Source: Vreelandella zhuhanensis
GTDB lineage: Bacteria > Pseudomonadota > Gammaproteobacteria > Pseudomonadales > Halomonadaceae
Direction of reading: 5' to 3'
Assembly (NCBI RefSeq): GCF_009793355.1
Contig: NZ_WTKP01000008.1
Location: 62,001 to 126,000, forward strand
Length of the DNA: 64,000 nucleotides
Of the stretch, positions 1-64,000 are shown piece after piece. The notes beneath the pieces are model-generated. The model was not told where the DNA came from and made no database searches. It saw only the letters and a list, made by a program, of their open reading frames with translations. A program made the translations under genes and the position numbers. The first letter of the stretch is position 1. Every line of letters starts with the position of its first letter.

Positions 1-1401
1 GAGCTGACCATCGAGGAAATCAAGGCCGGCCTACGTGCGCGGACTCTGGCCAATGACGTCGTTCTGGTGACCTGTGGTAGCGCCTTCAAGAACAAGGGCG
101 TGCAAGCCGTTCTGGATGGCGTGATCGAATACATGCCGTCGCCGACCGAAGTCAAGCCCATCGAAGGTGAGCTGGACGATAAGGACGGCACCATCGAGAC
201 CCGTGAAGCGAACGACGAAGCGCCCTTTGCTGCCCTGGCGTTCAAGATCGCCACGGATCCCTTCGTGGGTACTCTGACCTTTATTCGCGTCTATTCCGGG
301 GTGCTTAACTCGGGTGACGGCGTCTTCAATTCGGTCAAGAGCAAGAAAGAGCGTGTCGGTCGTATCGTTCAGATGCATGCCAACTCGCGTGAAGAGATCA
401 AGGAAGTGCGTGCCGGCGATATCGCCGCCTGTATCGGCATGAAAGATGTCACCACCGGCGATACGCTGTGTGATATCAATCACAAGATCGTCCTTGAGCG
501 GATGGAATTCCCTGATCCGGTGATCTCGGTTGCCGTCGAGCCGAAGTCCAAGGCTGACCAAGAAAAGATGGGTGTGGCACTGGGCAAGCTCGCCCAGGAA
601 GACCCCTCCTTCCAGGTCAAGACCGACGAAGAAACCGGCCAGACCATCATCTCCGGTATGGGTGAGCTGCACCTGGACATTCTCGTCGATCGCATGCGGC
701 GTGAATTCAAGGTTGAAGCGAACATTGGTAAGCCGCAGGTTGCTTACCGTGAAACCATTCGCGGTAGCATCGAGCAGGAAGGTAAGTTCGTTCGTCAGTC
801 CGGTGGTCGCGGCCAGTATGGTCACGTGCACCTGCGCATCGAACCGCTTACCTATGACGAGAAAGGCGAGGGAGAGGACGAAATCTTCTTCAAGTTCGTC
901 AATGAAATCGTCGGTGGTGTAGTTCCTAAGGAATACATCCCGGCTGTCGAAAAAGGGGCTTACGAGCAGCTGAAGAACGGGGTCATCGCGGGTTACCCGA
1001 TGATTGACGTGAAAGTCACGCTGTACGATGGTTCCTTCCACGACGTGGACTCCAACGAGACCGCGTTCAAGATTGCTTCTTCCATGGCGGTCAAAGAAGG
1101 TGCCAGGAAAGCCAAGGCCGTGCTGCTGGAACCGGTGATGAAGGTCGAGGTCGTGACCCCCGAGGAATTTATGGGTGACGTCATGGGCGACCTGAACCGT
1201 CGTCGCGGTCTGGTGCAGGGCATGGATGACTCCTCAATGGGTAAGGTCATCCGTGCAACGGTGCCGCTGGGTGAGATGTTCGGTTATGCAACCGATCTGC
1301 GTTCTCAGTCCCAGGGCCGTGCGAGCTACTCTATGGAGTTCGCGAAGTACGACGAGGCGCCCTCCAGCGTCGTAGAAGCCGTCATCAACCAAAACGGTTA
1401 A
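1..1401 (+). CDS. fusA: Elongation factor G, 3' part (5' end outside window)
   Basis: The reading frame is open from the first base, so this is the C-terminal 466 residues of a protein normally about 700 long; the GTPase domain is mostly outside. EF-G drives GTP-dependent translocation of tRNA and mRNA on the ribosome. Visible parts are the domain II barrel, domain III with the GMGELHLDI stretch, the domain IV signature GGRGQYGHV, and domain V ending in [10 protein letters not shown]. It lies 29 nt before tufA, the standard str operon order (rpsL-rpsG-fusA-tufA). Identification is very safe. Confidence 0.98.
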
Positions 1402-1430
1402 CCGTTAGCTAACGTAAAGAGGTTATAGCA

Positions 1431-2624
<1,194 letters not shown>

Positions 2625-2645
2625 GACTGTTACTTGAATGATCAA

Positions 2646-2669
2646 GGGGGCTCAGCTGAGCCCCCTTTT
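2646..2669 (+). terminator. Rho-independent terminator after tufA
   Basis: A GGGGGCTCAG / CTGAGCCCCC perfect 10-bp inverted repeat with essentially no spacer is followed by TTTTC. It sits 21 nt after the tufA stop and closes the str operon. Confidence 0.9.
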
Positions 2670-2691
2670 CTGCGCACCGGCAGTGAAGTGT

Positions 2692-2720
2692 TTGACACTC
2701 ACTTCTGGCGTGCCTATAAT
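2692..2720 (+). promoter_or_regulatory. Sigma-70 promoter of the S10 operon
   Basis: Perfect consensus hexamers TTGACA (2692-2697) and TATAAT (2715-2720) are separated by exactly 17 bp. The start should fall near 2727, giving a short rpsJ leader of about 57 nt. The location directly after the tufA terminator makes this the main promoter of the ribosomal protein superoperon. Confidence 0.92.
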
Positions 2721-2744
2721 GCGCATCCTTTGAATGCGTGGGTA

Positions 2745-3096
<352 letters not shown>

Positions 3097-3246
3097 CCAC
3101 ACTAGACACTCGCGGCCCAGCGCTTGGCATCAGAACGCCAAGCAGCAGCCGCCACGCCGAGATGGCGCCATACAATGTGCTAGTGGAATGCTCTGGAAAG
3201 GGCAGCCATAGCGGGTGACAGCCCCGTACACTATAGGAGACTGAAC
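3097..3246 (+). promoter_or_regulatory. Structured 150-nt spacer between rpsJ and rplC
   Basis: This is the longest gap inside the S10 operon. It contains a 7-bp hairpin (GCTTGGC at 3122-3128 with GCCAAGC at 3137-3143), the 10-bp palindrome ATGGCGCCAT at 3162-3171, and further GC-rich pairing before the rplC ribosome binding site AGGAG. No coding frame or convincing promoter was found. It could be a translational control element for rplC-rplD (L4 feedback is known for the S10 operon of E. coli, where the leader lies before rpsJ); that role here is inference. Confidence 0.4.
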
Positions 3247-3885
3247 ATGACTATCGGTTTAGTCGGTAAGAAGGCGGGCATGACTCGTGTCTTCACCGAA
3301 GATGGCGCTTCCGTGCCTGTAACCGTTATTGAAGTTGAGCCTAACCGCATCACTTGCGTGAAATCGGTCGAATCCGATGGTTACGCTGCGGTTCAGGTGA
3401 CAGCTGGCTCCCGCAAAGCCAAGCACCTTACCAAAGCCCGGGCAGGTCTATTTGCCAAGGCAGGTGTGGAGGCTGGTCGTTCGCTGAAGGAGTTCCGCCT
3501 GACAGAAGGTGATAAGACTCCCCAAGTGGGCGGCGAATTCACCGTATCCCTCTTCGAAGCTGGTCAGATGGTCGACGTGACCGGCACCTCCAAGGGTAAA
3601 GGTTTCCAGGGTGCTGTTAAGCGCTGGAACTTCCGTACCCAGGACATGACCCACGGTAACTCTCTGTCGCATCGCGCGCCGGGTTCCATCGGCATGTGTC
3701 AAACACCAGGTCGCGTTTTCAAGGGCAAGAAAATGGCCGGTCAGATGGGCAACGTCCGCTGTACCGTTCAGAGCCTCGAAATCGTCCGTGTTGACGCCGA
3801 GCGTAATCTGCTGCTGATCAAAGGCGCCGTACCGGGAGCAACCGGTAGTGACGTCATCGTGCGCAGCGCCGTGAAAGCAGGCTGA
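3247..3885 (+). CDS. rplC: 50S ribosomal protein L3
   Basis: L3 (212 residues) binds 23S rRNA near the 3' end and helps start 50S assembly. The start [16 protein letters not shown] is typical, and the central loop with [10 protein letters not shown] and [14 protein letters not shown], which reaches toward the peptidyl transferase centre, is present. The glutamine normally methylated by PrmB lies within the [17 protein letters not shown] segment. Start is ATG behind AGGAG; rplD follows after 15 nt. Confidence 0.98.
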
Positions 3886-3900
3886 AGGGGATAATTACCA

Positions 3901-4506
3901 ATGAATCTGAATCTTGCTGCAGGCGCGGGTACCGTTGAAGTAGCCGACGCCACTTTTGGCAAAGAATTCAACGAGGCGCTGGTTCACCAGGTCGTCACTG
4001 CCTATTTGGCTGGTGGCCGTCAGGGAACTCGCGCCCAGAAAAACCGTTCCGATGTGCGCGGTGGTGGTAAGAAGCCGTGGCGTCAGAAGGGTACCGGCCG
4101 TGCACGTGCCGGCACTATCCGTTCTCCGCTGTGGCGCAGCGGCGGCGTGACCTTCGCGGCACGCCCGCAAGATCACAGCCAGAAGGTCAACCGCAAGATG
4201 TACCGTGCGGCAATGCGTTCGATCCTGTCTGAGCTGATACGTCAAGAGCGTTTGGTCGTCATCGAAGAGTTCACAGTCGATGCGCCCAAGACCAAGCAGG
4301 TTGCTGCCAAGCTGAAAGAGTTGAACCTTGAAAAGGTGTTGATCGTCACTGAAGACGTCAACGAGACGCTCTATCTGGCCGCCCGTAACCTTCCCCATGT
4401 AGATGTGGTGGATGTTGCGGCAGCTGACCCGGTGAGTCTGGTTGCCTTCGACAAGGTGCTGGTCACCGTCTCCGCCCTACGTAAATTCGAGGAGAAGCTG
4501 GCATGA
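3901..4506 (+). CDS. rplD: 50S ribosomal protein L4
   Basis: L4 (201 residues) lines the peptide exit tunnel with its long loop and in E. coli also represses its own operon. The loop motifs [16 protein letters not shown] and [14 protein letters not shown] are intact. Start is behind AAGGGG; the stop overlaps the rplW start as ATGA (4 nt), indicating translational coupling. Confidence 0.98.
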
Positions 4507-4799
4507 ACCAGGAACGCGTATTCAAGGTTCTGCTTGGACCACACGTGACCGAAAAGGCCGCGATGGCCGCCGAGCGTAACCAGTACGTTTTCAAGGTGGC
4601 GAGTGATGCCACCAAGCCCGAGATCAAGAAAGCCGTTGAGATTCTGTTCGGCAAGAAGGTCAATGGCGTTCAGGTATTGAACGTCAAGGGTAAAACCAAG
4701 CGTACTGCAAACGGCATCGGCCAACGCAAGGGTTACCGCAAGGCATATGTGACCCTGGCCGCGGGCGAAACGCTCGAAGACTTCTCTGGCGCCGAATAA
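4503..4799 (+). CDS. rplW: 50S ribosomal protein L23
   Basis: L23 (98 residues) surrounds the exit tunnel and is the docking site for trigger factor and SRP. It opens [19 protein letters not shown], and the extended loop with the [13 protein letters not shown] segment is visible. It overlaps rplD by 4 nt and precedes rplB by 17 nt. Confidence 0.97.
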
Positions 4800-4816
4800 G
4801 GGCAGGAGTACGGATA

Positions 4817-5644
4817 ATGGCAATCGTCAAGACCAAACCCACATCCGCCGGTCGTCGTCACGTCGTCAAGATCGTTGGCGATGGGCTGTATAAGGGCCGC
4901 GCTTATGCGCCGTTGCTCGAAAAACAGTCCAAGTCCGGTGGCCGTAATAATAACGGTCGCATCACCACCCGCCACGTGGGCGGTGGTCACCGTCAGCACT
5001 ATCGGATTGTTGATTTCAAGCGTATCAAGGATGGTGTTCCTGCCACCGTTGAACGTCTGGAATACGACCCGAACCGTAGTGCCAACATTGCGCTGCTCAA
5101 GTATGCCGATGGCGAGCGTCGCTACATCATTGCGCCCAAGGGCGTAGCGGTAGGCGACAAGCTGGAATCCGGCGTCAACGCCGCCATCAAGAAAGGCAAT
5201 GCTTTGCCGCTGCGTAACATCCCGCTGGGTTCCACGGTGCATTGCATCGAGCTCAAGCCGGGCAAGGGCGCGCAAATCGCTCGCAGTGCCGGCACCAGCG
5301 CGCAGCTCGTAGCGCGTGAAGGTAATTACGCCACCTTGCGGTTACGCTCCGGCGAAATGCGCAAGATCCTGGCTGAATGCCGCGCGACTTTGGGTGAAGT
5401 GGGCAATTCCGAGCACAGCCTGCGTCAACTTGGCAAGGCCGGTGCGAAGCGTTGGAGAGGTGTGCGTCCGACAGTTCGCGGTGTTGCGATGAACCCGGTG
5501 GATCACCCGCACGGTGGTGGTGAAGGCCGTTCAAGCGGTGGCCGTCACCCGGTATCACCCTGGGGTGTCCCGACCAAGGGTCACAAGACTCGCAAGAACA
5601 AGCGCACCGACAAGCTTATCATTCGTCGCCGCAAGTCCAAGTAA
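4817..5644 (+). CDS. rplB: 50S ribosomal protein L2
   Basis: L2 (275 residues) is needed for subunit joining and peptidyl transfer. The C-terminal region carries the hallmark [14 protein letters not shown], whose histidine is linked to activity in E. coli L2, and the basic tail ends RRRKSK. The N-terminal RNA-binding motif [13 protein letters not shown] is present. Start is ATG behind AGGAG. Confidence 0.98.
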
Positions 5645-5667
5645 CAGACATTTAAGGGGTAACGGCT

Positions 5668-5943
5668 GTGCCACGTTCACTAAAGAAAGGTCCTTTCATC
5701 GACCTTCATCTTTTAAAGAAGGTTGAGGTTGCAGTGGAGAAGAGCGATCGCAAACCGATCAAGACCTGGTCGCGTCGCTCCATGATTCTACCAAATATGG
5801 TAGGACTCACCATTGCAGTCCATAACGGTCGCCAACACGTCCCGGTGCACGTCTCCGAGGAAATGGTTGGCCACAAGCTGGGCGAATTCGCTGCCACCCG
5901 CACTTACCGTGGGCATGTGGCGGACAAGAAAGCCAAACGGTAA
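5668..5943 (+). CDS. rpsS: 30S ribosomal protein S19
   Basis: S19 (91 residues) forms a complex with S13 in the 30S head close to the A and P sites. It uses a GTG start behind AAGGGG, giving [12 protein letters not shown], the family opening, and it has the conserved [10 protein letters not shown] and [13 protein letters not shown] segments. Confidence 0.98.
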
Positions 5944-5961
5944 GCCAAAGAGGATTGAGAG

Positions 5962-6294
5962 ATGGAAGTCACAGCTAAGCTGCGTGGCGCTCGTTTATCC
6001 GCCCAGAAGGCCCGTTTGGTGGCTGACCAGGTGCGCGGTAAACCGGTCGACCAAGCACTCGACCTGCTGACCTTCTCACCGAAGAAGGCTGCCAAGCTGG
6101 TCAAGAAAGTGCTTCAGTCCGCCATTGCAAACGCGGAAGAAAACGACGGCATGGATATCGATGAGCTGCGTGTCTCGACCATCTGCGTCGATGAGGGTAT
6201 GACGCTCAAGCGCATCCGTCCGCGCGCCAAGGGCCGTGCGGATCGCATTCTGAAGCGCACTTGCCACATCACCGTCAAGGTAGCCGAGAAGTAG
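5962..6294 (+). CDS. rplV: 50S ribosomal protein L22
   Basis: L22 (110 residues) has a globular surface domain and a long beta-hairpin in the exit tunnel. It starts [20 protein letters not shown] and its hairpin region [15 protein letters not shown] is conserved; changes here cause macrolide resistance in other bacteria, and no such insertion or deletion is seen. RBS is AGAGGA. Confidence 0.97.
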
Positions 6295-6305
6295 GAGTCG
6301 ACCAG

Positions 6306-7004
6306 ATGGGTCAAAAAGTCAATCCAACAGGCATCCGACTAGGCATCGTCAAAGACCATGCTTCTGTCTGGTATGCTGAGCGCGGCGCTTACGCCGATAA
6401 GCTCAATAACGATCTCGTAGTGCGCAGCTTTCTGGAGGAGCGTCTAAAAAACGCCTCCGTGAGCCGTATTCACATCGAGCGTCCGGCGAACAATGCTCGC
6501 ATCACCATTCACACTGCCCGTCCGGGTATCGTGATCGGCAAGAAGGGCGAAGATGTTGATCGTCTGCGCCGTGACCTTACCCAGATGATGGGTGTGCCGG
6601 TGCATGTGAACATTGAAGAAGTTCGCAAGCCGGAGCTGGATGCCAAGCTAGTCGCTGCTAACGTAGCGGGTCAGCTTGAGCGTCGCGTCATGTTCCGTCG
6701 TGCGATGAAGCGCGCGGTACAGAACGCCATGCGTCTGGGTGCCGGTGGCATCAAGATTCAGCTGTCTGGTCGTCTTGGTGGTGCTGAAATCGCACGTACC
6801 GAATGGTACCGCGAAGGTCGTGTTCCGCTGCATACCCTGCGTGCGGATATCGACTACGCCACTTACGAAGCTCACACCACCTATGGCGTTATCGGCGTCA
6901 AAGTGTGGATCTTCAAGGGTGAAATCCTCGGCGGTATCGAGGAAGTACGTGCCAAGGCCAAACAGCCTGCCGGCAACGCGCCCAAGAAGAAAGGTTCCAG
7001 GTAA
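6306..7004 (+). CDS. rpsC: 30S ribosomal protein S3
   Basis: S3 (232 residues from this start) sits at the mRNA entry tunnel and has helicase-linked residues. The start at [13 protein letters not shown] was chosen over a longer in-frame opening 45 nt upstream because it matches the family and has AGGAG at proper spacing. The KH domain motif [13 protein letters not shown] and the C-terminal domain with [19 protein letters not shown] are present. rplV ends 11 nt before it. Confidence 0.98.
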
Positions 7005-7019
7005 GGGGAGAGCGAGTCG

Positions 7020-7433
7020 ATGTTACAGCCCAAGCGCATGAAATTCCGCAAGATGATGAAAGGCCGCAACCGTGGCCTGGCGCATCGCGGAAGCAAGATC
7101 AGCTTCGGGGAATACGGCCTCAAGGCTACCGGTCGCGGCCGCGTTACTGCGCGCCAGATCGAAGCCGGCCGTCGTGCGATCACCCGTCACGTCAAGCGTG
7201 GCGGCAAGATCTGGATCCGCGTCTTCCCTGATAAGCCGATTTCCAAGAAGCCGCTCGAAGTTCGTATGGGTAAAGGGAAGGGCTCGGTCGAGTACTGGGT
7301 AGCCCAGATCCAGCCGGGTCGGGTCCTGTATGAGATCGAAGGTGTTTCGGAAGAGTTGGCGCGTGAAGCGTTCACTCTCGCTGCACAGAAGATGCCCATA
7401 TCCACCACCTTTGCAAAACGGACGGTGATGTGA
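7020..7433 (+). CDS. rplP: 50S ribosomal protein L16
   Basis: L16 (137 residues) helps position the A-site tRNA. It opens [19 protein letters not shown] and has the [13 protein letters not shown] motif whose arginine neighbourhood (IFPDKP-like [11 protein letters not shown]) is the usual YcfD hydroxylation region. RBS AGGGGAG; the stop TGA overlaps the rpmC start by one base. Confidence 0.98.
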
Positions 7434-7624
7434 TGATAGCCAACGAAATTCGTGAAAAGTCAGTCGGTGAACTGCGTGAGCAGCTCCTCGAACTCCTCCG
7501 CGAGCAGTTCAACCTGCGCATGCAGAAGGCCACCGGCCAACTCAGCCAGACTCATCTGCTCAAGCAGGTCCGTCGGGATATCGCCCGCGTGAAGACTGTG
7601 CTTAACGAGAAGGCAGGGGACTGA
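7433..7624 (+). CDS. rpmC: 50S ribosomal protein L29
   Basis: L29 is a short two-helix protein at the exit tunnel. The ATG start, giving [10 protein letters not shown] and 63 residues, matches the family; a GTG one codon upstream is also possible. The conserved [17 protein letters not shown] helix is present. It overlaps the rplP stop by one base and ends one base before the rpsQ start. Confidence 0.96.
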
Positions 7625-7625
7625 G

Positions 7626-7886
7626 ATGGCCGAAGAGAAAAAAACCCGGACGCTCACCGGTAAAGTGGTGAGCGACAAGATGGACAAGTCCATCGTTGTA
7701 ATGATCGAGCGTCGTGAGCGTCACCCGATCTACGGAAAATACGTAAAGCGCTCCACCAAGCTGCACGCCCATGATGAAACGAACCAGGCAAAGGCAGGCG
7801 ATACGGTTTCCATTCAGGAATGCCGTCCGCTTTCCAAGAAGAAAGCTTGGTCGCTCGTCGAGGTGGTTGAGCAGGCGAAAGGCTAA
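7626..7886 (+). CDS. rpsQ: 30S ribosomal protein S17
   Basis: S17 (86 residues) is an OB-fold primary 16S rRNA binder needed for 30S body assembly. The signature [18 protein letters not shown] and [14 protein letters not shown] are visible. The RBS AGGGGA lies inside the end of rpmC. Last gene of the classical S10 operon; 50 nt follow before rplN. Confidence 0.97.
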
Positions 7887-7936
7887 CGCCCAGGTCTGTC
7901 AAACCAGTGCAGTCAGATTAGGTTTGGAGAAAACCG

Positions 7937-8308
7937 ATGATTCAGACTCAGACAATGCTGGATGTCGCCGACAACAGCGGAGCGCGCCGGGTGCAATGCA
8001 TCAAGGTGTTAGGCGGTTCACACCGTCGCTACGCTCGTATTGGTGATGTCATCAAAGTAACGGTGAAGGAAGCTATTCCGCGCGGCAAGGTCAAAAAAGG
8101 CCAGGTGCTGAAAGCGGTAGTGGTTCGGACCCGTAGTGGCGTCCGTCGTCCAGACGGTTCGCTGATCCGTTTCGATGGAAATGCGGCTGTTTTGTTGAAC
8201 AACACTAACGAACAACCGATCGGTACCCGTATCTTCGGGCCGGTAACTCGTGAACTGCGCAACGAAAGGTTCATGAAGATCATTTCCTTGGCGCCTGAAG
8301 TGCTGTAA
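7937..8308 (+). CDS. rplN: 50S ribosomal protein L14
   Basis: L14 (123 residues) contributes to the intersubunit bridge and is the docking site of RsfS. It starts [18 protein letters not shown] with the family motif [13 protein letters not shown] and ends in SLAPEVL. RBS GGAG. It is the first gene of the spc block; no clear separate promoter could be read in the 50-nt gap before it. Confidence 0.98.
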
Positions 8309-8322
8309 GGAGCGAGGCGGAT

Positions 8323-8637
8323 ATGCAAAAAATCAAACGTGACGATGAAGTCATCGTCATCGCCGGGAAGGATAAAGGCAAGCGTGGTACGATTAAGCGG
8401 GTGTTGGAAAACCGCTTTGTCGTGTCCGGTGTGAACATGATCAAGCGTCACACCAAGCCGAATCCCACGGCGGGAAATCAGGGCGGTATCGTCGAGCGCG
8501 AGGCTCCGATTCACGCGTCCAACGTGGCCATCTTCAATTCGGAGACCGGTAAGGCGGATCGCGTCGGCTTCCAAGTGAAGGAAGACGGTACCAAGGTACG
8601 TATCTACAAGTCGACGCAGACGCAGATCGACGCCTAA
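8323..8637 (+). CDS. rplX: 50S ribosomal protein L24
   Basis: L24 (104 residues) is an assembly initiator that binds the 5' end of 23S rRNA. The KOW motif is at the N-terminus ([18 protein letters not shown]), followed by [12 protein letters not shown]. Excellent AAGGAG ribosome binding site. Confidence 0.97.
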
Positions 8638-8655
8638 CGCGAGTCGGGTAGCAAA

Positions 8656-9195
8656 ATGGCGAACTTGAAAGAACGTTATCAAAACGAGGTAGTAGCTCAA
8701 CTCCGTGAGCAGTTTAGCTACGCCAACGTGATGCAGGTACCCCGGGTCACGAAAGTGACACTGAACATGGGTATCGGCGACGCGGTCAGCGATAAAAAGC
8801 TGATCGACAATGCCAGCGGTGACTTGGAAAAGCTTTCCGGTCAAAAGCCGCTGGTGACGAAGGCACGCAAGTCCATCGCGGGCTTCAAGGTGCGTGAAGG
8901 TTGGCCAATCGGCATCAAGGTAACCCTGCGCGCTGAGCGCATGTGGGACTTCCTGGACCGCTTGGTAAACATCGCGATACCCCGCGTGCGTGACTTCCGT
9001 GGTCTCAACCCGAAGTCCTTCGACGGTCGCGGCAACTACTCCATGGGGGTGCGTGAGCAGATCATCTTCCCGGAGATCGAGTATGATAAAATCGATCGTA
9101 TTCGGGGGCTGGACGTCACCATCACCACTACAGCCAACACCGACGAGGAAGGTCGCGCGTTACTTACCGCGCTGAACTTCCCGTTCAAGAAATAA
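8656..9195 (+). CDS. rplE: 50S ribosomal protein L5
   Basis: L5 (179 residues) binds 5S rRNA and contacts P-site tRNA. Conserved parts are [30 protein letters not shown] and the [20 protein letters not shown] loop, ending [10 protein letters not shown]. The RBS is weak (GGGT), consistent with coupling to rplX 18 nt upstream. Confidence 0.98.
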
Positions 9196-9205
9196 GGTTG
9201 GGATC

Positions 9206-9511
9206 ATGGCAAAGAAAAGCATGGTAGAGCGTGAGCTCAAGCGCACCAAGCTGGTCGAGAAGTATGCGGCCAAGCGCACTGGACTCAAGGCGATCATCCA
9301 CGATGTGAATGCTTCTGAGGAAGACCGCTTCGAGGCGACGCTGAAGCTACAGCAGCTACCGCGCGACTCGAGCCCGGTACGCCAGCGTAACCGCTGCCGT
9401 ATCACCGGTCGTCCGCACGGCTTTTACACCAAGTTCGGCCTCGGCCGTAACAAGTTGCGTGAAGCCGCCATGCGTGGCGATGTCCCTGGACTCAAGAAGT
9501 CCAGCTGGTAA
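9206..9511 (+). CDS. rpsN: 30S ribosomal protein S14
   Basis: S14 (101 residues) is the long, zinc-independent form typical of proteobacteria, lacking the paired CxxC motifs of the short type. Conserved [20 protein letters not shown] and the ending PGLKKSSW place it in the 30S head. Confidence 0.97.
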
Positions 9512-9544
9512 CCGTCACGTAGCATTATCAGGAGCGCACATTAA

Positions 9545-9937
9545 ATGAGCATGCAAGATACTCTGGCGGATATGTTGACTCGTATCCGCAATGCGCAGAT
9601 GGCCACCAAGGAGACGGTCACCATGCCGTCCTCCAAGCTGAAGGTCGAGGTGGCCCAAGTGCTGAAAGACGAGGGCTACATCACCGACCTCACGGTAAGC
9701 GAAGGCGTCAAGCCCGAGCTGACCGTGACCCTCAAGTACTTTGAGGGCAAGCCGGTAATCGAACATCTGCAACGGGTTTCCAAGCCTTCTTTGCGCCGCT
9801 ATAAGGGCAAAGATGATTTGCCCAAGGTCGCCGATGGTCTGGGTATCGCGATTGTCACTACCTCCAACGGGGTAATGACCGATCGCGCCGCACGTCAGGC
9901 GGGTGTCGGTGGCGAAGTCATCTGCACCGTATTCTAG
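9545..9937 (+). CDS. rpsH: 30S ribosomal protein S8
   Basis: S8 (130 residues) binds 16S helix 21 and in E. coli represses the spc operon. It starts [18 protein letters not shown] and ends with the usual [19 protein letters not shown]; the stop is followed by AGGAGG serving rplF. Confidence 0.97.
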
Positions 9938-9946
9938 GAGGCTGAT

Positions 9947-10477
9947 ATGTCCCGTATAGCCAAATATCCGGTTAAAGTGCCTACCGGTGTCGACATCAAG
10001 ATTGATGGCGACAAGCTGACCGTCAAAGGCGGCCAGGGCACGCTGTCCATGTCCATTCACCAGGATGTGGTGATTGGCCAGGAAGATGGCAAACTGACCT
10101 TCGCCCCAAGCGAAAGCGCCAAGAGCTGGGCGATGGCCGGTACTACCCGCGCCTTGGTTCAGAACCTGGTCACGGGCGTATCCGAGGGCTTTACCAAGTC
10201 GCTCGAAATTATCGGCGTCGGTTATCGTGCCCAGGCCAAGGGCCAGACGCTCAACCTTTCACTGGGCTTCTCGCACCCGGTCGACTACGAACTGCCTGAA
10301 GGTGTTACAGCGGAAACGCCGAAAAACACCATTATCGTGCTGAAAAGCGCTGATAAGCAGGCACTCGGTCAGTGCGCCGCGGAAATCCGCGCATTCCGTC
10401 CGCCTGAACCCTATAAGGGCAAGGGTGTTCGGTACGTCGACGAGCAGGTGCGTCGCAAAGAAGCCAAGAAGAAGTAA
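9947..10477 (+). CDS. rplF: 50S ribosomal protein L6
   Basis: L6 (176 residues) is built of two repeated domains and lies near the elongation factor site. The C-terminal signature [14 protein letters not shown] is intact, as is [12 protein letters not shown] at the start. Strong AGGAGG RBS overlapping the end of rpsH. Confidence 0.97.
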
Positions 10478-10486
10478 GGCAGGGTT

Positions 10487-10837
10487 ATGAACGCGAAGAA
10501 AGAATCTCGTCTCCGTCGTGCCCGCCGCGCTCGCGCCAAGATCCGCGAGCTGGGCGTGTATCGCCTGTGCGTCAACCGTACCCCGCGTCACATCTATGCG
10601 CAGATTATCTCGCCGGATGGTGGCAAGGTGCTGGCCAGCGCTTCTACGCTGGACAAGGCGCTGCGTGAAGGTGCGACCGGTAATTCAGAGGCAGCCACGA
10701 AAGTGGGCGCCCTGATTGCCGAACGCGCTAAAGAAGCAGGCATCACCCAGGTGGCCTTCGACCGTGCTGGTTTCCAATATCACGGTCGCGTCAAGGCTCT
10801 GGCCGACGCCGCTCGTGAAGGCGGCCTGGAATTCTAA
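10487..10837 (+). CDS. rplR: 50S ribosomal protein L18
   Basis: L18 (116 residues) binds 5S rRNA with L5 and L25. The basic N-terminus [19 protein letters not shown] and the conserved [21 protein letters not shown]-terminal part are present. It lies 9 nt after rplF and 11 nt before rpsE. Confidence 0.97.
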
Positions 10838-10848
10838 AGGGTTTTACG

Positions 10849-11349
10849 ATGGCGAAGAACGAACAGAACAACGGCGATCTGCAAGAAAAATTAGTGCAGG
10901 TTAACCGTGTCGCCAAGGTGGTCAAGGGTGGTCGTATTTTCGGCTTCACCGCTTTGACTGTCGTTGGTGATGGTAAAGGTCGTGTCGGTTTCGGTCGTGG
11001 CAAGGCGCGTGAAGTGCCTATCGCGATTCAGAAAGCGATGGATCAGGCCCGTCGCAACATGGTCAAGGTCAACCTCAGCGGCCATACGCTGCAGTACCCG
11101 GTAAAGGCCCGTCACGGCGCCTCCAAGGTGTACATGCAGCCGGCTTCTGAAGGTACCGGGATCATTGCCGGTGGCGCCATGCGCTCCGTGCTTGAACTGG
11201 CCGGCGTCCATGACGTCCTGGCCAAATGCTACGGTTCCACCAACCCGGTGAACGTGGTACGGGCGACCGTTAAAGGTCTCGCGTCCATGCAAGGGCCGGA
11301 AGACGTGGCCGCCAAGCGCGGTCTGTCAGTCGAAGCGATCACGGGGTAA
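10849..11349 (+). CDS. rpsE: 30S ribosomal protein S5
   Basis: S5 (166 residues) acts in decoding accuracy together with S4. The double-stranded RNA-binding part contains the [20 protein letters not shown] loop (ram and spectinomycin-resistance region in E. coli); the C-terminal part includes [13 protein letters not shown]. No unusual change in the loop is evident. Confidence 0.97.
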
Positions 11350-11354
11350 ACACC

Positions 11355-11537
11355 ATGGCAGCAACGATCAAGGTTACCCAGATCCGCAGTACCATCGGCA
11401 TCTTGCCCAAGCACAAGGCCACAATGAAAGGCCTGGGTCTGCGTCGCATCGGTCACACGGTTGAGCTGGAAGACACCCCTGCCGTGCGCGGCATGGTCCA
11501 CAAGGTAACTTACCTTGTGCGCGTTGAGGGAGAGTAA
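11355..11537 (+). CDS. rpmD: 50S ribosomal protein L30
   Basis: L30 (60 residues) is a small 50S protein present in most but not all bacteria. The sequence [20 protein letters not shown] followed by [17 protein letters not shown] is typical. Packed between rpsE (5 nt) and rplO (3 nt). Confidence 0.96.
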
Positions 11538-11540
11538 TCC

Positions 11541-11975
11541 ATGAAACTCAATACTTTGAGCCCGGCACCGGGCTCCAAACACGCCGCAAAGCGGGTTGGT
11601 CGTGGTATCGGCTCCGGTCTGGGTAAGACCGGCGGCCGTGGTCACAAAGGGCAAAAAGCCCGGAGTGGCGGTAGCGTCAAACCTGGTTTTGAAGGCGGTC
11701 AGATGCCTTTGCAGCGTCGTTTGCCGAAATTCGGCTTCTCGTCTGCGAAATCGCGTGTATCTGAAGAAGTCCGTCTGGATGAGCTTGCCAAGGTTGCCGG
11801 TGACGACGTCACTCTGGAAACCTTGAAGCAGGCAAATGTGCTGAAGGATGCCACGCTGCATGCGAAAATCATCCTTTCCGGCGAACTGAACAAGGCGGTT
11901 ACAGTGCGCGGTATCAAGGTCACCCAGGGTGCCCGTACCGCAATCGAAGCCGCCGGTGGCAAGGTAGAGGACTAA
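11541..11975 (+). CDS. rplO: 50S ribosomal protein L15
   Basis: L15 (144 residues) is a late-assembly 50S protein with a long basic N-terminal extension. Visible are [32 protein letters not shown] and the [17 protein letters not shown] motif. Its stop directly abuts the secY ATG. Confidence 0.97.
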
Positions 11976-13307
11976 ATGGCCAAGTCAGGAAACATGCCGG
12001 CGACAGGCAGCGGTCTGAGTGAACTGTGGGCGCGTCTGCGCTTCGTGCTCCTCGCCATCGTGGTGTACCGTATCGGTGCCCACATCCCCGTGCCCGGTAT
12101 CAATCCTGACCAGCTTGCTGCCTTGTTCAGGGAGCAACAGGGCACCATCCTGGGCATGTTCAACATGTTCTCGGGTGGTGCGCTGGAGCGCATGAGTGTT
12201 CTCGCCCTGGGCATAATGCCCTATATCTCGGCGTCGATCATCATGCAGCTATTGACTGCGGTTTCACCCCATCTTGAGCAGCTCAAGAAGGAAGGTGAGG
12301 CTGGCCGCCGCAAGATCAGCCAGTACACACGCTACGGCACAGTATTGCTGGCGTTCGTGCAAGCCACCGGCATGTCGGTCGGGCTGGCGAGCCAAGGCAT
12401 TGCTTACAGTGCTGACTTCAGCTTCTTCTTCACCGCAGTCGTGACGTTTGTCTCGGGTGCGGTGTTCATGATGTGGCTAGGGGAGCAGATTACCGAAAAG
12501 GGGATCGGCAACGGTATTTCGTTGTTGATCTTCGCCGGTATCGTCGCCGGGTTGCCCAGCGCCGTGGGCCAGGCTTTCGAGCTTGCCCGCAACGAGGGCG
12601 CCTGGAACGTGCTCCCACTGTTGGCATTGACTGTGCTAGGTGTCGCCACCGTGGCCTTCGTGGTATTCATTGAGCGCGGTCAACGCCGCCTGAAAGTGAA
12701 CTATCCACGGCGCCAGGTTGGCAACAAGATGTATGCGGGACAAAGCAGTTATCTTCCTCTGAAAGTTAATATGGCCGGCGTTATTCCTGCCATCTTTGCT
12801 TCCAGTATTCTGCTGTTTCCGGCCTCTATCGGTCAGTGGGTAGGTGCTGGTGAAGGCATGGAGTGGTTGCAGCGTGCCTCTCAGGCTCTTGGGCCCGGGC
12901 AGCCGCTTTACATCTTGCTTTTCGCGGCGGCAGTGGTATTCTTCTGCTTCTTTTACACAGCGCTGGTCTTCAACCCCAAGGATGTGGCTGACAATCTCAA
13001 AAAGTCAGGCGCCTTCCTGCCAGGTATTCGCCCCGGCGAGCAGACCGCTCGTTATATCGACAAGGTCATGACTCGTCTGACCCTGTTCGGTGCCTTGTAT
13101 ATCACTGCGGTTTCCCTGATGCCCCAGTTTTTGATCGTGGCGTGGAACGTACCGTTCTTTTTCGGTGGTACGTCACTTCTGATCGTGGTGGTGGTCATCA
13201 TGGACTTCATGGCCCAGGTGCAATCGCATCTCATGTCGAATCAATATGACTCGGTGATGAAGAAGTCCAACCTGAAAGGCTACGGTAGCGGCGGTATCAT
13301 GCGCTGA
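11976..13307 (+). CDS. secY: Protein translocase subunit SecY
   Basis: SecY forms the inner-membrane channel for protein export and insertion with SecE and SecG. The product (443 residues, family length) has about ten hydrophobic segments, the N-terminal [11 protein letters not shown] motif, the plug-side [20 protein letters not shown] region and the cytosolic loop [21 protein letters not shown]. It starts immediately after rplO without a gap, so translation is coupled. Confidence 0.97.
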
Positions 13308-13335
13308 AAGCGCCGCAGGCCGATTGGAGAGAACG

Positions 13336-13449
13336 ATGAAAGTTCGAGCTTCCGTAAAGAAAATGTGCCGTAACTGTAAGATCATTCGTCGCAATGGCGC
13401 TGTCCGCGTCATCTGCATCGAACCGCGGCACAAGCAGCGTCAGGGCTGA
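13336..13449 (+). CDS. rpmJ: 50S ribosomal protein L36
   Basis: A 37-residue gene too short for most automatic calls. It encodes [19 protein letters not shown] and ends RHKQRQG. Cys11, Cys14, Cys27 and His32 form the zinc-binding set, so this is the zinc-containing type. The position between secY and rpsM is the standard one. RBS GGAGAG. Confidence 0.95.
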
Positions 13450-13485
13450 GCCCTACACTGTTTTAAGCGGGCGCCGGCATGCCTC

Positions 13486-13514
13486 TTGCCTCAAGGTGAG
13501 TTAAGGGGTATGCT
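13486..13514 (+). promoter_or_regulatory. Candidate promoter of the alpha operon
   Basis: TTGCCT and TATGCT are 17 bp apart in the 122-nt gap between rpmJ and rpsM. A start near 13521 would give a leader of about 50 nt, which contains a small GAGC/GCTC hairpin before the rpsM RBS. In E. coli this leader holds the S4 repressor site; I could not recognise the pseudoknot here. Confidence 0.55.
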
Positions 13515-13571
13515 GTTGCGCCTTTTGTAGATGAACAATCGAGCAAGCCGCTCAAATTTCGGAGTAAGCTG

Positions 13572-13928
13572 ATGGCCCGTATTGCAGGCGTCAATATCCC
13601 GGACAACAAGCATGCGGCGATCTCGCTGACCTATATCTTCGGGATTGGCCGTACTCGCGCACAGGCACTTTGTGTTGCGACCGGCATCACGCCGACCACC
13701 AAGATCCAGGCACTTTCCAGCGAAGAGCTGGACGCCCTGCGTTCTGAAGTCGGCAAGTATACCGTTGAAGGTGACCTTCGTCGTGATGTGACGCTTAATA
13801 TCAAGCGTCTCATGGACTTGGGTTGCTACCGTGGTCTGCGTCATCGTCGTAGTCTTCCGCTGCGTGGTCAGCGGACCAAGACTAACGCGCGTACCCGTAA
13901 GGGCCCGCGTAAGCCGATCCGCAAATAA
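13572..13928 (+). CDS. rpsM: 30S ribosomal protein S13
   Basis: S13 (118 residues) forms intersubunit bridges and contacts P-site tRNA through its basic tail. [15 protein letters not shown] opens the protein and the tail [17 protein letters not shown] is conserved. RBS GGAG. It heads the alpha block. Confidence 0.97.
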
Positions 13929-13967
13929 CACGCACGTTCTGGCGTAAAGACAGGAATAGACATCAAC

Positions 13968-14354
13968 ATGGCTAACCCGCGCAGTAACCGTAAAAAGGTT
14001 AAAAAGCAGGTAGTGGATGCCATTGCGCATATCCATGCCTCTTTTAACAACACGATCGTGACGATCACAGACCGCCAGGGCAATGCTCTTTCTTGGGCAA
14101 CTGCCGGTGGTTCGGGTTTTCGTGGTTCTCGCAAGAGCACCCCGTTCGCTGCTCAAGTAGCAAGTGAACGTGCAGCTACCGCTGCAGCCGAGTATGGTGT
14201 GAAAAACGTCGACGTGCTGGTCAAAGGCCCAGGTCCCGGCCGTGAATCCGCCGTGCGCGCACTGAATGCCGCCGGCTTCCGCGTGCAAAGCATCACCGAC
14301 GCGACGCCCATTCCCCATAATGGCTGCCGTCCGCCGAAGAAACGCCGCGTTTAA
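13968..14354 (+). CDS. rpsK: 30S ribosomal protein S11
   Basis: S11 (128 residues) forms part of the 30S platform. Conserved [19 protein letters not shown] and the ending [15 protein letters not shown] are present. RBS AGGAA; rpsD follows after 12 nt. Confidence 0.97.
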
Positions 14355-14366
14355 GGAGACAGATTC

Positions 14367-14987
14367 ATGGCTCGTTATATTGGACCCAAGTGCAAACTGT
14401 CTCGTCGGGAAGGTACCGATCTCTTTCTGAAGAGTGGTGTGACTCCCTTCGAGAAGAAGTGCAAATCCGAGCAGATTCCGGGTGTGCACGGCCAGCGTCG
14501 TCAGCGTCTTTCCGACTACGGCTTGCAGCTTCGCGAGAAGCAGAAAGTACGTCGTATGTATGGCGTACTCGAAAAGCAGTTCCGCAACTACTACAAAGAA
14601 GCCGCACGCCTGAAAGGCGCCACCGGTGAAGTGTTGTTGCAGTTGCTAGAATCCCGACTGGACAACGTCGTCTACCGCATGGGCTTCGGCTCGACTCGCT
14701 CTGAAGCGCGTCAGCTGGTCAGTCACAAGGCGATCTCCGTCAACGGACGCACCGTCAATGTGGCTTCCTATCAGGTTAAGCCCGGCGATGTGGTTTCCGT
14801 TCGTGAGAAGGCGAAGAACCAGGTCCGCATTCAAAGCGCATTGTCCATCTCGGCCAATCGTGGTGATGTGGTCTGGATCGAAATCGACGCCAAGAAGATG
14901 GAAGGCACTTTCAAGGCTCTGCCTGAACGCGGTGACCTGTCTGCCGACATCAACGAAAACCTGATCGTCGAACTGTACTCCAAGTAA
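14367..14987 (+). CDS. rpsD: 30S ribosomal protein S4
   Basis: S4 (206 residues) is a primary 16S rRNA binder and in E. coli the repressor of the alpha operon. It starts [19 protein letters not shown]; the S4 RNA-binding domain is at [21 protein letters not shown] and the following segment. RBS AAGGAG. Confidence 0.97.
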
Positions 14988-15005
14988 GCAGTTTTCTGCT
15001 TCTTG

Positions 15006-15034
15006 TTGACTTGGCGGTACATGATGTGTATCCG
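15006..15034 (+). promoter_or_regulatory. Weak candidate promoter before rpoA
   Basis: TTGACT is followed after 17 bp by TATCCG preceded by TG, in the 100-nt gap between rpsD and rpoA. Just upstream an AAGCAG-TTTT-CTGCTT hairpin (14986-15001) could act as a mild attenuator. The -10 match is poor, so this is only a possibility. Confidence 0.25.
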
Positions 15035-15087
15035 TCGGGTCATCTCCGAGTACCAAGTATCCGTTTGGCAGCCTGAAAGGTGTTCAT

Positions 15088-16083
15088 ATGCAGCGTTCAG
15101 TGACAGAGTTTCTCCGTCCGCGCGACATCAAGGTCGAAGAAATCAGCGCACATCACGCCAAAATCGTGCTCGAGCCGTTCGAGCGTGGCTTTGGCCACAC
15201 CCTGGGGAATGCACTGCGTCGCATTCTGCTCTCGTCCATGCCCGGCTGTGCCGTGGTGGAAGCCGAGATTGCGGGTGTCGAGCACGAGTACAGTGCGATT
15301 GAAGGGGTGCAGGAAGATGTTATTGAAATCCTCCTGAACTTGAAAGATGTCGCGATCAAGATGCACAGCCGCGACGAGGCGGTGCTCTCGCTGAACAAGC
15401 AGGGCCCGGCCGTCGTGACTGCGGGTGATATCACGCTTGATCATAGCGTCGAAATCGTTAATCCGGATCACGTCATTGCCCACGTCAACGAAGGTGCCGA
15501 GCTTAAGATTCAGCTCAAGGTCGCTTTGGGTCGTGGTTACGAGCCGGCTGATACTCGCGGTTCCGATGAGGAAACCCGCACTATTGGTCGCCTGCAGCTG
15601 GATGCCACCTTCAGTCCTGTCCGTCGTGTTTCCTATTCCGTGGAAGCTGCCCGTGTCGAGCAACGTACCGACCTGGACAAGCTGATCATTGATCTGGAAA
15701 CCGATGGAACCTTGGATCCGGAAGAGGCGATCCGTCGGAGTGCGACCATCCTGCAAGAGCAGCTGGCCGCATTCGTCGATCTGGAAGCCGACAAGGAACA
15801 GGAAGTCGAAGAGGAAGAGGATCACGTCGATCCCATCCTGCTGCGCCCCGTAGACGATCTCGAGTTGACCGTTCGCAGTGCCAACTGTCTGAAGGCCGAG
15901 AATATTTATTACATCGGCGATCTGATCCAGCGTACAGAAGTAGAGCTGTTGAAGACGCCGAACCTCGGCAAGAAGTCCTTGAATGAAATCAAGGATGTGT
16001 TGGCAGCGCGTGGTCTGTCCCTAGGCATGCGGCTGGAAAACTGGCCGCCGGCTAGCCTGAAGGACGACAAGGCCTCCGCGTGA
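15088..16083 (+). CDS. rpoA: RNA polymerase alpha subunit
   Basis: The alpha subunit (331 residues) nucleates polymerase assembly and binds UP elements and activators. The N-terminal domain includes the [23 protein letters not shown] dimerisation region read in two parts ([23 protein letters not shown]); an acidic linker follows; the C-terminal domain has [11 protein letters not shown] and [12 protein letters not shown]. It lies between rpsD and rplQ as expected. Confidence 0.98.
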
Positions 16084-16122
16084 GCGTCGACTTGAGTCCC
16101 AGTTTGGTAAGGAATCACAACC

Positions 16123-16509
16123 ATGCGTCATCGTAAGAGTGGTCGTCATCTGAATCGCACCAGCTCGCACCGCAAGGCCATGTTCAAGAACATGTCCGTG
16201 TCTCTGGTCGAGCATGAAGTAATCAGAACAACCCTGCCCAAGGCCAAGGAACTGCGTCGTCACCTCGAGCCGCTGATCACCCTGGCCAAGCAGGATAGCA
16301 TCGCCAACCGTCGTTTGGCATTTGCTCGCACGCGTTCCAAGGAAGCGGTGGGTAAATTGTTCAACGAATTGGGACCGCGTTATGCAGAGCGTCCGGGTGG
16401 TTACATCCGTATTCTCAAGTGCGGCTTCCGCACCGGCGACAATGCCCCCATGGCATACGTCGAGCTGGTTGACCGTCCGGTCGTCGAAGAAGCTGCTGCA
16501 GAAGAGTAA
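16123..16509 (+). CDS. rplQ: 50S ribosomal protein L17
   Basis: L17 (128 residues) is close to the tunnel exit. It begins [20 protein letters not shown] and carries the family segment [15 protein letters not shown]; the tail is acidic and alanine-rich. Last gene of the superoperon, followed by a strong terminator. Confidence 0.97.
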
Positions 16510-16536
16510 CTTTGCAGGCCTCATCGGCACCTATCG

Positions 16537-16565
16537 AAAACCGATCCTCCGGGGTCGGTTTTTTT
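16537..16565 (+). terminator. Terminator of the ribosomal superoperon
   Basis: AAAACCGA and TCGGTTTT form an 8-bp stem whose inner part can add CC/GG pairs, followed by further T residues. It lies 28 nt after the rplQ stop. Confidence 0.85.
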
Positions 16566-16567
16566 AT

Positions 16568-16821
16568 ATCTGAGAAAGCTGCTTTTCTAACATAAGGCTT
16601 GTGCTGGATGGGTAATATGGCAAGGTAAGGCAGTAACGTTTATCCGCAGGACTGTACGCACAGCCGAATATCCTCATAATGGTCGCCTATTGACTTGCTA
16701 TGGCTATTCGCTTGTGTAGAGCGTTGTTCTGTTTGCTATGCTTTCAAAACCATGCTTATTCAAAAATATGCTTGATCAAAAACAAGGCGCTACCAGCGCC
16801 ATCGCGATCCAAGGGAAACTC
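16568..16821 (+). other. Non-coding stretch before the D,D-carboxypeptidase gene
   Basis: About 250 bases, more AT-rich than the flanks, with no supported gene. A TTGACT at 16690 and a TATGCT at 16737 are possible promoter parts but are not well spaced with each other. Two near copies of a short ATGCTT..ATTCAAAA-like stretch occur around 16750-16780. Confidence 0.4.
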
Positions 16822-18186
16822 ATGAAACCTTTTCTTGCACGCTCCCAGCCTGGCTGTACCGCTCTGCTACTCATGTTGGTTTTTTTGTTTGGCTCCTTGG
16901 CGGAGGCTAATCCGCGTTATGCCGGTATCGTGGTGGACCTGGATAACGGCGAAGTGCTGTACGCCGAAAATGCTGATGCACGGCGCTATCCGGCTTCGCT
17001 GAGTAAGATGATGACCCTGTACCTCTTATTTGAAGCTCTCGAACGGGGCAGTCTGAAGCTGCATCAGCCCTTGCCGGTCTCCAGCCAGGCGGCGGCCATG
17101 CCAGCAGTCAAGTTATGGCTGGCGGCAGGAAGCTCGATCGAAGTGGATGATGCGATTCGAGCCTTGACGGTGCGCTCCGCCAACGATGTAGCGGCGGTGG
17201 TAGCTGAGGCATTGGCGGGCAGTGAGCGCCAGTTTGCCCGTCTCATGACCCAGAAAGCCCGTGAGCTGGGTATGCAGGCCACAACGTTTCGCAATGCCTC
17301 TGGGTTGCCCGACGCTGCTCAGGTCTCCAGCGCGCGCGATATGCTGACGCTTGCGGTTCGGGTAAGGCAGGATTTTCCTGAGTATTTCCATTATTTTGCC
17401 CTTCAGGAGTTCACTTATCGCGGCACCCGGCATACCAGCCACAATCGACTGGTGCGTAATTACCCGGGAGCGGATGGCATGAAAACCGGTTTCATTCGGG
17501 CCTCGGGGTTCAATGTGGCGACCACCGCCCAACGTGGAAGCCGTCGGTTGATGGCCATCGTGATGGGCGGCCTTACCGCCCAATCACGCGATGCTCACAT
17601 GGCGGACCTTCTTGATCGGGGTTTTCTACGCGCCTCGTTGCGTGATCAGCGTACCTGGCTGGCCAGTGCCAGTATTTCTACCGAGTACATGAGCTTTCCT
17701 GCTTACCAGCCGGCCGACAACAGTCCTGCCACACAACCGCTGATGGCCGCGGTGGCAGCTACTTCAACCCCTGTTGCTTCCCCTTCCCCCGTGGAGAACA
17801 ACGCTGCTGCCAGAGCGATAGCCTCCGTGTCTGCCGCGACAGCAACCCAGGATGCGCCGGTGCAGGAGATGGGCTCTGCGGATGATCCAGTAGCTCGTTT
17901 CCTTCAACGTGAGCGTGAGATGGTAGCCAACACCGCCTCCGGCCAATGGGGTATTCAGGTGGGCGCTTTCAGCCAAGCCGCTCATGCACGGCAATTGGCC
18001 CAGCAAGCGGCACGACGTTTGACTCAGGAATTCCACCAGGCGCGAGTCACTGTGGAAACATTGCAAGGTGGCCCGCCGATGTTCCGGGCACGTCTCGTCG
18101 ATTTCCAGGAAGATCAGGCGCGCCAGGCGTGCATGCAGCTTCAAGCGGGAGGCATGGACTGCATGGTGGTTAACGCCAGCCTTTAA
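16822..18186 (+). CDS. D-alanyl-D-alanine carboxypeptidase (S11 family) with SPOR domain
   Basis: A secreted penicillin-binding protein that trims the terminal D-Ala of peptidoglycan stem peptides. The start at MKPFLARSQP was chosen because AGGGAA precedes it and it opens a signal peptide (hydrophobic core to about residue 25, then SLAEA); an in-frame start 84 nt upstream lacks these. The catalytic SxxK is S59-L-S-K62, SxN is S119-A-N121, and KTG is K221-T-G223. After an Ala/Pro-rich linker, residues 373-454 are a SPOR domain (GIQVGAFSQ), which binds denuded glycan at the division septum. Total 454 residues. The closest named relative is probably DacD/DacA-like; the symbol is left open. Confidence 0.9.
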   Translation: MKPFLARSQPGCTALLLMLVFLFGSLAEANPRYAGIVVDLDNGEVLYAENADARRYPASLSKMMTLYLLFEALERGSLKLHQPLPVSSQAAAMPAVKLWLAAGSSIEVDDAIRALTVRSANDVAAVVAEALAGSERQFARLMTQKARELGMQATTFRNASGLPDAAQVSSARDMLTLAVRVRQDFPEYFHYFALQEFTYRGTRHTSHNRLVRNYPGADGMKTGFIRASGFNVATTAQRGSRRLMAIVMGGLTAQSRDAHMADLLDRGFLRASLRDQRTWLASASISTEYMSFPAYQPADNSPATQPLMAAVAATSTPVASPSPVENNAAARAIASVSAATATQDAPVQEMGSADDPVARFLQREREMVANTASGQWGIQVGAFSQAAHARQLAQQAARRLTQEFHQARVTVETLQGGPPMFRARLVDFQEDQARQACMQLQAGGMDCMVVNASL

Positions 18187-18201
18187 CAATCGCTTGTTTT
18201 T

Positions 18202-18244
18202 CGCGCACCCCGCCGGTTGCAAGATCGGCGGGGTGCGCGTTTTT
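18202..18244 (+). terminator. Strong rho-independent terminator
   Basis: A perfect 14-bp stem (18202-18215 with 18226-18239), a 10-nt loop and five T residues. It lies 15 nt downstream of the carboxypeptidase stop and separates it from the DMT transporter gene, which starts only 22 nt later. Confidence 0.95.
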
Positions 18245-18266
18245 GCCAAAAGCCGTGAGGAAAAAA

Positions 18267-19145
18267 ATGGAGTCGTCGTCGCTTAAGGGAATCGGCTGCA
18301 TGTGTCTGGGCGTATTGTTTCTGGCCTTGGGCGATGCGGTATCCAAGTGGCTGGGAGAAACCCATTCGCCGGTGCAGATTATCTTTTTTCGTACGCTGGT
18401 CTCGTTACCGCTGATTGCCTTGCTGGCCCATTTCGGGGGCGGTTTGCGCAAGCTGCGTACCCGGAGACCGGGTGTCCATCTGATCCGCGGGCTTATCTAT
18501 ACCGGCACCATGGGCTGTTTCGTGCTCGGCCTGACGTTATTGCCGCTTGCCGAAGCCACGGCGATAGCCTTCGTGGCGCCATTGTTTGTGACGCTGCTTT
18601 CGGTACCCTTGCTGGGTGAGCGCATCGCGCCCCCGGTATTGGCGGCCTCGCTGGTCGGATTTCTCGGTGTGCTGATCGTGGTACGTCCGGGTGGCGACGC
18701 CTTTGGCCTGGGGGCATTGGTGATGATTGGTGCCGCTGTCTTCTACGCGCTCATGATGATTACCGCCCGGCGGTATGGCGCCCGTGAACACCTCTGGGCC
18801 ATGGTGTTCTACATGTCCCTGGTGCCGCTGATGATTACGGCAGCCATATTGCCATGGGTATGGCAAACGCCGTTACCCTGGCATTGGCTGGGGTTTCTCG
18901 GGGCGGGAATATTCGGGGTCGGAGCCACCGCCTTCATCACCTTGGCGTTTCGCTTCGCCCCGGCGGCTATTGCGGCGCCGTTTGATTACACCGCCATGCT
19001 TTGGGCGGTTGGCCTGGGATGGTGGTTCTGGGGAGAAATTCCAGATATATGGGTATTGCTGGGCAGCATCCTGATTATCGGCAGCGGCCTGGCGATTGCC
19101 TACCATGACCGCCGCACCACACTTAAACGGCGCCCCAGTGCTTGA
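18267..19145 (+). CDS. DMT-superfamily (EamA) transporter
   Basis: A 292-residue inner-membrane protein with about ten hydrophobic segments in two repeated EamA halves, as in drug/metabolite exporters. The ATG start (MESSSLKGIG) has GAGG at good spacing; a TTG start 24 nt upstream is less likely and falls at the terminator T-run. The family motif-like ALGDAVSKWLGE and the FIRGLIY-type stretch HLIRGLIYTG are visible. The substrate cannot be told. The last 23 nt overlap tail-to-tail with thiE. Confidence 0.85.
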   Translation: MESSSLKGIGCMCLGVLFLALGDAVSKWLGETHSPVQIIFFRTLVSLPLIALLAHFGGGLRKLRTRRPGVHLIRGLIYTGTMGCFVLGLTLLPLAEATAIAFVAPLFVTLLSVPLLGERIAPPVLAASLVGFLGVLIVVRPGGDAFGLGALVMIGAAVFYALMMITARRYGAREHLWAMVFYMSLVPLMITAAILPWVWQTPLPWHWLGFLGAGIFGVGATAFITLAFRFAPAAIAAPFDYTAMLWAVGLGWWFWGEIPDIWVLLGSILIIGSGLAIAYHDRRTTLKRRPSA

Positions 19146-19752
19146 GCAGCTGTCTCGCTGAAGCTTCAGGGTCGGGCTGACCACAGATGGCGCTTACCAG
19201 TGCAGCGCCGTTCACACCCGTCTGACGTACGTCTCGCATATGCTGGGTTTTCAATCCCCCGATAGCCACACAGGGTAACGGGCTTGCTTCAGCCAATGTG
19301 GCGAGCCCTGCAAACCCCAGCGGTTGAGCATGATCGCGCTTGCTCGGCGTTGCGAACACCGGCCCCAGGCCCAAGTAATCCAGCAGCTCGATGGGCGCCT
19401 TGGCAAGTTGCTCCGGCGTATTGATGGAAAGCCCGATGATCGCCTCTGGACCCAGTGCCGCCCGGGCCTCAAGGGCTGCGGTGTCGCTTTGTCCCACATG
19501 CAGGCCATCCGCGCCACTGGCTAACGCCACGTTCAAACGATCGTTGATGATCAAGGGCACGCCGGTACCGGAAAGGGCAGCTTTCAAACGCTTGGCCTGG
19601 TCTATCATCTTTTCATCGCCGGCCTGCTTGTTGCGTAGCTGCACCACCGTTACGCCACCTTTCACGGCGGCCATCACTGTGTGTTCCAAGCCGTAGGCCT
19701 GGCAGAGCTCCGTATCAGTGACCAGATAAAGCGTTAGGTCAGGTCGCCTCAT
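19123..19752 (-). CDS. thiE: Thiamine-phosphate synthase
   Basis: ThiE joins HMP pyrophosphate and thiazole phosphate to make thiamine phosphate. The 209-residue product has the family TIM-barrel motifs: VTVVQLRNK (pyrophosphate side), LIINDRLNVALASGADGLHVGQ, GLGPVFATPSK (the phosphate-binding TxTK-like loop is TPSK) and VAIGGL near the end. No TPP riboswitch was recognised upstream, and no other thi gene is nearby. It converges with the DMT gene. Confidence 0.93.
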   Translation of the reverse strand: MRRPDLTLYLVTDTELCQAYGLEHTVMAAVKGGVTVVQLRNKQAGDEKMIDQAKRLKAALSGTGVPLIINDRLNVALASGADGLHVGQSDTAALEARAALGPEAIIGLSINTPEQLAKAPIELLDYLGLGPVFATPSKRDHAQPLGFAGLATLAEASPLPCVAIGGLKTQHMRDVRQTGVNGAALVSAICGQPDPEASARQLLKHWGAV

Positions 19753-19857
19753 GGGGATGATTCTCCGAGTCAGGGTTGGGCTGGGTGTCGATAGTATTGG
19801 ACGCGAGCATTGAACGGTAGGATAAGATGAGGCTCGAATTAGTTAAAGGAGATACGC

Positions 19858-20391
19858 ATGAGCTTTGCTGGTGAGCAGTATCCCGGCGTCGAAACACCTG
19901 CGCCACAAGCAAAAGGGTTTCGCTTGAATCACAGCATGTTGCGAGTCAAGAACCCGCAAAAGGCCTTGGCATTCTATTCGAAAATCCTGGGCATGCGGGT
20001 CTTGCGGCGGCTGGATTTCGAGGAAATGCAATTCTCGTTGTATTTCCTGGCGAACCTGGAAAATGCTGACCAGGTTCCCGAAGACACGGCGCAGCGTACT
20101 GTCTGGACGTTCAATCAGAAAGGCCTGCTCGAGCTGACCCACAACTGGGGCACCGAGACGCAGGAAGATTTTTCCTACCACGATGGCAATACCGAGCCCC
20201 AAGGCTTTGGGCATATTTGTTTCTCGGTGCCGGACCTGGAGGCCGCTCAGGCGTGGTTCGATGAGAACGAAGTGGAATTCATCAAGCGTGCCGACCAAGG
20301 CAAGATGAAGGATGTCATCTTCATCAAGGATGTCGACGGTTACTGGATCGAGGTTGTCGAAGCGGCGCGAATGGGTGCCATGGGCGACTAG
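19858..20391 (+). CDS. gloA: Lactoylglutathione lyase (glyoxalase I)
   Basis: Converts the methylglyoxal-glutathione hemithioacetal to S-lactoylglutathione. The 177-residue product is of the longer type seen in Pseudomonas and eukaryotes. Likely metal ligands are H25 (in RLNHSMLRV), the glutamate of LLELTHNWG, the histidine of FGHICFSV and the glutamate of YWIEVVE. A first-rate AAAGGAG ribosome binding site precedes the start. Confidence 0.93.
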   Translation: MSFAGEQYPGVETPAPQAKGFRLNHSMLRVKNPQKALAFYSKILGMRVLRRLDFEEMQFSLYFLANLENADQVPEDTAQRTVWTFNQKGLLELTHNWGTETQEDFSYHDGNTEPQGFGHICFSVPDLEAAQAWFDENEVEFIKRADQGKMKDVIFIKDVDGYWIEVVEAARMGAMGD

Positions 20392-20415
20392 CCTAGGCGT
20401 GAACGGGGAGTACTA

Positions 20416-20784
20416 ATGGCTAAGCTTTTGTTTCGCCTGCATAACGTCACGGATGAAGAAGCCGGCGAGGTGCGCGATCTGCTGGTGTCCCATGGCTTTG
20501 ATACCTACGAAACCCATGCCGGGTTTTTTCGCATGGGGGTTGAGGCGATCTGGCTGCGAGATGAAGGCCAACTCGACCGGGCGCGTGCAGTGCTCGATGA
20601 CTACCAGCGGGCACGCGGCACGCGAGTGCGAGCCGAACACCAGGAGGCTCTGGCCCGGGGTGAGGCACCGACCCTGTGGCGTCGGTTGGCGGCTCACCCT
20701 GTTCAGGTCCTGCTGGTGTTGATTGCCGTGGCATTGATCGGCGCAATTTCATTGCTGCCCTTCATGACCATGCTCAGTGACTGA
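20416..20784 (+). CDS. DUF6164-like small membrane protein
   Basis: A 122-residue protein of unknown function. The soluble N-terminal part (MAKLLFRLHNVTDEEAGEVR, with FDTYETHAGFFRMGVEAIWL) resembles the DUF6164 family as I remember it; one C-terminal membrane segment follows (about residues 96-117). It lies 24 nt after gloA on the same strand and may be co-transcribed. Confidence 0.7.
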   Translation: MAKLLFRLHNVTDEEAGEVRDLLVSHGFDTYETHAGFFRMGVEAIWLRDEGQLDRARAVLDDYQRARGTRVRAEHQEALARGEAPTLWRRLAAHPVQVLLVLIAVALIGAISLLPFMTMLSD

Positions 20785-20802
20785 AGGCTCAATCGCGATG
20801 GA

Positions 20803-21471
20803 TCATAAATGGCCGCGCTTGACATAAAACACCGCACCCTCATCGCCGGCACTGAGCGTGGGGGCAGCACCATCGGGCCAGCGTAGCCAGCTGCCGCTGG
20901 GGTAATGAGTGAGGGCGGCGGGGGCATGCGTCTTCAGCTCGCCTTCCAATACCAGAATCTCCTGACCTCCCTTGAGCGGGGAAAAGCTGACTTCGGTACC
21001 GGCTGCCCAGCGTTCCAGGCTGACACTTTCATTCTTGTGAGTATGCAGCACCTTATAGGCTACCCCGGGTTGCCGATCGGGCTGCCAAGGGGAAAGCGCG
21101 CAATTGCGGGCAAAATGCAGTGTGTCACTGGGGTCGAATTGATGCAGCTTGACGAAAATCAAGGCACCACTGTCGCCTACCGCCGGCGTGTGCGAGGTGC
21201 CAATCGGGTTGCGCAGGTAACTGCCGGCAGGATAACGGCCGTGTTCGTCGGCAAACTCGCCTTCCAGAACCAGGATTTCTTCACCGCCTGGATGCGTATG
21301 GGGCGAAAAATGGCTATTGGGAGGGTAGCGCACCAAGGAAGTAGCGCGGGCGACTTCTTCGCCTATGCGGTCAAGCCGCATGCGTTCCACTCCGGGTGAA
21401 GGGGAGTCTACCCAGTGATACTCAGCGGGCGTCACGCTGGCAAAATGAGAAAAATCGGCGTTTAGACGCAT
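20803..21471 (-). CDS. Two-domain cupin protein (ChrR-like cupin)
   Basis: A 222-residue protein made of two cupin halves. The first has HFSPHTHPGGEEILVLEGEF and GSYLRNPIGTSHTP, a complete metal-binding cupin motif; the second half (EILVLEGEL, YPSGSWLRWPDG) keeps the fold but has lost the histidines. This matches the C-terminal domain of ChrR anti-sigma factors, but the N-terminal zinc anti-sigma domain is missing and no ECF sigma gene is adjacent, so a sensory or enzymatic role is open. Confidence 0.75.
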   Translation of the reverse strand: MRLNADFSHFASVTPAEYHWVDSPSPGVERMRLDRIGEEVARATSLVRYPPNSHFSPHTHPGGEEILVLEGEFADEHGRYPAGSYLRNPIGTSHTPAVGDSGALIFVKLHQFDPSDTLHFARNCALSPWQPDRQPGVAYKVLHTHKNESVSLERWAAGTEVSFSPLKGGQEILVLEGELKTHAPAALTHYPSGSWLRWPDGAAPTLSAGDEGAVFYVKRGHL

Positions 21472-21613
21472 GGTGGCAGAGTCTCCGTGACCACGGCGGG
21501 AGCGTCAGTTTCCTTCAAGCGGCATCCTCGATGCAACCCCCTGATATAGCGCGACATCGATACCTTGCCGACAAAAATGCCGCCCGAAGGCGGCGTTAAC
21601 GCTTGTCACTGGC

Positions 21614-22603
21614 TCAGTGGCTGTGACCATGCTGATCGTCGTGATCGTCGTGATCGTCGTGATCGTCGTGATCGTCGTGATCGTCGTGATCGTCGTGATT
21701 CGGGTTAGCCAGCGCTGTATTAAGTGTTTGGGCATTATGGCGCATCATGCCCAGATAAGTGCTGGCTTCTCCTTCACTGGCCAAGGCATCGGTGTAGAGC
21801 GTACCGGCAACCGGCAGGCCGGTTTCCTCGGCCAGCTGATTGAGCACGGCAGGATTGGTCATGTTTTCATGAAACAATGCCTGAACATTCTGCTCACGAA
21901 TCACATCGATCAGTTGCGCCATGTTGGTGGCGCTGGCCTCCGAGGCACTGGAAAGGCCGGCCGGTGACAAAAAACGTACGCCGTAGGCAGAGGAAAAGTA
22001 GCTGAAGGAGTCGTGCCCGGTAATCACACTGGTCGAGTCGGGTATCTCACCGATCAACTGGTGAATTTCCTCATCGGTGGCTTCCAGCTCATTGATGTAA
22101 CGCTCGGCATTCTCGTGATAAGTAGCGGCATTTTCAGGGTTGGCTTCGATCAGTCCGTCACGAATATTATTGACGTAGACCTTGCCCAAGGTCAGATCCT
22201 GCCAGGCGTGAGGGTCGTCGTCACCATGAGCATGGTCATCGTGAGCATCCGCATCCGCATCCGCTGTATCGATACCTGCCGTCGCGGTCACCACTGGGCC
22301 GCTGTAATCGCTGGCTTCGATCAACCGCTCCATCCAACCTTCGAATTGCAGGCCGTTGAAGACCACCAAGTCCGCTTCCGAGAGCGCACGGGCATCGCCG
22401 GGGCTGGGCGAGTACGCATGGGTATCGCTATCCGGGCCGACCAGCGATGTCACCTCGACATGCTCGCCGCCTACGTTCTCCACCATGTCGGCAAGAATGC
22501 TGAAGCTGGTGGTTACCTGAACGCGTTCAGCGGCGATGGCCGCCGGCAGGGCAAGCATGGCGGAAACACCGACCAACCAACGTGAAGAGCAAAAGGAACG
22601 CAT
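21614..22603 (-). CDS. znuA: Zinc ABC transporter substrate-binding protein
   Basis: Periplasmic metal-binding protein that hands zinc to ZnuB. The 329-residue product has a signal peptide (ending AIAAE), a DTHAYSPSPGDARAL metal site, a first His/Asp-rich loop (HDDHAHGDDDPHAW) and further ligands at VITGHDSFSYF and EASATN. Unusually, the C-terminus carries a second acidic His tail of seven HDD repeats ending QHGHSH. RBS AGGAG. Last gene of the zinc operon, 24 nt after znuB. Confidence 0.93.
   Translation of the reverse strand: MRSFCSSRWLVGVSAMLALPAAIAAERVQVTTSFSILADMVENVGGEHVEVTSLVGPDSDTHAYSPSPGDARALSEADLVVFNGLQFEGWMERLIEASDYSGPVVTATAGIDTADADADAHDDHAHGDDDPHAWQDLTLGKVYVNNIRDGLIEANPENAATYHENAERYINELEATDEEIHQLIGEIPDSTSVITGHDSFSYFSSAYGVRFLSPAGLSSASEASATNMAQLIDVIREQNVQALFHENMTNPAVLNQLAEETGLPVAGTLYTDALASEGEASTYLGMMRHNAQTLNTALANPNHDDHDDHDDHDDHDDHDDHDDQHGHSH
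21634..21696. repeat. Seven perfect 9-bp tandem repeats inside znuA
   Basis: The unit GATCGTCGT occurs seven times without a mismatch (plus strand), encoding seven HDD units at the ZnuA C-terminus. Length is a multiple of three bases, so copy changes stay in frame. Confidence 0.97.
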
Positions 22604-22627
22604 GTGTTTCTCCTGAAAGGGATGAGC

Positions 22628-23518
22628 TTAATGAGGGTCTTCCGCACCAAGCGGAATGACACGACGACGAAACTTGGCGGCCAAGCTGTGATGACGCCCC
22701 ACCAAGGCCGAAACGAGATAGCCGACCCCCGCCAGCAGAATAATGCTCGGCCCGGACGGCAGGTTGAAGTGATACGACACCAACAGCCCGCCGGTGCTGG
22801 CGAGCATCGCCCAGACCACGGCAATGCCGATCAGCCCTTCCAGGCGCTTGCTCCAGAAGCGGGCGGTGGTGGCGGGCAGCATCATGAGGCCTACCGCCAT
22901 CAAGGTGCCCAGCGTCTGGAAGCCGGCGGTCAGGTTGAGTACCACCAAACCAAGAAATACCCCCTGGATCACGCCGCCGCGTATCCCCTGGCCGCGCAGA
23001 AACAAGGGGTCGAGGCACTCCACCACCATGGCGCGAAACAAGGTGGCTATCAGCACCACGATCAAGCTACTGATGCCCACGATCAGAATCAGCGCGGTGG
23101 TATTGACCGCCAGGATCGAACCAAACAGCACATGCGTCAGATCCACACTGCTGCCGCCGAGCGAGATCAGCATCACCCCGGCCGCCAACGACATGATGAA
23201 AAAACTGGCCATCGCGGAATCTTCGCGATGGCCGGTCATCTGCGACACACTGCCGGCCAGCAGCGCCACCAACAGGCCGAACATGACCCCACCCAGGCTC
23301 ATTACCGGCAGCGAAAACCCCGCCAGCAAGAAACCCAGCGCGATGCCGGGCAATATCGCGTGAGCCATGGCATCGCCGATCAGGCTCATGCCGCGCAATA
23401 CCAGAAAGACACCCAACGGCGGAGCCGCCAGGGAAAGCGCAAGGCTGGCCACCAATGCCCGGCGCATGAAACCGTATTCGAAAGGGCTGATAAACCAGCT
23501 ATCAAGCAGAGCCAACAT
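22628..23518 (-). CDS. znuB: Zinc ABC transporter permease
   Basis: Membrane component of the zinc importer, 296 residues with eight or more hydrophobic segments. The start MLALLDSWFISPFEYGF fits the family and overlaps the end of znuC by 17 nt; longer in-frame starts run far into znuC. The segment LRGMSLIGDAMAHAILPGIALGF is the ABC-3 family coupling region. znuA follows after 24 nt. Confidence 0.92.
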   Translation of the reverse strand: MLALLDSWFISPFEYGFMRRALVASLALSLAAPPLGVFLVLRGMSLIGDAMAHAILPGIALGFLLAGFSLPVMSLGGVMFGLLVALLAGSVSQMTGHREDSAMASFFIMSLAAGVMLISLGGSSVDLTHVLFGSILAVNTTALILIVGISSLIVVLIATLFRAMVVECLDPLFLRGQGIRGGVIQGVFLGLVVLNLTAGFQTLGTLMAVGLMMLPATTARFWSKRLEGLIGIAVVWAMLASTGGLLVSYHFNLPSGPSIILLAGVGYLVSALVGRHHSLAAKFRRRVIPLGAEDPH

Positions 23519-24248
23519 GAATGCTATCCGGAAAGGTGAGAGGCAGGCGCGGTGCCTTGGCGGGTTGGCCGGCATAGCGGCCAAGAATTTCCTTGGGTGA
23601 CGCCCAGCGACCGTGCCCGCCCGCCAGCATCAGCACTTCATCGGCCAGGCGCGAAAGCTGCTCCATGTCGTGCAACACCACCACCAGGGTGGCACCGTCC
23701 TTGGCCATGTCGTGGAAGACATCGATCAACACATCCACGGTTTCGATATCCACGTTGGCGAAGGGCTCATCCAGCAACAGAAGCTCGGCGCCTTGCATCA
23801 AGGTACGGCCGATCAGCGCCCGCTGGCGCTGGCCGCCGGAAAGCTCGCCCAACGGCCGGTGAGCCAGGTGGGAAATGCCCAGCCGCGCCATGATCTTGCG
23901 ACCCTGGCGGTAATGCGCCGCGCAGTAACCCTTCAAGGCGCCGTGGCTGGGCCAGGTGCCGGTCATGATCAGCTCTTCCACGCTCATGGGGAAGGTCAGG
24001 TCCAGCGCCAGTTGCTGCGGCAGCCAGGCGCGCCGTTCCTTGGGAACGTCGCATATGATCTTGCCCCCCATCGGGCGAAGCTCCCCCATGATGGCTTGAA
24101 TCAAGGTGCTCTTGCCCGCCCCGTTGGCGCCGATCAAGGCGGTGATGGCGCCATCCAGAAAGCGACCGTCGAGATGTTCCACCACCATCCGCCCGCTCTG
24201 CGCCAGCTGAAGGTCGTGCAGCCGTAGACGTGAGTTGTTTGCGTGCAT
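23502..24248 (-). CDS. znuC: Zinc ABC transporter ATP-binding protein
   Basis: Powers zinc uptake with ZnuA and ZnuB. From the start MHANNSRLRL the product has 248 residues. Walker A is GANGAGKST, the signature is [15 protein letters not shown], and Walker B is LLLLDEPFANVD, followed by the switch histidine in VVLHDME. The chosen start forms TGATG with the stop of the small upstream gene, pointing to coupled translation. Confidence 0.92.
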   Translation of the reverse strand: MHANNSRLRLHDLQLAQSGRMVVEHLDGRFLDGAITALIGANGAGKSTLIQAIMGELRPMGGKIICDVPKERRAWLPQQLALDLTFPMSVEELIMTGTWPSHGALKGYCAAHYRQGRKIMARLGISHLAHRPLGELSGGQRQRALIGRTLMQGAELLLLDEPFANVDIETVDVLIDVFHDMAKDGATLVVVLHDMEQLSRLADEVLMLAGGHGRWASPKEILGRYAGQPAKAPRLPLTFPDSIHVGSA

Positions 24249-24397
24249 CACGGCCACCATCCGTTAGCCCAGCCCACCAGCAACCACAGCATGGCCAGAG
24301 GGATCAGCGCTAACATCAGGCGGCGCGTGGCAGACAACGACATCAAGGAAAAATGGCAAGGGCCTTCCTCCCGGTGTCGGTGGGCACGGTGCGCCAT
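24248..24397 (-). CDS. Small His-rich single-span membrane peptide at the head of the znu operon
   Basis: A 49-residue frame: a basic, histidine-rich front (MAHRAHRHREEGPCH) and one strong C-terminal membrane segment (LMLALIPLAMLWLLVGWANGW). GAGG lies 9 nt before the ATG, and its TGA overlaps the znuC ATG by one base. The Zur-like box lies 28 nt upstream. I know no named family; a role in zinc uptake is suggested by position and histidines only. Confidence 0.6.
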   Translation of the reverse strand: MAHRAHRHREEGPCHFSLMSLSATRRLMLALIPLAMLWLLVGWANGWWP

Positions 24398-24424
24398 GAG
24401 AAGCATCCTCGCTAAAGGGATTAA

Positions 24425-24437
24425 GTTATAACATAAC
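24425..24437. promoter_or_regulatory. Zur-box-like palindrome upstream of znuCBA
   Basis: GTTATAACATAAC matches the core of the gammaproteobacterial Zur consensus (GTTATANTATAAC) at 12 of 13 positions, with an ATTT extension on one side also matching. It is 28 nt before the first gene of the zinc operon, so zinc-dependent repression by Zur is likely. zur itself is not in the window. Confidence 0.75.
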
Positions 24438-24532
24438 ATTTAGTGCGAGCCAAGCTCCGCTATTTTATCGCGCCACGCTGAAAGGGCATAGAGTGCAAGG
24501 GATTGGTTGATGTGCGTCAGTAGCAAACTGTT

Positions 24533-24554
24533 CATCCCCACAGCCGTGGGGATG
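24533..24554. repeat. Isolated hairpin resembling a type I-E CRISPR repeat
   Basis: A perfect 9-bp stem (CATCCCCAC / GTGGGGATG, 4-nt loop). Read on the minus strand, positions 24551-24528 agree at nearly all places with the CCCCACGG-N-TGTGGGGATGAAC core of I-E repeats. Only one copy exists, with no cas genes, so it is not a CRISPR array; there is no T-run on either strand, so it is not a terminator. Confidence 0.4.
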
Positions 24555-24583
24555 ATTCGTGTTCGCCACCACCCTAAACAGCA

Positions 24584-24611
24584 CAAAAAAAGACCGCCGG
24601 TCAGGGCGGTC
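24584..24611 (-). terminator. Terminator for the glycosyltransferase-like gene
   Basis: On the minus strand GACCGCC and GGCGGTC form a 7-bp stem with a 6-nt loop followed by seven T residues. The gene's stop codon lies inside the hairpin loop. Confidence 0.85.
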
Positions 24612-25212
24612 GTCGCAAAGAAGGCGTGGGGTCATCGGTGGGGGGATGAAAGTGCAAGGGTGCTTTGAGCGGGACTTTAATGCACTGAATGCGGGTGGGG
24701 CAGGTTTGTAGACGTTGAAGTAAATCGTGGAGAGTGTCGCGGTCCAGTTCCGGATCAAAGCCGCCGATCTTCTCCAGCCAGCTACGCGTGACGGCAAAGT
24801 AGGGGGGTAGCAAAGGGGGCTTGTTGAAAAAACGTTGCAGTAATCGTTCGAACAGGCCCGGGCGAGACATGCCGATCATCAACACATCCAGCTTATGAGC
24901 GTTCAACCGGGAAATGATTTTCGGCCAGGCAGCCGAGGTGGGGCAGCTTGGCTGGCAGGCAAATACAAACCAGTCAGCCTGGCTGCTCAGGGCGGCATGG
25001 TTCAGGCGTTCGCCCAGGGTGAGTTCGGGCGTCAGCAGGCATCGCGCCTGGTAGCGGCTTTCCAGTTGCGAAAGACGCGGGTCGGGCTGGGAGGTCGTCA
25101 TCAAAAGCTGCACGTGAGAACTCTCCAGCGCTACTGAGTGCAATGCCCCCAGATGACGAGGAAGCATGGCGCCAGTCACTAGGGCATCTGCGATAAAACA
25201 TAGAGAACCCAT
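24601..25212 (-). CDS. Glycosyltransferase-2-like protein (putative)
   Basis: A 203-residue protein. The layout recalls short family 2 glycosyltransferases: an LNHAALSSQADWFVFACQP middle part in the place of the usual nucleotide-sugar segment, and the acceptor-side PYFAVTRSWLEKIGGFDPEL with a LHDLLQRLQ ending. A clear DxD motif is not seen and the N-terminus is atypical, so activity is uncertain. It is a single gene reading away from the glnA control region and ending at its own terminator. Confidence 0.5.
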   Translation of the reverse strand: MGSLCFIADALVTGAMLPRHLGALHSVALESSHVQLLMTTSQPDPRLSQLESRYQARCLLTPELTLGERLNHAALSSQADWFVFACQPSCPTSAAWPKIISRLNAHKLDVLMIGMSRPGLFERLLQRFFNKPPLLPPYFAVTRSWLEKIGGFDPELDRDTLHDLLQRLQTCPTRIQCIKVPLKAPLHFHPPTDDPTPSLRRPP

Positions 25213-25340
25213 TGTGGCTGACTCCGTAGGGGGAAAGCTTGGGCGTAAATACGCTCTAGCGTAATCGATTGTAGTATTTGGTTTATTTGAGTATCAAGTT
25301 AAAGTTTTCCCGAAATTGTCGCCATGGAAATTTTTAATTT
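25213..25340. other. AT-rich spacer, left part of the glnA upstream region
   Basis: No gene. AT-rich compared with its neighbours; it must carry the promoter of the minus-strand glycosyltransferase-like gene, but no clear hexamer pair was found. The listed NtrC, IHF and sigma-54 sites begin just to its right. Confidence 0.4.
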
Positions 25341-25357
25341 TGCACTATTTTGGTGCA
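25341..25357. promoter_or_regulatory. NtrC enhancer site 1 for glnA
   Basis: TGCAC-TATTTT-GGTGCA is a 17-bp near-perfect dyad matching the NtrC consensus TGCACCAnnnTGGTGCA. It is centred about 197 bp before the predicted sigma-54 transcription start. Confidence 0.8.
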
Positions 25358-25371
25358 GTATGAGTTGTTGC

Positions 25372-25388
25372 TGAGTTTTTTTGGTGCA
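25372..25388. promoter_or_regulatory. NtrC enhancer site 2 for glnA (one strong half)
   Basis: The right half TTTGGTGCA is conserved, the left half degenerate. Its centre is 31 bp (three helical turns) from site 1, the arrangement that lets two NtrC dimers form an active oligomer. A further TTGGTGCA half-site lies at 25507-25514. Confidence 0.65.
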
Positions 25389-25476
25389 TTGATAGGAAAG
25401 GATGAGGGTTTAAATGCGCTAAAAGAGAGCGAGAAAAGCACTGAAATGGATGAGTTTATTTCTTTAAATATCTTAA

Positions 25477-25489
25477 AATCAGTTATTTA
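25477..25489. promoter_or_regulatory. Candidate IHF site between NtrC sites and the glnA promoter
   Basis: AATCAGTTATTTA fits the IHF consensus WATCARNNNNTTR at every fixed position and is flanked by AT-rich DNA, as expected for a DNA-bending site between enhancer and sigma-54 promoter. Confidence 0.6.
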
Positions 25490-25518
25490 TTATTTTTTAG
25501 TCGCTATTGGTGCATTTT

Positions 25519-25534
25519 TGGCACGAACCGTGCA
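25519..25534 (+). promoter_or_regulatory. Sigma-54 promoter of glnA
   Basis: TGGCAC-GAACC-GTGCA has the -24 GG and -12 GC exactly 10 bp apart and differs from the TGGCAC-N5-TTGCA consensus at one position. Transcription would start near 25546, leaving a 163-nt leader that contains a hairpin (AGCACGC at 25554 with GCGTGCT ending 25585). Confidence 0.85.
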
Positions 25535-25708
25535 TTAATAAAGGCAGGCGCTCAGCACGCATAGTCACATGACGTATGGCGTGCTAAAACAAGAGCCGAT
25601 TTCTAACTGCCCGATGGCTTCCTGGCACCATTACGCAGAAGCTGCGGTGAGATTGAACGATATCAACGAGTTGATTTGCTGAAAGCCACGCTCATACCGG
25701 AGAACACT

Positions 25709-27115
25709 ATGTCAGCCAAGACCCTCGCGCTAATTGAAGAAAATGAGATCAGGTGGGTGGATCTGCGCTTTACCGACACGCGCGGTAAAGAACAGCACGT
25801 TACGATCCCCGCTCGCGATGTGGATGAAGAGTTTTTCGAGAACGGCCAGATGTTCGACGGGTCTTCCATCTCCGGCTGGAAGGGTATCAATGAGTCGGAC
25901 ATGATTCTGCGTCCGGAAGATGGCACCGCCTTCCTCGACCCCTTCACCGAAGATGCGACCCTGGTGCTGCGCTGCGACATCATCGAGCCGACCACCATGC
26001 AGGGCTACGAGCGCGACCCGCGTTCCATCGCCAAGCGTGCTGAAGCCTACCTGCAGTCTACCGGCATGGGCGACACGGCCTTTTTCGGTCCGGAACCTGA
26101 GTTCTTCATCTTCGACGAGGTGCATTGGAAGTCCGATATCGAAGGCTCCATGTACAAGATCACCTCCGAAGAAGGGGCCTGGTCGACGGATCGCACTATC
26201 GAAGGCGGCAACCTCGGCCACCGTCCGCGCCTTAAAGGTGGTTACTTCCCGGTTCCGCCGGTAGATAGCTTCCATGACCTGCGCGGCGCCATGTGTAACA
26301 CCCTGGAAGCCATTGGTCAGACGGTGGAAGTGCATCACCACGAGGTGTCCAACGCCGGCCAGAATGAAATCGGCGTCAGGTTCAACACCTTGGTGAAGAA
26401 GGCCGACGAAGTTCAGGAAATGAAGTATGTGATCCACAACGTGGCACACGCCTACGGCAAGACCGCAACCTTCATGCCCAAGCCGCTGGTGGGTGACAAT
26501 GGTTCCGGTATGCACATCCACCAGTCGTTCTGGAAAGAGGGTGTCAACCAGTTCGCCGGTGAGGAGTACGCGGGACTCTCCGAAATGGCGCTGTACTATA
26601 TTGGGGGTGTCATCAAGCACGCCCGTGCCTTGAATGCCTTCACCAACGCCTCCACCAACTCCTACAAGCGCCTGGTAGCGGGTTTTGAAGCACCGGTCAT
26701 GCTGGCCTACAGCGCGCGTAATCGCTCTGCGTCAATTCGTATTCCGTACACGGCAAGCCCCAAGGGCAAGCGCGTCGAAACGCGCTTCCCTGACCCGACC
26801 GCCAACCCTTACCTGGCGTTTGCGGCCCTGCTGATGGCGGGTATCGACGGCATCAAGAACAAGATTCATCCTGGCGATGCCATGGACAAGAATCTTTATG
26901 ACCTGCCCCCGGAAGAAGGCAAGAAGGTGCCGACCGTGGCCTCGAGCCTCGATCAGGCGCTGGAAGCGCTGGACGCCGACCGTGCCTTCTTGACCGAAGG
27001 CGGTGTGTTCACCGATGACATGATCGATGCCTACATCGAGCTTCTGAGCGAAGATGTGGAACGTCTGCGCATGGCGACACACCCGCTCGAGTTCGACATG
27101 TACTACAGCTGCTGA
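25709..27115 (+). CDS. glnA: Glutamine synthetase type I
   Basis: Makes glutamine from glutamate, ammonia and ATP; the core of nitrogen assimilation. The start [12 protein letters not shown] behind GGAG gives 468 residues, the length of the GSI-beta type; a longer in-frame opening (33 nt) is less likely. The adenylylation loop NLYDLPPEE with its tyrosine is intact, so activity should be controlled by GlnE. Active-site parts such as [43 protein letters not shown] and NRSASIRIP are present. Nitrogen-dependent transcription is expected from the NtrC/sigma-54 sites upstream. Confidence 0.98.
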
Positions 27116-27140
27116 TTCATCTTCATCGTTGCTGTTACGA

Positions 27141-27163
27141 GACCCTGCTTCGGCAGGGTCTTT
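27141..27163 (+). terminator. Terminator after glnA
   Basis: GACCCTGC-TTCG-GCAGGGTC, a perfect 8-bp stem closed by a stable TTCG tetraloop, followed by TTT. It isolates glnA from ntrBC. Confidence 0.85.
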
Positions 27164-27172
27164 GCGTTAGGA

Positions 27173-27189
27173 TGCACTGTTATGGTGCG
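27173..27189. promoter_or_regulatory. NtrC site upstream of ntrBC
   Basis: TGCAC-TGTTA-TGGTGCG is a close match to the NtrC consensus dyad. It is centred about 164 bp before the predicted sigma-54 start of ntrB, suggesting NtrC control of its own operon. Confidence 0.75.
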
Positions 27190-27232
27190 AAGGCTTAGGC
27201 GACAGGATTGCGTCAGTGACTAATATGGCCCC

Positions 27233-27295
27233 GTCGTTTAAATAAATAGGTCGGTCGTTTAAACAAACGGGTCTGTTGTTTAAACAAAATAGTGC
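27233..27295. repeat. Three 21-bp tandem repeats before ntrB
   Basis: Three imperfect units start at 27233, 27254 and 27275, each with the core GTTTAAA(T/C)AAA; two contain the palindrome GTTTAAAC. The exact 21-bp period (two helical turns) puts the cores on the same DNA face, as in binding sites for a repeated regulator. They lie between the NtrC site and the sigma-54 promoter. Confidence 0.8.
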
Positions 27296-27319
27296 TTAGC
27301 CCGTGGCCTACGACATAGC

Positions 27320-27335
27320 TGGCGTATTTTTTGCA
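27320..27335 (+). promoter_or_regulatory. Sigma-54 promoter of ntrBC
   Basis: TGGCGT-ATTTT-TTGCA has GG and GC 10 bp apart and matches the -24/-12 consensus well. A possible sigma-70 pair overlaps it (TTGCAT 27331, TATTAT 27355, 18-bp spacer), so basal expression may come from the latter. Confidence 0.7.
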
Positions 27336-27419
27336 TTCTTATTGTCAGGATCTCTATTATCAGGACATCCGCTGCCGGTTTGGCATCGGCTTATTTCTCG
27401 TTAACCGAACGGTATTGCC

Positions 27420-28529
27420 ATGACTCACCATGGGGACGCTTCCCCCGGCACGTCTCAGCCGACACTGCTTGGCGCGAGTGATATGTACAAACGCTTGCTG
27501 GATCATCTGACCACGGCGGTGTTGCTGCTCGACAGCGAACTCCGGGTGCGCTGGATGAACCCGGCAGCTGAAGCCTTGCTGGCGGTGAGCTTGAGCCGTA
27601 TCTCGGGGTTCAGCCTGGATACGTTGCTGGGCAATGACGACAGCATCGATGCGATACTGGCTAAGGCACGCGACGCCTTCCACCCCTTCACCCAGCGTGA
27701 AGCACGCCTGCGGCCGCTCAATGGCGAGCCATTGACCGTCGATTACACGGTGACGCCCTTATCGGAAGATGAATTACTGCTTGAACTCGAGCCACGCGAT
27801 CGCTTGATGCAGATTTCCCGTGAAGAAGCGCTGATGACCCGCCAGGAAACGATCAAGGTGCTGGCGCGAGGCCTGGCGCACGAGGTCAAGAACCCCCTGG
27901 GGGGAATTCGAGGGGCTGCGCAACTGCTCGAGCGCGACCTGCACGAGCCGGGATTGCGTGAATTCACCCATATCATCGTGGAGGAAGTCGACCGGCTGCG
28001 TGATCTGGTGGATTCAATGCTCGGGCCTACTCACGTCATCAAGCACAGCCCTCTCAATATTCATAAGGTACTTGAGCGGGTGCGGTCGTTATTGCACGCC
28101 GAGTACCCGGACGTGGAGATCCGCCGCGACTATGACCCCAGCTTGCCGGACCTTTCCGGCGATGAATCGCAGATGATCCAGGCCTTGCTGAATGTGGCAC
28201 GTAACGCCGTTCAAGCGATGACCGATGCCGAAATGACCGCCCCCGAACTGACGCTGCGTACCCGTGCTCGACGCCAGTTCACCCTGGGGGCCGAACGCCA
28301 TCGGCTAGTCTGTGAAGTGGGGGTGGTCGATAACGGCCCCGGGGTGCCGGAAAGCCTGCGTGAGACGCTTTTCTATCCCATGGTCTCAGGGCGTGCCGAA
28401 GGCAGCGGGCTGGGACTTTCCATCGCTCAATCGATTCTGCATCAACACCAAGGGTTGATCGAATGCGAGTCTAGTCCCGGGCATACCGAATTTCGTTTAT
28501 TGATTCCGTTGGAGAAGCACCATGACTGA
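27420..28529 (+). CDS. glnL: Nitrogen regulation sensor kinase NtrB
   Basis: Cytosolic histidine kinase/phosphatase (369 residues) that with PII sets NtrC phosphorylation. A PAS domain occupies about residues 20-130 (LLLDSELRVRWMNPAAEALL). The H box is RGLAHEVKNPLGG with H154; N, G1 and G2 boxes are NVARNAVQAM, VVDNGPGVP and GSGLGLSIAQSI. No membrane segments. The RBS is weak. It overlaps ntrC by 8 nt. Confidence 0.95.
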   Translation: MTHHGDASPGTSQPTLLGASDMYKRLLDHLTTAVLLLDSELRVRWMNPAAEALLAVSLSRISGFSLDTLLGNDDSIDAILAKARDAFHPFTQREARLRPLNGEPLTVDYTVTPLSEDELLLELEPRDRLMQISREEALMTRQETIKVLARGLAHEVKNPLGGIRGAAQLLERDLHEPGLREFTHIIVEEVDRLRDLVDSMLGPTHVIKHSPLNIHKVLERVRSLLHAEYPDVEIRRDYDPSLPDLSGDESQMIQALLNVARNAVQAMTDAEMTAPELTLRTRARRQFTLGAERHRLVCEVGVVDNGPGVPESLRETLFYPMVSGRAEGSGLGLSIAQSILHQHQGLIECESSPGHTEFRLLIPLEKHHD

Positions 28530-29946
28530 GGTGGCAGGCACTGATGTGGCCCGGGTAGTGATCGTGGACGATGATCGTGCTATTCGCTGGGTGCTGGAGC
28601 GCGCCTTGGCGCAACCGGACCTTGAGGTGGAATGCATTGCACGGGCGGACACCTCCCTGACGCGGTTGATCGAGGATCCACCGGATGTGTTGGTCACTGA
28701 CATTCGCATGCCGGGCATCGACGGCCTGGACTTGCTGGCCCGCCTGCACCAGGCGCATCCGGATCTGCCGGTCATCGTGATGACGGCTCACTCGGACCTG
28801 GACAGCGCCGTGGCCTCCTATCAGGGCGGCGCCTTTGAGTACCTGCCCAAGCCGTTCGATGTCGACGAAGCCTTGGCGCTGGTACGCCGGGCGGTGGCTC
28901 ATGCCCGCGAACGCCGGCGTCCGATTACGGTGCCGGAAGGCTTGAACACCGAAATCATTGGCGAAGCACCGGCCATGCAGGAAGTCTTTCGTGCCATCGG
29001 GCGGCTGTCGCATTCGCATATTACCGTACTGATCAACGGTGAATCGGGGACCGGCAAGGAGCGCGTGGCTCAGGCGCTGCACCAGCATAGCCCGCGTGCC
29101 GGCAAGCCGTTCATTGCCCTGAACATGGCGGCGATTCCGCGTGACCTGATCGAATCCGAGCTGTTCGGGCACGAAAAGGGGGCCTTCACCGGTGCCACCG
29201 CCCAGCGCCAGGGGCGCTTCGAGCAGGCCAATGGCGGCACCTTGTTTCTGGATGAGATCGGGGACATGCCGGCAGAGACGCAGACCCGCTTGCTGCGTGT
29301 GCTGGCTGACGGCGAGTTCTATCGGGTGGGCGGGCATCTCTCGGTCAAGGTGGACGTGCGCATCATTGCCGCCACTCACCAGAACCTGGAAACCCTGGTC
29401 AATGAAGGCCGCTTTCGTGAAGACCTGTTCCATCGGCTTAACGTGATCCGTATCCATCTGCCCAAGCTGGCGGAGCGCCGCGAGGACATTCCGCGTCTCA
29501 TGCGGCATTTTCTGGCCGAAGCCGCCACCGAACTTTCCACCGAGGTCAAGGTGCTGACCGCGGACGCCGAGGCGCATCTCACCCACCTGCCCTGGCCGGG
29601 GAACGTACGCCAGCTGGAAAACACCTGCCGTTGGCTCACGGTAATGGCCTCCGGGCGCGAAGTGCTGGTGGAAGACCTGCCACCGGAGCTGCGCGCCTCA
29701 AACCATAGCGAAGGGGAGCAAGGTGACTGGCGCAACGCTTTTCGAGAATGGGCCGACCATGCCCTGGCCGAAGGCCATACGCACCTATTGGAAGAAGCGG
29801 TGCCGGATTTCGAGCGCATTCTGATCGAAACCGCGCTCAAGCATACCGGGGGGCGCAAAGGGGAGGCGGCTGAGCTTCTGGGCTGGGGGCGCAATACGCT
29901 GACCCGTAAGCTCAAGACATTATTGCCCGCCTTGGCGGATGAATGA
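28522..29946 (+). CDS. glnG: Nitrogen regulation response regulator NtrC
   Basis: Sigma-54 activator (474 residues). Receiver domain with phospho-acceptor D60 (VLVTDIRMPGIDG), AAA+ domain with Walker A GESGTGKERVA, the sigma-54 contact loop GAFTGA, and Walker B GGTLFLDEIGDMP, then a Fis-type helix-turn-helix at the C-terminus (GEAAELLGWGRNTLTRKL). It binds the TGCAC-N7-GTGCA sites seen before glnA and ntrB. RBS GGAG inside the end of ntrB. Confidence 0.96.
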   Translation: MTEVAGTDVARVVIVDDDRAIRWVLERALAQPDLEVECIARADTSLTRLIEDPPDVLVTDIRMPGIDGLDLLARLHQAHPDLPVIVMTAHSDLDSAVASYQGGAFEYLPKPFDVDEALALVRRAVAHARERRRPITVPEGLNTEIIGEAPAMQEVFRAIGRLSHSHITVLINGESGTGKERVAQALHQHSPRAGKPFIALNMAAIPRDLIESELFGHEKGAFTGATAQRQGRFEQANGGTLFLDEIGDMPAETQTRLLRVLADGEFYRVGGHLSVKVDVRIIAATHQNLETLVNEGRFREDLFHRLNVIRIHLPKLAERREDIPRLMRHFLAEAATELSTEVKVLTADAEAHLTHLPWPGNVRQLENTCRWLTVMASGREVLVEDLPPELRASNHSEGEQGDWRNAFREWADHALAEGHTHLLEEAVPDFERILIETALKHTGGRKGEAAELLGWGRNTLTRKLKTLLPALADE

Positions 29947-29997
29947 GAGTGAATGGCTCAATGAGTGAAGGACACTTGATCGTCCGGAACCCTATAT

Positions 29998-30948
29998 CTA
30001 GTCGCTACTCTCGACTGCCTCGTCCAGGACGTAAACGCCATCGGCGAGGCTTGCATCGGGCGGCTGACAGTCGTTGATGGCCAAGGGTAAAAGCGCCATT
30101 TGCCGGCTGATGCCCAAGTCTTGCAGTTGATGGGGAACGCCGTCGCCGTGGATGACATGACCGTAACCCATCAGGCCTACCGCCAGAGAACCATTCTGTG
30201 CCGCCGTTGCCAAGCCATCGGCCATGGCCCTGTCCCAGGCCAGCTGAGCCTGGATGAAGCTCTCCAGGGCGGCACCCTCGTTCTTGTCTTGCGCTTGCCC
30301 TTCCTGTTTTTCTTCTTCGTTTTCCGCAGCAGGGTTTTCCGCAGCAGGATGGTGTTGAAAGATTTGCGTCAGTCGTTCGCGGTAGGCAGGGGTTGCGGCC
30401 TCAGGCGCCGTTATTGCGTGGCGCTCGGATGACGGCACGGCCTGCCATCCTTCCCGGGCCAGGCGTTGGCGCAGCGCCGGTTGGATATTCAGCGCGACCA
30501 GCGGGACTTGCTGCATACGGGCGAAATGCAAGATAGGCAGATAAAGCTCAGCATCGATTCCCCACACCTCTTTCCAGTTGCTTTCGCGAATAAATGCTTC
30601 TTCGCTAAGCTCGCCCGCTACCCAGGCATCCAATACCGGTTGTACGTCGCGGGGAAGCATTTCCAGACCGATCACCATATCGGAACGGTGCGCATATAGC
30701 CCGGCCAGGGTATGCAGCTGCCAGCGGTGATGGGCTTTCTCATCGTGGCGTTCCCCGAGCATCACCACTTCTTGCCGAGCGGCAGTGGCCAGCAATGTTT
30801 CGGGTGTCGTCAGGGCACCCTCCATGAACCACTGGCCCGGTGCCAGGCAGGCGTCATCCTCTGCCATGGCAGTGCCGGGTAATGCCGCGAGTATGGCGAG
30901 CATCAATACCGCGGTGGCTCGCCCCGGTATGCGTAAGCGATGGGGCAT
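29998..30948 (-). CDS. ChaN family protein
   Basis: A 316-residue exported protein. Signal peptide to about residue 29 (ALPGTAMA-E). The ChaN/DUF399 pattern is clear: MLGERHDEKAHHRWQLHTL, DMVIGLEMLPRDVQPVLDAW, and MGYGHVIHGDGVPHQL. Family members bind haem in the periplasm or outer membrane. The mature N-terminus has no lipobox cysteine at +1, so it may be soluble rather than a lipoprotein. A low-complexity Glu/Gln-rich insert (about residues 213-233, with a repeated ENPAAEN) interrupts the fold. Confidence 0.8.
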   Translation of the reverse strand: MPHRLRIPGRATAVLMLAILAALPGTAMAEDDACLAPGQWFMEGALTTPETLLATAARQEVVMLGERHDEKAHHRWQLHTLAGLYAHRSDMVIGLEMLPRDVQPVLDAWVAGELSEEAFIRESNWKEVWGIDAELYLPILHFARMQQVPLVALNIQPALRQRLAREGWQAVPSSERHAITAPEAATPAYRERLTQIFQHHPAAENPAAENEEEKQEGQAQDKNEGAALESFIQAQLAWDRAMADGLATAAQNGSLAVGLMGYGHVIHGDGVPHQLQDLGISRQMALLPLAINDCQPPDASLADGVYVLDEAVESSD

Positions 30949-30961
30949 GAAGGCTCCTGAC

Positions 30962-31132
30962 TCAGGATTTCTCCAACGACTGAATCTCGCTCAACAGAGC
31001 GTTGGCCTCTTCAGTGAGGGTCGCATTGGCACGCATGTCGCCGTTGCGCGAGGCTTCCATGGCGGCCTGCAGTTTGCGTTCGTAGGCTTGCTGAAGCTTT
31101 TTCTTCGGGTCACGTTTGAAGATACTCAACAT
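30962..31132 (-). CDS. Small DUF6435-like protein
   Basis: A 56-residue gene: MLSIFKRDPKKKLQQAYE, then ASRNGDMRANATLTEEANAL. This resembles the short DUF6435 proteins (a basic front, then a helical pair) as I recall them; function unknown. It has a good GAGAGGAA ribosome binding site and lies 13 nt before chaN-like on the same strand, so they may form an operon. Confidence 0.75.
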   Translation of the reverse strand: MLSIFKRDPKKKLQQAYERKLQAAMEASRNGDMRANATLTEEANALLSEIQSLEKS

Positions 31133-31217
31133 AAACTATTCCTCTCAATGGAGATCGTGAAACGTACACCCCTTGTAGAGGATTTTGGGACCGCTGTCTA
31201 ATGGTGGTTCATATTTT

Positions 31218-31748
31218 TTATTTTTCGCTTGCGGCCGGTTCCAGGCAGGTTTCCAAAAAGCGCCGGAAATCATCGAGTATCGTGTCCAGACTGGCATGCA
31301 GGCGATGATCATCATTTAGCAGGCGCAAGGGAAAGCAATAGGCCTGAGCATAGTCAATGATCGGCCCGGGAGGCACGATGTCGTCATTCCAGCCATGAAT
31401 GATCCGGGTATGCTGCGCCTGGATGACCGGCGAGGATTCCGGGTAGCGATCCAGCCCCAATGCCGGGGCCAGCAGAAAGCAACCCAACAGTGGATGCCTG
31501 GCGCTAGCCGCGGCACTCACCCAACCGCCCAGGCTGGAGCCGGCCATGATGCATTGCATGGGGTCGGCGTGACGCTGCTCCAGGGTAGCCAGCAGATGTT
31601 GCAGCCGTTCGCTTGGAGAGGACATGCCGCGATAGTCCATCACTACCGCCTCGCAACCGTCCAGGGCTTCCACCACTTCCTTCATGGCTTGCATTTTCAT
31701 GGCGCCCGGGCCGCTTTCCAGGCCGTGCGAGAGATATACCGTGGTCAT
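31218..31748 (-). CDS. YqiA-type alpha/beta hydrolase
   Basis: A 176-residue small esterase of the YqiA/YcfP group. Oxyanion/first motif YLSHGLESGPGAMKM, nucleophile elbow GSSLGGW, the acid in IHGWNDDIVP and the histidine of NDDHRLHAS make a complete Ser-Asp-His set. The substrate is unknown; esterase activity on small acyl esters is typical of the family. Confidence 0.85.
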   Translation of the reverse strand: MTTVYLSHGLESGPGAMKMQAMKEVVEALDGCEAVVMDYRGMSSPSERLQHLLATLEQRHADPMQCIMAGSSLGGWVSAAASARHPLLGCFLLAPALGLDRYPESSPVIQAQHTRIIHGWNDDIVPPGPIIDYAQAYCFPLRLLNDDHRLHASLDTILDDFRRFLETCLEPAASEK

Positions 31749-31930
31749 GTCGCGCTCCAGGTTGGTTGTTGCGAGCGTATTCGTTGTTTCGAGAATATTC
31801 GATCCTAGCTACTTTTTCGCGCTGGCAACAGTCTTGAACCAATGACAGCCTTGAGCCCATAGCCGTGGGCTGGGCGTGGTTTCAGTGGTAGGGTGCCGAA
31901 AGCGGACGTTCGCTTTCATAAGGAATTTTC

Positions 31931-33103
31931 ATGAAACAGACCCTCGACCTTCTTGACCGGCTGGTGGCATTCGACACTACTTCCAGCGAATCCAACCTGG
32001 CGCTGGTGAATTTCGTTGAGCAATATCTGGCTGAGTATGGCATTCAGGCGGACCGGGTAATGAGCCCCTGCGGCAACAAAGCCAACCTGGTGGCGCGTAT
32101 CGGCCCCCGGGCGCCGGGCGGCGTGATGCTTTCCGGCCATACGGATGTGGTGCCGGTGAAAGGGCAGCCCTGGTCGACCGACCCCTTTCGCCTGCATGAC
32201 GACAATGACGGGCGGCTGTACGGGCGGGGTACCTGCGACATGAAAGGCTTCATTGCCTGTGTGCTGGCGATGGTCCCGACATGGTCGCAAGCTGCGCTCA
32301 AGCAACCGATTTATCTGGGGTTTTCCTATGACGAGGAAGTCGGCTGCCTGGGCGCGCCGGACTTGATTCGACATTTCTGCCAGAACTACTCCACCAGTGC
32401 CCAGGTGATCGTCGGCGAACCGACCGATATGCAACCGGTGGTGGCCCAGAAAGGCGCCACTAACCTGCGTACCCGGATAGTGGGCCGTGAAGCCCACAGC
32501 AGCCAGATCAATCAGGGCACCTCGGCGGTTCACGTCGCTGCCCGTCTGGTCACTTATATCGAAGACATCATGCACATGCTGGTGGAAGAAGGGCGGGTGG
32601 ACCCGGCGTTCAACGTACCGCATACCAGTTTGCATGTGGGCAAGATTGCCGGGGGTACGGCGATCAATATCATGGCCCGGGAATGTCAGTTCGAGTGGGA
32701 AATACGTCATCTGCCCACCGACACCTTCGAAACTGTCTTCGAGCGCTTTCAAGCCTATTGCCGCGACATCGAAGCCGGCTTGCGCGACCAGGGCAAGCAG
32801 GTCGAGATCAGCACCGAACTGCTCAATACCACCGTGCCGGGGCTGGTGGATCGGGATAACGCCAGGGTGATGGCGCTGGCCAGACGGCACCTGCCGGAAG
32901 ACTCAGCCGGCTGCCGCCATGCGGTGGCCTACGCCACCGAAGCCGGGCAATTTCAGGCAGGCGGAATGCAGACGATCATTCTGGGGCCGGGGAGTATTGC
33001 TCAGGCGCATCAGCCGGATGAATATGTCGAACTCGAGCAGTTGCAGCATTGTGTGGCGTTCTTGCAGCGCTTGGGCAAGGATCTTGAACAGCCTCTTGAG
33101 TAA
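31931..33103 (+). CDS. argE: Acetylornithine deacetylase
   Basis: M20 zinc peptidase-family enzyme (390 residues) that removes acetate from N2-acetylornithine in arginine synthesis. Metal-site motifs are LSGHTDVVPV, GRGTCDMKGFI, YDEEVGCLGA (catalytic and bridging Glu) and GEPTDMQPV; the dimer/lid part has REAHSSQ. RBS AAGGAA, just after a 7-bp hairpin (31898-31917) that could tune initiation. A succinyl-diaminopimelate deacetylase is the main alternative, but the sequence reads as ArgE. Confidence 0.88.
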   Translation: MKQTLDLLDRLVAFDTTSSESNLALVNFVEQYLAEYGIQADRVMSPCGNKANLVARIGPRAPGGVMLSGHTDVVPVKGQPWSTDPFRLHDDNDGRLYGRGTCDMKGFIACVLAMVPTWSQAALKQPIYLGFSYDEEVGCLGAPDLIRHFCQNYSTSAQVIVGEPTDMQPVVAQKGATNLRTRIVGREAHSSQINQGTSAVHVAARLVTYIEDIMHMLVEEGRVDPAFNVPHTSLHVGKIAGGTAINIMARECQFEWEIRHLPTDTFETVFERFQAYCRDIEAGLRDQGKQVEISTELLNTTVPGLVDRDNARVMALARRHLPEDSAGCRHAVAYATEAGQFQAGGMQTIILGPGSIAQAHQPDEYVELEQLQHCVAFLQRLGKDLEQPLE

Positions 33104-33143
33104 GCCCTTGAGTAAGTCCTTGAAAATAAGCAACGGCCTGAAC

Positions 33144-33179
33144 GAAAACACCCCATTCAGTAAAGTCTGAATGGGGTGT
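33144..33179. terminator. Hairpin terminator between argE and the 103-residue gene
   Basis: A perfect 13-bp stem (33148-33160 with 33167-33179) and 6-nt loop. On the minus strand it is followed by TTTT, so it terminates the gene coming from the right; from the left it may also slow argE transcription. It is placed between two convergent genes. Confidence 0.8.
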
Positions 33180-33264
33180 AGTGACGATTGAACGGCGGTC
33201 TATCCAAGAACGTGTTACTTACTGCTTCACCACTGACGGCTCCAACACTGATAATCCCAACTCC

Positions 33265-33576
33265 TCAATGCTGGTAGTCTTCCTCGAAAAGGTCTGCTTT
33301 TGCATGACGCATGACATCTTCGCAGGCAGCTTGATGAGCAAGTTGCGTGAGCAGCCCCTGGGTGACTTCGAACCCTTTACCCAGGCAGGTATCGACTTCC
33401 TGGCGGCTCACATAGGGGCTTACATTACAGTCAATCTTGATCGTTCTTCCGCCACTGTCCAGCTTGTCTGCGAATTCCCGCAGGCGCCAGGCGATACGCT
33501 CTTTCCAGCTGGCTGATTCTTCCGCGCCTTCGTTTACGCTAAACGTGCACTGCCATTCAGGCTTATATACCTTCAT
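33265..33576 (-). CDS. Hypothetical protein, 103 residues
   Basis: Not recognised. MKVYKPEWQCTFSVNEG starts after a perfect AGGAGG ribosome binding site, and a terminator lies downstream, so the gene is well supported. Visible are a central WKERIAWRLREFADKLDSGG segment, an RTIKIDCNVSPYVS strand-like stretch and a charged helix rich in His/Asp near the end (HAKADLFEEDYQH). Two cysteines, no signal peptide or membrane segment. The competing plus-strand frame over this stretch has no such signals. Confidence 0.75.
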   Translation of the reverse strand: MKVYKPEWQCTFSVNEGAEESASWKERIAWRLREFADKLDSGGRTIKIDCNVSPYVSRQEVDTCLGKGFEVTQGLLTQLAHQAACEDVMRHAKADLFEEDYQH

Positions 33577-33714
33577 GAGAACCTCCTGTGCTTGCTTGGA
33601 AAGAATGATCGATCGTGGTTTTGGCTCCGTAATTGAATGTCCTGCTTTGCCACTATACAACAACCTTTCAACAACCGGGATGGCTTTTCGCGTCCATTTG
33701 GCGCGCTTTCTTGC

Positions 33715-34905
33715 TCAATACCCGGTCATTTCCAGATAACCTACGCCCAACACCTCATCGCTTGCGTAATCGGTAACATTTACCTCGCCCTCCCAGTAAG
33801 GCACCGAGGTGGCCATCCAGCGATCAGTAAAGGGGGCTTTGATGGCCAGGTCAAGCCCACGCCCCGACACCTGAAGGCGCCACTGGGTGGGCACATCACG
33901 CCCAGCCACTCTACTGCTGACCAGCGGCTCCATCACAAGTTCACTGGAAGAGAGCGCCGTGGAGGTCCCTTCGGGGGTGATCCAGGTGCCGGCGCGATAA
34001 TCCCCGCCGTCTTCCCCGCCGCCGCGTAGCTGAAAGGCCATCAGCTTGTGGCCATCTTCCAGATGCAGGGAAAACCAGTCCCAGCCACGTTGTTGGGGGC
34101 TGAGTAACTGGCTGCTCCATTCCCGGTCGAGCCAGCCCTGCCCGCTCACTGCTCGGGTGGTGCCGTCCAAGGTTACTTCGCCTTCGACACGCCAGAACGG
34201 CTGGCTGTAGTACATAGACCCTTGGCCATCGGCGGCCTTGCGACTGAAGCCTTCCTCGCCGTGAAGCACCAGCGGGCCTTCAGCGGTCAACTGAAGCCGG
34301 TAACTGAAACTGCCCTCGGGGGTGCTTTCTTGGGCACTGACTTCCAGACGCTCGAAGGTATTCTCCTCGGAGGCTTCTACCAAACTTGCCAGCTGCCAAT
34401 CATCCATCCAGACGCGAAAGGGGATCGCTTGAGCACCGGCCTGACCTTGCTTAAGTGCCGCGCTATTGCCCCGCGCGAAACGCTCGGCGACACGATGCTC
34501 TTGGCCTTGAGAAAGGGCGGCATGGGCCATCCACAGCTGATCGGTGGCCCAGGGGCCGGGGTCGTCCGGGCGCTTTTCGGGGGGCAGCAGTGCCTGGCGA
34601 AAAAGTGTCCACTGAATGCCTAGCGGCGTACCGCTCGCGTCTTGCAGATTGGCGGTCAGGTACCACCATTCGATGCGGCTGTCGGGATGCGCCGCGTGAT
34701 CCTCGGGAAAGGAAAGCGTTACGCCGGGGTTGGCTTGCTCATAACCTTGGGTGTCTGCGCCCAGGCCGGCAAACCCCTGGCTGGGGGGTGAATCTGTTGG
34801 CTTTTCGGCTTCGAAGAGCCATAGCGTAAGTCCCAGCAGTAGCGCAACGCTGCCCAGCCCTAACCAGAGAAGTAGGCGGCGAGGGTGACGGTTGGCTGGG
34901 TTCAT
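33715..34905 (-). CDS. AttH/CrtC-type lipocalin-like exported protein
   Basis: A 396-residue protein with an N-terminal membrane anchor or uncleaved signal (LLLWLGLGSVALLLGLTLWL). The family pattern (carotenoid 1,2-hydratase/AttH, DUF2006) shows in HPDSRIEWWYLTANL, LDREWSSQLLSP, WDWFSLHL and LGVGYLEMTGY at the end. It follows an FtsX-type permease and an ATPase in one operon, like AttEFGH of Agrobacterium, where AttH is the periplasmic partner. The ligand is unknown; carotenoid hydration is unlikely without crt genes. Confidence 0.8.
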   Translation of the reverse strand: MNPANRHPRRLLLWLGLGSVALLLGLTLWLFEAEKPTDSPPSQGFAGLGADTQGYEQANPGVTLSFPEDHAAHPDSRIEWWYLTANLQDASGTPLGIQWTLFRQALLPPEKRPDDPGPWATDQLWMAHAALSQGQEHRVAERFARGNSAALKQGQAGAQAIPFRVWMDDWQLASLVEASEENTFERLEVSAQESTPEGSFSYRLQLTAEGPLVLHGEEGFSRKAADGQGSMYYSQPFWRVEGEVTLDGTTRAVSGQGWLDREWSSQLLSPQQRGWDWFSLHLEDGHKLMAFQLRGGGEDGGDYRAGTWITPEGTSTALSSSELVMEPLVSSRVAGRDVPTQWRLQVSGRGLDLAIKAPFTDRWMATSVPYWEGEVNVTDYASDEVLGVGYLEMTGY

Positions 34906-34928
34906 GGGTATCGCCTCATGGAATCACC

Positions 34929-37451
34929 TCAGGTGGCTTCGAACTGGCTGAGCAGTTCTCGGGGTGGGGTTCGCCATAGGCTCAAGACAGGCAGCAGCGC
35001 TGCCAATGCCGCCACGCCCACCGCGACGCCTACCGTCAGCAATATTTCCCCGGGAAACAGATGCAAGGGCAGGCGCCAACCGAAGGCCGCGACATTGATC
35101 ACCGAGACCAGACAGGCGGTCAGCGCGATACCCAACGGCACGGCCAGCAAGGCCGTTACCAAGGCGGCCCCGCACAGCTGGGATAACTGGAGACCTGCCA
35201 ATCGCGAACGCGTCACGCCCAGCGCCCACAATGGGGCCAGTTGTCGGCGCCGTTCCCGGGACTGGGCCAGCAGTGTCGCCAAGAGTGCCAAGGCGGCAAC
35301 GCCCAGGGTGAGGGCATTCAGCGCCCGGGTAATGCTGAAAGTACGCTCGAAGATGTCCGTGGCGATCCGTTTGACCTCTTGTTGGTCGGTCAGGGTTTCC
35401 ACGCCGGTGGCTGCTTCCCGGCGCCCGAAGTGCTCGACAAGCGCATTTTGCACGCTGATTGTATTGGCGCCTGCGTGCAGCACAATACCCAAGGAACTTG
35501 GCGGAGCTGCAAAACGCTTGGTTAGCTGCGATGTCGCCAAGGCTACCTCGCCACGGGGGTTGCCGTAATCCGGATAGACGCCTACCACCTGAAGCGTTTG
35601 AGGCCCGGTCGGCGAACTCAGCTTGAGCCGGTCTCCCGGCGCGATGCCTTGGGCGATGGCCAGCTGTTCGTTGATCAACGCTTGGCCGGCGGTGATAGCG
35701 GCCCAGGCGGCGTCACGTCCGACCAGGGTATTCAGTAGCGGCCAATGCGCTCTTAGCCGTTCGCCGGGCGTAATGCCGAAAACACTCACCGCAAGCGTGA
35801 GAGTCCGCGCCGAGCCGTTGGCGGGTAAGGCCTCGAGCAGAGTGGCCTCGGCACTGCTGGTGGGTAACGTCTCGGCGACTTCGGGACGCGCCAGCAGCCA
35901 ATCGTTGATTTCCTCGAAATACTCAGGCGCCGGTTGCAGGTACAGTTCCGCCGCCAGGCGTTGGTCCAGCCAGTCGAGAAACGTCAGACGAAATCCCCCG
36001 ACCATGCTGCTGACCCCCAGGTTGGCGGAAAGCGCGATCAGCAATGCCATCATCGCCAGCGCCAGGCGTGGTAATTGCAGCTGCAGGTCCGCCAACGCCC
36101 ATTGGGCAAGCGGTCTCTTTTTAGCCAGCCGGGCGAGGCCTGCCAGCATCAAGGCCAGCAATGGCGGCAAGCATAGGGCGCTGGCGAGAAGCAGCATGGT
36201 GACCAGACCGAAGCCTGCCAGCAAGCCTTCACCGGCAGGCAGGCGAGTGAGCCACAGCCATAATCCCAGTGCCATCAAACCGCCCAGCGCGCCGGCGATA
36301 CTCATTGTGCGCAGCTGTCGATGAAACCCCGCCCGCCACGCCTGGGCCTGCCCCAAACCGAGCACACTGAGCCGCCCTGCTCGCCAGAGCACCCCTGTTC
36401 CTGCGATAAACAACCCGCCCAAGGTCACGCCCAGCCCACCCAGCCAGTAGTGCCAGGGCAGGCTCAGTTCCGCAGCGACCCCGGCCCCGTACAGACTGCC
36501 CAGGGTCGCCGCGACATCGGGCAGCAGCGCCTGCGCCAGCCACACACCGCTGACGATGCCCAATAGGGCACCGGCGCCGCCTAATAGTAATAGCTCCAAC
36601 GCCAGAAGGCCCACCAGCGTGCGACCCGGAACCCCCAAGGCACGCAAGGTGCGCAGCATGCCCAGACGTTGTTCCAGCGCCAGGCCCAGCGCGGCCTGAA
36701 CGATGAACAGCCCCACCACCAGGGCCAGCAGCGCCAAGGCGGTCAGGTTGAGGTGAAAGCTTTCGGTGAGTTGCCCCGGCGATACCAGGGTGGCGGCAGG
36801 GGTCAATAGCAGTGCTTCGGGCACATCGCTGATCTCCCCCGGCCTAGCCACTAGCCGAGTAAAGGTACCCTGGGTCTCAAGCAGCCTGGACGCCGCGGCG
36901 ATATCCATCAGTAGGGTGTCGGGTGGCAGGTTGGGCGTGAGGACCAGCGGCGGCAATCGGCGGCCGTTTTCCAGCTGCGGACGCGCATTGGCTGCGTCTT
37001 GCCGAGCCAGTCCTAACGCTTTCAAGGTGTCCGGTGCCAGTCGGGTCTGATAGGGCGGCGTCATGAAAGCGACCAGCGCTTCCCCGCTTCCGGCGCTGGC
37101 AAAGCCGCTATCGTCGGGCAGAGTCAAGGGGTCGATACCCAGAATGTTGAGTCGCACACCCTCGGCACTTTCGACTTCGCCTTCCAGCAGCGGCGAGACC
37201 TCTAGTCCGCTGCGACGCAGCTCGATGTAAGTCTCCCGGCTCAACGGCGCGCCGTCACGGCGGGTCAGGCTGTCCAGGTTTTGGGTGAATAACGATTCCG
37301 CACGCGCATAACTATCGCGGGCCGATGCATTGATCGCCTGAACGCCGCTCCATAGCGCGCTTGCCACCCACAACCCCAGCAACAGCATCAGCAACTGGCC
37401 GGGATGTCGCCGATAATGTGAAAGCAGCGTTCTCATTGCAGTGACTATCAT
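34929..37451 (-). CDS. ABC transporter permease with two FtsX domains
   Basis: An 840-residue inner-membrane protein. The start [19 protein letters not shown] forms ATGA with the stop of the ATPase gene. One N-terminal membrane helix, a large periplasmic region, three helices, a middle segment with four further helices, a second periplasmic region and three terminal helices (ending LWRTPPRELLSQFEAT). This is the MacB/YbbP architecture of mechanotransmission-type ABC systems, which move lipids or lipoproteins in the periplasm rather than pump small molecules. AttH-like gene follows 23 nt later. Confidence 0.85.
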   Translation of the reverse strand: MIVTAMRTLLSHYRRHPGQLLMLLLGLWVASALWSGVQAINASARDSYARAESLFTQNLDSLTRRDGAPLSRETYIELRRSGLEVSPLLEGEVESAEGVRLNILGIDPLTLPDDSGFASAGSGEALVAFMTPPYQTRLAPDTLKALGLARQDAANARPQLENGRRLPPLVLTPNLPPDTLLMDIAAASRLLETQGTFTRLVARPGEISDVPEALLLTPAATLVSPGQLTESFHLNLTALALLALVVGLFIVQAALGLALEQRLGMLRTLRALGVPGRTLVGLLALELLLLGGAGALLGIVSGVWLAQALLPDVAATLGSLYGAGVAAELSLPWHYWLGGLGVTLGGLFIAGTGVLWRAGRLSVLGLGQAQAWRAGFHRQLRTMSIAGALGGLMALGLWLWLTRLPAGEGLLAGFGLVTMLLLASALCLPPLLALMLAGLARLAKKRPLAQWALADLQLQLPRLALAMMALLIALSANLGVSSMVGGFRLTFLDWLDQRLAAELYLQPAPEYFEEINDWLLARPEVAETLPTSSAEATLLEALPANGSARTLTLAVSVFGITPGERLRAHWPLLNTLVGRDAAWAAITAGQALINEQLAIAQGIAPGDRLKLSSPTGPQTLQVVGVYPDYGNPRGEVALATSQLTKRFAAPPSSLGIVLHAGANTISVQNALVEHFGRREAATGVETLTDQQEVKRIATDIFERTFSITRALNALTLGVAALALLATLLAQSRERRRQLAPLWALGVTRSRLAGLQLSQLCGAALVTALLAVPLGIALTACLVSVINVAAFGWRLPLHLFPGEILLTVGVAVGVAALAALLPVLSLWRTPPRELLSQFEAT

Positions 37452-38113
37452 GCGGTAGGCTCCGCCAGATGGCCTCGAGTGAGCTTCAGGCAACGATCCA
37501 GCGGGGCGGCGACCTGGGGACTATGAGTGACCAGAAGCAGGGCGCTGCCGCTTTCCTGCACCAGTTCGAGCATCAGCGTCAGCACGTCTTTGGCGCTGGT
37601 TTCATCCAGGTTGCCGGTGGGCTCGTCGGCCAGCAACAGCGCAGGGCGTGGCGCCAGGGCGCGGCCGATCGCCAGACGCTGCTGCTGGCCGCCGGAAAGC
37701 TGTTCCGGATAACGCCGTTCAAGCCCGGTCAGCCCCAGTCGCTCGACGAGATGGCGCGTCCAGGAGGGGTTCTCGCGACCGGCCAGGCGTGCCTGAAGAC
37801 GCAGATTGTCCGAGGCATTCAAGCTCGGAACCAGGTGGAACTGCTGGAATACCAGGCCCAGTGACTGACGGCGCAAGCGGGCGCGGCCCGGCTCATCCAG
37901 CGTTGCGATGGATATTCCCTGGAAAGTGATCTTTCCTGCATCCGGCAAGTCCAGCCCGGCGGCGAGGTGCAGCAATGTCGACTTGCCGCTGCCTGACTCA
38001 CCCATCAGCGCCAGGCTTTGGCCCTTCTCCAAGTCCATATCCACGCCGTCCAGTACCCTAAGTGGCCCCTGTGGCGTGGTATAGGCTTTATGTACTTGAT
38101 GAAATTTCAACAT
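37448..38113 (-). CDS. ABC transporter ATP-binding protein (LolD/MacB type)
   Basis: A 221-residue ATPase: Walker [11 protein letters not shown]-loop FQQFHLVP, signature [15 protein letters not shown], Walker [13 protein letters not shown], and H-switch VTHSP. The ADEPTGNLD form is characteristic of the LolD/FtsE/MacB group, which fits the FtsX-type permease immediately downstream (4-nt overlap). Confidence 0.92.
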
Positions 38114-38274
38114 GGATCCCGCCTTGGAAATAATTTTCAGCTATTTGTTTGTAATTAAAAACAATAAGTTATGTTGGGAAAGCTAGCAAATATGCTTTTC
38201 CTCATTAAAATTATGCTGCTTTGCAGCAATAATGCACCTATGGTGGTTATGTATGTTTCATCAGGAGCCATTTC

Positions 38275-38418
38275 ATGACGTATTCACCACTGCAATACCA
38301 TTCGCACGATACGTATGTATTGAAAGTTTGGGCCAACCAGGCACGGATACAGCGCGAAGCCCATGATGCCATAGAGCACCACTTCGACGGCCGACAAGGC
38401 AAGTGCGAAAACCAGTAA
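38275..38418 (+). CDS. Small protein, 47 residues, unknown
   Basis: MTYSPLQYHSHDTYVLKVW followed by a charged helix (NQARIQREAHDAIEHHF). AGGAG lies 8 nt before the ATG and a strong terminator follows the stop by 25 nt, so a real single-gene unit is likely. Five histidines and one cysteine; no membrane segment. I know no family for it. An antisense frame of 89 residues also exists here but is interrupted by the terminator hairpin. Confidence 0.6.
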   Translation: MTYSPLQYHSHDTYVLKVWANQARIQREAHDAIEHHFDGRQGKCENQ

Positions 38419-38443
38419 AGTGGTTTATTAAGAGAAATATCAG

Positions 38444-38471
38444 CGGCCGGCACTTTGCCGGCCGTTTTTTT
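38444..38471 (+). terminator. Terminator after the 47-residue gene
   Basis: CGGCCGGCA-CTT-TGCCGGCCG, a perfect 9-bp stem, followed by seven T residues. Confidence 0.93.
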
Positions 38472-38636
38472 GGATGGTAGTTGTCAGGGAAATCAACGAT
38501 ATGTTGGTGCAGTGCCACCTCGCTATTACCTTGCTCGCTCATGGCATCCTCCGCTTTTTGCGAAGCGGGGCGAGTTTGGCCTAACCTGAAGTTTCACCAA
38601 GGTGTCAGCCAGTCTCATTGAACGAAGGGAGGTCAT

Positions 38637-40055
38637 GTGAGCGATAGCGACCTGGGAATGATGAATGCTTCACGCCTGCGTGAGCTTTTTGAGGCCCGCG
38701 AGGCTTCTCCGCTCGAAGCCGCTCGGGCGGCACTTGAGCGTATCGACCGCTACAACGCCAAGGTCAATGCCTATGTGCATGTCGACCATGAAGGCGCGGA
38801 GGCCGCCGCCCATGCCTCGGCCCGGCGCTGGGGTCAAGGGCGGCCACTGAGCCCTATCGATGGGGTGCCGGTATCGCTCAAGGATTTGACCGAAGTCGCC
38901 GGCATGCCGGCGCGCCAAGGGTCACTGACCGTGCCAGACACGCCCTGCGAACGGGATGCACCACCCGCCAGGATGTTGCGGGAAGCGGGGGCGGTGATTC
39001 TGGGCAAGACCAATACCCCGGAATTCGGCTGGAAAGGGGTGACCGACAACCGGGTCTTCGGTGCCACGGCCAATCCCTGGAATACGGCGTTGACGGCAGG
39101 CGGCTCTTCCGGCGGGGCGGCCGTGGCGGCGGCTCTCAATATGGGGGTGCTGCATCAAGGGGGCGATTCGGGCGGCTCAATTCGAATTCCCGCCGCTTTT
39201 ACCGGGGTATTCGGGTTCAAGCCCACCTATGGCTGGACGCCGCAATGGCCGCCGGCCAAGGAGCCCACCCTCTCGCACATCGGCCCTTTGACCCGCACCG
39301 TGGATGATGCGGTAAGCATGCTCAATGTGATCGGGCGTTACGACTACCGCGACCCTTATGCGATACGCGGGCAGCCCGACGATTGGGGCGAAGAGGTCGG
39401 CATGGGGCTGCGTGGCCTGCGTATCGCCTATTCGCCGACCCTGGGTTACGCCCAGGTGGACAAGCAAGTTGCCGCCCGCGTCCGCGAGGCTGCCGACAAA
39501 CTGGCGGCACTCGGGGCCGAGGTGGTGGAGATCAACCCCGATTTCGAGGCATCACCCTTGGAGACCTTCCGCAAGCTTTGGTATACCGCTTCACTTGCCG
39601 TATGGGAGGAGCTTGACGAAAAGGCGCGCCAACAGCTTGACCCCGGCATGGTCACCGATGCAAAACGAGCCCAGGAGTGGGGCGCAGTGGATCTGTTTCG
39701 CGCCTTGCGCGCCCGGGCGCGGTTGACCGAGCAGCTCGAGCATTTCAACCAGAAATATCACCTTCTGATGACGCCGTCCGTGGCGATCGAGCCTTTCGAG
39801 ATCAATCATAACGTGCCGCCCGGCAGTGGCATGCAGGGCTGGGAAGAGTGGGCGCCTTTTTCCTATCCTTTCAATTTGAGCCAGCAACCGGCGGCATCGG
39901 TGCCTTGCGGTTTCACCGATACCGGCCTTCCGGTGGGCTTTCAGCTGGCCGGAGGCAAGCATGACGACGTGCGCATCCTGCGTGCCTGCCATGCGTTCAT
40001 GCAAGCCTATCCGGCACGTTTTCCCACGGTGCCCGACCCCTACCAGTCAGGCTGA
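38637..40055 (+). CDS. Amidase (amidase signature family)
   Basis: A 472-residue hydrolase of carboxamides. It uses a GTG start behind AGGGAGG; the nearby ATG at 38635 is out of frame. The Ser-cisSer-Lys triad is K in VPVSLKDLTEV, the serine of TAGGSSGGAA and the nucleophile in GGDSGGSIRIPA. It could be an indoleacetamide-type, aryl or peptide amidase; GatA is unlikely because gatB/gatC are absent here. Confidence 0.85.
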   Translation: MSDSDLGMMNASRLRELFEAREASPLEAARAALERIDRYNAKVNAYVHVDHEGAEAAAHASARRWGQGRPLSPIDGVPVSLKDLTEVAGMPARQGSLTVPDTPCERDAPPARMLREAGAVILGKTNTPEFGWKGVTDNRVFGATANPWNTALTAGGSSGGAAVAAALNMGVLHQGGDSGGSIRIPAAFTGVFGFKPTYGWTPQWPPAKEPTLSHIGPLTRTVDDAVSMLNVIGRYDYRDPYAIRGQPDDWGEEVGMGLRGLRIAYSPTLGYAQVDKQVAARVREAADKLAALGAEVVEINPDFEASPLETFRKLWYTASLAVWEELDEKARQQLDPGMVTDAKRAQEWGAVDLFRALRARARLTEQLEHFNQKYHLLMTPSVAIEPFEINHNVPPGSGMQGWEEWAPFSYPFNLSQQPAASVPCGFTDTGLPVGFQLAGGKHDDVRILRACHAFMQAYPARFPTVPDPYQSG

Positions 40056-40063
40056 GTGGACGG

Positions 40064-42544
40064 CTATACCAATAGCCTGCTCCAGCTGCCATAGCGGCCA
40101 TGGATCGGCCCACGACGCACGCTCAGCGCAATGACCGCAACCCCGCAGACAAGGCTGTTGATCAATGCCGCGGTGTCGGCGTCATGCAGAAAGGGCACCA
40201 GGCACAGCATGGCACCTAACACAATCAACACCCAACGTACCGGGCGCGCCGACTCCGCCAAGGCGATGATCGATACGGTAATGATCAGCGCCCCAAGCAA
40301 GTGATCCCAGTTGGCCAAGCTGCCTTCATTGCCGAAGGTCAGCCGGGTAAACATCAGCCAGATACCGATCGCAATGGCTAGCCCCAGGTTCCAGGGCAGG
40401 GTGACCCCGGTTTGCAGGGCATCCCGAGCGATAGCCTGTGGGCTGCGGTGAAAGTCGTCTTGCATGGGTTCGCGCTCTCCTTCGTCGGTATCACCGGTAA
40501 AGAATATCTTGAGCATCGGCGCCCCGGCACGATAACGCCGCTTGAGAAATTCACCGGTAGCCACGAACTCATTGAAGGCATAGGCGATCTGCAACAGCAT
40601 CGCCCCCGCCTGAATCAGGCATAAGGTGCACCAGGTACCGATGAGTATCGGCTGAATAATGATGAAGGTCACCGAGACCACACCTAAGGGCACGATCAAG
40701 ACACCGAATGAGGCAACGACCCAGGGCATGGTGCGCCAACGCTGGCTGGTACCGATGAGCCCGATCAGTATTTCCAGCATGTAGACGATGCCGCCCAGGC
40801 CAGCATCGGGAATCGGCCAGGCCTTTGAAGCCGAAGAGGTAATGATGTCTTCGGTTCCGTTGAGCCCTTCCCTGGTGCCGGCAAAGAACGGGTCCCAGAC
40901 GGCGTCGATATGCCCCAGCTGATAAGCCGCCAGGTAACGCGAGATGAAGAACCCCACCAAGGCCAGCAAGATGATCGGCATGCGCTGAAACCAGCTGGAA
41001 GGGTTGTTGTTGAAGCCGGGTGGCATGGTAGGCCCTGTGGTGGCCGCCGCCGGTGAGATGCCAGGGGAGGGCCGCACCACGGCGGAAAAGCCGATCGCCA
41101 GCATCCCGGTCACGGTGCCGTTGAGATAAGCCGCCGCGCTTTCGGTCCAGAAAAGTAGCGGCGCGAACAGCAGCCATATCCCCACCGCCGCGCATACCCA
41201 GCGAGCCCAGCTGTTACGCCATGAAAGTGAAATGCAGCCGAACACCACCAGTAAAAGCCCTGCGGCCATGTCGCTGAAGCTCATGGCGCTGCTGGTGTAG
41301 CCGAGTATCGAAGGCGAGGTAATCAGCCAGGCACCCAGCCCCACATTGAAAAAATGCGCCCAGAGCGTGCGGAAATGCTCGCGTTGGTACTGTTGCTGAT
41401 ACTGTTCGAGTACGGTTTCGGCGTTGCGGCCCTTTTCGCTGGCTTCCTCCATCCAGTCCGGTGGCGTGATGCCGTTGGCCTTGTACCAGCCACGCGGGTC
41501 CTTCAACAGGTTGGCGACGATATCCTCGAGTTTGTCGAATAACTCATGGCGCGGCTCCCAGCCAAGCTGCTTGCGCGCCCGATTGATATTCAGCTCGTAG
41601 TGGTCGTCGGCCATATCGATCATGAAGGGCCGAATGAACGGCTTCTCGCCCTTGTCGAAATCATCGGGTATCAAGGGCTCGCTTTTTTCCTCGAGCAAGG
41701 CGCCGGTCTTGGCGAGCGGCTTGGGCATCGAAATGGTCTTCCAGTGTTCCTTGCCGTGAATCAACTCGCCAATCCGGTTCTGCAACGCCTCGTAACTCAC
41801 GCAATGCGGCTCACCGACGAGAATCTCGTTCTCCCGGGGCAGGTCGTGACGCTTGTCGATGGTGCGGCGGAAGGCATCGATCATGTCTTCCTTGTGGATA
41901 CATGCCTGGCCGGCGCCGGTATTGCCTGAGTAGAGGTGACTTTTAAAGGAGTCTTCATAAATGCGCGCAATCTGATGCGATAAAGTGGGAACGCAGTTGT
42001 TTTCATCGTACATCCCGGCCAGTCGCAGCAGGGTGTAGGGCATGTCGCCCGCCTGTTCGCGTATCACTGCTTCGGTTTTGGCTTTCGATTTCGGGTAGGC
42101 CCAGGTAGGCGCGATAGGGGTGTGCTCGGTGATCTTTCTGCCGGGTATCTGAGGCTTGTGGACCAGCATGGTGCTGGAGTAGATGAACCGCTCCACATTC
42201 ATGTCCTGCAGAGCCGTCAAGAGGTTGCTGGTGCCCTGCACATTGACCTTGTCGTAGAGAGGCGATTCTTCACCGGTAAAGTCGAAGTAGGCCGCCAGAT
42301 GCACGACCGCGGCAATGTCCCTGCCATGACGGTCGGCTATCTTGTCCATGGCTTCCTTGATGGAATCCACCGAGGTAAGGTCGAATTCATGGCTTTCGTC
42401 CGCGTCTTTTGCCTCTTTCATGTCCAACCCGATGATCCAGTAGTCACGCTTCAAGCTATGGGTCAGGGCGGTTCCGATACCGCCGGCGGCACCGGTGATG
42501 ATAACGATGGGCCTGTGTTGATTCGCTTTTCTCTTGTCCTGCAT
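40064..42544 (-). CDS. SDR-SPW-VKOR-SPW multidomain membrane protein
   Basis: An 826-residue fusion. Residues 10-350 are an NAD-dependent epimerase/dehydratase (nucleotide motif ITGAAGGIGTAL, active site Y150-x3-K154 in WAYPKSK, Ser in IYSSTML). Residues about 390-490 are an SPW-repeat membrane domain (VGLGAWLITSPSILGY). Residues about 520-675 resemble a vitamin K epoxide reductase (VKOR) unit with the redox motif C639-TL-C642; the second cysteine pair of classical VKORs is not obvious (SSAS in that region). Residues about 715-810 are another SPW-like block. Start chosen at MQDKRKANQ behind AAAGGA. Function is unknown; a membrane redox or lipid-related role is inference. Confidence 0.8.
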   Translation of the reverse strand: MQDKRKANQHRPIVIITGAAGGIGTALTHSLKRDYWIIGLDMKEAKDADESHEFDLTSVDSIKEAMDKIADRHGRDIAAVVHLAAYFDFTGEESPLYDKVNVQGTSNLLTALQDMNVERFIYSSTMLVHKPQIPGRKITEHTPIAPTWAYPKSKAKTEAVIREQAGDMPYTLLRLAGMYDENNCVPTLSHQIARIYEDSFKSHLYSGNTGAGQACIHKEDMIDAFRRTIDKRHDLPRENEILVGEPHCVSYEALQNRIGELIHGKEHWKTISMPKPLAKTGALLEEKSEPLIPDDFDKGEKPFIRPFMIDMADDHYELNINRARKQLGWEPRHELFDKLEDIVANLLKDPRGWYKANGITPPDWMEEASEKGRNAETVLEQYQQQYQREHFRTLWAHFFNVGLGAWLITSPSILGYTSSAMSFSDMAAGLLLVVFGCISLSWRNSWARWVCAAVGIWLLFAPLLFWTESAAAYLNGTVTGMLAIGFSAVVRPSPGISPAAATTGPTMPPGFNNNPSSWFQRMPIILLALVGFFISRYLAAYQLGHIDAVWDPFFAGTREGLNGTEDIITSSASKAWPIPDAGLGGIVYMLEILIGLIGTSQRWRTMPWVVASFGVLIVPLGVVSVTFIIIQPILIGTWCTLCLIQAGAMLLQIAYAFNEFVATGEFLKRRYRAGAPMLKIFFTGDTDEGEREPMQDDFHRSPQAIARDALQTGVTLPWNLGLAIAIGIWLMFTRLTFGNEGSLANWDHLLGALIITVSIIALAESARPVRWVLIVLGAMLCLVPFLHDADTAALINSLVCGVAVIALSVRRGPIHGRYGSWSRLLV

Positions 42545-42775
42545 GAGTAGAGATCCTTTCTGTCGTAAGGCGAGAAGACGTCCCACACCACATGACAAAC
42601 TGACCTTCAATCTAGTCGGGAAAACAGCGATCCGGCAAACACCTATTCAAGCGTTGCACACGTGAATGTTGCGGCAGGGCGCAGCAATGAAGCGGATATG
42701 TTTTCTGCAAGCCTCTTGGCTGGCATGGCGGCAAGCCGTAAGCTCGGATTCCAAACAATTTTTCGAGCTCGCAGC

Positions 42776-44035
42776 ATGCACCCACAACGCGAACGTTTGC
42801 ATAACGAACTGCACGCCCGGCCCCCGGTTCGCTTTTCAGCACCGGCCCATTTGCATCACTATGCTTTTCTCGACAGCCAGGCGGTGGGTGACGCTATTCT
42901 TGCCCATTTGGGGGAGTTGACCGGCACTCCGCTGGACGTCGAGGCAGCCCAGGAAATCATCGAATTCGAAGGCAATACGCTCAAATGGGAGCGGCATACC
43001 GAGTTCTTCACCCTGACGTTGCTGGTGCCTCGCCGGACCGGTTCGCCGCAATGGCCTCGCCGGACCGGTTCGCCGCAATGGCCTGCGCCGCCGCCGCTGC
43101 TGGCTGATATTGCCCAGATGCATCAGGCGGAATTGATAAACGCCAGCCTGATTCTGGTGGAAGCGGAAGAGCAATGGGAAGGCAAGCCAAAGGCCTATGG
43201 CTTTCGTGACCCTGCCGGTTCCCTGGTGGGAGGTGGCGACGCTACCGTATGGAGTGATTTCCGGCTGTCAGCGGAAGGGGTCAATCATTTACTGCTGGTG
43301 AACCGCGGGCTCAACGACTTTCGATTGGGACGCATGACCCGAAGGCTGCTGGAGATCGAGACCTATCGCATGATGGCCTCGCTTGCCTTGCCCTTGGCCA
43401 AGGAACTGAGCGTCGAGCTGCATGATTACGAACTGGAACTGGGGGAGCTGTCGGATCGCAATACCGACGCTGGCAACACCAGCCCCAAACCGCTACTGGC
43501 GGCTATTTTCAGGCTTTCCGACCGGCTCGAGCGTTCCGGTGCCCGTTCGCGGCAACGCTTCAGTGCCACAGAGGCCTATGCGTTGCTCGTGAACACGCGC
43601 ATTGAAGAGCTGCGCGAGAAGCGTCTTGACGGCCATCCTGCGTTGGGTACCTTTATTTTGCGCCGTTTCCGTCCCACCGTGCATTATTGCGCGGCGATCA
43701 ATCGGCGTCAGGAAAGCTTGGCGGAAAGCGTCGCGCGTCTCAACGACCTGCTGAGAACCCGTGCTCAGGTGGAAATCGAAGAGCAGAATTCGGCGATTCT
43801 GCAAAGTCTCAATGAACGCACCAGCAGTCAGCTCAAGATTCAAAAGGCGGTCGAGGGGCTCTCGATCATCGTTATCAGTTACTACATTTTCAGCCTTTTC
43901 CAGCTGGGCTTGAAAAGTCTGGGTGCCTTGGGTGTGGTCATCCAGCCCATGCTGGCCGCCATGGTGTTGGGGCCGCTGGGATTGCTGATCATCGGTTTTC
44001 TCGCCTGGCGAATCTGGCGCGTCAAGAATCACTGA
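42776..44035 (+). CDS. DUF3422 family protein
   Basis: A 419-residue protein of unknown function with two C-terminal membrane segments (IIVISYYIFSLFQLGL and MVLGPLGLLIIGFLAW). The start MHPQRERLHNELHARPP is chosen because the ELHARPP motif sits near the N-terminus in this family; a frame opening 114 nt earlier is probably not translated. A perfect 27-bp tandem duplication gives two copies of PRRTGSPQW in the N-terminal third. Confidence 0.8.
   Translation: MHPQRERLHNELHARPPVRFSAPAHLHHYAFLDSQAVGDAILAHLGELTGTPLDVEAAQEIIEFEGNTLKWERHTEFFTLTLLVPRRTGSPQWPRRTGSPQWPAPPPLLADIAQMHQAELINASLILVEAEEQWEGKPKAYGFRDPAGSLVGGGDATVWSDFRLSAEGVNHLLLVNRGLNDFRLGRMTRRLLEIETYRMMASLALPLAKELSVELHDYELELGELSDRNTDAGNTSPKPLLAAIFRLSDRLERSGARSRQRFSATEAYALLVNTRIEELREKRLDGHPALGTFILRRFRPTVHYCAAINRRQESLAESVARLNDLLRTRAQVEIEEQNSAILQSLNERTSSQLKIQKAVEGLSIIVISYYIFSLFQLGLKSLGALGVVIQPMLAAMVLGPLGLLIIGFLAWRIWRVKNH
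43028..43081. repeat. Perfect 27-bp tandem duplication in the DUF3422 gene
   Basis: Positions 43028-43054 and 43055-43081 are identical, adding nine in-frame codons (PRRTGSPQW twice). The lack of any mismatch points to a recent event or a live variable locus. Confidence 0.97.
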
Positions 44036-44088
44036 GAAAAATGGCTTTTACGTCCAAGAGCTGAAAATCCAAGAATGGAACAAGCAAG

Positions 44089-44377
44089 TGGTCAACTACC
44101 TCGCCCTAAAGGACGAGGCTTGTGACAACAAGCCCGGTTGACCAGGGAAAGCGGTAGCCAACCCGCTACGTTTGCAATAGGTCGTCAAGACCCACCGCCG
44201 AATGCTTCGCTCAGTTCGGCGCTCTGGAAGGTCAGGATCACGCTGGTGAAAGGTAAAGCGCCGAAGGTTCTGATCGCTACCACAAGGTAGGAGCCGGTTG
44301 CAGACATTCCCGAGGGGAGACAGGTTGGAAGACCTGCGTCACTAGGCCCGTAAGGGCAATGTTTAGGAGGAGATCGC
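44089..44377 (+). ncRNA. Omega-RNA (HEARO RNA) of IscB
   Basis: The whole stretch before iscB folds into consecutive stems. TGGTCAAC (44089-44096) pairs with GTTGACCA (44137-44144) and encloses CCTCG/CGAGG (44099/44114) and GCTTGT-GACA-ACAAGC (44118-44133). Then come AGCGG/CCGCT (44150/44163), GGTC/GACC (44180/44189), GCCGAA/TTCGGC (44197/44215), GGCGCT/AGCGCC (44218/44257), TCCC/GGGA (44308/44315), CAGGT/ACCTG (44321/44332) and GCCC-GTAA-GGGC (44346-44357). The RNA runs up to the iscB RBS. In known IscB systems the guide is the 5' end, so here it would be roughly the 16-20 nt just left of 44089. Confidence 0.8.
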
Positions 44378-45748
44378 ATGGCGGTTTTCGTATTGGGAAA
44401 GAACAAGCAGCCGTTGATGCCGTGTTCGGAAAAACGCGCACGGTTGCTGCTGGAGCGCGGACGGGCAGCGGTGGTGAACCTGACGCCTTTCGTGATCCGG
44501 TTGCGGGATCGCTGCCTGAGTGACTGCACCTTGCAGCCAACCCTGCTGGCTGCCGATCCGGGCAGCAAGGAAACCGGGCTGGCGCTGATGCGGCTGGGAA
44601 ACAACGCAACGGAAGAAAAGGCACCGGCAACCCGCCATGTGCTTTGCCTGTTTCAGTTGGTGCATCGGGGCTTCCAGATTCGCCAAGCCTTGGAGCAACG
44701 TGCCGGTTTTCGGCGTCGGCGTCGCAGCAAGAACCTGCGCCATCGCAAGCCACGCTTCGACAACCGGACGCGCAAGAAGGGCTGGCTGCCGCCCAGCTTG
44801 CAACACCGGGTCGATACAACCATGGCTTGGGTGGACAAGCTGTGCCGTTGGGCGCCGGTGACTCATCTGAACATGGAATTGGTGCGCTTCGATCTACAGA
44901 AGATGGAAAACCCGGAGATTTCCGGGGTCGAGTACCAGCAAGGCACGCTCCTGGGCTATGAGGTGCGTGAATACCTGCTCGAAAAATGGGGTAGAGAGTG
45001 CGCCTACTGCGGTACCGGTGATACGCCCCTGGAGATCGAGCATGTGGTAGCGAAATCTCGGAACGGCTCTAGCCGGGTGAGCAACCTGACCGTCGCCTGT
45101 CACGACTGCAATATCGCTAAGGATAATCAGTCGCTTGCCGACTTCTTTGCCACCGACAAGGGGTTGAAGCGCCGCCTGAAAGCCAATGGCCTGTCGGCGG
45201 AAATGCGCTTGGCTCGGGTGCAGCGCCAGCTCAAATTACCGCTGCGGGATGCCACCGCTGTTAATGCCACCCGCTGGGCACTGTTCGGTGCAATGAAGTC
45301 CACTGGTCTACCCGTCGCCGTGGGCAGCGGCGGTCGCACCAAGTACAACCGTCAGCGCCTGGGTATTCCCAAAACCCATGCGCTGGATGCGGCCTGTGTC
45401 GGCAAGTTCGATACCCTGAAAGGCTGGCGGGTACCCACCCAGGTCATCAAGGCCATGGGGCGCGGCAGCTACAAGCGCACCCGGCTCGACAAGTACGGCT
45501 TTCCGCGTGGCTACCTGATGCGCCAGAAGCAAGTACAAGGTTTTCAGACCGGCGATAGGGTCAGGGCAATTGTCCCGACCGGCAAGAAGGCCGGCACGCA
45601 TACGGGTCGCGTGGCAATCCGCAAGACTGGCAGTTTCAATATTCAAACCGAACAGGGCGCGGTACAGGGCATCTCCTGGCCCTACTGCACTCTGTTGCAA
45701 CGCGGTGATGGCTACGGCTACCACCAGATACCCACGACTCAACACTAA
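44378..45748 (+). CDS. iscB: IscB RNA-guided nuclease (RuvC-HNH)
   Basis: A 456-residue member of the family ancestral to Cas9. The N-terminal PLMP domain is present (VLGKNKQPLMPCSEKRAR). RuvC-I is LLAADPGSKETG with D60; an arginine-rich bridge helix follows (QRAGFRRRRRSKNLRHRK, 108-125); RuvC-II is NMELVRFD with E167; the HNH domain (about 205-250) has C208/C211 and C241/C244 with H222 (IEHVVAKS) and N236; RuvC-III is H334-ALD337. After it comes the C-terminal target-interaction region (to 456). All expected catalytic residues are present, so the nuclease should be active. The AGGAGGAG ribosome binding site lies at the 3' border of the omega-RNA. Confidence 0.95.
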   Translation: MAVFVLGKNKQPLMPCSEKRARLLLERGRAAVVNLTPFVIRLRDRCLSDCTLQPTLLAADPGSKETGLALMRLGNNATEEKAPATRHVLCLFQLVHRGFQIRQALEQRAGFRRRRRSKNLRHRKPRFDNRTRKKGWLPPSLQHRVDTTMAWVDKLCRWAPVTHLNMELVRFDLQKMENPEISGVEYQQGTLLGYEVREYLLEKWGRECAYCGTGDTPLEIEHVVAKSRNGSSRVSNLTVACHDCNIAKDNQSLADFFATDKGLKRRLKANGLSAEMRLARVQRQLKLPLRDATAVNATRWALFGAMKSTGLPVAVGSGGRTKYNRQRLGIPKTHALDAACVGKFDTLKGWRVPTQVIKAMGRGSYKRTRLDKYGFPRGYLMRQKQVQGFQTGDRVRAIVPTGKKAGTHTGRVAIRKTGSFNIQTEQGAVQGISWPYCTLLQRGDGYGYHQIPTTQH

Positions 45749-45838
45749 AGGAGGCGCGGACAGGGAACCCCGAGTCGTGCTGCGCACGACGCGCTATCCC
45801 TCCCGGCGCTAAAGCAACCGGGTTTCCCGCGCAAAACG

Positions 45839-46498
45839 ATGAATAAAACAATCAAAACTACGCTGCGGTGTCTGGCTATCGCAAGCCTTGCCGTCGTCTC
45901 TACCGGCTGTGCGATGCTGGCGCCTGCGCCTCCCGATGACCAGAGCAATGTCTGTGAAATCTTCCGCGAACAGCCTAGCTGGTATGACTATGCACGGGAT
46001 TCCCAAAAGGCATGGGGCACGCCGATAGCCACCCAGATGGCCTTCATTCAGCAGGAGTCTTCGTTTCGCAGCCATGTACGCCCGCCCCGAAGTCGCCTGC
46101 TGGGGTTCATTCCCTGGCGGCGGCCTTCTTCCGCACGCGGTTACGCCCAGGCCCAGGACCCCGTCTGGGGGGAATACGAGGCGGATGCGGGAGGGCTTTT
46201 TGCCCGGCGAACGCACATGAAGCATGCCACGGATTTCATCGGCTGGTATAACCGCCGCACCCAGCAACAAACCGGCGTTTCCCTGAACAATCCCGAGCAT
46301 CTCTACTTGGCCTACCATGAAGGCCAGGGTGGTTATCGTCGGGGGTCGTACCGAAGCAAACCCCAGGTGATGCGTGCCGCACGCCAAGTAAGCAGCCGCG
46401 CAGGGCGTTATCAGGCCCAGCTGTCAGCCTGCGAAGCCGAGTTTCAATGCCGTCGCTTCTATCAGGTATGGCCTTTCTGCCGAGGAAAACGTCGATAA
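45839..46498 (+). CDS. Lytic transglycosylase (SLT-type) lipoprotein
   Basis: A 219-residue lipoprotein: signal peptide and lipobox VVSTGC (Cys24), then a domain with FIQQESSFRSHVRPPR, where ESSF is the SLT motif with the catalytic Glu, and YLAYHEGQGGYRRGS. It should cleave peptidoglycan glycan strands from the outer membrane. No ribosome binding site is visible: the DNA right up to 6 bp before the ATG belongs to the IscB element's end, so expression may be altered. The final 75 nt overlap tail-to-tail with the HAD gene. Confidence 0.8.
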   Translation: MNKTIKTTLRCLAIASLAVVSTGCAMLAPAPPDDQSNVCEIFREQPSWYDYARDSQKAWGTPIATQMAFIQQESSFRSHVRPPRSRLLGFIPWRRPSSARGYAQAQDPVWGEYEADAGGLFARRTHMKHATDFIGWYNRRTQQQTGVSLNNPEHLYLAYHEGQGGYRRGSYRSKPQVMRAARQVSSRAGRYQAQLSACEAEFQCRRFYQVWPFCRGKRR

Positions 46499-47206
46499 CC
46501 CTTGTTCGGTATAAGCGTTCAGCTCTTCCGTATCGGCGTGTGCAGGCGGGGCGCGCCAGTTCAGGTGAGGCCAGCCTTCGACACGGGCTACCTCGGCCAG
46601 CACGGGGTCCGGGTTGACCGCCACAGGTCGGTCGACATGGTTGAGCAGCGGCAGGTCATTGCGTGAATCGGAATAAAAGGTGAGAGAGCGGGGATGTAAT
46701 CGCCGCTCGGCGAGCCACGCCTTGAGCCGGGAGACTTTACCCCCTCGATAGGAAAGTTGGCCCGAGGTCACTCCGGTATAGCGGCCTTCGCTGATCGCAA
46801 GTTCTACCGCGATGACGTGGGCGATGCCCAAGTGCCTGGCCACCGGCTCGACCAGATGGCGCGCCGAAGCGGAAATCAACAGTAGTTCGTCGCCTTCTTG
46901 ACGGTGGCTTTCGATGCGCTCCCTCGCCTGACGAAACACCAGCGGCACCACGTCACTGATGACGAACCGGTCCACTTCCTCCTGCACCTCTTCGAGGCTG
47001 CGTCCGGTGAGCGGGGAGAGCGTCAAGGCGAGGTACTCTTCAAGTTTCAGTCGGCCGGCATGGTAAGCGACTTGCATGGCGCGTGTTGAAGAAAGGAAAT
47101 AACCCACGTCTTCAACCCAGCCTTGCTTGACCATCCAGGTATTCCATAGCGCGCTGCAATCGCCATTCAGCAGGGTGTCATCGAGGTCGAACAGTGCAAA
47201 ATGCAT
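46424..47206 (-). CDS. HAD-IB family phosphatase
   Basis: A 260-residue hydrolase. HAD motif I is FDLDDTLLNGD, motif II LLISASARHLV, and motif III/IV GGKVSRLKAWL with YSDSRNDLPLL. The start MHFALFDLDD has GGAG upstream. It resembles SerB/ PhoD-like HAD-IB phosphatases of small phosphorylated compounds. It is 25 nt downstream of phnE2 on the same strand, so a link to phosphonate or phosphite handling is possible but not shown. Confidence 0.85.
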   Translation of the reverse strand: MHFALFDLDDTLLNGDCSALWNTWMVKQGWVEDVGYFLSSTRAMQVAYHAGRLKLEEYLALTLSPLTGRSLEEVQEEVDRFVISDVVPLVFRQARERIESHRQEGDELLLISASARHLVEPVARHLGIAHVIAVELAISEGRYTGVTSGQLSYRGGKVSRLKAWLAERRLHPRSLTFYSDSRNDLPLLNHVDRPVAVNPDPVLAEVARVEGWPHLNWRAPPAHADTEELNAYTEQGLSTFSSAERPYLIEATALKLGFAG

Positions 47207-47231
47207 GGGGGTAACACTCCAGAGCCTGGCG

Positions 47232-48047
47232 TTAGATAATCGCGTGACGCACCCGGGCGGAAATCCACTCCGAGGCCAGCACGGTGGCAAAGATCATCAG
47301 AAAAATGATGCTGACCTGGCTCCAGGCCAGGCTGTTGATGGCGGCGTTGAGCTGCAAACCGATGCCACCGGCGCCTACCAGCCCCAGCACCGTGGATTCG
47401 CGAATATTGATATCCCAGCGGTACACACTGATGCCAGCGAAAGCGGGCAATACCTGGGGCAGCACGCCGTAGCTCATCACCTGCAGGCGCCCGGCGCCGG
47501 TGGCACTGATGGCTTCCACCGGAGTGGGGTGAATTTCCTCGATGGCTTCATACAGCAGCTTGCCGATGAAACCGATGGAGCGCAGGGCGATGGCGATGAT
47601 GCCTGCCAAAACACCCGGGCCGAGAATGGTCACCAGCAGCATGGCCCAGATCAGGGAATTGATCGAGCGTGATGAAACGATGAGCATCAGGGCCAGGCTG
47701 CGTACCAGCGGATGGGGCGTGGTGTTGCGAGCAGCAAGAAAGGCCACCGGAAACGCCATGACGATGCCCAGCAACGTACCCAGGGTGGCGATGTTGAGGG
47801 TGTCCCACATGGGTTTCCACAGACGGTGGGCATAGTGCCAGTCGGGAGGCAGCATACGACTGATCAGATCGTCCCCCTGGCGCCCGGCATCCGCCACGAA
47901 GACCCACATGGTGTTGTCGGAAATCATCTTCCAACACAACAAGAACAGGCAGGCACCGATCAGCCAGGCTAGGTAGCCGAGCCACTGGGCACGCGAGGTA
48001 CGCAGGCGCCAGCGTGGCTGACCTTGCGGAGATATGGAAACGGGCAT
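47232..48047 (-). CDS. phnE: Phosphonate-type ABC transporter permease (second)
   Basis: A 271-residue inner-membrane permease with about six membrane segments and the family loop EAISATGAGRLQVMSYGVLPQV, which contacts the ATPase, and NIRESTVLGLVGAGGIG. It lies 30 nt after the first phnE. Two permease genes are common in phn/ptx type importers and probably form a heterodimer. Confidence 0.9.
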   Translation of the reverse strand: MPVSISPQGQPRWRLRTSRAQWLGYLAWLIGACLFLLCWKMISDNTMWVFVADAGRQGDDLISRMLPPDWHYAHRLWKPMWDTLNIATLGTLLGIVMAFPVAFLAARNTTPHPLVRSLALMLIVSSRSINSLIWAMLLVTILGPGVLAGIIAIALRSIGFIGKLLYEAIEEIHPTPVEAISATGAGRLQVMSYGVLPQVLPAFAGISVYRWDINIRESTVLGLVGAGGIGLQLNAAINSLAWSQVSIIFLMIFATVLASEWISARVRHAII

Positions 48048-48077
48048 AAACGGATTCCTTTAAACCAGCCAGGCTAG

Positions 48078-48917
48078 TTACTGGGTCCAGCGGCGGACAT
48101 GGCTGGAACCGTACTCGCACAGCAAAACGACTGCGATGATGATCAACAGGATCGCCGCCGACGTATCGTATTCGTAGCGGCTCATCGAGGTATTGAGCGT
48201 GGCGCCGATACCGCCGGCCCCGACAATGCCGATCACTGCCGACTCACGGAAGTTGATGTCCAGGCGGTACATGGATAGCCCAATCAGGCGCGCCATGACC
48301 TGCGGCTGAACGGCGTGGTTCATGGTCTGCCACCAGCTCGCCCCGGTAGCGCGAATCGCTTCCACCTGGCGCCAGTCCAGATCCTCGATATCCTCGGCCA
48401 GCAGCTTGGCCATGAAACCGATGGTGGCGAAGGCCAGAGTGATCACCCCCGCCAATGGGCCGAAACCGAACATCACCACGAACAGAATGGCGATGATGAT
48501 TTCCTGGAAGGTGCGCGATACCGTGATGATGCTGCGACACACCAGATAGATTGGCAGTGGCGCGATGTTGCGCGCGGCCCCCAGCCCGACGGGAATCGCC
48601 AGCGCCACGCCGATCACCGTGGAGGTTAACGTCATGGTCAGGCTTTCGAGAATGCCATCGATGATATCGTCCCGGCGGCTGAGGAAATCCGGCTGGGTGA
48701 AGGCGCCCAGAAAATTGAGCGCGCGGCTCATGCCTTCGGCGACCCGCTCCCAATTCACCTCGATGGAGGCCAGCGCCAATGCGAGGTAAACGACAGCACC
48801 GATGCCCATTGCCCAGCGCACTTTGGGGTCGGCGATAAACGGCAGGCGTCGCCAGCGCCCTGTGCTGGCAAGCGCCTCGCGAGTGAACGCCTGGTCGGCC
48901 AGTTGTTCGCGGTTCAT
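48078..48917 (-). CDS. phnE: Phosphonate-type ABC transporter permease (first)
   Basis: A 279-residue permease homologous to its neighbour: the coupling loop [22 protein letters not shown] and [17 protein letters not shown] are present, with about six membrane segments. It starts four bases before the phnC stop (ATGA overlap). Confidence 0.92.
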
Positions 48918-49771
48918 CTCGTGCTCCCGGGGCTCAAGGCGGCAAGCGCCGAGATTGGAGACATCAAGGTAGGGTGGGATTTTGTCTTGCTTTTGGAAGG
49001 CGCATCGCGCTCATGATCAGCCTGGGTATCCCAATCCTCTTCGCCGTAGATGGTAGTGAGTATCTCGGCGCTGAGCTCATCGGGTTTGCCGTCGAAAACG
49101 ATCCGACCCGCGCGCAACCCGACGACACGGTCGGCAAACTGGCGGGCCAAGGCCACGTCATGGATGTTGATGATGGCGGCAAGCCGGCGTTCGGCGCAGA
49201 GTTCGCGGATCAATCGCATGATCTGGCGGGACGTCTTGGGGTCGAGGCTTGCCGTGGGCTCATCGATCAGCAGCAATTGAGGGCTTTGCACCAGGGCGCG
49301 GGCGATGCCCACGCGCTGGCGCTGGCCACCGGAAAGGGCGTCGGCACGCTTGTCCAGGGCATGCGAAAGCCCCACACGCTCCAACAATCGGAAGGCTTCG
49401 GTCACATCCTTGGCAGGGTAGCGGCGCAGAAAGCTACGCCAGAAACCCACATGCCCGAGCCGCCCGGAAAGCACGTTCTCCATGACGCTCAGACGGTCCA
49501 CCAGAGCGTACTCCTGAAAGATCATGGCCATGGCGCGACGTGCCCGGCGCAGTTCCCGACCGGATAACCGTGTCAGCTCGGTATCGTCCAGGCGAATGCT
49601 GCCGGAAGTGGGCTCCACCAGGCGGTTGATGCAGCGAATCAGCGTACTTTTTCCAGCCCCGGAAGGCCCGATCAAGGCGGTGATCTGGCCACGCGGCAGA
49701 CTGAGTTCAATGTCGCTCAATGCCCGGTCGCCCGTGGGGTAGCGTTTGCAGACGCCGGATAGGGTCAGCAT
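48914..49771 (-). CDS. phnC: Phosphonate-type ABC transporter ATP-binding protein
   Basis: A 285-residue ATPase: Walker [11 protein letters not shown]-loop [10 protein letters not shown], signature [15 protein letters not shown], Walker [14 protein letters not shown] and H-switch NIHDVALAR. The roughly 40-residue C-terminal tail beyond the usual end is polar and low in complexity. It starts 12 nt after the phnD stop. Confidence 0.93.
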
Positions 49772-49783
49772 GGTCTTTCCTCC

Positions 49784-50764
49784 CTACTCGCAGTCGTAGG
49801 TGACGCCGTTAGCCTCGGCAATGGTGCGAATCACTTCCCAGTTCCGCTGATAGGTGATGGGAACGAACTGCGCTTCACCGGAGTTGGCGAACTCCGCTTT
49901 CAGGGCGCTGCCTTCCCAATCAAAGCTGGAAAAAGCGTCATGCACTTTTTCTGTAAGCTCCGGGTGAAGGTTATGCACATGGCCGTAGGCGGTGGTGGGG
50001 AAGGTGTCGGAGGTGTAGATGACCTCATAGTCGCCTTCTTTGATGACGTCGCGAGCGAGCATGCGAGCGGCCACCGAGTTGGCGATGGCGGCGGCGTCGT
50101 AATCCTCGTTGACCACACCGAGGATGGAATTGTCGTGGGAGCCGGAGAAGGCAGTCTCGAAGTCTTCGTCGGCTTCCAGGTCATACTGCGATCGTAGCAA
50201 CGCCGAAGGGGCGCGAAAGCCTGAATTGGAGGTGGGCGAGGTAAAGGCCAGGTTGCGACCAGCCAGGTCTTCCACTGATTGGATACCGCTGCCGGGGTAA
50301 GAGATGATCTCCATTTCATAACCGAAGCTGCCATCCTCGGCGGCCATCATGCTGAACGGAACGAAACCCGCGCAGTTGACGGCGACCGGTACACTTCCGG
50401 TATTGAAGCCCGCGATATGCAGGCGCCCGGCACGCATCGCTTCAAGCTGGGCGGCATTGGATTGCACCGGGAAAAATTGCACGCGCTTGCCGGTGACTGC
50501 TTCCATGTGTTCGAGAAAGCCGGCCCATACCTCGGCGTACACCGCCGGGTCTTCCACCGGGGTATACGCGAATACCAGGGTGTCGGGGTCGGTCCACTGG
50601 GTCTCATCCGCGGGCGTATCGGCGACCATGTCGCCGTCGCTGTCGATGAAGCGTGAGGATAGATCGGCGGCACTGGCCGGCAAGGCGCTGAACGCCAAGG
50701 TGGCGGCAATCGCAGTGCCGAGCAGGGTACGGGGCAGGGTCTGGGATAGAGTATCGAAAGACAT
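49784..50764 (-). CDS. phnD: Phosphonate/phosphite-binding protein PhnD
   Basis: Periplasmic binding protein, 326 residues, signal peptide ending LPASAA. Typical PhnD segments are FPVQSNAAQLEAMRAGRLHIAGFNTG, seen in two parts (VQSNAAQLEAMRAG, LHIAGFNTG), then LAFTSPTSNSGFRAPS and FSGSHDNSILGVV. It starts the phnDCEE operon behind AGGTAAG. Neither C-P lyase nor phosphite dehydrogenase genes are in the window, so the ligand (phosphonate, phosphite or phosphate) is open. Confidence 0.92.
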   Translation of the reverse strand: MSFDTLSQTLPRTLLGTAIAATLAFSALPASAADLSSRFIDSDGDMVADTPADETQWTDPDTLVFAYTPVEDPAVYAEVWAGFLEHMEAVTGKRVQFFPVQSNAAQLEAMRAGRLHIAGFNTGSVPVAVNCAGFVPFSMMAAEDGSFGYEMEIISYPGSGIQSVEDLAGRNLAFTSPTSNSGFRAPSALLRSQYDLEADEDFETAFSGSHDNSILGVVNEDYDAAAIANSVAARMLARDVIKEGDYEVIYTSDTFPTTAYGHVHNLHPELTEKVHDAFSSFDWEGSALKAEFANSGEAQFVPITYQRNWEVIRTIAEANGVTYDCE

Positions 50765-50871
50765 GGCGGCTTACCTGTTAAGCGGAACGTGGTTAACGAC
50801 TGTCAGCCTGAGGTGGGGATGTGACGTTGCCGAGTCATGGGCGTGACAATCGGATGAACAAGCGGGGAAGC

Positions 50872-51411
50872 TCACCCCGCCACGAACAGGCTCAAGATGG
50901 CAAAGCCGCAGCCAATGCTCGCCCCGGCAACCACATCGCTTACGTAATGCAAGCCGAGACCCACACGCGAAAACGCAATCAGCAGGGCGAGCGGAATCAC
51001 CACAGGCAAGAGCCAAGGTGTATGCGCGGCCACCAGAACGCTGAACATCACCGCGTGCATGGTGTGGCCGCTGGGAAAGCTGTAGCGGTCCCGGGCAGGT
51101 TCACTGCATTGAATGCCGCCACAATAGGTAATGAAGGGGCGCTCGCGGCATAACCGGGTCTTGATCAAACGGTACAGCGCCGTCGCCACCAGCGCGGTGA
51201 TGGCATACTGAGCCAGACGCCAGCTGCCGTCGGTTTGCAGCCAGGGTTGCGCCAAGGTCAGCAGCACCCACACCGGCCAGTCTCCCAACCGACTGGCGGC
51301 CTGCAAGGTGAGACGCCAGGGCCGGTATAAGCTGAGCCGGGTGATGCGCTGACAGAATTGCCATTCGAGAAGATCAAGATGGTCAAACAGAGCAAGAGTA
51401 CGGGGTCGCAT
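50872..51411 (-). CDS. PAP2-family membrane phosphatase
   Basis: A 179-residue protein with about five membrane segments and the complete PAP2 motif set: KTRLCRERP, YSFPSGH and SRVGLGLHYVSD. It should dephosphorylate a lipid phosphate or undecaprenyl-PP-like substrate on the periplasmic side. The start MRPRTLALFDH has GGGAGG upstream; a longer frame begins inside the neighbouring remnant. Its partner is probably the decayed glycosyltransferase just upstream. Confidence 0.88.
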   Translation of the reverse strand: MRPRTLALFDHLDLLEWQFCQRITRLSLYRPWRLTLQAASRLGDWPVWVLLTLAQPWLQTDGSWRLAQYAITALVATALYRLIKTRLCRERPFITYCGGIQCSEPARDRYSFPSGHTMHAVMFSVLVAAHTPWLLPVVIPLALLIAFSRVGLGLHYVSDVVAGASIGCGFAILSLFVAG

Positions 51412-51574
51412 GATAAGCCTCCCGGGCATGGTCAAGGTAAGACAGGAACTGGTCGGCAATATCGGCCCAGCTCAGTGGGCCTTGGGTGGCCAGAGAAATC
51501 ACGTCCGGGCGCAGCGTATGGGCAACACCATTGATCTCGGGCGACCAGGTTTCGCTGACCAGACAAATCCGCAT
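51383..51574 (-). pseudogene. Collapsed glycosyltransferase family 4 remnant
   Basis: The frame opens MRICLVSETWSPEINGVAHT, the standard first strand of GT4 enzymes of about 400 residues, then jumps to RPDVISLATQGPLSW, which in intact enzymes lies some 60 or more residues later, and then to a helix like the enzyme's very C-terminus (ADQFLSYLDHAREAY). Only 63 codons remain, so two internal in-frame deletions are inferred. It overlaps the PAP2 start by 29 nt, as a once-coupled gene pair would. Confidence 0.65.
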
Positions 51575-51675
51575 ACGTTTCTCACCGGTTGTTTCATTGG
51601 CAACCAGTGTTGCGCCGGGAGGTGACATTGCGACGACAGCGATATGAACAAACGATGACTTGAACCCTCCGCCGA

Positions 51676-51700
51676 TTCATTCACAGAATAGAATCGCGGA
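51676..51700. repeat. Direct repeat, left copy
   Basis: Starts TTCATTCACAGAAT; matches 53112-53136 at 22 of 25 positions, same orientation. It is immediately downstream of the tnpB tail. Confidence 0.85.
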
Positions 51701-51712
51701 TTCTAATCCCTC

Positions 51713-53044
51713 TCACGCGCTCTGTTGCCAGAGCGTGGAGAGGGTTACCGGGGTTCTCGGTGCGTGGGTCGACGTCTGCGACCTCACACGGGCGGTCTGC
51801 TTGCGCTGACCGCCCTGGAAGTAGACATGGCCGCGAGCGGCGATGTTATAGGCGGCATTAAGATCGGCGTGATACCGCTTGTCGCTTGAAAACGTGCATT
51901 GACTGTAATTGGCAACGTCTCGTTTCACTGGCCCCGAGCCATCAAACGCTTGCCGCGACGTGCCACGCGCATACACGTGTACACGCTTTAGGCCGACTTC
52001 TTCTGCCTTGCTGTCGATACGATTAACCAGTTGGCGGTGAAACCAGCGGTGAAAGCGCGCTTTCATCGGCGTGCGCTTTTTGCCTGCTTTCGGGCGCCAG
52101 CCTTTGAGGTCTTCGACGGCCATGGCTTGGCAGTCATGATTGAGCGCCTGGTTCACCAGCTGTCGACTGATCTGATGGGCTTGGTTATCAGCCAGGTGAG
52201 TTAAACGCTGGTGACCCCAACGGCAAAAGCCCACCGGCAAACGGCACCCGTGGCGGGTGTGTTTGCGCGCAGCGCGACGGATGCGTTGCATGAGCCGACA
52301 CTCACGGTCTTTATCCGTGCGCGAGATAAACCCGCGTGCATGGACAGTGCCTTGAGCATCGACCACGGCCCAGGTGGCCGCCGTGTTGATACCGACATCG
52401 ACCGCCAGCACCCGGTTAGGCGTGCCTTTGGTGGGCGTCGGTGGGTTGAACTGTTCGGGTAACGAGAGCTGCCAGTGGCGACCGTTATAGGTCAGCAGGG
52501 GTGATTTCGCTTGGCCCTTGCCGTGAAAGCGGCATTGGCTCTTGAGCTGAAAGCCCATCCAGATCCAGTCGTTCTGCCAACGCACCTTAATGAAGGCATG
52601 CGTGGCCTCAGCGTTCACTTTGGCGCACTGGCTGCCGTAAAGGCTGGGGAACGTATGGGTGCGGGTGGTCAGGCGTGGCGGCTTCGCGTGGGGGTGCTTG
52701 CGCTTACCGCATCGCCACTGATCGAATCGAGTGCCAAATGAACGCACTTGGCCCACGGCATCCATAATAGCCACGCGGCGAAGGTATGAAGGGAATTTGT
52801 AGTAACGTTTGGCGAAATAGGGATAGCGTACTTGTGGCCGCTGGCGGGTCGGATGAATAAGCCCTTCGATCACCTTAACGACTTCATTGCCTTTGCCAGC
52901 CCCCACCATCGGCCAGTGGGTATAGGCCACGGTCATCAAATCGCGCACCAGTCGTCGATACAGCCTTAGCGTATCTGCCAACGCCTGCTGCTGATCGGCA
53001 TTAATGACCTGAAGAATGAGGGTGTCAGAACGAATGATGGCCAT
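51713..53044 (-). CDS. tnpB: TnpB-type RNA-guided nuclease (IS200/IS605 OrfB)
   Basis: A 443-residue protein from the start MAIIRSDTLILQV; an in-frame ATG 72 nt upstream would run through the head hairpin and is less likely. RuvC-I is LAVDVGINTAATWAVVD (D216), RuvC-II is MAVEDLKGW (E311), RuvC-III is HADLNAAYNIA (D394), so the catalytic triad is intact. The usual two CxxC zinc-knuckle pairs before RuvC-III are missing: the stretch reads SRQAFDGSG and SQCTFSSD, leaving one cysteine (C383). Such an AFDGSG form occurs in a TnpB subgroup as far as I recall. No TnpA partner. Confidence 0.88.
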   Translation of the reverse strand: MAIIRSDTLILQVINADQQQALADTLRLYRRLVRDLMTVAYTHWPMVGAGKGNEVVKVIEGLIHPTRQRPQVRYPYFAKRYYKFPSYLRRVAIMDAVGQVRSFGTRFDQWRCGKRKHPHAKPPRLTTRTHTFPSLYGSQCAKVNAEATHAFIKVRWQNDWIWMGFQLKSQCRFHGKGQAKSPLLTYNGRHWQLSLPEQFNPPTPTKGTPNRVLAVDVGINTAATWAVVDAQGTVHARGFISRTDKDRECRLMQRIRRAARKHTRHGCRLPVGFCRWGHQRLTHLADNQAHQISRQLVNQALNHDCQAMAVEDLKGWRPKAGKKRTPMKARFHRWFHRQLVNRIDSKAEEVGLKRVHVYARGTSRQAFDGSGPVKRDVANYSQCTFSSDKRYHADLNAAYNIAARGHVYFQGGQRKQTARVRSQTSTHAPRTPVTLSTLWQQSA

Positions 53045-53111
53045 CGGATGACTATATATCCATGCACTAAGAGCAAGCAAGGCTAACGCCTTGCTCTGCC
53101 TTAACTGACGC

Positions 53112-53136
53112 TTCATTCAGAGAATCGAATCGCAGA
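53112..53136. repeat. Direct repeat, right copy
   Basis: Starts TTCATTCAGAGAAT; the partner of 51676-51700. It lies before the head of the tnpB unit. Confidence 0.85.
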
Positions 53137-53155
53137 ATGCGGCAGGATTTTGTTC

Positions 53156-53182
53156 AAAACGAAAACGACCGCCCGAAGGCGG
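53156..53182 (-). terminator. Terminator of the HPF/cold-shock gene
   Basis: On the minus strand CCGCC-TTCG-GGCGG is followed by TCGTTTTCGTTTT. It lies about 45 nt after the stop of the HPF/cold-shock fusion gene. Confidence 0.75.
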
Positions 53183-53227
53183 CCGAGTAACAAAGGTAAA
53201 TCGAGCTGCTTTTGAAGCCCCGATTCA

Positions 53228-53854
53228 CTACTTTTTCCAATCTTCAGGCTGTTCGATCGCCTCTTCTCCTTCTTCAGGAACGCGCACGCCGGGCTTGTCA
53301 ATAATCTGAACCGTGCTTGCCTGGGGGCCTTTTTCGCCCATCTCAGCCTCGAAGCGAACCTGAGTACCTGGATGCAAACGCTCGAAATCATCATGCAGCA
53401 CGGCGTTGCGATGAAAGTAATATTCCTGGCCATCAATGGGCGATTTGATGAAGCCATAGCCTTCTTCGGTAAATAGCCGAACCACGAACGCATGCGATTC
53501 ATAACCGTTTTCATGCTGTTTCATGTCACCTCTCCTGCGTGCAGTTTCTTTCTTGAGTTGTTTCTCTACGGCCTCGAAAGCCTTGCGAATGATCGGGCGC
53601 AGTTGCACGTGCATGTCTTCGACTACACCCTTCTTGTCGCCTATCAGATGTTTCTTCGGCGGCAAGGAGACCTCGACTTGGGCACGGTAGAGGTTCCCGG
53701 TGTGTTGGGAGTGTTGCTCCCGTTCGATGATTACACGGCAGGAGATCAGGTTGTCGCACATATTGTCCAGGTGCTCGGCGCGCTCCTTGATGTACTCATC
53801 GATCCAATCGCTCTGGCTGATATGATGGTAGGTAATTTCCAAGGGTACCTGCAT
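53228..53854 (-). CDS. HPF/RaiA-like ribosome-associated protein fused to a cold-shock domain
   Basis: A 208-residue two-part protein. Residues 1-105 are an HPF/RaiA ribosome-hibernation domain (PLEITYHHISQSDWIDEYI, HLIGDKKGVVEDMHVQLRP). Residues about 118-190 are a cold-shock domain with RNP1-like GYGFIKSP and RNP2-like YYFHRNAV. A helical basic linker joins them. It probably binds idle ribosomes while the OB-fold holds RNA; the combined job is inference. Single gene with own terminator. Confidence 0.88.
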   Translation of the reverse strand: MQVPLEITYHHISQSDWIDEYIKERAEHLDNMCDNLISCRVIIEREQHSQHTGNLYRAQVEVSLPPKKHLIGDKKGVVEDMHVQLRPIIRKAFEAVEKQLKKETARRRGDMKQHENGYESHAFVVRLFTEEGYGFIKSPIDGQEYYFHRNAVLHDDFERLHPGTQVRFEAEMGEKGPQASTVQIIDKPGVRVPEEGEEAIEQPEDWKK

Positions 53855-54122
53855 GATTATCTCGCTCTCTCTCTAATTGATGGACAAGCATCGCTCGCGA
53901 ATACACGTTTGCGTCCTTTCACCTATAGCTGTTGTGCCAGATTTTTCCGCTTTAAAGGGGGAGGCGACGAAAAAATTCCCGCGCCGAACCGGCTCTCCAA
54001 AAAATGCGTCTAGCCTGTAAGAAAGCGATGCCGCTCATGGGCGCTTAGGGAATGTTTAACGCAGGAAAGGAAAACCGCCACTAAAGAAAAGCCACCATCA
54101 AAGAAATCGGGGAGCTATTGGT

Positions 54123-54683
54123 ATGACCAAACCTGTCGGTAAGCAGGACTTTCCTGTGAGTAATGCGCGTCGTTATCTGGAGCCTGGGCCGGTTGTGTTG
54201 ATCACATCGAAGCACAGCGACGAAAGCAATATAATGACGCTAGGGTGGCATACGATATTGGCGTTTTCCCCTTCCATGGTGGGCTGCATGATTTCCGAAG
54301 ACAATTACAGCCATCAGTTGATCAAGCAAAGTCGGGAATGTGTGATCAATCTCCCCACCACGGAACTGACGGATAAAGTGGTGGGTGTCGGAAACACCTC
54401 TGGCGCAGAGATCGATAAGTTCTCGACATTCGGGCTGACGCCGGAAAAAGCCCGCCTCGTTTCCGCGCCACTTATCCAGGAATGCCATGCTAACTTCGAG
54501 TGCCGCCTGCATGACGATGCGTTAGTGGATAGCTATAACTTTTTTATCTTCGAAATCGTGGCCGCCCATGTCGCGCTGCAGCCCGCCTACCCGGAAACCT
54601 TGCATTACACGGGTGATGGCATCTTTATGGTCTCTGGCAACCACGTTGATAAACGCTCCTTGTTTTCGGAGAGGCTGTTGTAA
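54123..54683 (+). CDS. Flavin reductase family protein (FMN-binding split barrel)
   Basis: A 186-residue protein. MTLGWHTILAFSPSMVGCMI and ISEDNYSHQLIKQSRECVINLP are the FMN-site parts of the flavin reductase-like family; it ends with a GNHVDKRSLFS segment. It could supply reduced flavin to a monooxygenase or use FMN in another reaction; no partner gene is adjacent. Confidence 0.85.
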   Translation: MTKPVGKQDFPVSNARRYLEPGPVVLITSKHSDESNIMTLGWHTILAFSPSMVGCMISEDNYSHQLIKQSRECVINLPTTELTDKVVGVGNTSGAEIDKFSTFGLTPEKARLVSAPLIQECHANFECRLHDDALVDSYNFFIFEIVAAHVALQPAYPETLHYTGDGIFMVSGNHVDKRSLFSERLL

Positions 54684-54699
54684 GTCTCTTTGCTTCTAT

Positions 54700-54846
54700 T
54701 TAATCAGCCTGCTTGCCCCGGCGATTGTTGCGCAAGGCTTTCTCTCGGTCGTGTTTGCGCTGGCGTGCTAGGGCATTGCCATTAGCCAGCTGCACCAGGT
54801 AGTCGAGTTCCTCTTCGCTTAGCGGTTCGCGCTTCTTGATGGCCAT
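54700..54846 (-). CDS. Small basic protein, 48 residues
   Basis: MAIKKREPLSEEELDYLVQ followed by a basic tail ending RRGKQAD. GGAG lies 8 nt ahead of the ATG and codon use is like the neighbours. No family could be named with certainty. It converges with the flavin reductase gene (16 nt between stops). Confidence 0.65.
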   Translation of the reverse strand: MAIKKREPLSEEELDYLVQLANGNALARQRKHDREKALRNNRRGKQAD

Positions 54847-55047
54847 GTCGGCTGCTCCATCTTAATGAGTCCTCATCGCTGAAGGTTTTTACGCTAAGCG
54901 CCCACCATGACATGGCAGTGACGTCGATATGAAAGCTGGATGACAGGGATATACCGTCGTCACCTCGTTGACTTTATCAGCAATTACACTCACCGAAAAT
55001 TTCTGCTTCACCGAAAAGCCATACATGAAAGAAGAAGGAAGGATTCG

Positions 55048-56262
55048 ATGACACAGCCCGTGGATGCGCGGCGAGCGGGAAGGGTGCTGGAGGTATTCCA
55101 GGCATTTCTGTGGCTGGGCCTTACCTCCTTTGGTGGGCCGATTGCTCACTTGGGTTACTTTCGCAGCGAGTTCGTGGAGCGCAGAAAATGGCTGGATGAA
55201 AAAGCCTATGCCGATCTTGTGGCGCTATGCCAGTTTCTGCCGGGGCCGGCCAGCAGCCAGGTCGGTTTTGCCCTGGGGCTGTTGCGCGGCGGCCCTTGGG
55301 GCGGCGCGGCGGCGTGGCTGGTGTTCACCTTGCCTTCGGCACTGCTACTGCTGGTATTTGCCTTGGGAGCCTCGGCGATGGGTGGCCCCTTGGGCAGTGG
55401 TGTCATTCATGGCCTGAAAATAGTGGCGGTGGCTATCGTGGCACACGCGGTCTGGGGCATGGCGAAAAACCTCTGTCCTGATCGTCGGCGTGCGGGCATC
55501 GCCCTGGCAGCGGTGCTGATTGTGGTGGTCGGCAGCGGCCCCTTCAGCCAGGTCGGCGCCATCCTGATGGGCGGCTTGGCGGGGCTGATGCTGTGCCGTG
55601 CCAATCTTGACTATCCGGGCACTACCTTGCAGTTTCCAGTGTCACGCCGTGCTGGAGGCGTGGCCTTGGCGGTGTTTTTCGGGCTGTTGGTCGGTTTGCC
55701 ACTGCTGGCATTCATCAGACCCTCGGCCGGGGTTGCGGTAATCGATGCCTTCTACCGCGCCGGGGCCCTGGTGTTTGGTGGCGGGCATGTGGTGTTGCCG
55801 CTTCTTGAGGTCGAGGTAGTTCAGTCGGGCTGGGTCAGTGCCGAAGACTTCCTGGCAGGCTACGGGGCCGCTCAGGCGGTGCCGGGGCCGCTTTTCACCT
55901 TTGCCGCTTACCTGGGGGCGATACTGGCACCTGTACCCCATGCTCTCTGGGGGGCTTTCATCGCTCTGTTGGCAATCTTTCTGCCTGGGTTGCTGTTGTT
56001 GGTGGCAGTACTGCCGTTCTGGAATCGTTTTCGCGAGGTAGCCGCTGCTCAGGCATTGATGCGCGGCGCCAATGCGGCAGTGGTGGGGATTCTTGGCGCG
56101 GCCTTGTATCAACCGGTATGGACCAGTGCGATTATCGGGCCTTACGAATTCGCCCTGGCGCTGGTCGGTTTCATGCTGCTTACCGTATGGAGGCTGCCTG
56201 CCTGGGCAGTGGTGCTGGTTTCCGCCTTGGGCGGCTTCGCGATCAGATTGAGCGGCGGATGA
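55048..56262 (+). CDS. chrA: Chromate transporter ChrA
   Basis: A 404-residue CHR-family membrane protein of the long, two-domain type that exports chromate. Motifs are GLTSFGGPIAHLGYF and, in the second half, GALVFGGGHVVLPLLE, with PGPASSQVG and VPGPLFTFA forming the two PGP repeats. The start MTQPVDARRAG has GGAAGG upstream; a 36-codon longer frame is probably untranslated. Sulfate-like anions are alternative substrates. Confidence 0.92.
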   Translation: MTQPVDARRAGRVLEVFQAFLWLGLTSFGGPIAHLGYFRSEFVERRKWLDEKAYADLVALCQFLPGPASSQVGFALGLLRGGPWGGAAAWLVFTLPSALLLLVFALGASAMGGPLGSGVIHGLKIVAVAIVAHAVWGMAKNLCPDRRRAGIALAAVLIVVVGSGPFSQVGAILMGGLAGLMLCRANLDYPGTTLQFPVSRRAGGVALAVFFGLLVGLPLLAFIRPSAGVAVIDAFYRAGALVFGGGHVVLPLLEVEVVQSGWVSAEDFLAGYGAAQAVPGPLFTFAAYLGAILAPVPHALWGAFIALLAIFLPGLLLLVAVLPFWNRFREVAAAQALMRGANAAVVGILGAALYQPVWTSAIIGPYEFALALVGFMLLTVWRLPAWAVVLVSALGGFAIRLSGG

Positions 56263-56363
56263 TGTTTTACCCATGCTAATACGGCGGGGCGCTTGATAGC
56301 CTTCATGGTGGCCAGGGTTGATGTATTTGAACACCGACCAGCGGGATCACGTCACGGTCTTTA

Positions 56364-56801
56364 TCACTTGATCGCCAGCAGTCTAAGCAGTTGAGGGCGC
56401 TGCTCATCGGTCAATAGGTCCGCCAATGTATAGCCATCCAGTACATGAAAGAATGCTTCCAGGGCTTCGGCCAACATGGGTCTGATGCGACATGCCCCGG
56501 TAATTACGCATTTATTCTGCTTGCCGAAGCATTCCACCAGCGCCAGGTCCTGCTCGGTGTCGCGTACCAGGGCGCCGATATTGATGTCTTCGGGCGCTCG
56601 CCCCAGCAGTAGCCCGCCTTGCTTGCCGCGTATTGCCTGTAGATACCCCTTGTGGTTGAGTTCTTGCACCACTTTCATCAAGTGATTACGGGAAATATCA
56701 TAGCGTTCGGCGATCTCGCGAATGGTCGAGCGTTCCTCGCCTTTCAAGGCCACGAAGAGCAGTACACGTAGGGAATAATCGGTATAGCGGGTGATATGCA
56801 T
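56364..56801 (-). CDS. nsrR: Rrf2-family NO-sensing repressor NsrR
   Basis: A 145-residue Rrf2 regulator with a winged helix (TIREIAERYDISRNHLMKVV) and the Fe-S cysteines C91, C98 and C104 in ECFGKQNKCVITGAC, the NsrR pattern (not IscR). It senses nitric oxide and derepresses denitrification and NO-defence genes. It sits 38 nt after ybaN on the same strand and about 1.1 kb from the nos cluster. Confidence 0.92.
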   Translation of the reverse strand: MHITRYTDYSLRVLLFVALKGEERSTIREIAERYDISRNHLMKVVQELNHKGYLQAIRGKQGGLLLGRAPEDINIGALVRDTEQDLALVECFGKQNKCVITGACRIRPMLAEALEAFFHVLDGYTLADLLTDEQRPQLLRLLAIK

Positions 56802-56839
56802 AATCTGGGTAACCTGTCATGCGAGAGGTAAAAGAGGTA

Positions 56840-57223
56840 TCAAGGAAGCTGAACCGTTGGCCGTGTCAACACGAAGGCGGCCACGGCGGTAAACAGGATA
56901 CCGGTAAGGGCCAGGACAGGCAGGGGCGAACCCACCATCATCAGCGTAACCCAGCTGACTATCAATAATGCACAGGCGGTATTTTTAGCGCGCCTGGGAA
57001 CGGCTCGCTGGTCGCGCCAGGCAAGCAGGATAGGGCCAAGCCGAGGATGTGTCCAAAGCCAGTTGGCCAATCTGGGCGAGCCTTTAGGCGCCGCCCAGGC
57101 GGCTACCAGCAAAAACGGCGTGGTAGGAAGCAGGGGTAAAACGATGCCCATGGCTCCCAGGCTGATGCACAAGAGGGCAAGGCATTGATAGAGTCGTGAG
57201 CACAAGGAGCGGGGTAGTAACAT
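56840..57223 (-). CDS. YbaN family (DUF454) membrane protein
   Basis: A 127-residue protein with three or four membrane segments and the family stretch LGAMGIVLPLLPTTPFLLVAAW, then RRAKNTACALLIV. Its function is unknown. It starts the ybaN-nsrR pair; an NsrR-like palindrome lies just upstream. Confidence 0.85.
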   Translation of the reverse strand: MLLPRSLCSRLYQCLALLCISLGAMGIVLPLLPTTPFLLVAAWAAPKGSPRLANWLWTHPRLGPILLAWRDQRAVPRRAKNTACALLIVSWVTLMMVGSPLPVLALTGILFTAVAAFVLTRPTVQLP

Positions 57224-57248
57224 GATGACGGCCTCCTTGGTTTTCTAT

Positions 57249-57271
57249 AAGGTGTATTGTAAATGAATATA
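57249..57271. promoter_or_regulatory. NsrR-box-like site in a divergent promoter region
   Basis: AAGGTGTAT-TGTAA-ATGAATATA follows the 9-5-9 layout of the NsrR consensus (AAGATGYAT half-sites); the left half matches 8 of 9 and the right half 6 of 9. It lies between ybaN-nsrR (minus) and the 134-residue gene (plus). Confidence 0.5.
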
Positions 57272-57347
57272 ATAAGCGAATGTTGCTTTTACAAGCTACC
57301 TGAACATGATTCGCTTACTCTTGTGATTTTCCTTCAAGGAGGCCCGA

Positions 57348-57752
57348 ATGGCTATTTCCAATTATGCTGACCTGCTGGCGGAAGCCCACCGTCAAACCGA
57401 GCCACAACGGCTGCTGTTCGTTCTGGCACGTGCCGAATTGCCCGACAGCCCCGACCAGGCACAGCGTGAGCGTTTCGAACAAGGCGAAGGCGGTGTGCTG
57501 GCCCCGGTACTCTGCGTGGACAAGACCCTCGAGGAGCTTAGCGACATGGCGGCTCTGGTTGAGGAATCACAAGGTACCGGCCAGGAATGGGACATCGTCT
57601 TCGTGGCCGCCCTGGCGGGTGATGGCGCCTTGCCTCCCAGCAGTGAAGAAGCGGAGCAGCCTTTGCAGCGCATGGTCGAGTCGATAAAGATGGGCAGCAT
57701 CGAAAACTTTTTGGCCTTCGATCGCCATGGCGAGGCAGTCAGCTTTCATTGA
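57348..57752 (+). CDS. Conserved hypothetical protein near nos/nsrR
   Basis: A 134-residue acidic soluble protein: LLAEAHRQTEPQRLLFVLAR, then VDKTLEELSDMAALVEES and WDIVFVAALAG. As I recall, relatives are often labelled ribonucleotide reductase subunit alpha, which I consider a mislabel because the chain is far too short and lacks catalytic cysteines. RBS AAGGAGG. Expression may be NsrR-controlled by the box upstream. Confidence 0.75.
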   Translation: MAISNYADLLAEAHRQTEPQRLLFVLARAELPDSPDQAQRERFEQGEGGVLAPVLCVDKTLEELSDMAALVEESQGTGQEWDIVFVAALAGDGALPPSSEEAEQPLQRMVESIKMGSIENFLAFDRHGEAVSFH

Positions 57753-57808
57753 CCTTTTCAATTTATACCAAACCGGATGAGGCAAGTTAACGGAAGGGGT
57801 TGGCGCTG

Positions 57809-57910
57809 ATGTTTCAGGACACCTTGCTCGCCGACCTCACCGTCGAATTACCCAGCGCCGTGCGCCTGCAGCGCCTTGTCTGGCGTCTGGGTGTCAAAGG
57901 GGTGCTATGA
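57809..57910 (+). CDS. 33-residue frame resembling the start of a DUF542 (ScdA/RIC) protein
   Basis: The peptide MFQDTLLADLTVELPSAVRL recalls the N-terminal helix of iron-sulfur repair proteins (DUF542), which lead into a CCGG motif; here it ends instead after RLVWRLGVKGVL. AAGGGG lies 9 nt before the ATG. It may be a truncated remnant or a small gene; the match is by eye and weak. Confidence 0.3.
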   Translation: MFQDTLLADLTVELPSAVRLQRLVWRLGVKGVL

Positions 57911-57923
57911 AAGTGGCGCAAGG

Positions 57924-58445
57924 CTAGTGGCCGTTCAACTCCCCGCGTCCCAGCTGTCCCAGCAATTCCAGATCGATATCCCCATAGGCGATCACCTCGC
58001 CGCCATACGTCTTGCGGAAGGCTTCGGCAGCGGCATGCTCGGCGAAGGACGCCAAGGTGTGCCCCATGCTGCCGCGACGTTCGTGGCCGATCACATACCA
58101 GGCTTCGCTGGCCAGGGTGAAGGCGTCATCCTCTGGTGCTGTCCAGGGGGTCACACCGATATCATGAACATAGGCATGTGAAAGACGTGTCTCGTTTTCC
58201 GGCTGTTGCAGAAAGACGAAAAGCTCCATGGTGGAGCAGAACTTGAGCGGCGTTTGCTGGCCCTGCACGAAGGCCTCGCCCTTGGGTCCGGGGTGCTCGC
58301 TGATCAGCATGCCGCATACATGACAGCTATCGCCCGATTCGATGGGAACAGGTTCAGCCAGGGTGTCGGGTTCTGGCTCGCTGCAGCCGGCAAGCAGCAA
58401 CAGGGCGAGCAGGCTGATCAGCAACAGCGAAATGCGTCGAGTCAT
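57924..58445 (-). CDS. nosL: Copper chaperone lipoprotein NosL
   Basis: A 173-residue lipoprotein: lipobox LLLAGC, then the copper motif SCHVCGMLIS and the family segment KFCSTMELFVF. NosL delivers Cu(I) for the copper centres of N2O reductase. It ends the nosRZDFYL order, 24 nt after nosY. Confidence 0.93.
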   Translation of the reverse strand: MTRRISLLLISLLALLLLAGCSEPEPDTLAEPVPIESGDSCHVCGMLISEHPGPKGEAFVQGQQTPLKFCSTMELFVFLQQPENETRLSHAYVHDIGVTPWTAPEDDAFTLASEAWYVIGHERRGSMGHTLASFAEHAAAEAFRKTYGGEVIAYGDIDLELLGQLGRGELNGH

Positions 58446-58469
58446 GGTGATAGTCCAAATGTATTCGGC

Positions 58470-59294
58470 TCAAGCCGGTCGATGGCGAAAACGCAGGATG
58501 GCCAGGCCCAAAGGCACCAGTATCCAGGCGAAGAGAATCGGTATCAATACCGCCGGGCGGAAGGCGCCTCCCTGGGCAATGGAGGTAACGCCACTCACAC
58601 TACGAGCTGCTTCGAAGCCGGCCAGGTTGATCAGCCGAAAGCACTCGGTGGGATTGAGCAGCAATAGCCAGGGAAGCCAGTCACCGCCTTGCTTGACGCT
58701 GACCAGCAAGGCGAGCAAACCAAGGTCGAAGACCAGTACGAACAGGAACCAGACGACCAGCGCCAGGCCGGCGGCCCGAGCCTTTTCGGTAACCGAAACG
58801 CTGATCAGGTAGGCGAAGGCGATGAACACCCAGCCCAGCAGAACGCTGCTGAGAATCAGCAGGCCCATGCCACCGGCGAGTTCAGCAATGTCGACTCCCT
58901 CGGCACCCAATGCCACCACCACCCCGGCGATACCGAAGCCGAGGACCGTGGCCACGCCCAGAATCAATCCATGCCCCAGAAACTTGCCCAGCAATAATGA
59001 AGTGCGGCTCAGCGGGTAGGTGAGCAGCAGCAGCAGGGTGCCGGCCTCCTGCTCGCCGACCACGGCGTCATACGCCAGTAGCAGGGCGATCAACGGAATC
59101 AGAAAGACCGCCAGGGTCGAGAGGCTGGTCAGGGTGGTGGCAAGCGATGTGAATCCCAGACCGCCGCTGGCGGCGGCACCGAACCAGGCAATTCCCACGG
59201 CGAGCGCCGCCAGCACCAGAGCGATGGCCAGCACCCAGCGGTTACGCAGGCCGTCGCGAAACTCCTTGCCTGCGATGGTCAGAATAGCCTTCAT
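58470..59294 (-). CDS. nosY: NosY membrane permease
   Basis: A 274-residue ABC-2 type permease with six membrane segments (for example LATTLTSLSTLAVFLIPLIA). With NosF and NosD it forms the complex that matures the CuZ site of NosZ. It overlaps nosF by 4 nt. Confidence 0.93.
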   Translation of the reverse strand: MKAILTIAGKEFRDGLRNRWVLAIALVLAALAVGIAWFGAAASGGLGFTSLATTLTSLSTLAVFLIPLIALLLAYDAVVGEQEAGTLLLLLTYPLSRTSLLLGKFLGHGLILGVATVLGFGIAGVVVALGAEGVDIAELAGGMGLLILSSVLLGWVFIAFAYLISVSVTEKARAAGLALVVWFLFVLVFDLGLLALLVSVKQGGDWLPWLLLLNPTECFRLINLAGFEAARSVSGVTSIAQGGAFRPAVLIPILFAWILVPLGLAILRFRHRPA

Positions 59295-60226
59295 GAGATA
59301 ACTCCTAGTTCTTCGGGAGCGCGCCGGGCCGAAAAATGCGTATAAAGATGCTCAAGGGTCGGCGGCAATAGCTCGATGTCCTCGACCCTGGGATCGGCGG
59401 TGAGGTGGCGCAGTGCCGCGAGTTTGGCATCGACGGGAACCGAGAAGGTGACACCATGCTTCTTGTGATCAACAGCCTGGATACGCGGGTCATCCCAGCC
59501 GTGGCGCCAGGCGTCTCCTTCCAGGGAGCCTCGGGCGTGAATGATGAGGGGCAGCTGCGCTTCGGCGCGCAGCTCCGCCATGTTACCCATGGCCAGGCGA
59601 CGTCCCCCGCCCAGAATCAGGGCGCGGTCGATATAGGGCTCTACGCCGGGCAATACATGCGAGGAAAGCAGTACGGTGCAGCCCCGGTCGCGCAAGTCTC
59701 TCACTGTCTCGTAGAAGTCACGCGTCGCTGCGGGATCGAGGCCGGTAGTTGGCTCATCGAGCAGCAATAATTGCGGCTCGCCGAGTAGCGCCTGAGCCAG
59801 CCCAAGGCGCTGGCGCATGCCTTTGGAGTAGGTCTTGACGCGCCGGTCGGCGGCGCTCGATAGCCCTACCCGCTCGAGCAGTTCGTCGACTTGGGCGCGT
59901 GCCACCCGTTTGAGCCGGGCGAAATACGCCAGGACTTCTCGCCCGCTGAGCTGGTCGTAAAAACTGACGTTCTCCGGCAGGTAGCCCAGGCGGCGACGCA
60001 GTGTCTCGGCATGAGGGCCGGCAGGTGCGCCGCCGAGCACCGAGACGCTACCCCTGTCCGGGGCGATCAAGCCGAGAATCAGGTGCATGGTAGTGGTCTT
60101 GCCCGCGCCATTGTGGCCGAGCAAGGCCAGTACTTCGCCCTGGCTGACCGAGAGATCGAGCGCATCGATGCGTGTCAGGTCGCCGTGATGTTTGGTCACG
60201 CGCTGGAAGTCGATCACCGGGGTCAT
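59291..60226 (-). CDS. nosF: NosF ABC transporter ATPase
   Basis: A 311-residue ATPase: Walker A GHNGAGKTT, signature YSKGMRQRLGLAQAL, Walker B LLLLDEPTTGLDP, H-switch LLSSHVLPG. It powers NosDFY. Overlaps of 4 nt at both ends (nosD and nosY) show tight translational coupling. Confidence 0.94.
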   Translation of the reverse strand: MTPVIDFQRVTKHHGDLTRIDALDLSVSQGEVLALLGHNGAGKTTTMHLILGLIAPDRGSVSVLGGAPAGPHAETLRRRLGYLPENVSFYDQLSGREVLAYFARLKRVARAQVDELLERVGLSSAADRRVKTYSKGMRQRLGLAQALLGEPQLLLLDEPTTGLDPAATRDFYETVRDLRDRGCTVLLSSHVLPGVEPYIDRALILGGGRRLAMGNMAELRAEAQLPLIIHARGSLEGDAWRHGWDDPRIQAVDHKKHGVTFSVPVDAKLAALRHLTADPRVEDIELLPPTLEHLYTHFSARRAPEELGVIS

Positions 60227-61530
60227 GTGTCGGCGTCTCCGAAGTGAGGGTCTGTCATCAAGGGGGCGCTATCGCGTACACCTTGGGGGCGAAACACCGG
60301 GAATTGACGCTGCACCCAACGCAAGGCCAGCACGGTCGGGCTGTCCATCAGTAGCCGGGCCGCGGGATAGCGCCACAACAGGCGGTCCATGGCATCGTTG
60401 GGTTCGAAGGGCGTATCGCCAATACCATCCTCGGTAAGGTCCCAGCCCAGGTAATTGCTCCAGTAATTGCCGCGACCGTCCTTTGACCACTCTTGCAGGC
60501 GAGTCGCCACGTACATCACTTGCTGACGGTTATCGATAAAGGCGTTGCCTACCACGACGTTGTCTTCCGAACCGGCGGTCAGGTGAATGCCGATGTCACT
60601 GTGGGCGAAACGGTTGCCTTCGAAACGATTGTATTGAGAGTTATAGACGAACAACGCCTTGCCTTCGCCGCCACTGACTAGTCCTTGGCCGGCAGCATCG
60701 CGGCGCTGCTGTATGCCTTCGACCCGGTTGTCGCGCAGCAGCGAGTGGGTAATGTTGTTCATCAAGATGCCGTAGTGGCGGTCGTTTTGTGAACGGTTAC
60801 CGATCACCGTCAAACGCTTGGACTGCATCAAGGCATAACCGGTGCGGGTGTCGCGGGTCAGGTTGTTTTCCAGGTGGTTGTCGTGGGCGTACATGTAGTG
60901 CACGCCGTAGCGTAGATCCTGCATGTGATTGTCGCGCAGTATGCTATCGCGACTGGTATCGATGTAGATACCGTCACGCACCCGGCGGATATCGTTACCT
61001 TCCACCAACACGCTGCTGACGCTAAACAGATGAATGCCGTTGCCTCGGTCCTGAGAGCGCAGCGTTTCATCGCCTCGAATGACATTGTCGATTACCTGGA
61101 CATCGGCGACGGCGTCGAGGCGAATACCGAAGCCCGGCCCGGAAAGGCGGTTGCCTTGAATGAGGCTGCCGGTGGCATCGGGTTGCACCAGGATGCCGGC
61201 ATCCATCTCGGTCAGATCCTGGCCCCAGTTTTCAATCACTAGATCGGCCAGCACGCTGTTCGGAGCAGAGAGTGTCACGGCATGGCCTTCGCCAAGCCCA
61301 TCGATCACCGCAACGCCTTCGGCTGTCAGCGACAGGCTGCGGTCAATCACTATCGAACCGGGATAGCGACCCTCGGGTAAGCGGATATGGTCGCCATCGG
61401 TGGCTTGCTCGATCAGCGGCTGGAGCGGTTCGCCGGGAACGCCACGCCACTCTGCCGCCTGCACGGGCAAGCCTATCAAGAAGGCCGCCACCACGAGGGT
61501 GGTGGCGGCAAGAATAACTATGCGAAGCAT
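60223..61530 (-). CDS. nosD: NosD periplasmic copper-site maturation protein
   Basis: A 435-residue exported protein with a right-handed beta-helix made of repeated NxI/V coils (for example GIHLFSVSSVLVEGNDIRR). The signal peptide is MLRIVILAATTLVVAAFLIG, cut near QAA. The start is preferred over longer frames because of GGGAG upstream. NosD binds apo-NosZ and NosL on the outer face. It follows nosZ by 47 nt. Confidence 0.93.
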   Translation of the reverse strand: MLRIVILAATTLVVAAFLIGLPVQAAEWRGVPGEPLQPLIEQATDGDHIRLPEGRYPGSIVIDRSLSLTAEGVAVIDGLGEGHAVTLSAPNSVLADLVIENWGQDLTEMDAGILVQPDATGSLIQGNRLSGPGFGIRLDAVADVQVIDNVIRGDETLRSQDRGNGIHLFSVSSVLVEGNDIRRVRDGIYIDTSRDSILRDNHMQDLRYGVHYMYAHDNHLENNLTRDTRTGYALMQSKRLTVIGNRSQNDRHYGILMNNITHSLLRDNRVEGIQQRRDAAGQGLVSGGEGKALFVYNSQYNRFEGNRFAHSDIGIHLTAGSEDNVVVGNAFIDNRQQVMYVATRLQEWSKDGRGNYWSNYLGWDLTEDGIGDTPFEPNDAMDRLLWRYPAARLLMDSPTVLALRWVQRQFPVFRPQGVRDSAPLMTDPHFGDADT

Positions 61531-61577
61531 GAGGACTCCCTTATAGCCCGAGGCCGAATGTCCGGCCCCGGGTGCCA

Positions 61578-63452
61578 TCAAGCCTTCTCGACCAGCATGC
61601 GGCCGGTCATCTCCATGTGCATGGCGTGACAGAACCATGAACAGTAGTACCAGTACACCCCGGCCTTGTCGGCAGTGAAGGTGACGCTGGAGGTCTGCTG
61701 CGGACTGATCTCCATGGAGGCACCATGGTTGACCATGACGAAGCCATGGGTCAGATCCTCGATCTGGTCGAGGTTGGTGACCACCACAGTGACCTCATCG
61801 CCCTGCCTGACCTTAAATTCGCTCAAGCCGAACTGCGGCGCAATGGAGGTCATGTAAACCCGTACCTTGTTACCATCCCGTATGACCTTGTTGTCGCCCT
61901 CCAAGGTGACGCCGTCGGCCTTGGCCATGGCCACGGTCTCGGCGAAGAAGGGATCGTCACGCTTCCACACCCGGCTCGGGCTGAGCTGGTCGGCGCGCAT
62001 CAGGATACAGTCGTGGGGCTCGGCGAAGGTGGGGCCGTCGTGCACCAGTTTCATCTCTTCGCCGGAGATATCGATCAGTTGGTCGTTTTCCGGGTGCAAC
62101 GGGCCCACCGGCAGGAAGCGGTCCTTGGAAAACTTGCTTAATACCACCAGCCATTTGCCGTCGGCATCGCGGGATTCGGTGAGGCTGGCATGGTTGTGCC
62201 CCGGCTGGTAATGCACATCGAGCTTCTGGCGCAGGTAGTTGACGTCTTCGCCGTTGTAGTGGCGAATAGCGTCCTCGATGTTCCACTTGGCGACCTGGCT
62301 GTCGATGAACAGGGTGGTGTAGGCGTTGCCGCGGCCGTCGTAGGTGGTATGCAGCGGCCCCAGGCCCAGCTCCGGTTCGCCGACAACGGTATCGCGCGGC
62401 TCGATGGCATCATTGAACAGATCGGGAAGCGTGTCGATGGCGATGATGGTGCAGGTGGGCGAGAGCTTGCCGTTGGCGATGAAGTACTTGCCGTCCGGCG
62501 AGGTATTCAGGCCGTGGGGGTTCTTGGGCACCGGGATGTAGCGGGTCAGCTTCGAGCCCTTGCGACCGTCGAGTACCGGCACTTCGCTGTCGCCCAAGGT
62601 CTCGAACTGGCCGGCTTCCACTGCGGCCTCGATGGCATTGACATCGAATACCACCACCCAGTCGCGCTCGGCGCGCATGGTGTCGGCCAGCGTCATGCCC
62701 TTCTCGGAGTTGTAGCAGGTGGACGCCACGAAGCGCCCGGTATAGTCGGCGTCGGTGTTATCCAGGTTGCCGTCGACGATCACCTGCCAGGCGACGTCCA
62801 TGCTCTCGGCATCGATGGCATTGAACATGGTCCAGTAGTTGTCCGGCGTCTCCAGGTCGCGGCCATCGTTGATCTGGGGAATCGGCAGCTCGGCGTTGGC
62901 GAAAACGTACTTGGTATAAGGCACCTTCTGCAGGCGTAGCCCATGGATCGCCTGAACGTTGGGGATGGTGGTGATCTTGTCCGTTTTCATGATGTCGAGA
63001 CGGATGCGCGCCACCCGGGTGTTGGCCTTGTCGTTGATGAACAAGTACTTGCCGTCGTAGCTGCCGTCGGTCATCGAGACATGCGGGTGGTGGCAGTCGC
63101 CATTGAGGAAACGCGCCGAGTCGCCCAGGATCCGCTTGGACTCATTGGTGATGCCCCAGCCGGTGGCGCTGTCGACATTAAACACCGGGATGCGCATCAG
63201 CTCGCGCATGGAGGGAACGCCCAGTATTCGCACTTCCCCTTGGTGGCCGCCGCTCCAGAAACCGTAGTATTCATCGAGTTCGCCGGGAGCGATCTCGATC
63301 CCATTCTCCCCCGCCGCTCGGGCTTGTTGGCTATTAAGCAGGGCGCCAGCACCGAAACCGCTGGCCAAGCCTGCGCCGGCTACGCCGGTAACGGCACTGT
63401 TACGTAGAAAGTGGCGCCGGCCAATGTCCTTGATGGTCTTCTTGTCGCTCAT
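61578..63452 (-). CDS. nosZ: Nitrous oxide reductase (clade I)
   Basis: NosZ reduces N2O to N2, the last step of denitrification, in the periplasm. The 624-residue chain has a Tat signal ([13 protein letters not shown]), the seven-bladed propeller with the CuZ histidines (including [14 protein letters not shown] and HTTYDGRG) and the CuA cupredoxin domain at the end ([12 protein letters not shown]). A Tat signal and a nosR partner mark clade I. Confidence 0.97.
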
Positions 63453-63455
63453 GAC

Positions 63456-64000
63456 TTACTCCTCTTGATGCGTCGGGATTCGCTGCAGTTTGCGGTTTCC
63501 GGCATTGCCGGGGTCGAACGTCTCGGTACCATCCGGGTTGCCGGCCAGGCGTGACGCTTTTTCATAACGCTTGCGGCGTTTGATCATTGGTGGACAGCGT
63601 TGGTCGTCCCAATAGTTGACTTGGCAGTCGAGACAGTAATGACACTCGTTGGCGTTGATGCGCCCATCGGGATGGATGGCACCGACTTCGCATTCGTTGG
63701 CACAAATCTGACAGGGTGTACCGCAGCTGCCGCGATGGCGTTTGAGCCAGTCGAACAGGCGCAGGCGGGCGGGAATCGCCAGACCGGCACCCAACGGGCA
63801 AATGTAGCGACAGTAGAACTTGTGGTTGAAGGCTGAGATCGCCACCAAGCCCACGGCATAGAGCAAAAAGCCCCAGTCGCGCTGGAAGCGCAGGGTGATC
63901 GCGGTCTTGAACGGCTCCACTTCGGCATAGCGCTCGGCGGTACCCAGGGAATGCAGGGAAACAGCGAACAGCGCCAGTAGAATGATGTACTTGATCGCCC
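63456..64000 (-). CDS. nosR: NosR, C-terminal part (5' end outside window)
   Basis: The frame is open to the right edge of the window. It reads membrane segments (IKYIILLALFAVSLHSLG and GFLLYAVGLVAISAF), a flavodoxin-quinol oxidase-like C-terminus with CRYICPLGAG, and two [4Fe-4S]-type cysteine clusters (CGTPCQICANEC and CHYCLDCQ) ending near KRRKR. NosR is the membrane electron donor for NosZ. Its stop lies 3 nt before the nosZ start. Confidence 0.93.
   Translation of the reverse strand, partial: AIKYIILLALFAVSLHSLGTAERYAEVEPFKTAITLRFQRDWGFLLYAVGLVAISAFNHKFYCRYICPLGAGLAIPARLRLFDWLKRHRGSCGTPCQICANECEVGAIHPDGRINANECHYCLDCQVNYWDDQRCPPMIKRRKRYEKASRLAGNPDGTETFDPGNAGNRKLQRIPTHQEE

Follow-up and report, generated by a model that had tools for sequence, protein, structure and literature searches.

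The IscB locus

The window, by which we mean the whole 64,000-nucleotide stretch of Vreelandella zhuhanensis DNA that was analysed, carries an omegaRNA of the HEARO family, an iscB gene, a short structured right end and, directly behind it, the gene of an SLT_4 transglycosylase, all read in the same direction (Table 1). The initial annotation had described a complete IscB-omegaRNA locus here, and a covariance search for HEARO bears this out: the hit to RF02033 spans the entire model with a score of 110 bits (gathering cut-off 83, E 8.6e-22), and it is followed by an intact IscB that scores 423 bits against NCBIfam guided_IscB (cut-off 175). The 8-bp outer stem around two hairpins that had been described appears in the HEARO alignment, and the last hairpin lies where it had been placed, ahead of the Shine-Dalgarno sequence of iscB. 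The protein matches Pfam RRXRR (PF14239, 1.2e-69) as well as HNH (PF01844) and is similar to solved IscB chains; RRXRR/PLMP, RuvC and HNH are present at family score with HEARO directly upstream, two of the features by which an IscB is recognised. Residues D60, E167, H222 and D337, which we take to be catalytic from IscB/Cas9 motifs, were all found by count on the translation at the positions claimed for them. IscB is under purifying selection: dN/dS between the window iscB and 12 other copies was 0.075-0.188, and six closer iscB pairs gave 0.081-0.496, with the maximum among near-identical copies of genome G034.

Table 1. Features of the IscB element and its insertion site (positions in the window)
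Feature	Position	Strand	Basis
Host left flank, presumed guide, 20 nt	44071..44090	+	Directly 5′ of HEARO start; guide use presumed
Whole mobile element, 1748 bp	44091..45838	+	Start and end shared by the four copies of the own genome and by relatives
HEARO / omegaRNA core	44091..44325	+	Rfam RF02033
GCCC-GTAA-GGGC hairpin, beyond the Rfam model	44346..44357	+	Sequence
Shine-Dalgarno of iscB, AGGAGG	44365..44370	+	Sequence, 7 nt before ATG 44378
iscB, 456 aa	44378..45748	+	NF040563, PF14239, PF01844
AAAGGAGG, proposed Shine-Dalgarno of the host gene downstream	45747..45754	+	Sequence; kept in relatives; overlaps iscB stop
P1 5′ arm, GCGCGG, proposed closing stem	45754..45759	+	Single-sequence fold; predicted closing probability 0.99
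First right-end hairpin	45774..45790	+	Fold; covarying pairs in family
Second right-end hairpin	45802..45822	+	Fold; covarying pairs in family
P1 3′ arm, CCGCGC	45827..45832	+	Fold; part can join competing GCGC/GCGC helix
Target ATGA, start codon of downstream gene, presumed TAM	45839..45842	+	ATGA in 45/46 copies; IsrB NTGA (PMC9581776)
Host gene, transglycosylase SLT_4, 219 aa	45839..46498	+	Pfam PF19489

A non-autonomous element in several copies

The locus is a 1748-bp non-autonomous element of ISC/IS605 type. The initial annotation had found the right locus but set its borders slightly off, at 44089 and 45832; other copies and an empty site give 44091 and 45838. The genome itself holds four HEARO matches and four full-length IscB matches (100, 93, 89 and 77% identity), and all four frames are open. 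DNA homology among these copies begins at an identical first base, GTCAACTACC (44091), and stops at one common place, ..GCGCAAAA followed by CG or TCTG; the empty trmB site of a further copy places the right end point behind AAAACG. The flanks are otherwise unrelated, so that the copies occupy four unrelated sites, and the copies diverge by 9-27% in DNA with the omegaRNA and both ends kept.

TnpA had been described as absent, and this holds for the whole 3.25-Mb assembly: at E<=0.001 nothing in it matches the Y1 TnpA family PF01797 (the same search gave matches in 5 of 14 control genomes); it is for this reason that the element is termed non-autonomous. A TnpA-bearing copy that could have been its source was likewise not found in this genome. 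Other marks of the ISC/IS200-IS605 group are present: fixed ends, a fixed adjoining tetranucleotide and no target duplication (ATGA in 45 of 46 copies; empty sites at trmB, argS and alaS), together with an end that is shared with TnpA- or TnpB-bearing elements (L127 of G025; L307, L308, L309 and L318). A Y1 TnpA in the element or the cell is the one such mark that was not found in the own genome. IscB/HEARO systems (OMEGA; ISC group of the IS200/IS605 superfamily) are alike in their 5′ HEARO omegaRNA, RRXRR and HNH protein, NTGA-like site and usual lack of a nearby TnpA, and IscB loci are described in PMC9755519 as usually having no adjoining TnpA.

Across the genus, the IscB protein has matches in 14 of 82 genomes, and in 11 of the 82 it is full-length; G008 has fragments only, and G047 and G072 have weak partial matches (HNH only in G047). 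Y1 TnpA was matched in 10 of 14 genomes searched. In G039 there are at least 20 IscB matches (20 of 53 candidates were scored), 33 HEARO matches and 21 Y1 matches, while the single-contig genome G034 has seven copies (L146-L150, L153, L154) that are 97.3-99.7% identical and a sole Y1 match that is RAYT-like by inspection.

The initial annotation had suggested that a nuclease kept without its transposon may have another job. That suggestion is not needed, as a non-autonomous transposon suffices for four same-ended copies at unrelated sites of one genome. Recruitment of IscB by the host is accordingly a reading to which we give very little credence: the missing Y1 TnpA, the purifying selection and an SLT_4 insertion common to G039 would be in its favour, but purifying selection is equally expected of a spreading element, full-length IscB is patchy among the genomes, multiple copies sit at different sites with intact ends, internally deleted and truncated copies exist, and the G034 copies are recent. 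Host domestication was rejected on this multi-copy, patchy, transposon-like distribution. It is just as improbable that the four copies are old, functionless and immobile relics; their divergence, the lack of TnpA and the site common to G039 would agree with this, and against it stand the four open frames, the low dN/dS and the preservation of the omegaRNA and both ends. The IscB locus is an ordinary non-autonomous ISC element, and the notable part is its insertion at a start codon together with an end that resembles a ribosome-binding site.

Insertion at start codons

The set comprised 55 loci, four from the own genome and 51 fetched; the element was matched in 51 of the 55, and 46 included the right end. 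In 45 of these 46 Vreelandella copies the right end abuts ATGA, L154 having ATCA instead. With the window itself as control (a single 64-kb stretch with 532 ATGA sites), and with copies that share ancestry, the adjoining ATGA opens a frame of at least 60 codons in 34 of 46 copies compared with 187 of the 532 control sites (binomial 1e-7), the left flank ends in a Shine-Dalgarno-like motif in 25 of 44 copies compared with 22% (a pattern that leaves the window copy outside the 25), and both occur together in 22 of 44 compared with 10.5% (6e-11). In the other 12 of 46 no frame of 60 codons follows. The insertion sites are distinct in 45 of 46 cases, two without a left flank being counted by name.

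The genes entered in this way are diverse. Besides the window's own, 30 of the 34 downstream proteins were scanned in part (L194, L195 and L196 were left out), and 27 of the 30 contain a Pfam family, as does the SLT_4 protein of the window, the gene of which is present in 82 of 82 genus genomes. The families include HhH-GPD/endonuclease III, UvrD/Rep helicase, PurD, ArgRS, AlaRS, an LptA/LptD_N protein, RsmE-type and TrmB-type methyltransferases, and YicC; the corresponding gene names are in part presumed.

Empty sites show where the element enters. For the trmB copy of G039, the genome of the window has an empty allele in which ..GAGAACTC is directly followed by ATGACAGAACC, and comparison of the empty and filled sites reveals neither duplication nor loss. 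Uninserted loci of relatives (29 alaS and 15 argS, the latter from a motif that recovered argS in 16 of 30 loci, with the 14 misses uncounted) all have GGA no more than 18 nt before ATGA. At argS of G019 and alaS of G045 the element lies precisely at the gap from GGA to ATG, and only one match to the synthetase in question is found in either genome. The products of argS and alaS are essential in bacteria generally. With the host Shine-Dalgarno now about 1.7 kb from the ATG of argS or alaS, translation must therefore start from an ATG that has lost its own site. At the SLT_4 gene, G039 holds the element at the same site as the window, and an empty SLT_4 site was sought in 28 further fetched loci, none of which matched the 500-bp left flank by blastn.

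The tetranucleotide may have a second role. The TAM of IsrB is NTGA, with both TTGA and ATGA targets cut (PMC9581776), and by analogy ATGA is presumed to be the TAM of the window IscB. The 20-nt guide length was taken from the guide-target duplex of IsrB in the same source. A search of the own genome with the window guide plus NTGA gave one match at up to 3 mismatches, the element's own left junction; a reversed control pattern gave two.

The right end as a proposed split ribosome-binding site

None of the 46 copies has a linear Shine-Dalgarno sequence (GGA-type, -18 to -3 of the ATG). What 45 of them have instead is a distal site, an AAGGAGG-like motif that starts 87-101 nt upstream of the ATG (L193 has AGAAGG there), which is the arrangement of a split Shine-Dalgarno. 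The motif adjoins one arm of a stem, and a few nucleotides separate the second arm from the ATG. Fold predictions give an enclosing pair a probability above 0.5 in 45 of 46 copies (mean 0.93; shuffles 0.26), and the predicted spacing in the folded state is 7-8 nt in 27 of 46 and 0-1 nt in 11 of 46. The copies at argS, alaS and lptA have no in-frame ATG, GTG or TTG upstream before a stop; an in-frame upstream start, at least 33 nt off, is available to eight G034 copies, L161, L186 and L193.

The reading we prefer, at a probability of roughly 0.65, is that a non-autonomous IscB transposon has inserted before a start codon and that its right end is a split ribosome-binding site that keeps the host gene translated. 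The anatomy is firm; the translational step we infer from the predicted folds. A precedent exists in phage T4 genes 38 and 25, which have a split Shine-Dalgarno and an RNA structure that shortens the spacing from 22 to 5 nt and from 27 to 11 nt (PMC3014915). The likeness would lie in a structure between Shine-Dalgarno and AUG, predicted in the present case; the difference is that T4 has a short hairpin in the gene's own leader, whereas here the end of a mobile element would remove about 80 nt.

The chief rival holds that the right end is a DNA signal only: its hairpins and adjoining bases, purine run included, would be bound by Y1 TnpA on single-stranded DNA, host genes would be translated by reinitiation after iscB or without a Shine-Dalgarno, and the start-codon bias would reflect the target choice of TnpA (TCAT) plus the loss of intragenic insertions. 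We regard this as possible but distinctly less probable. Covariation support for P1 is mixed, and the weak signal on the alignment agrees with the rival. RNAalifold favours a competing GCGC/GCGC helix that uses the P1 3′ arm and is fully kept (paired in 160 of 160 cells), another point for a DNA signal, whereas P1 is paired in 88.5% of cells and 96 of 500 shuffles were as good, so that it does not rise above shuffles; the 40 alignment rows (31 for RNAalifold) were chosen by hand, and in the distant rows the Shine-Dalgarno positions were hand-set as well. In a permutation of arms, own 5′ and 3′ arms paired better than permuted ones, with 17 of 5000 permutations as good (58 distinct pairs), or 34 of 5000 for the 29-member subset without Vreelandella IscB copies, in statistics that ignore relatedness. 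The end also resembles that of a Y1 TnpA locus in G025 (L127; 75% over 64 nt), a likeness that suits a DNA signal and because of which the right-end hairpins probably serve transposition. By inspection, no Shine-Dalgarno was seen at that TnpA end, which argues against a purine run that merely belongs to the TnpA signal, as does the near-perfect match of the distal motif to a Shine-Dalgarno. DNA and RNA roles of the right end may exist together.

Distant IscB loci and TnpB elements

The comparison was widened to 45 distant IscB loci drawn from 77, with Vreelandella and some truncated loci left out; they come from proteobacteria, Acidithiobacillus, records labelled Sulfobacillus and Nitrospirae, cyanobacteria and others. 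Thirty-eight of the 45 yielded a junction at ATGA or GTGA, and 31 of the 38 open at least 60 codons; on inspection, at least L076 and L088 among the 38 had been assigned the wrong ATGA. Insertion at ATGA/GTGA is reportedly mentioned in Weinberg 2009.

At 12 of the 38 junctions iscB ends on the TGA of the target ATGA, and at a further 3 its stop falls within TGATGA. Overlaps of the ATGA/TGATG type have been linked to translational coupling (PMC6728339), and these layouts, 15 of 38 in all, are a point in favour of the rival explanation by reinitiation. The window differs, as its iscB stops 93 nt before the ATG, and so do TnpB elements with no upstream frame. The motif, moreover, is kept wherever iscB stops, which speaks against a DNA-only role: in 21 distant ends aligned by hand, a Shine-Dalgarno-like motif and stem arms are visible irrespective of where the iscB stop falls. 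Two cyanobacterial ends (L086 and L094) have the motif in line, a further point on the same side. The fold set of 29 was formed from the 38 by removing L076, L085, L086, L088 and L094, and also L072, L077, L092 and L108, which have no Shine-Dalgarno-like motif. Within it, an enclosing pair has a probability above 0.5 in 21 of 29 loci (mean 0.70; shuffles 0.31) and a likely enclosing pair is missing in 8 of 29; the predicted folded spacing is 0-13 nt. The iscB frame of L069-L074, L079-L081, L087, L090 and L102 crosses the right end, and its stop is supplied by the ATGA of the insertion site.

The same end occurs on elements of another kind. A search with the right end gave matches in at least 15 of 82 genomes, and of seven such loci inspected, four (L307, L308, L309 and L318) have the end next to a TnpB gene (Pfam OrfB_IS605, Cas12f1-like_TNB). 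These Vreelandella TnpB-only elements are alike in the Shine-Dalgarno, a P1-like stem (GCGAGA/TCTCGC in L308, L309 and L318; GCGGGA/TCCCGC in L307), two hairpins and the ATGA. They differ in that tnpB reads away from the end, with the Shine-Dalgarno and stem facing neighbouring host sequence, and in that their genomes have no IscB match save the weak HNH-only one in G047. Since TnpB elements own the same host-facing end, it is not IscB that the motif serves, and their keeping it with no upstream reading frame for coupling is evidence against a DNA-only role. L318 precedes a SlmA-like gene; from the ATG adjoining L307 and L309 no long frame opens.

Two side observations concern these ends. The start of an RsmE-type gene is preceded both by a TnpB element (L308:1440-1570, in G047) and by an IscB copy (L171, in G004). 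IscB and TnpB elements also have in common a recurrent AAGATAGC-like motif, which lies upstream of the Shine-Dalgarno of the right end (for example in L053, L071 and L308:1460-1475).

Proposed mechanism and significance

In the mechanism that we propose for the split ribosome-binding site, the element, in the order guide, HEARO omegaRNA, IscB and right end, would come to lie between the host upstream region and the start codon. It would probably be mobilised by a Y1 TnpA acting in trans or by one since lost, with ATGA serving both as insertion site and, by analogy to IsrB, as TAM. Insertion would part the host Shine-Dalgarno from its ATG, and the right end would replace it: an AAGGAGG-type sequence would remain outside the stem while about 80 nt are folded away, leaving 7-8 nt to the ATG in the commonest fold prediction. 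Because element and gene point in the same direction, the host promoter could transcribe the guide and omegaRNA too. In the usual model of IS605 nucleases, cutting of the uninserted allele favours the element. An uninserted allele contains the guide sequence next to ATGA and so would be cut, to the benefit of the element.

A wider form of this proposal, which we hold to be slightly better than an even bet, is that a clade of the IS605 superfamily bearing IscB and TnpB targets ATGA (TCAT on the other strand) so as to hit start codons, and that its gene-facing end brings along a split ribosome-binding site; translation even of essential genes would then be almost undisturbed by insertion, and the guide RNA of IscB would come to lie downstream of an active host promoter. 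It is an open question how compact transposons with programmable nucleases spare their hosts, and a mobile ribosome-binding site would answer it without splicing. If true, the insertion would be near-silent, the counterpart in protein synthesis of intron splicing; the start-codon-like look of the target-adjacent motif would be explained, and TAM choice, target choice and host-gene expression would be linked in IscB and TnpB elements. Among titles and abstracts on IscB, HEARO, TnpB and IS605 ends, a scope that lies apart from Weinberg 2009, Kapitonov 2016 and Altae-Tran 2021, none was found that reports a right end with a Shine-Dalgarno and stem directed at a host start. Even if the mechanism is wrong, the insertions at argS and alaS between Shine-Dalgarno and ATG need explaining.

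Other copies and a neighbouring gene

Several copies in G039 are of unusual form. L185, L186, L192, L193 and L194 are internally deleted, and in L192-L194 about 268 bp of left end and 150 bp of right end are left, which makes them look like a miniature element with an omegaRNA start. In L177 of the same genome (3725-4500) a Y1 TnpA fragment lies behind HEARO in the same orientation, and the stretch that separates them looks, as judged by eye, like what is left of an IscB; this is another kind of ISC element, formerly with TnpA. In the window itself, upstream of the IscB element and on the opposite strand, an 848-aa frame (40064-42610, -) unites an NAD-dependent epimerase domain, SPW repeats and a vitamin K epoxide reductase domain (Pfam).
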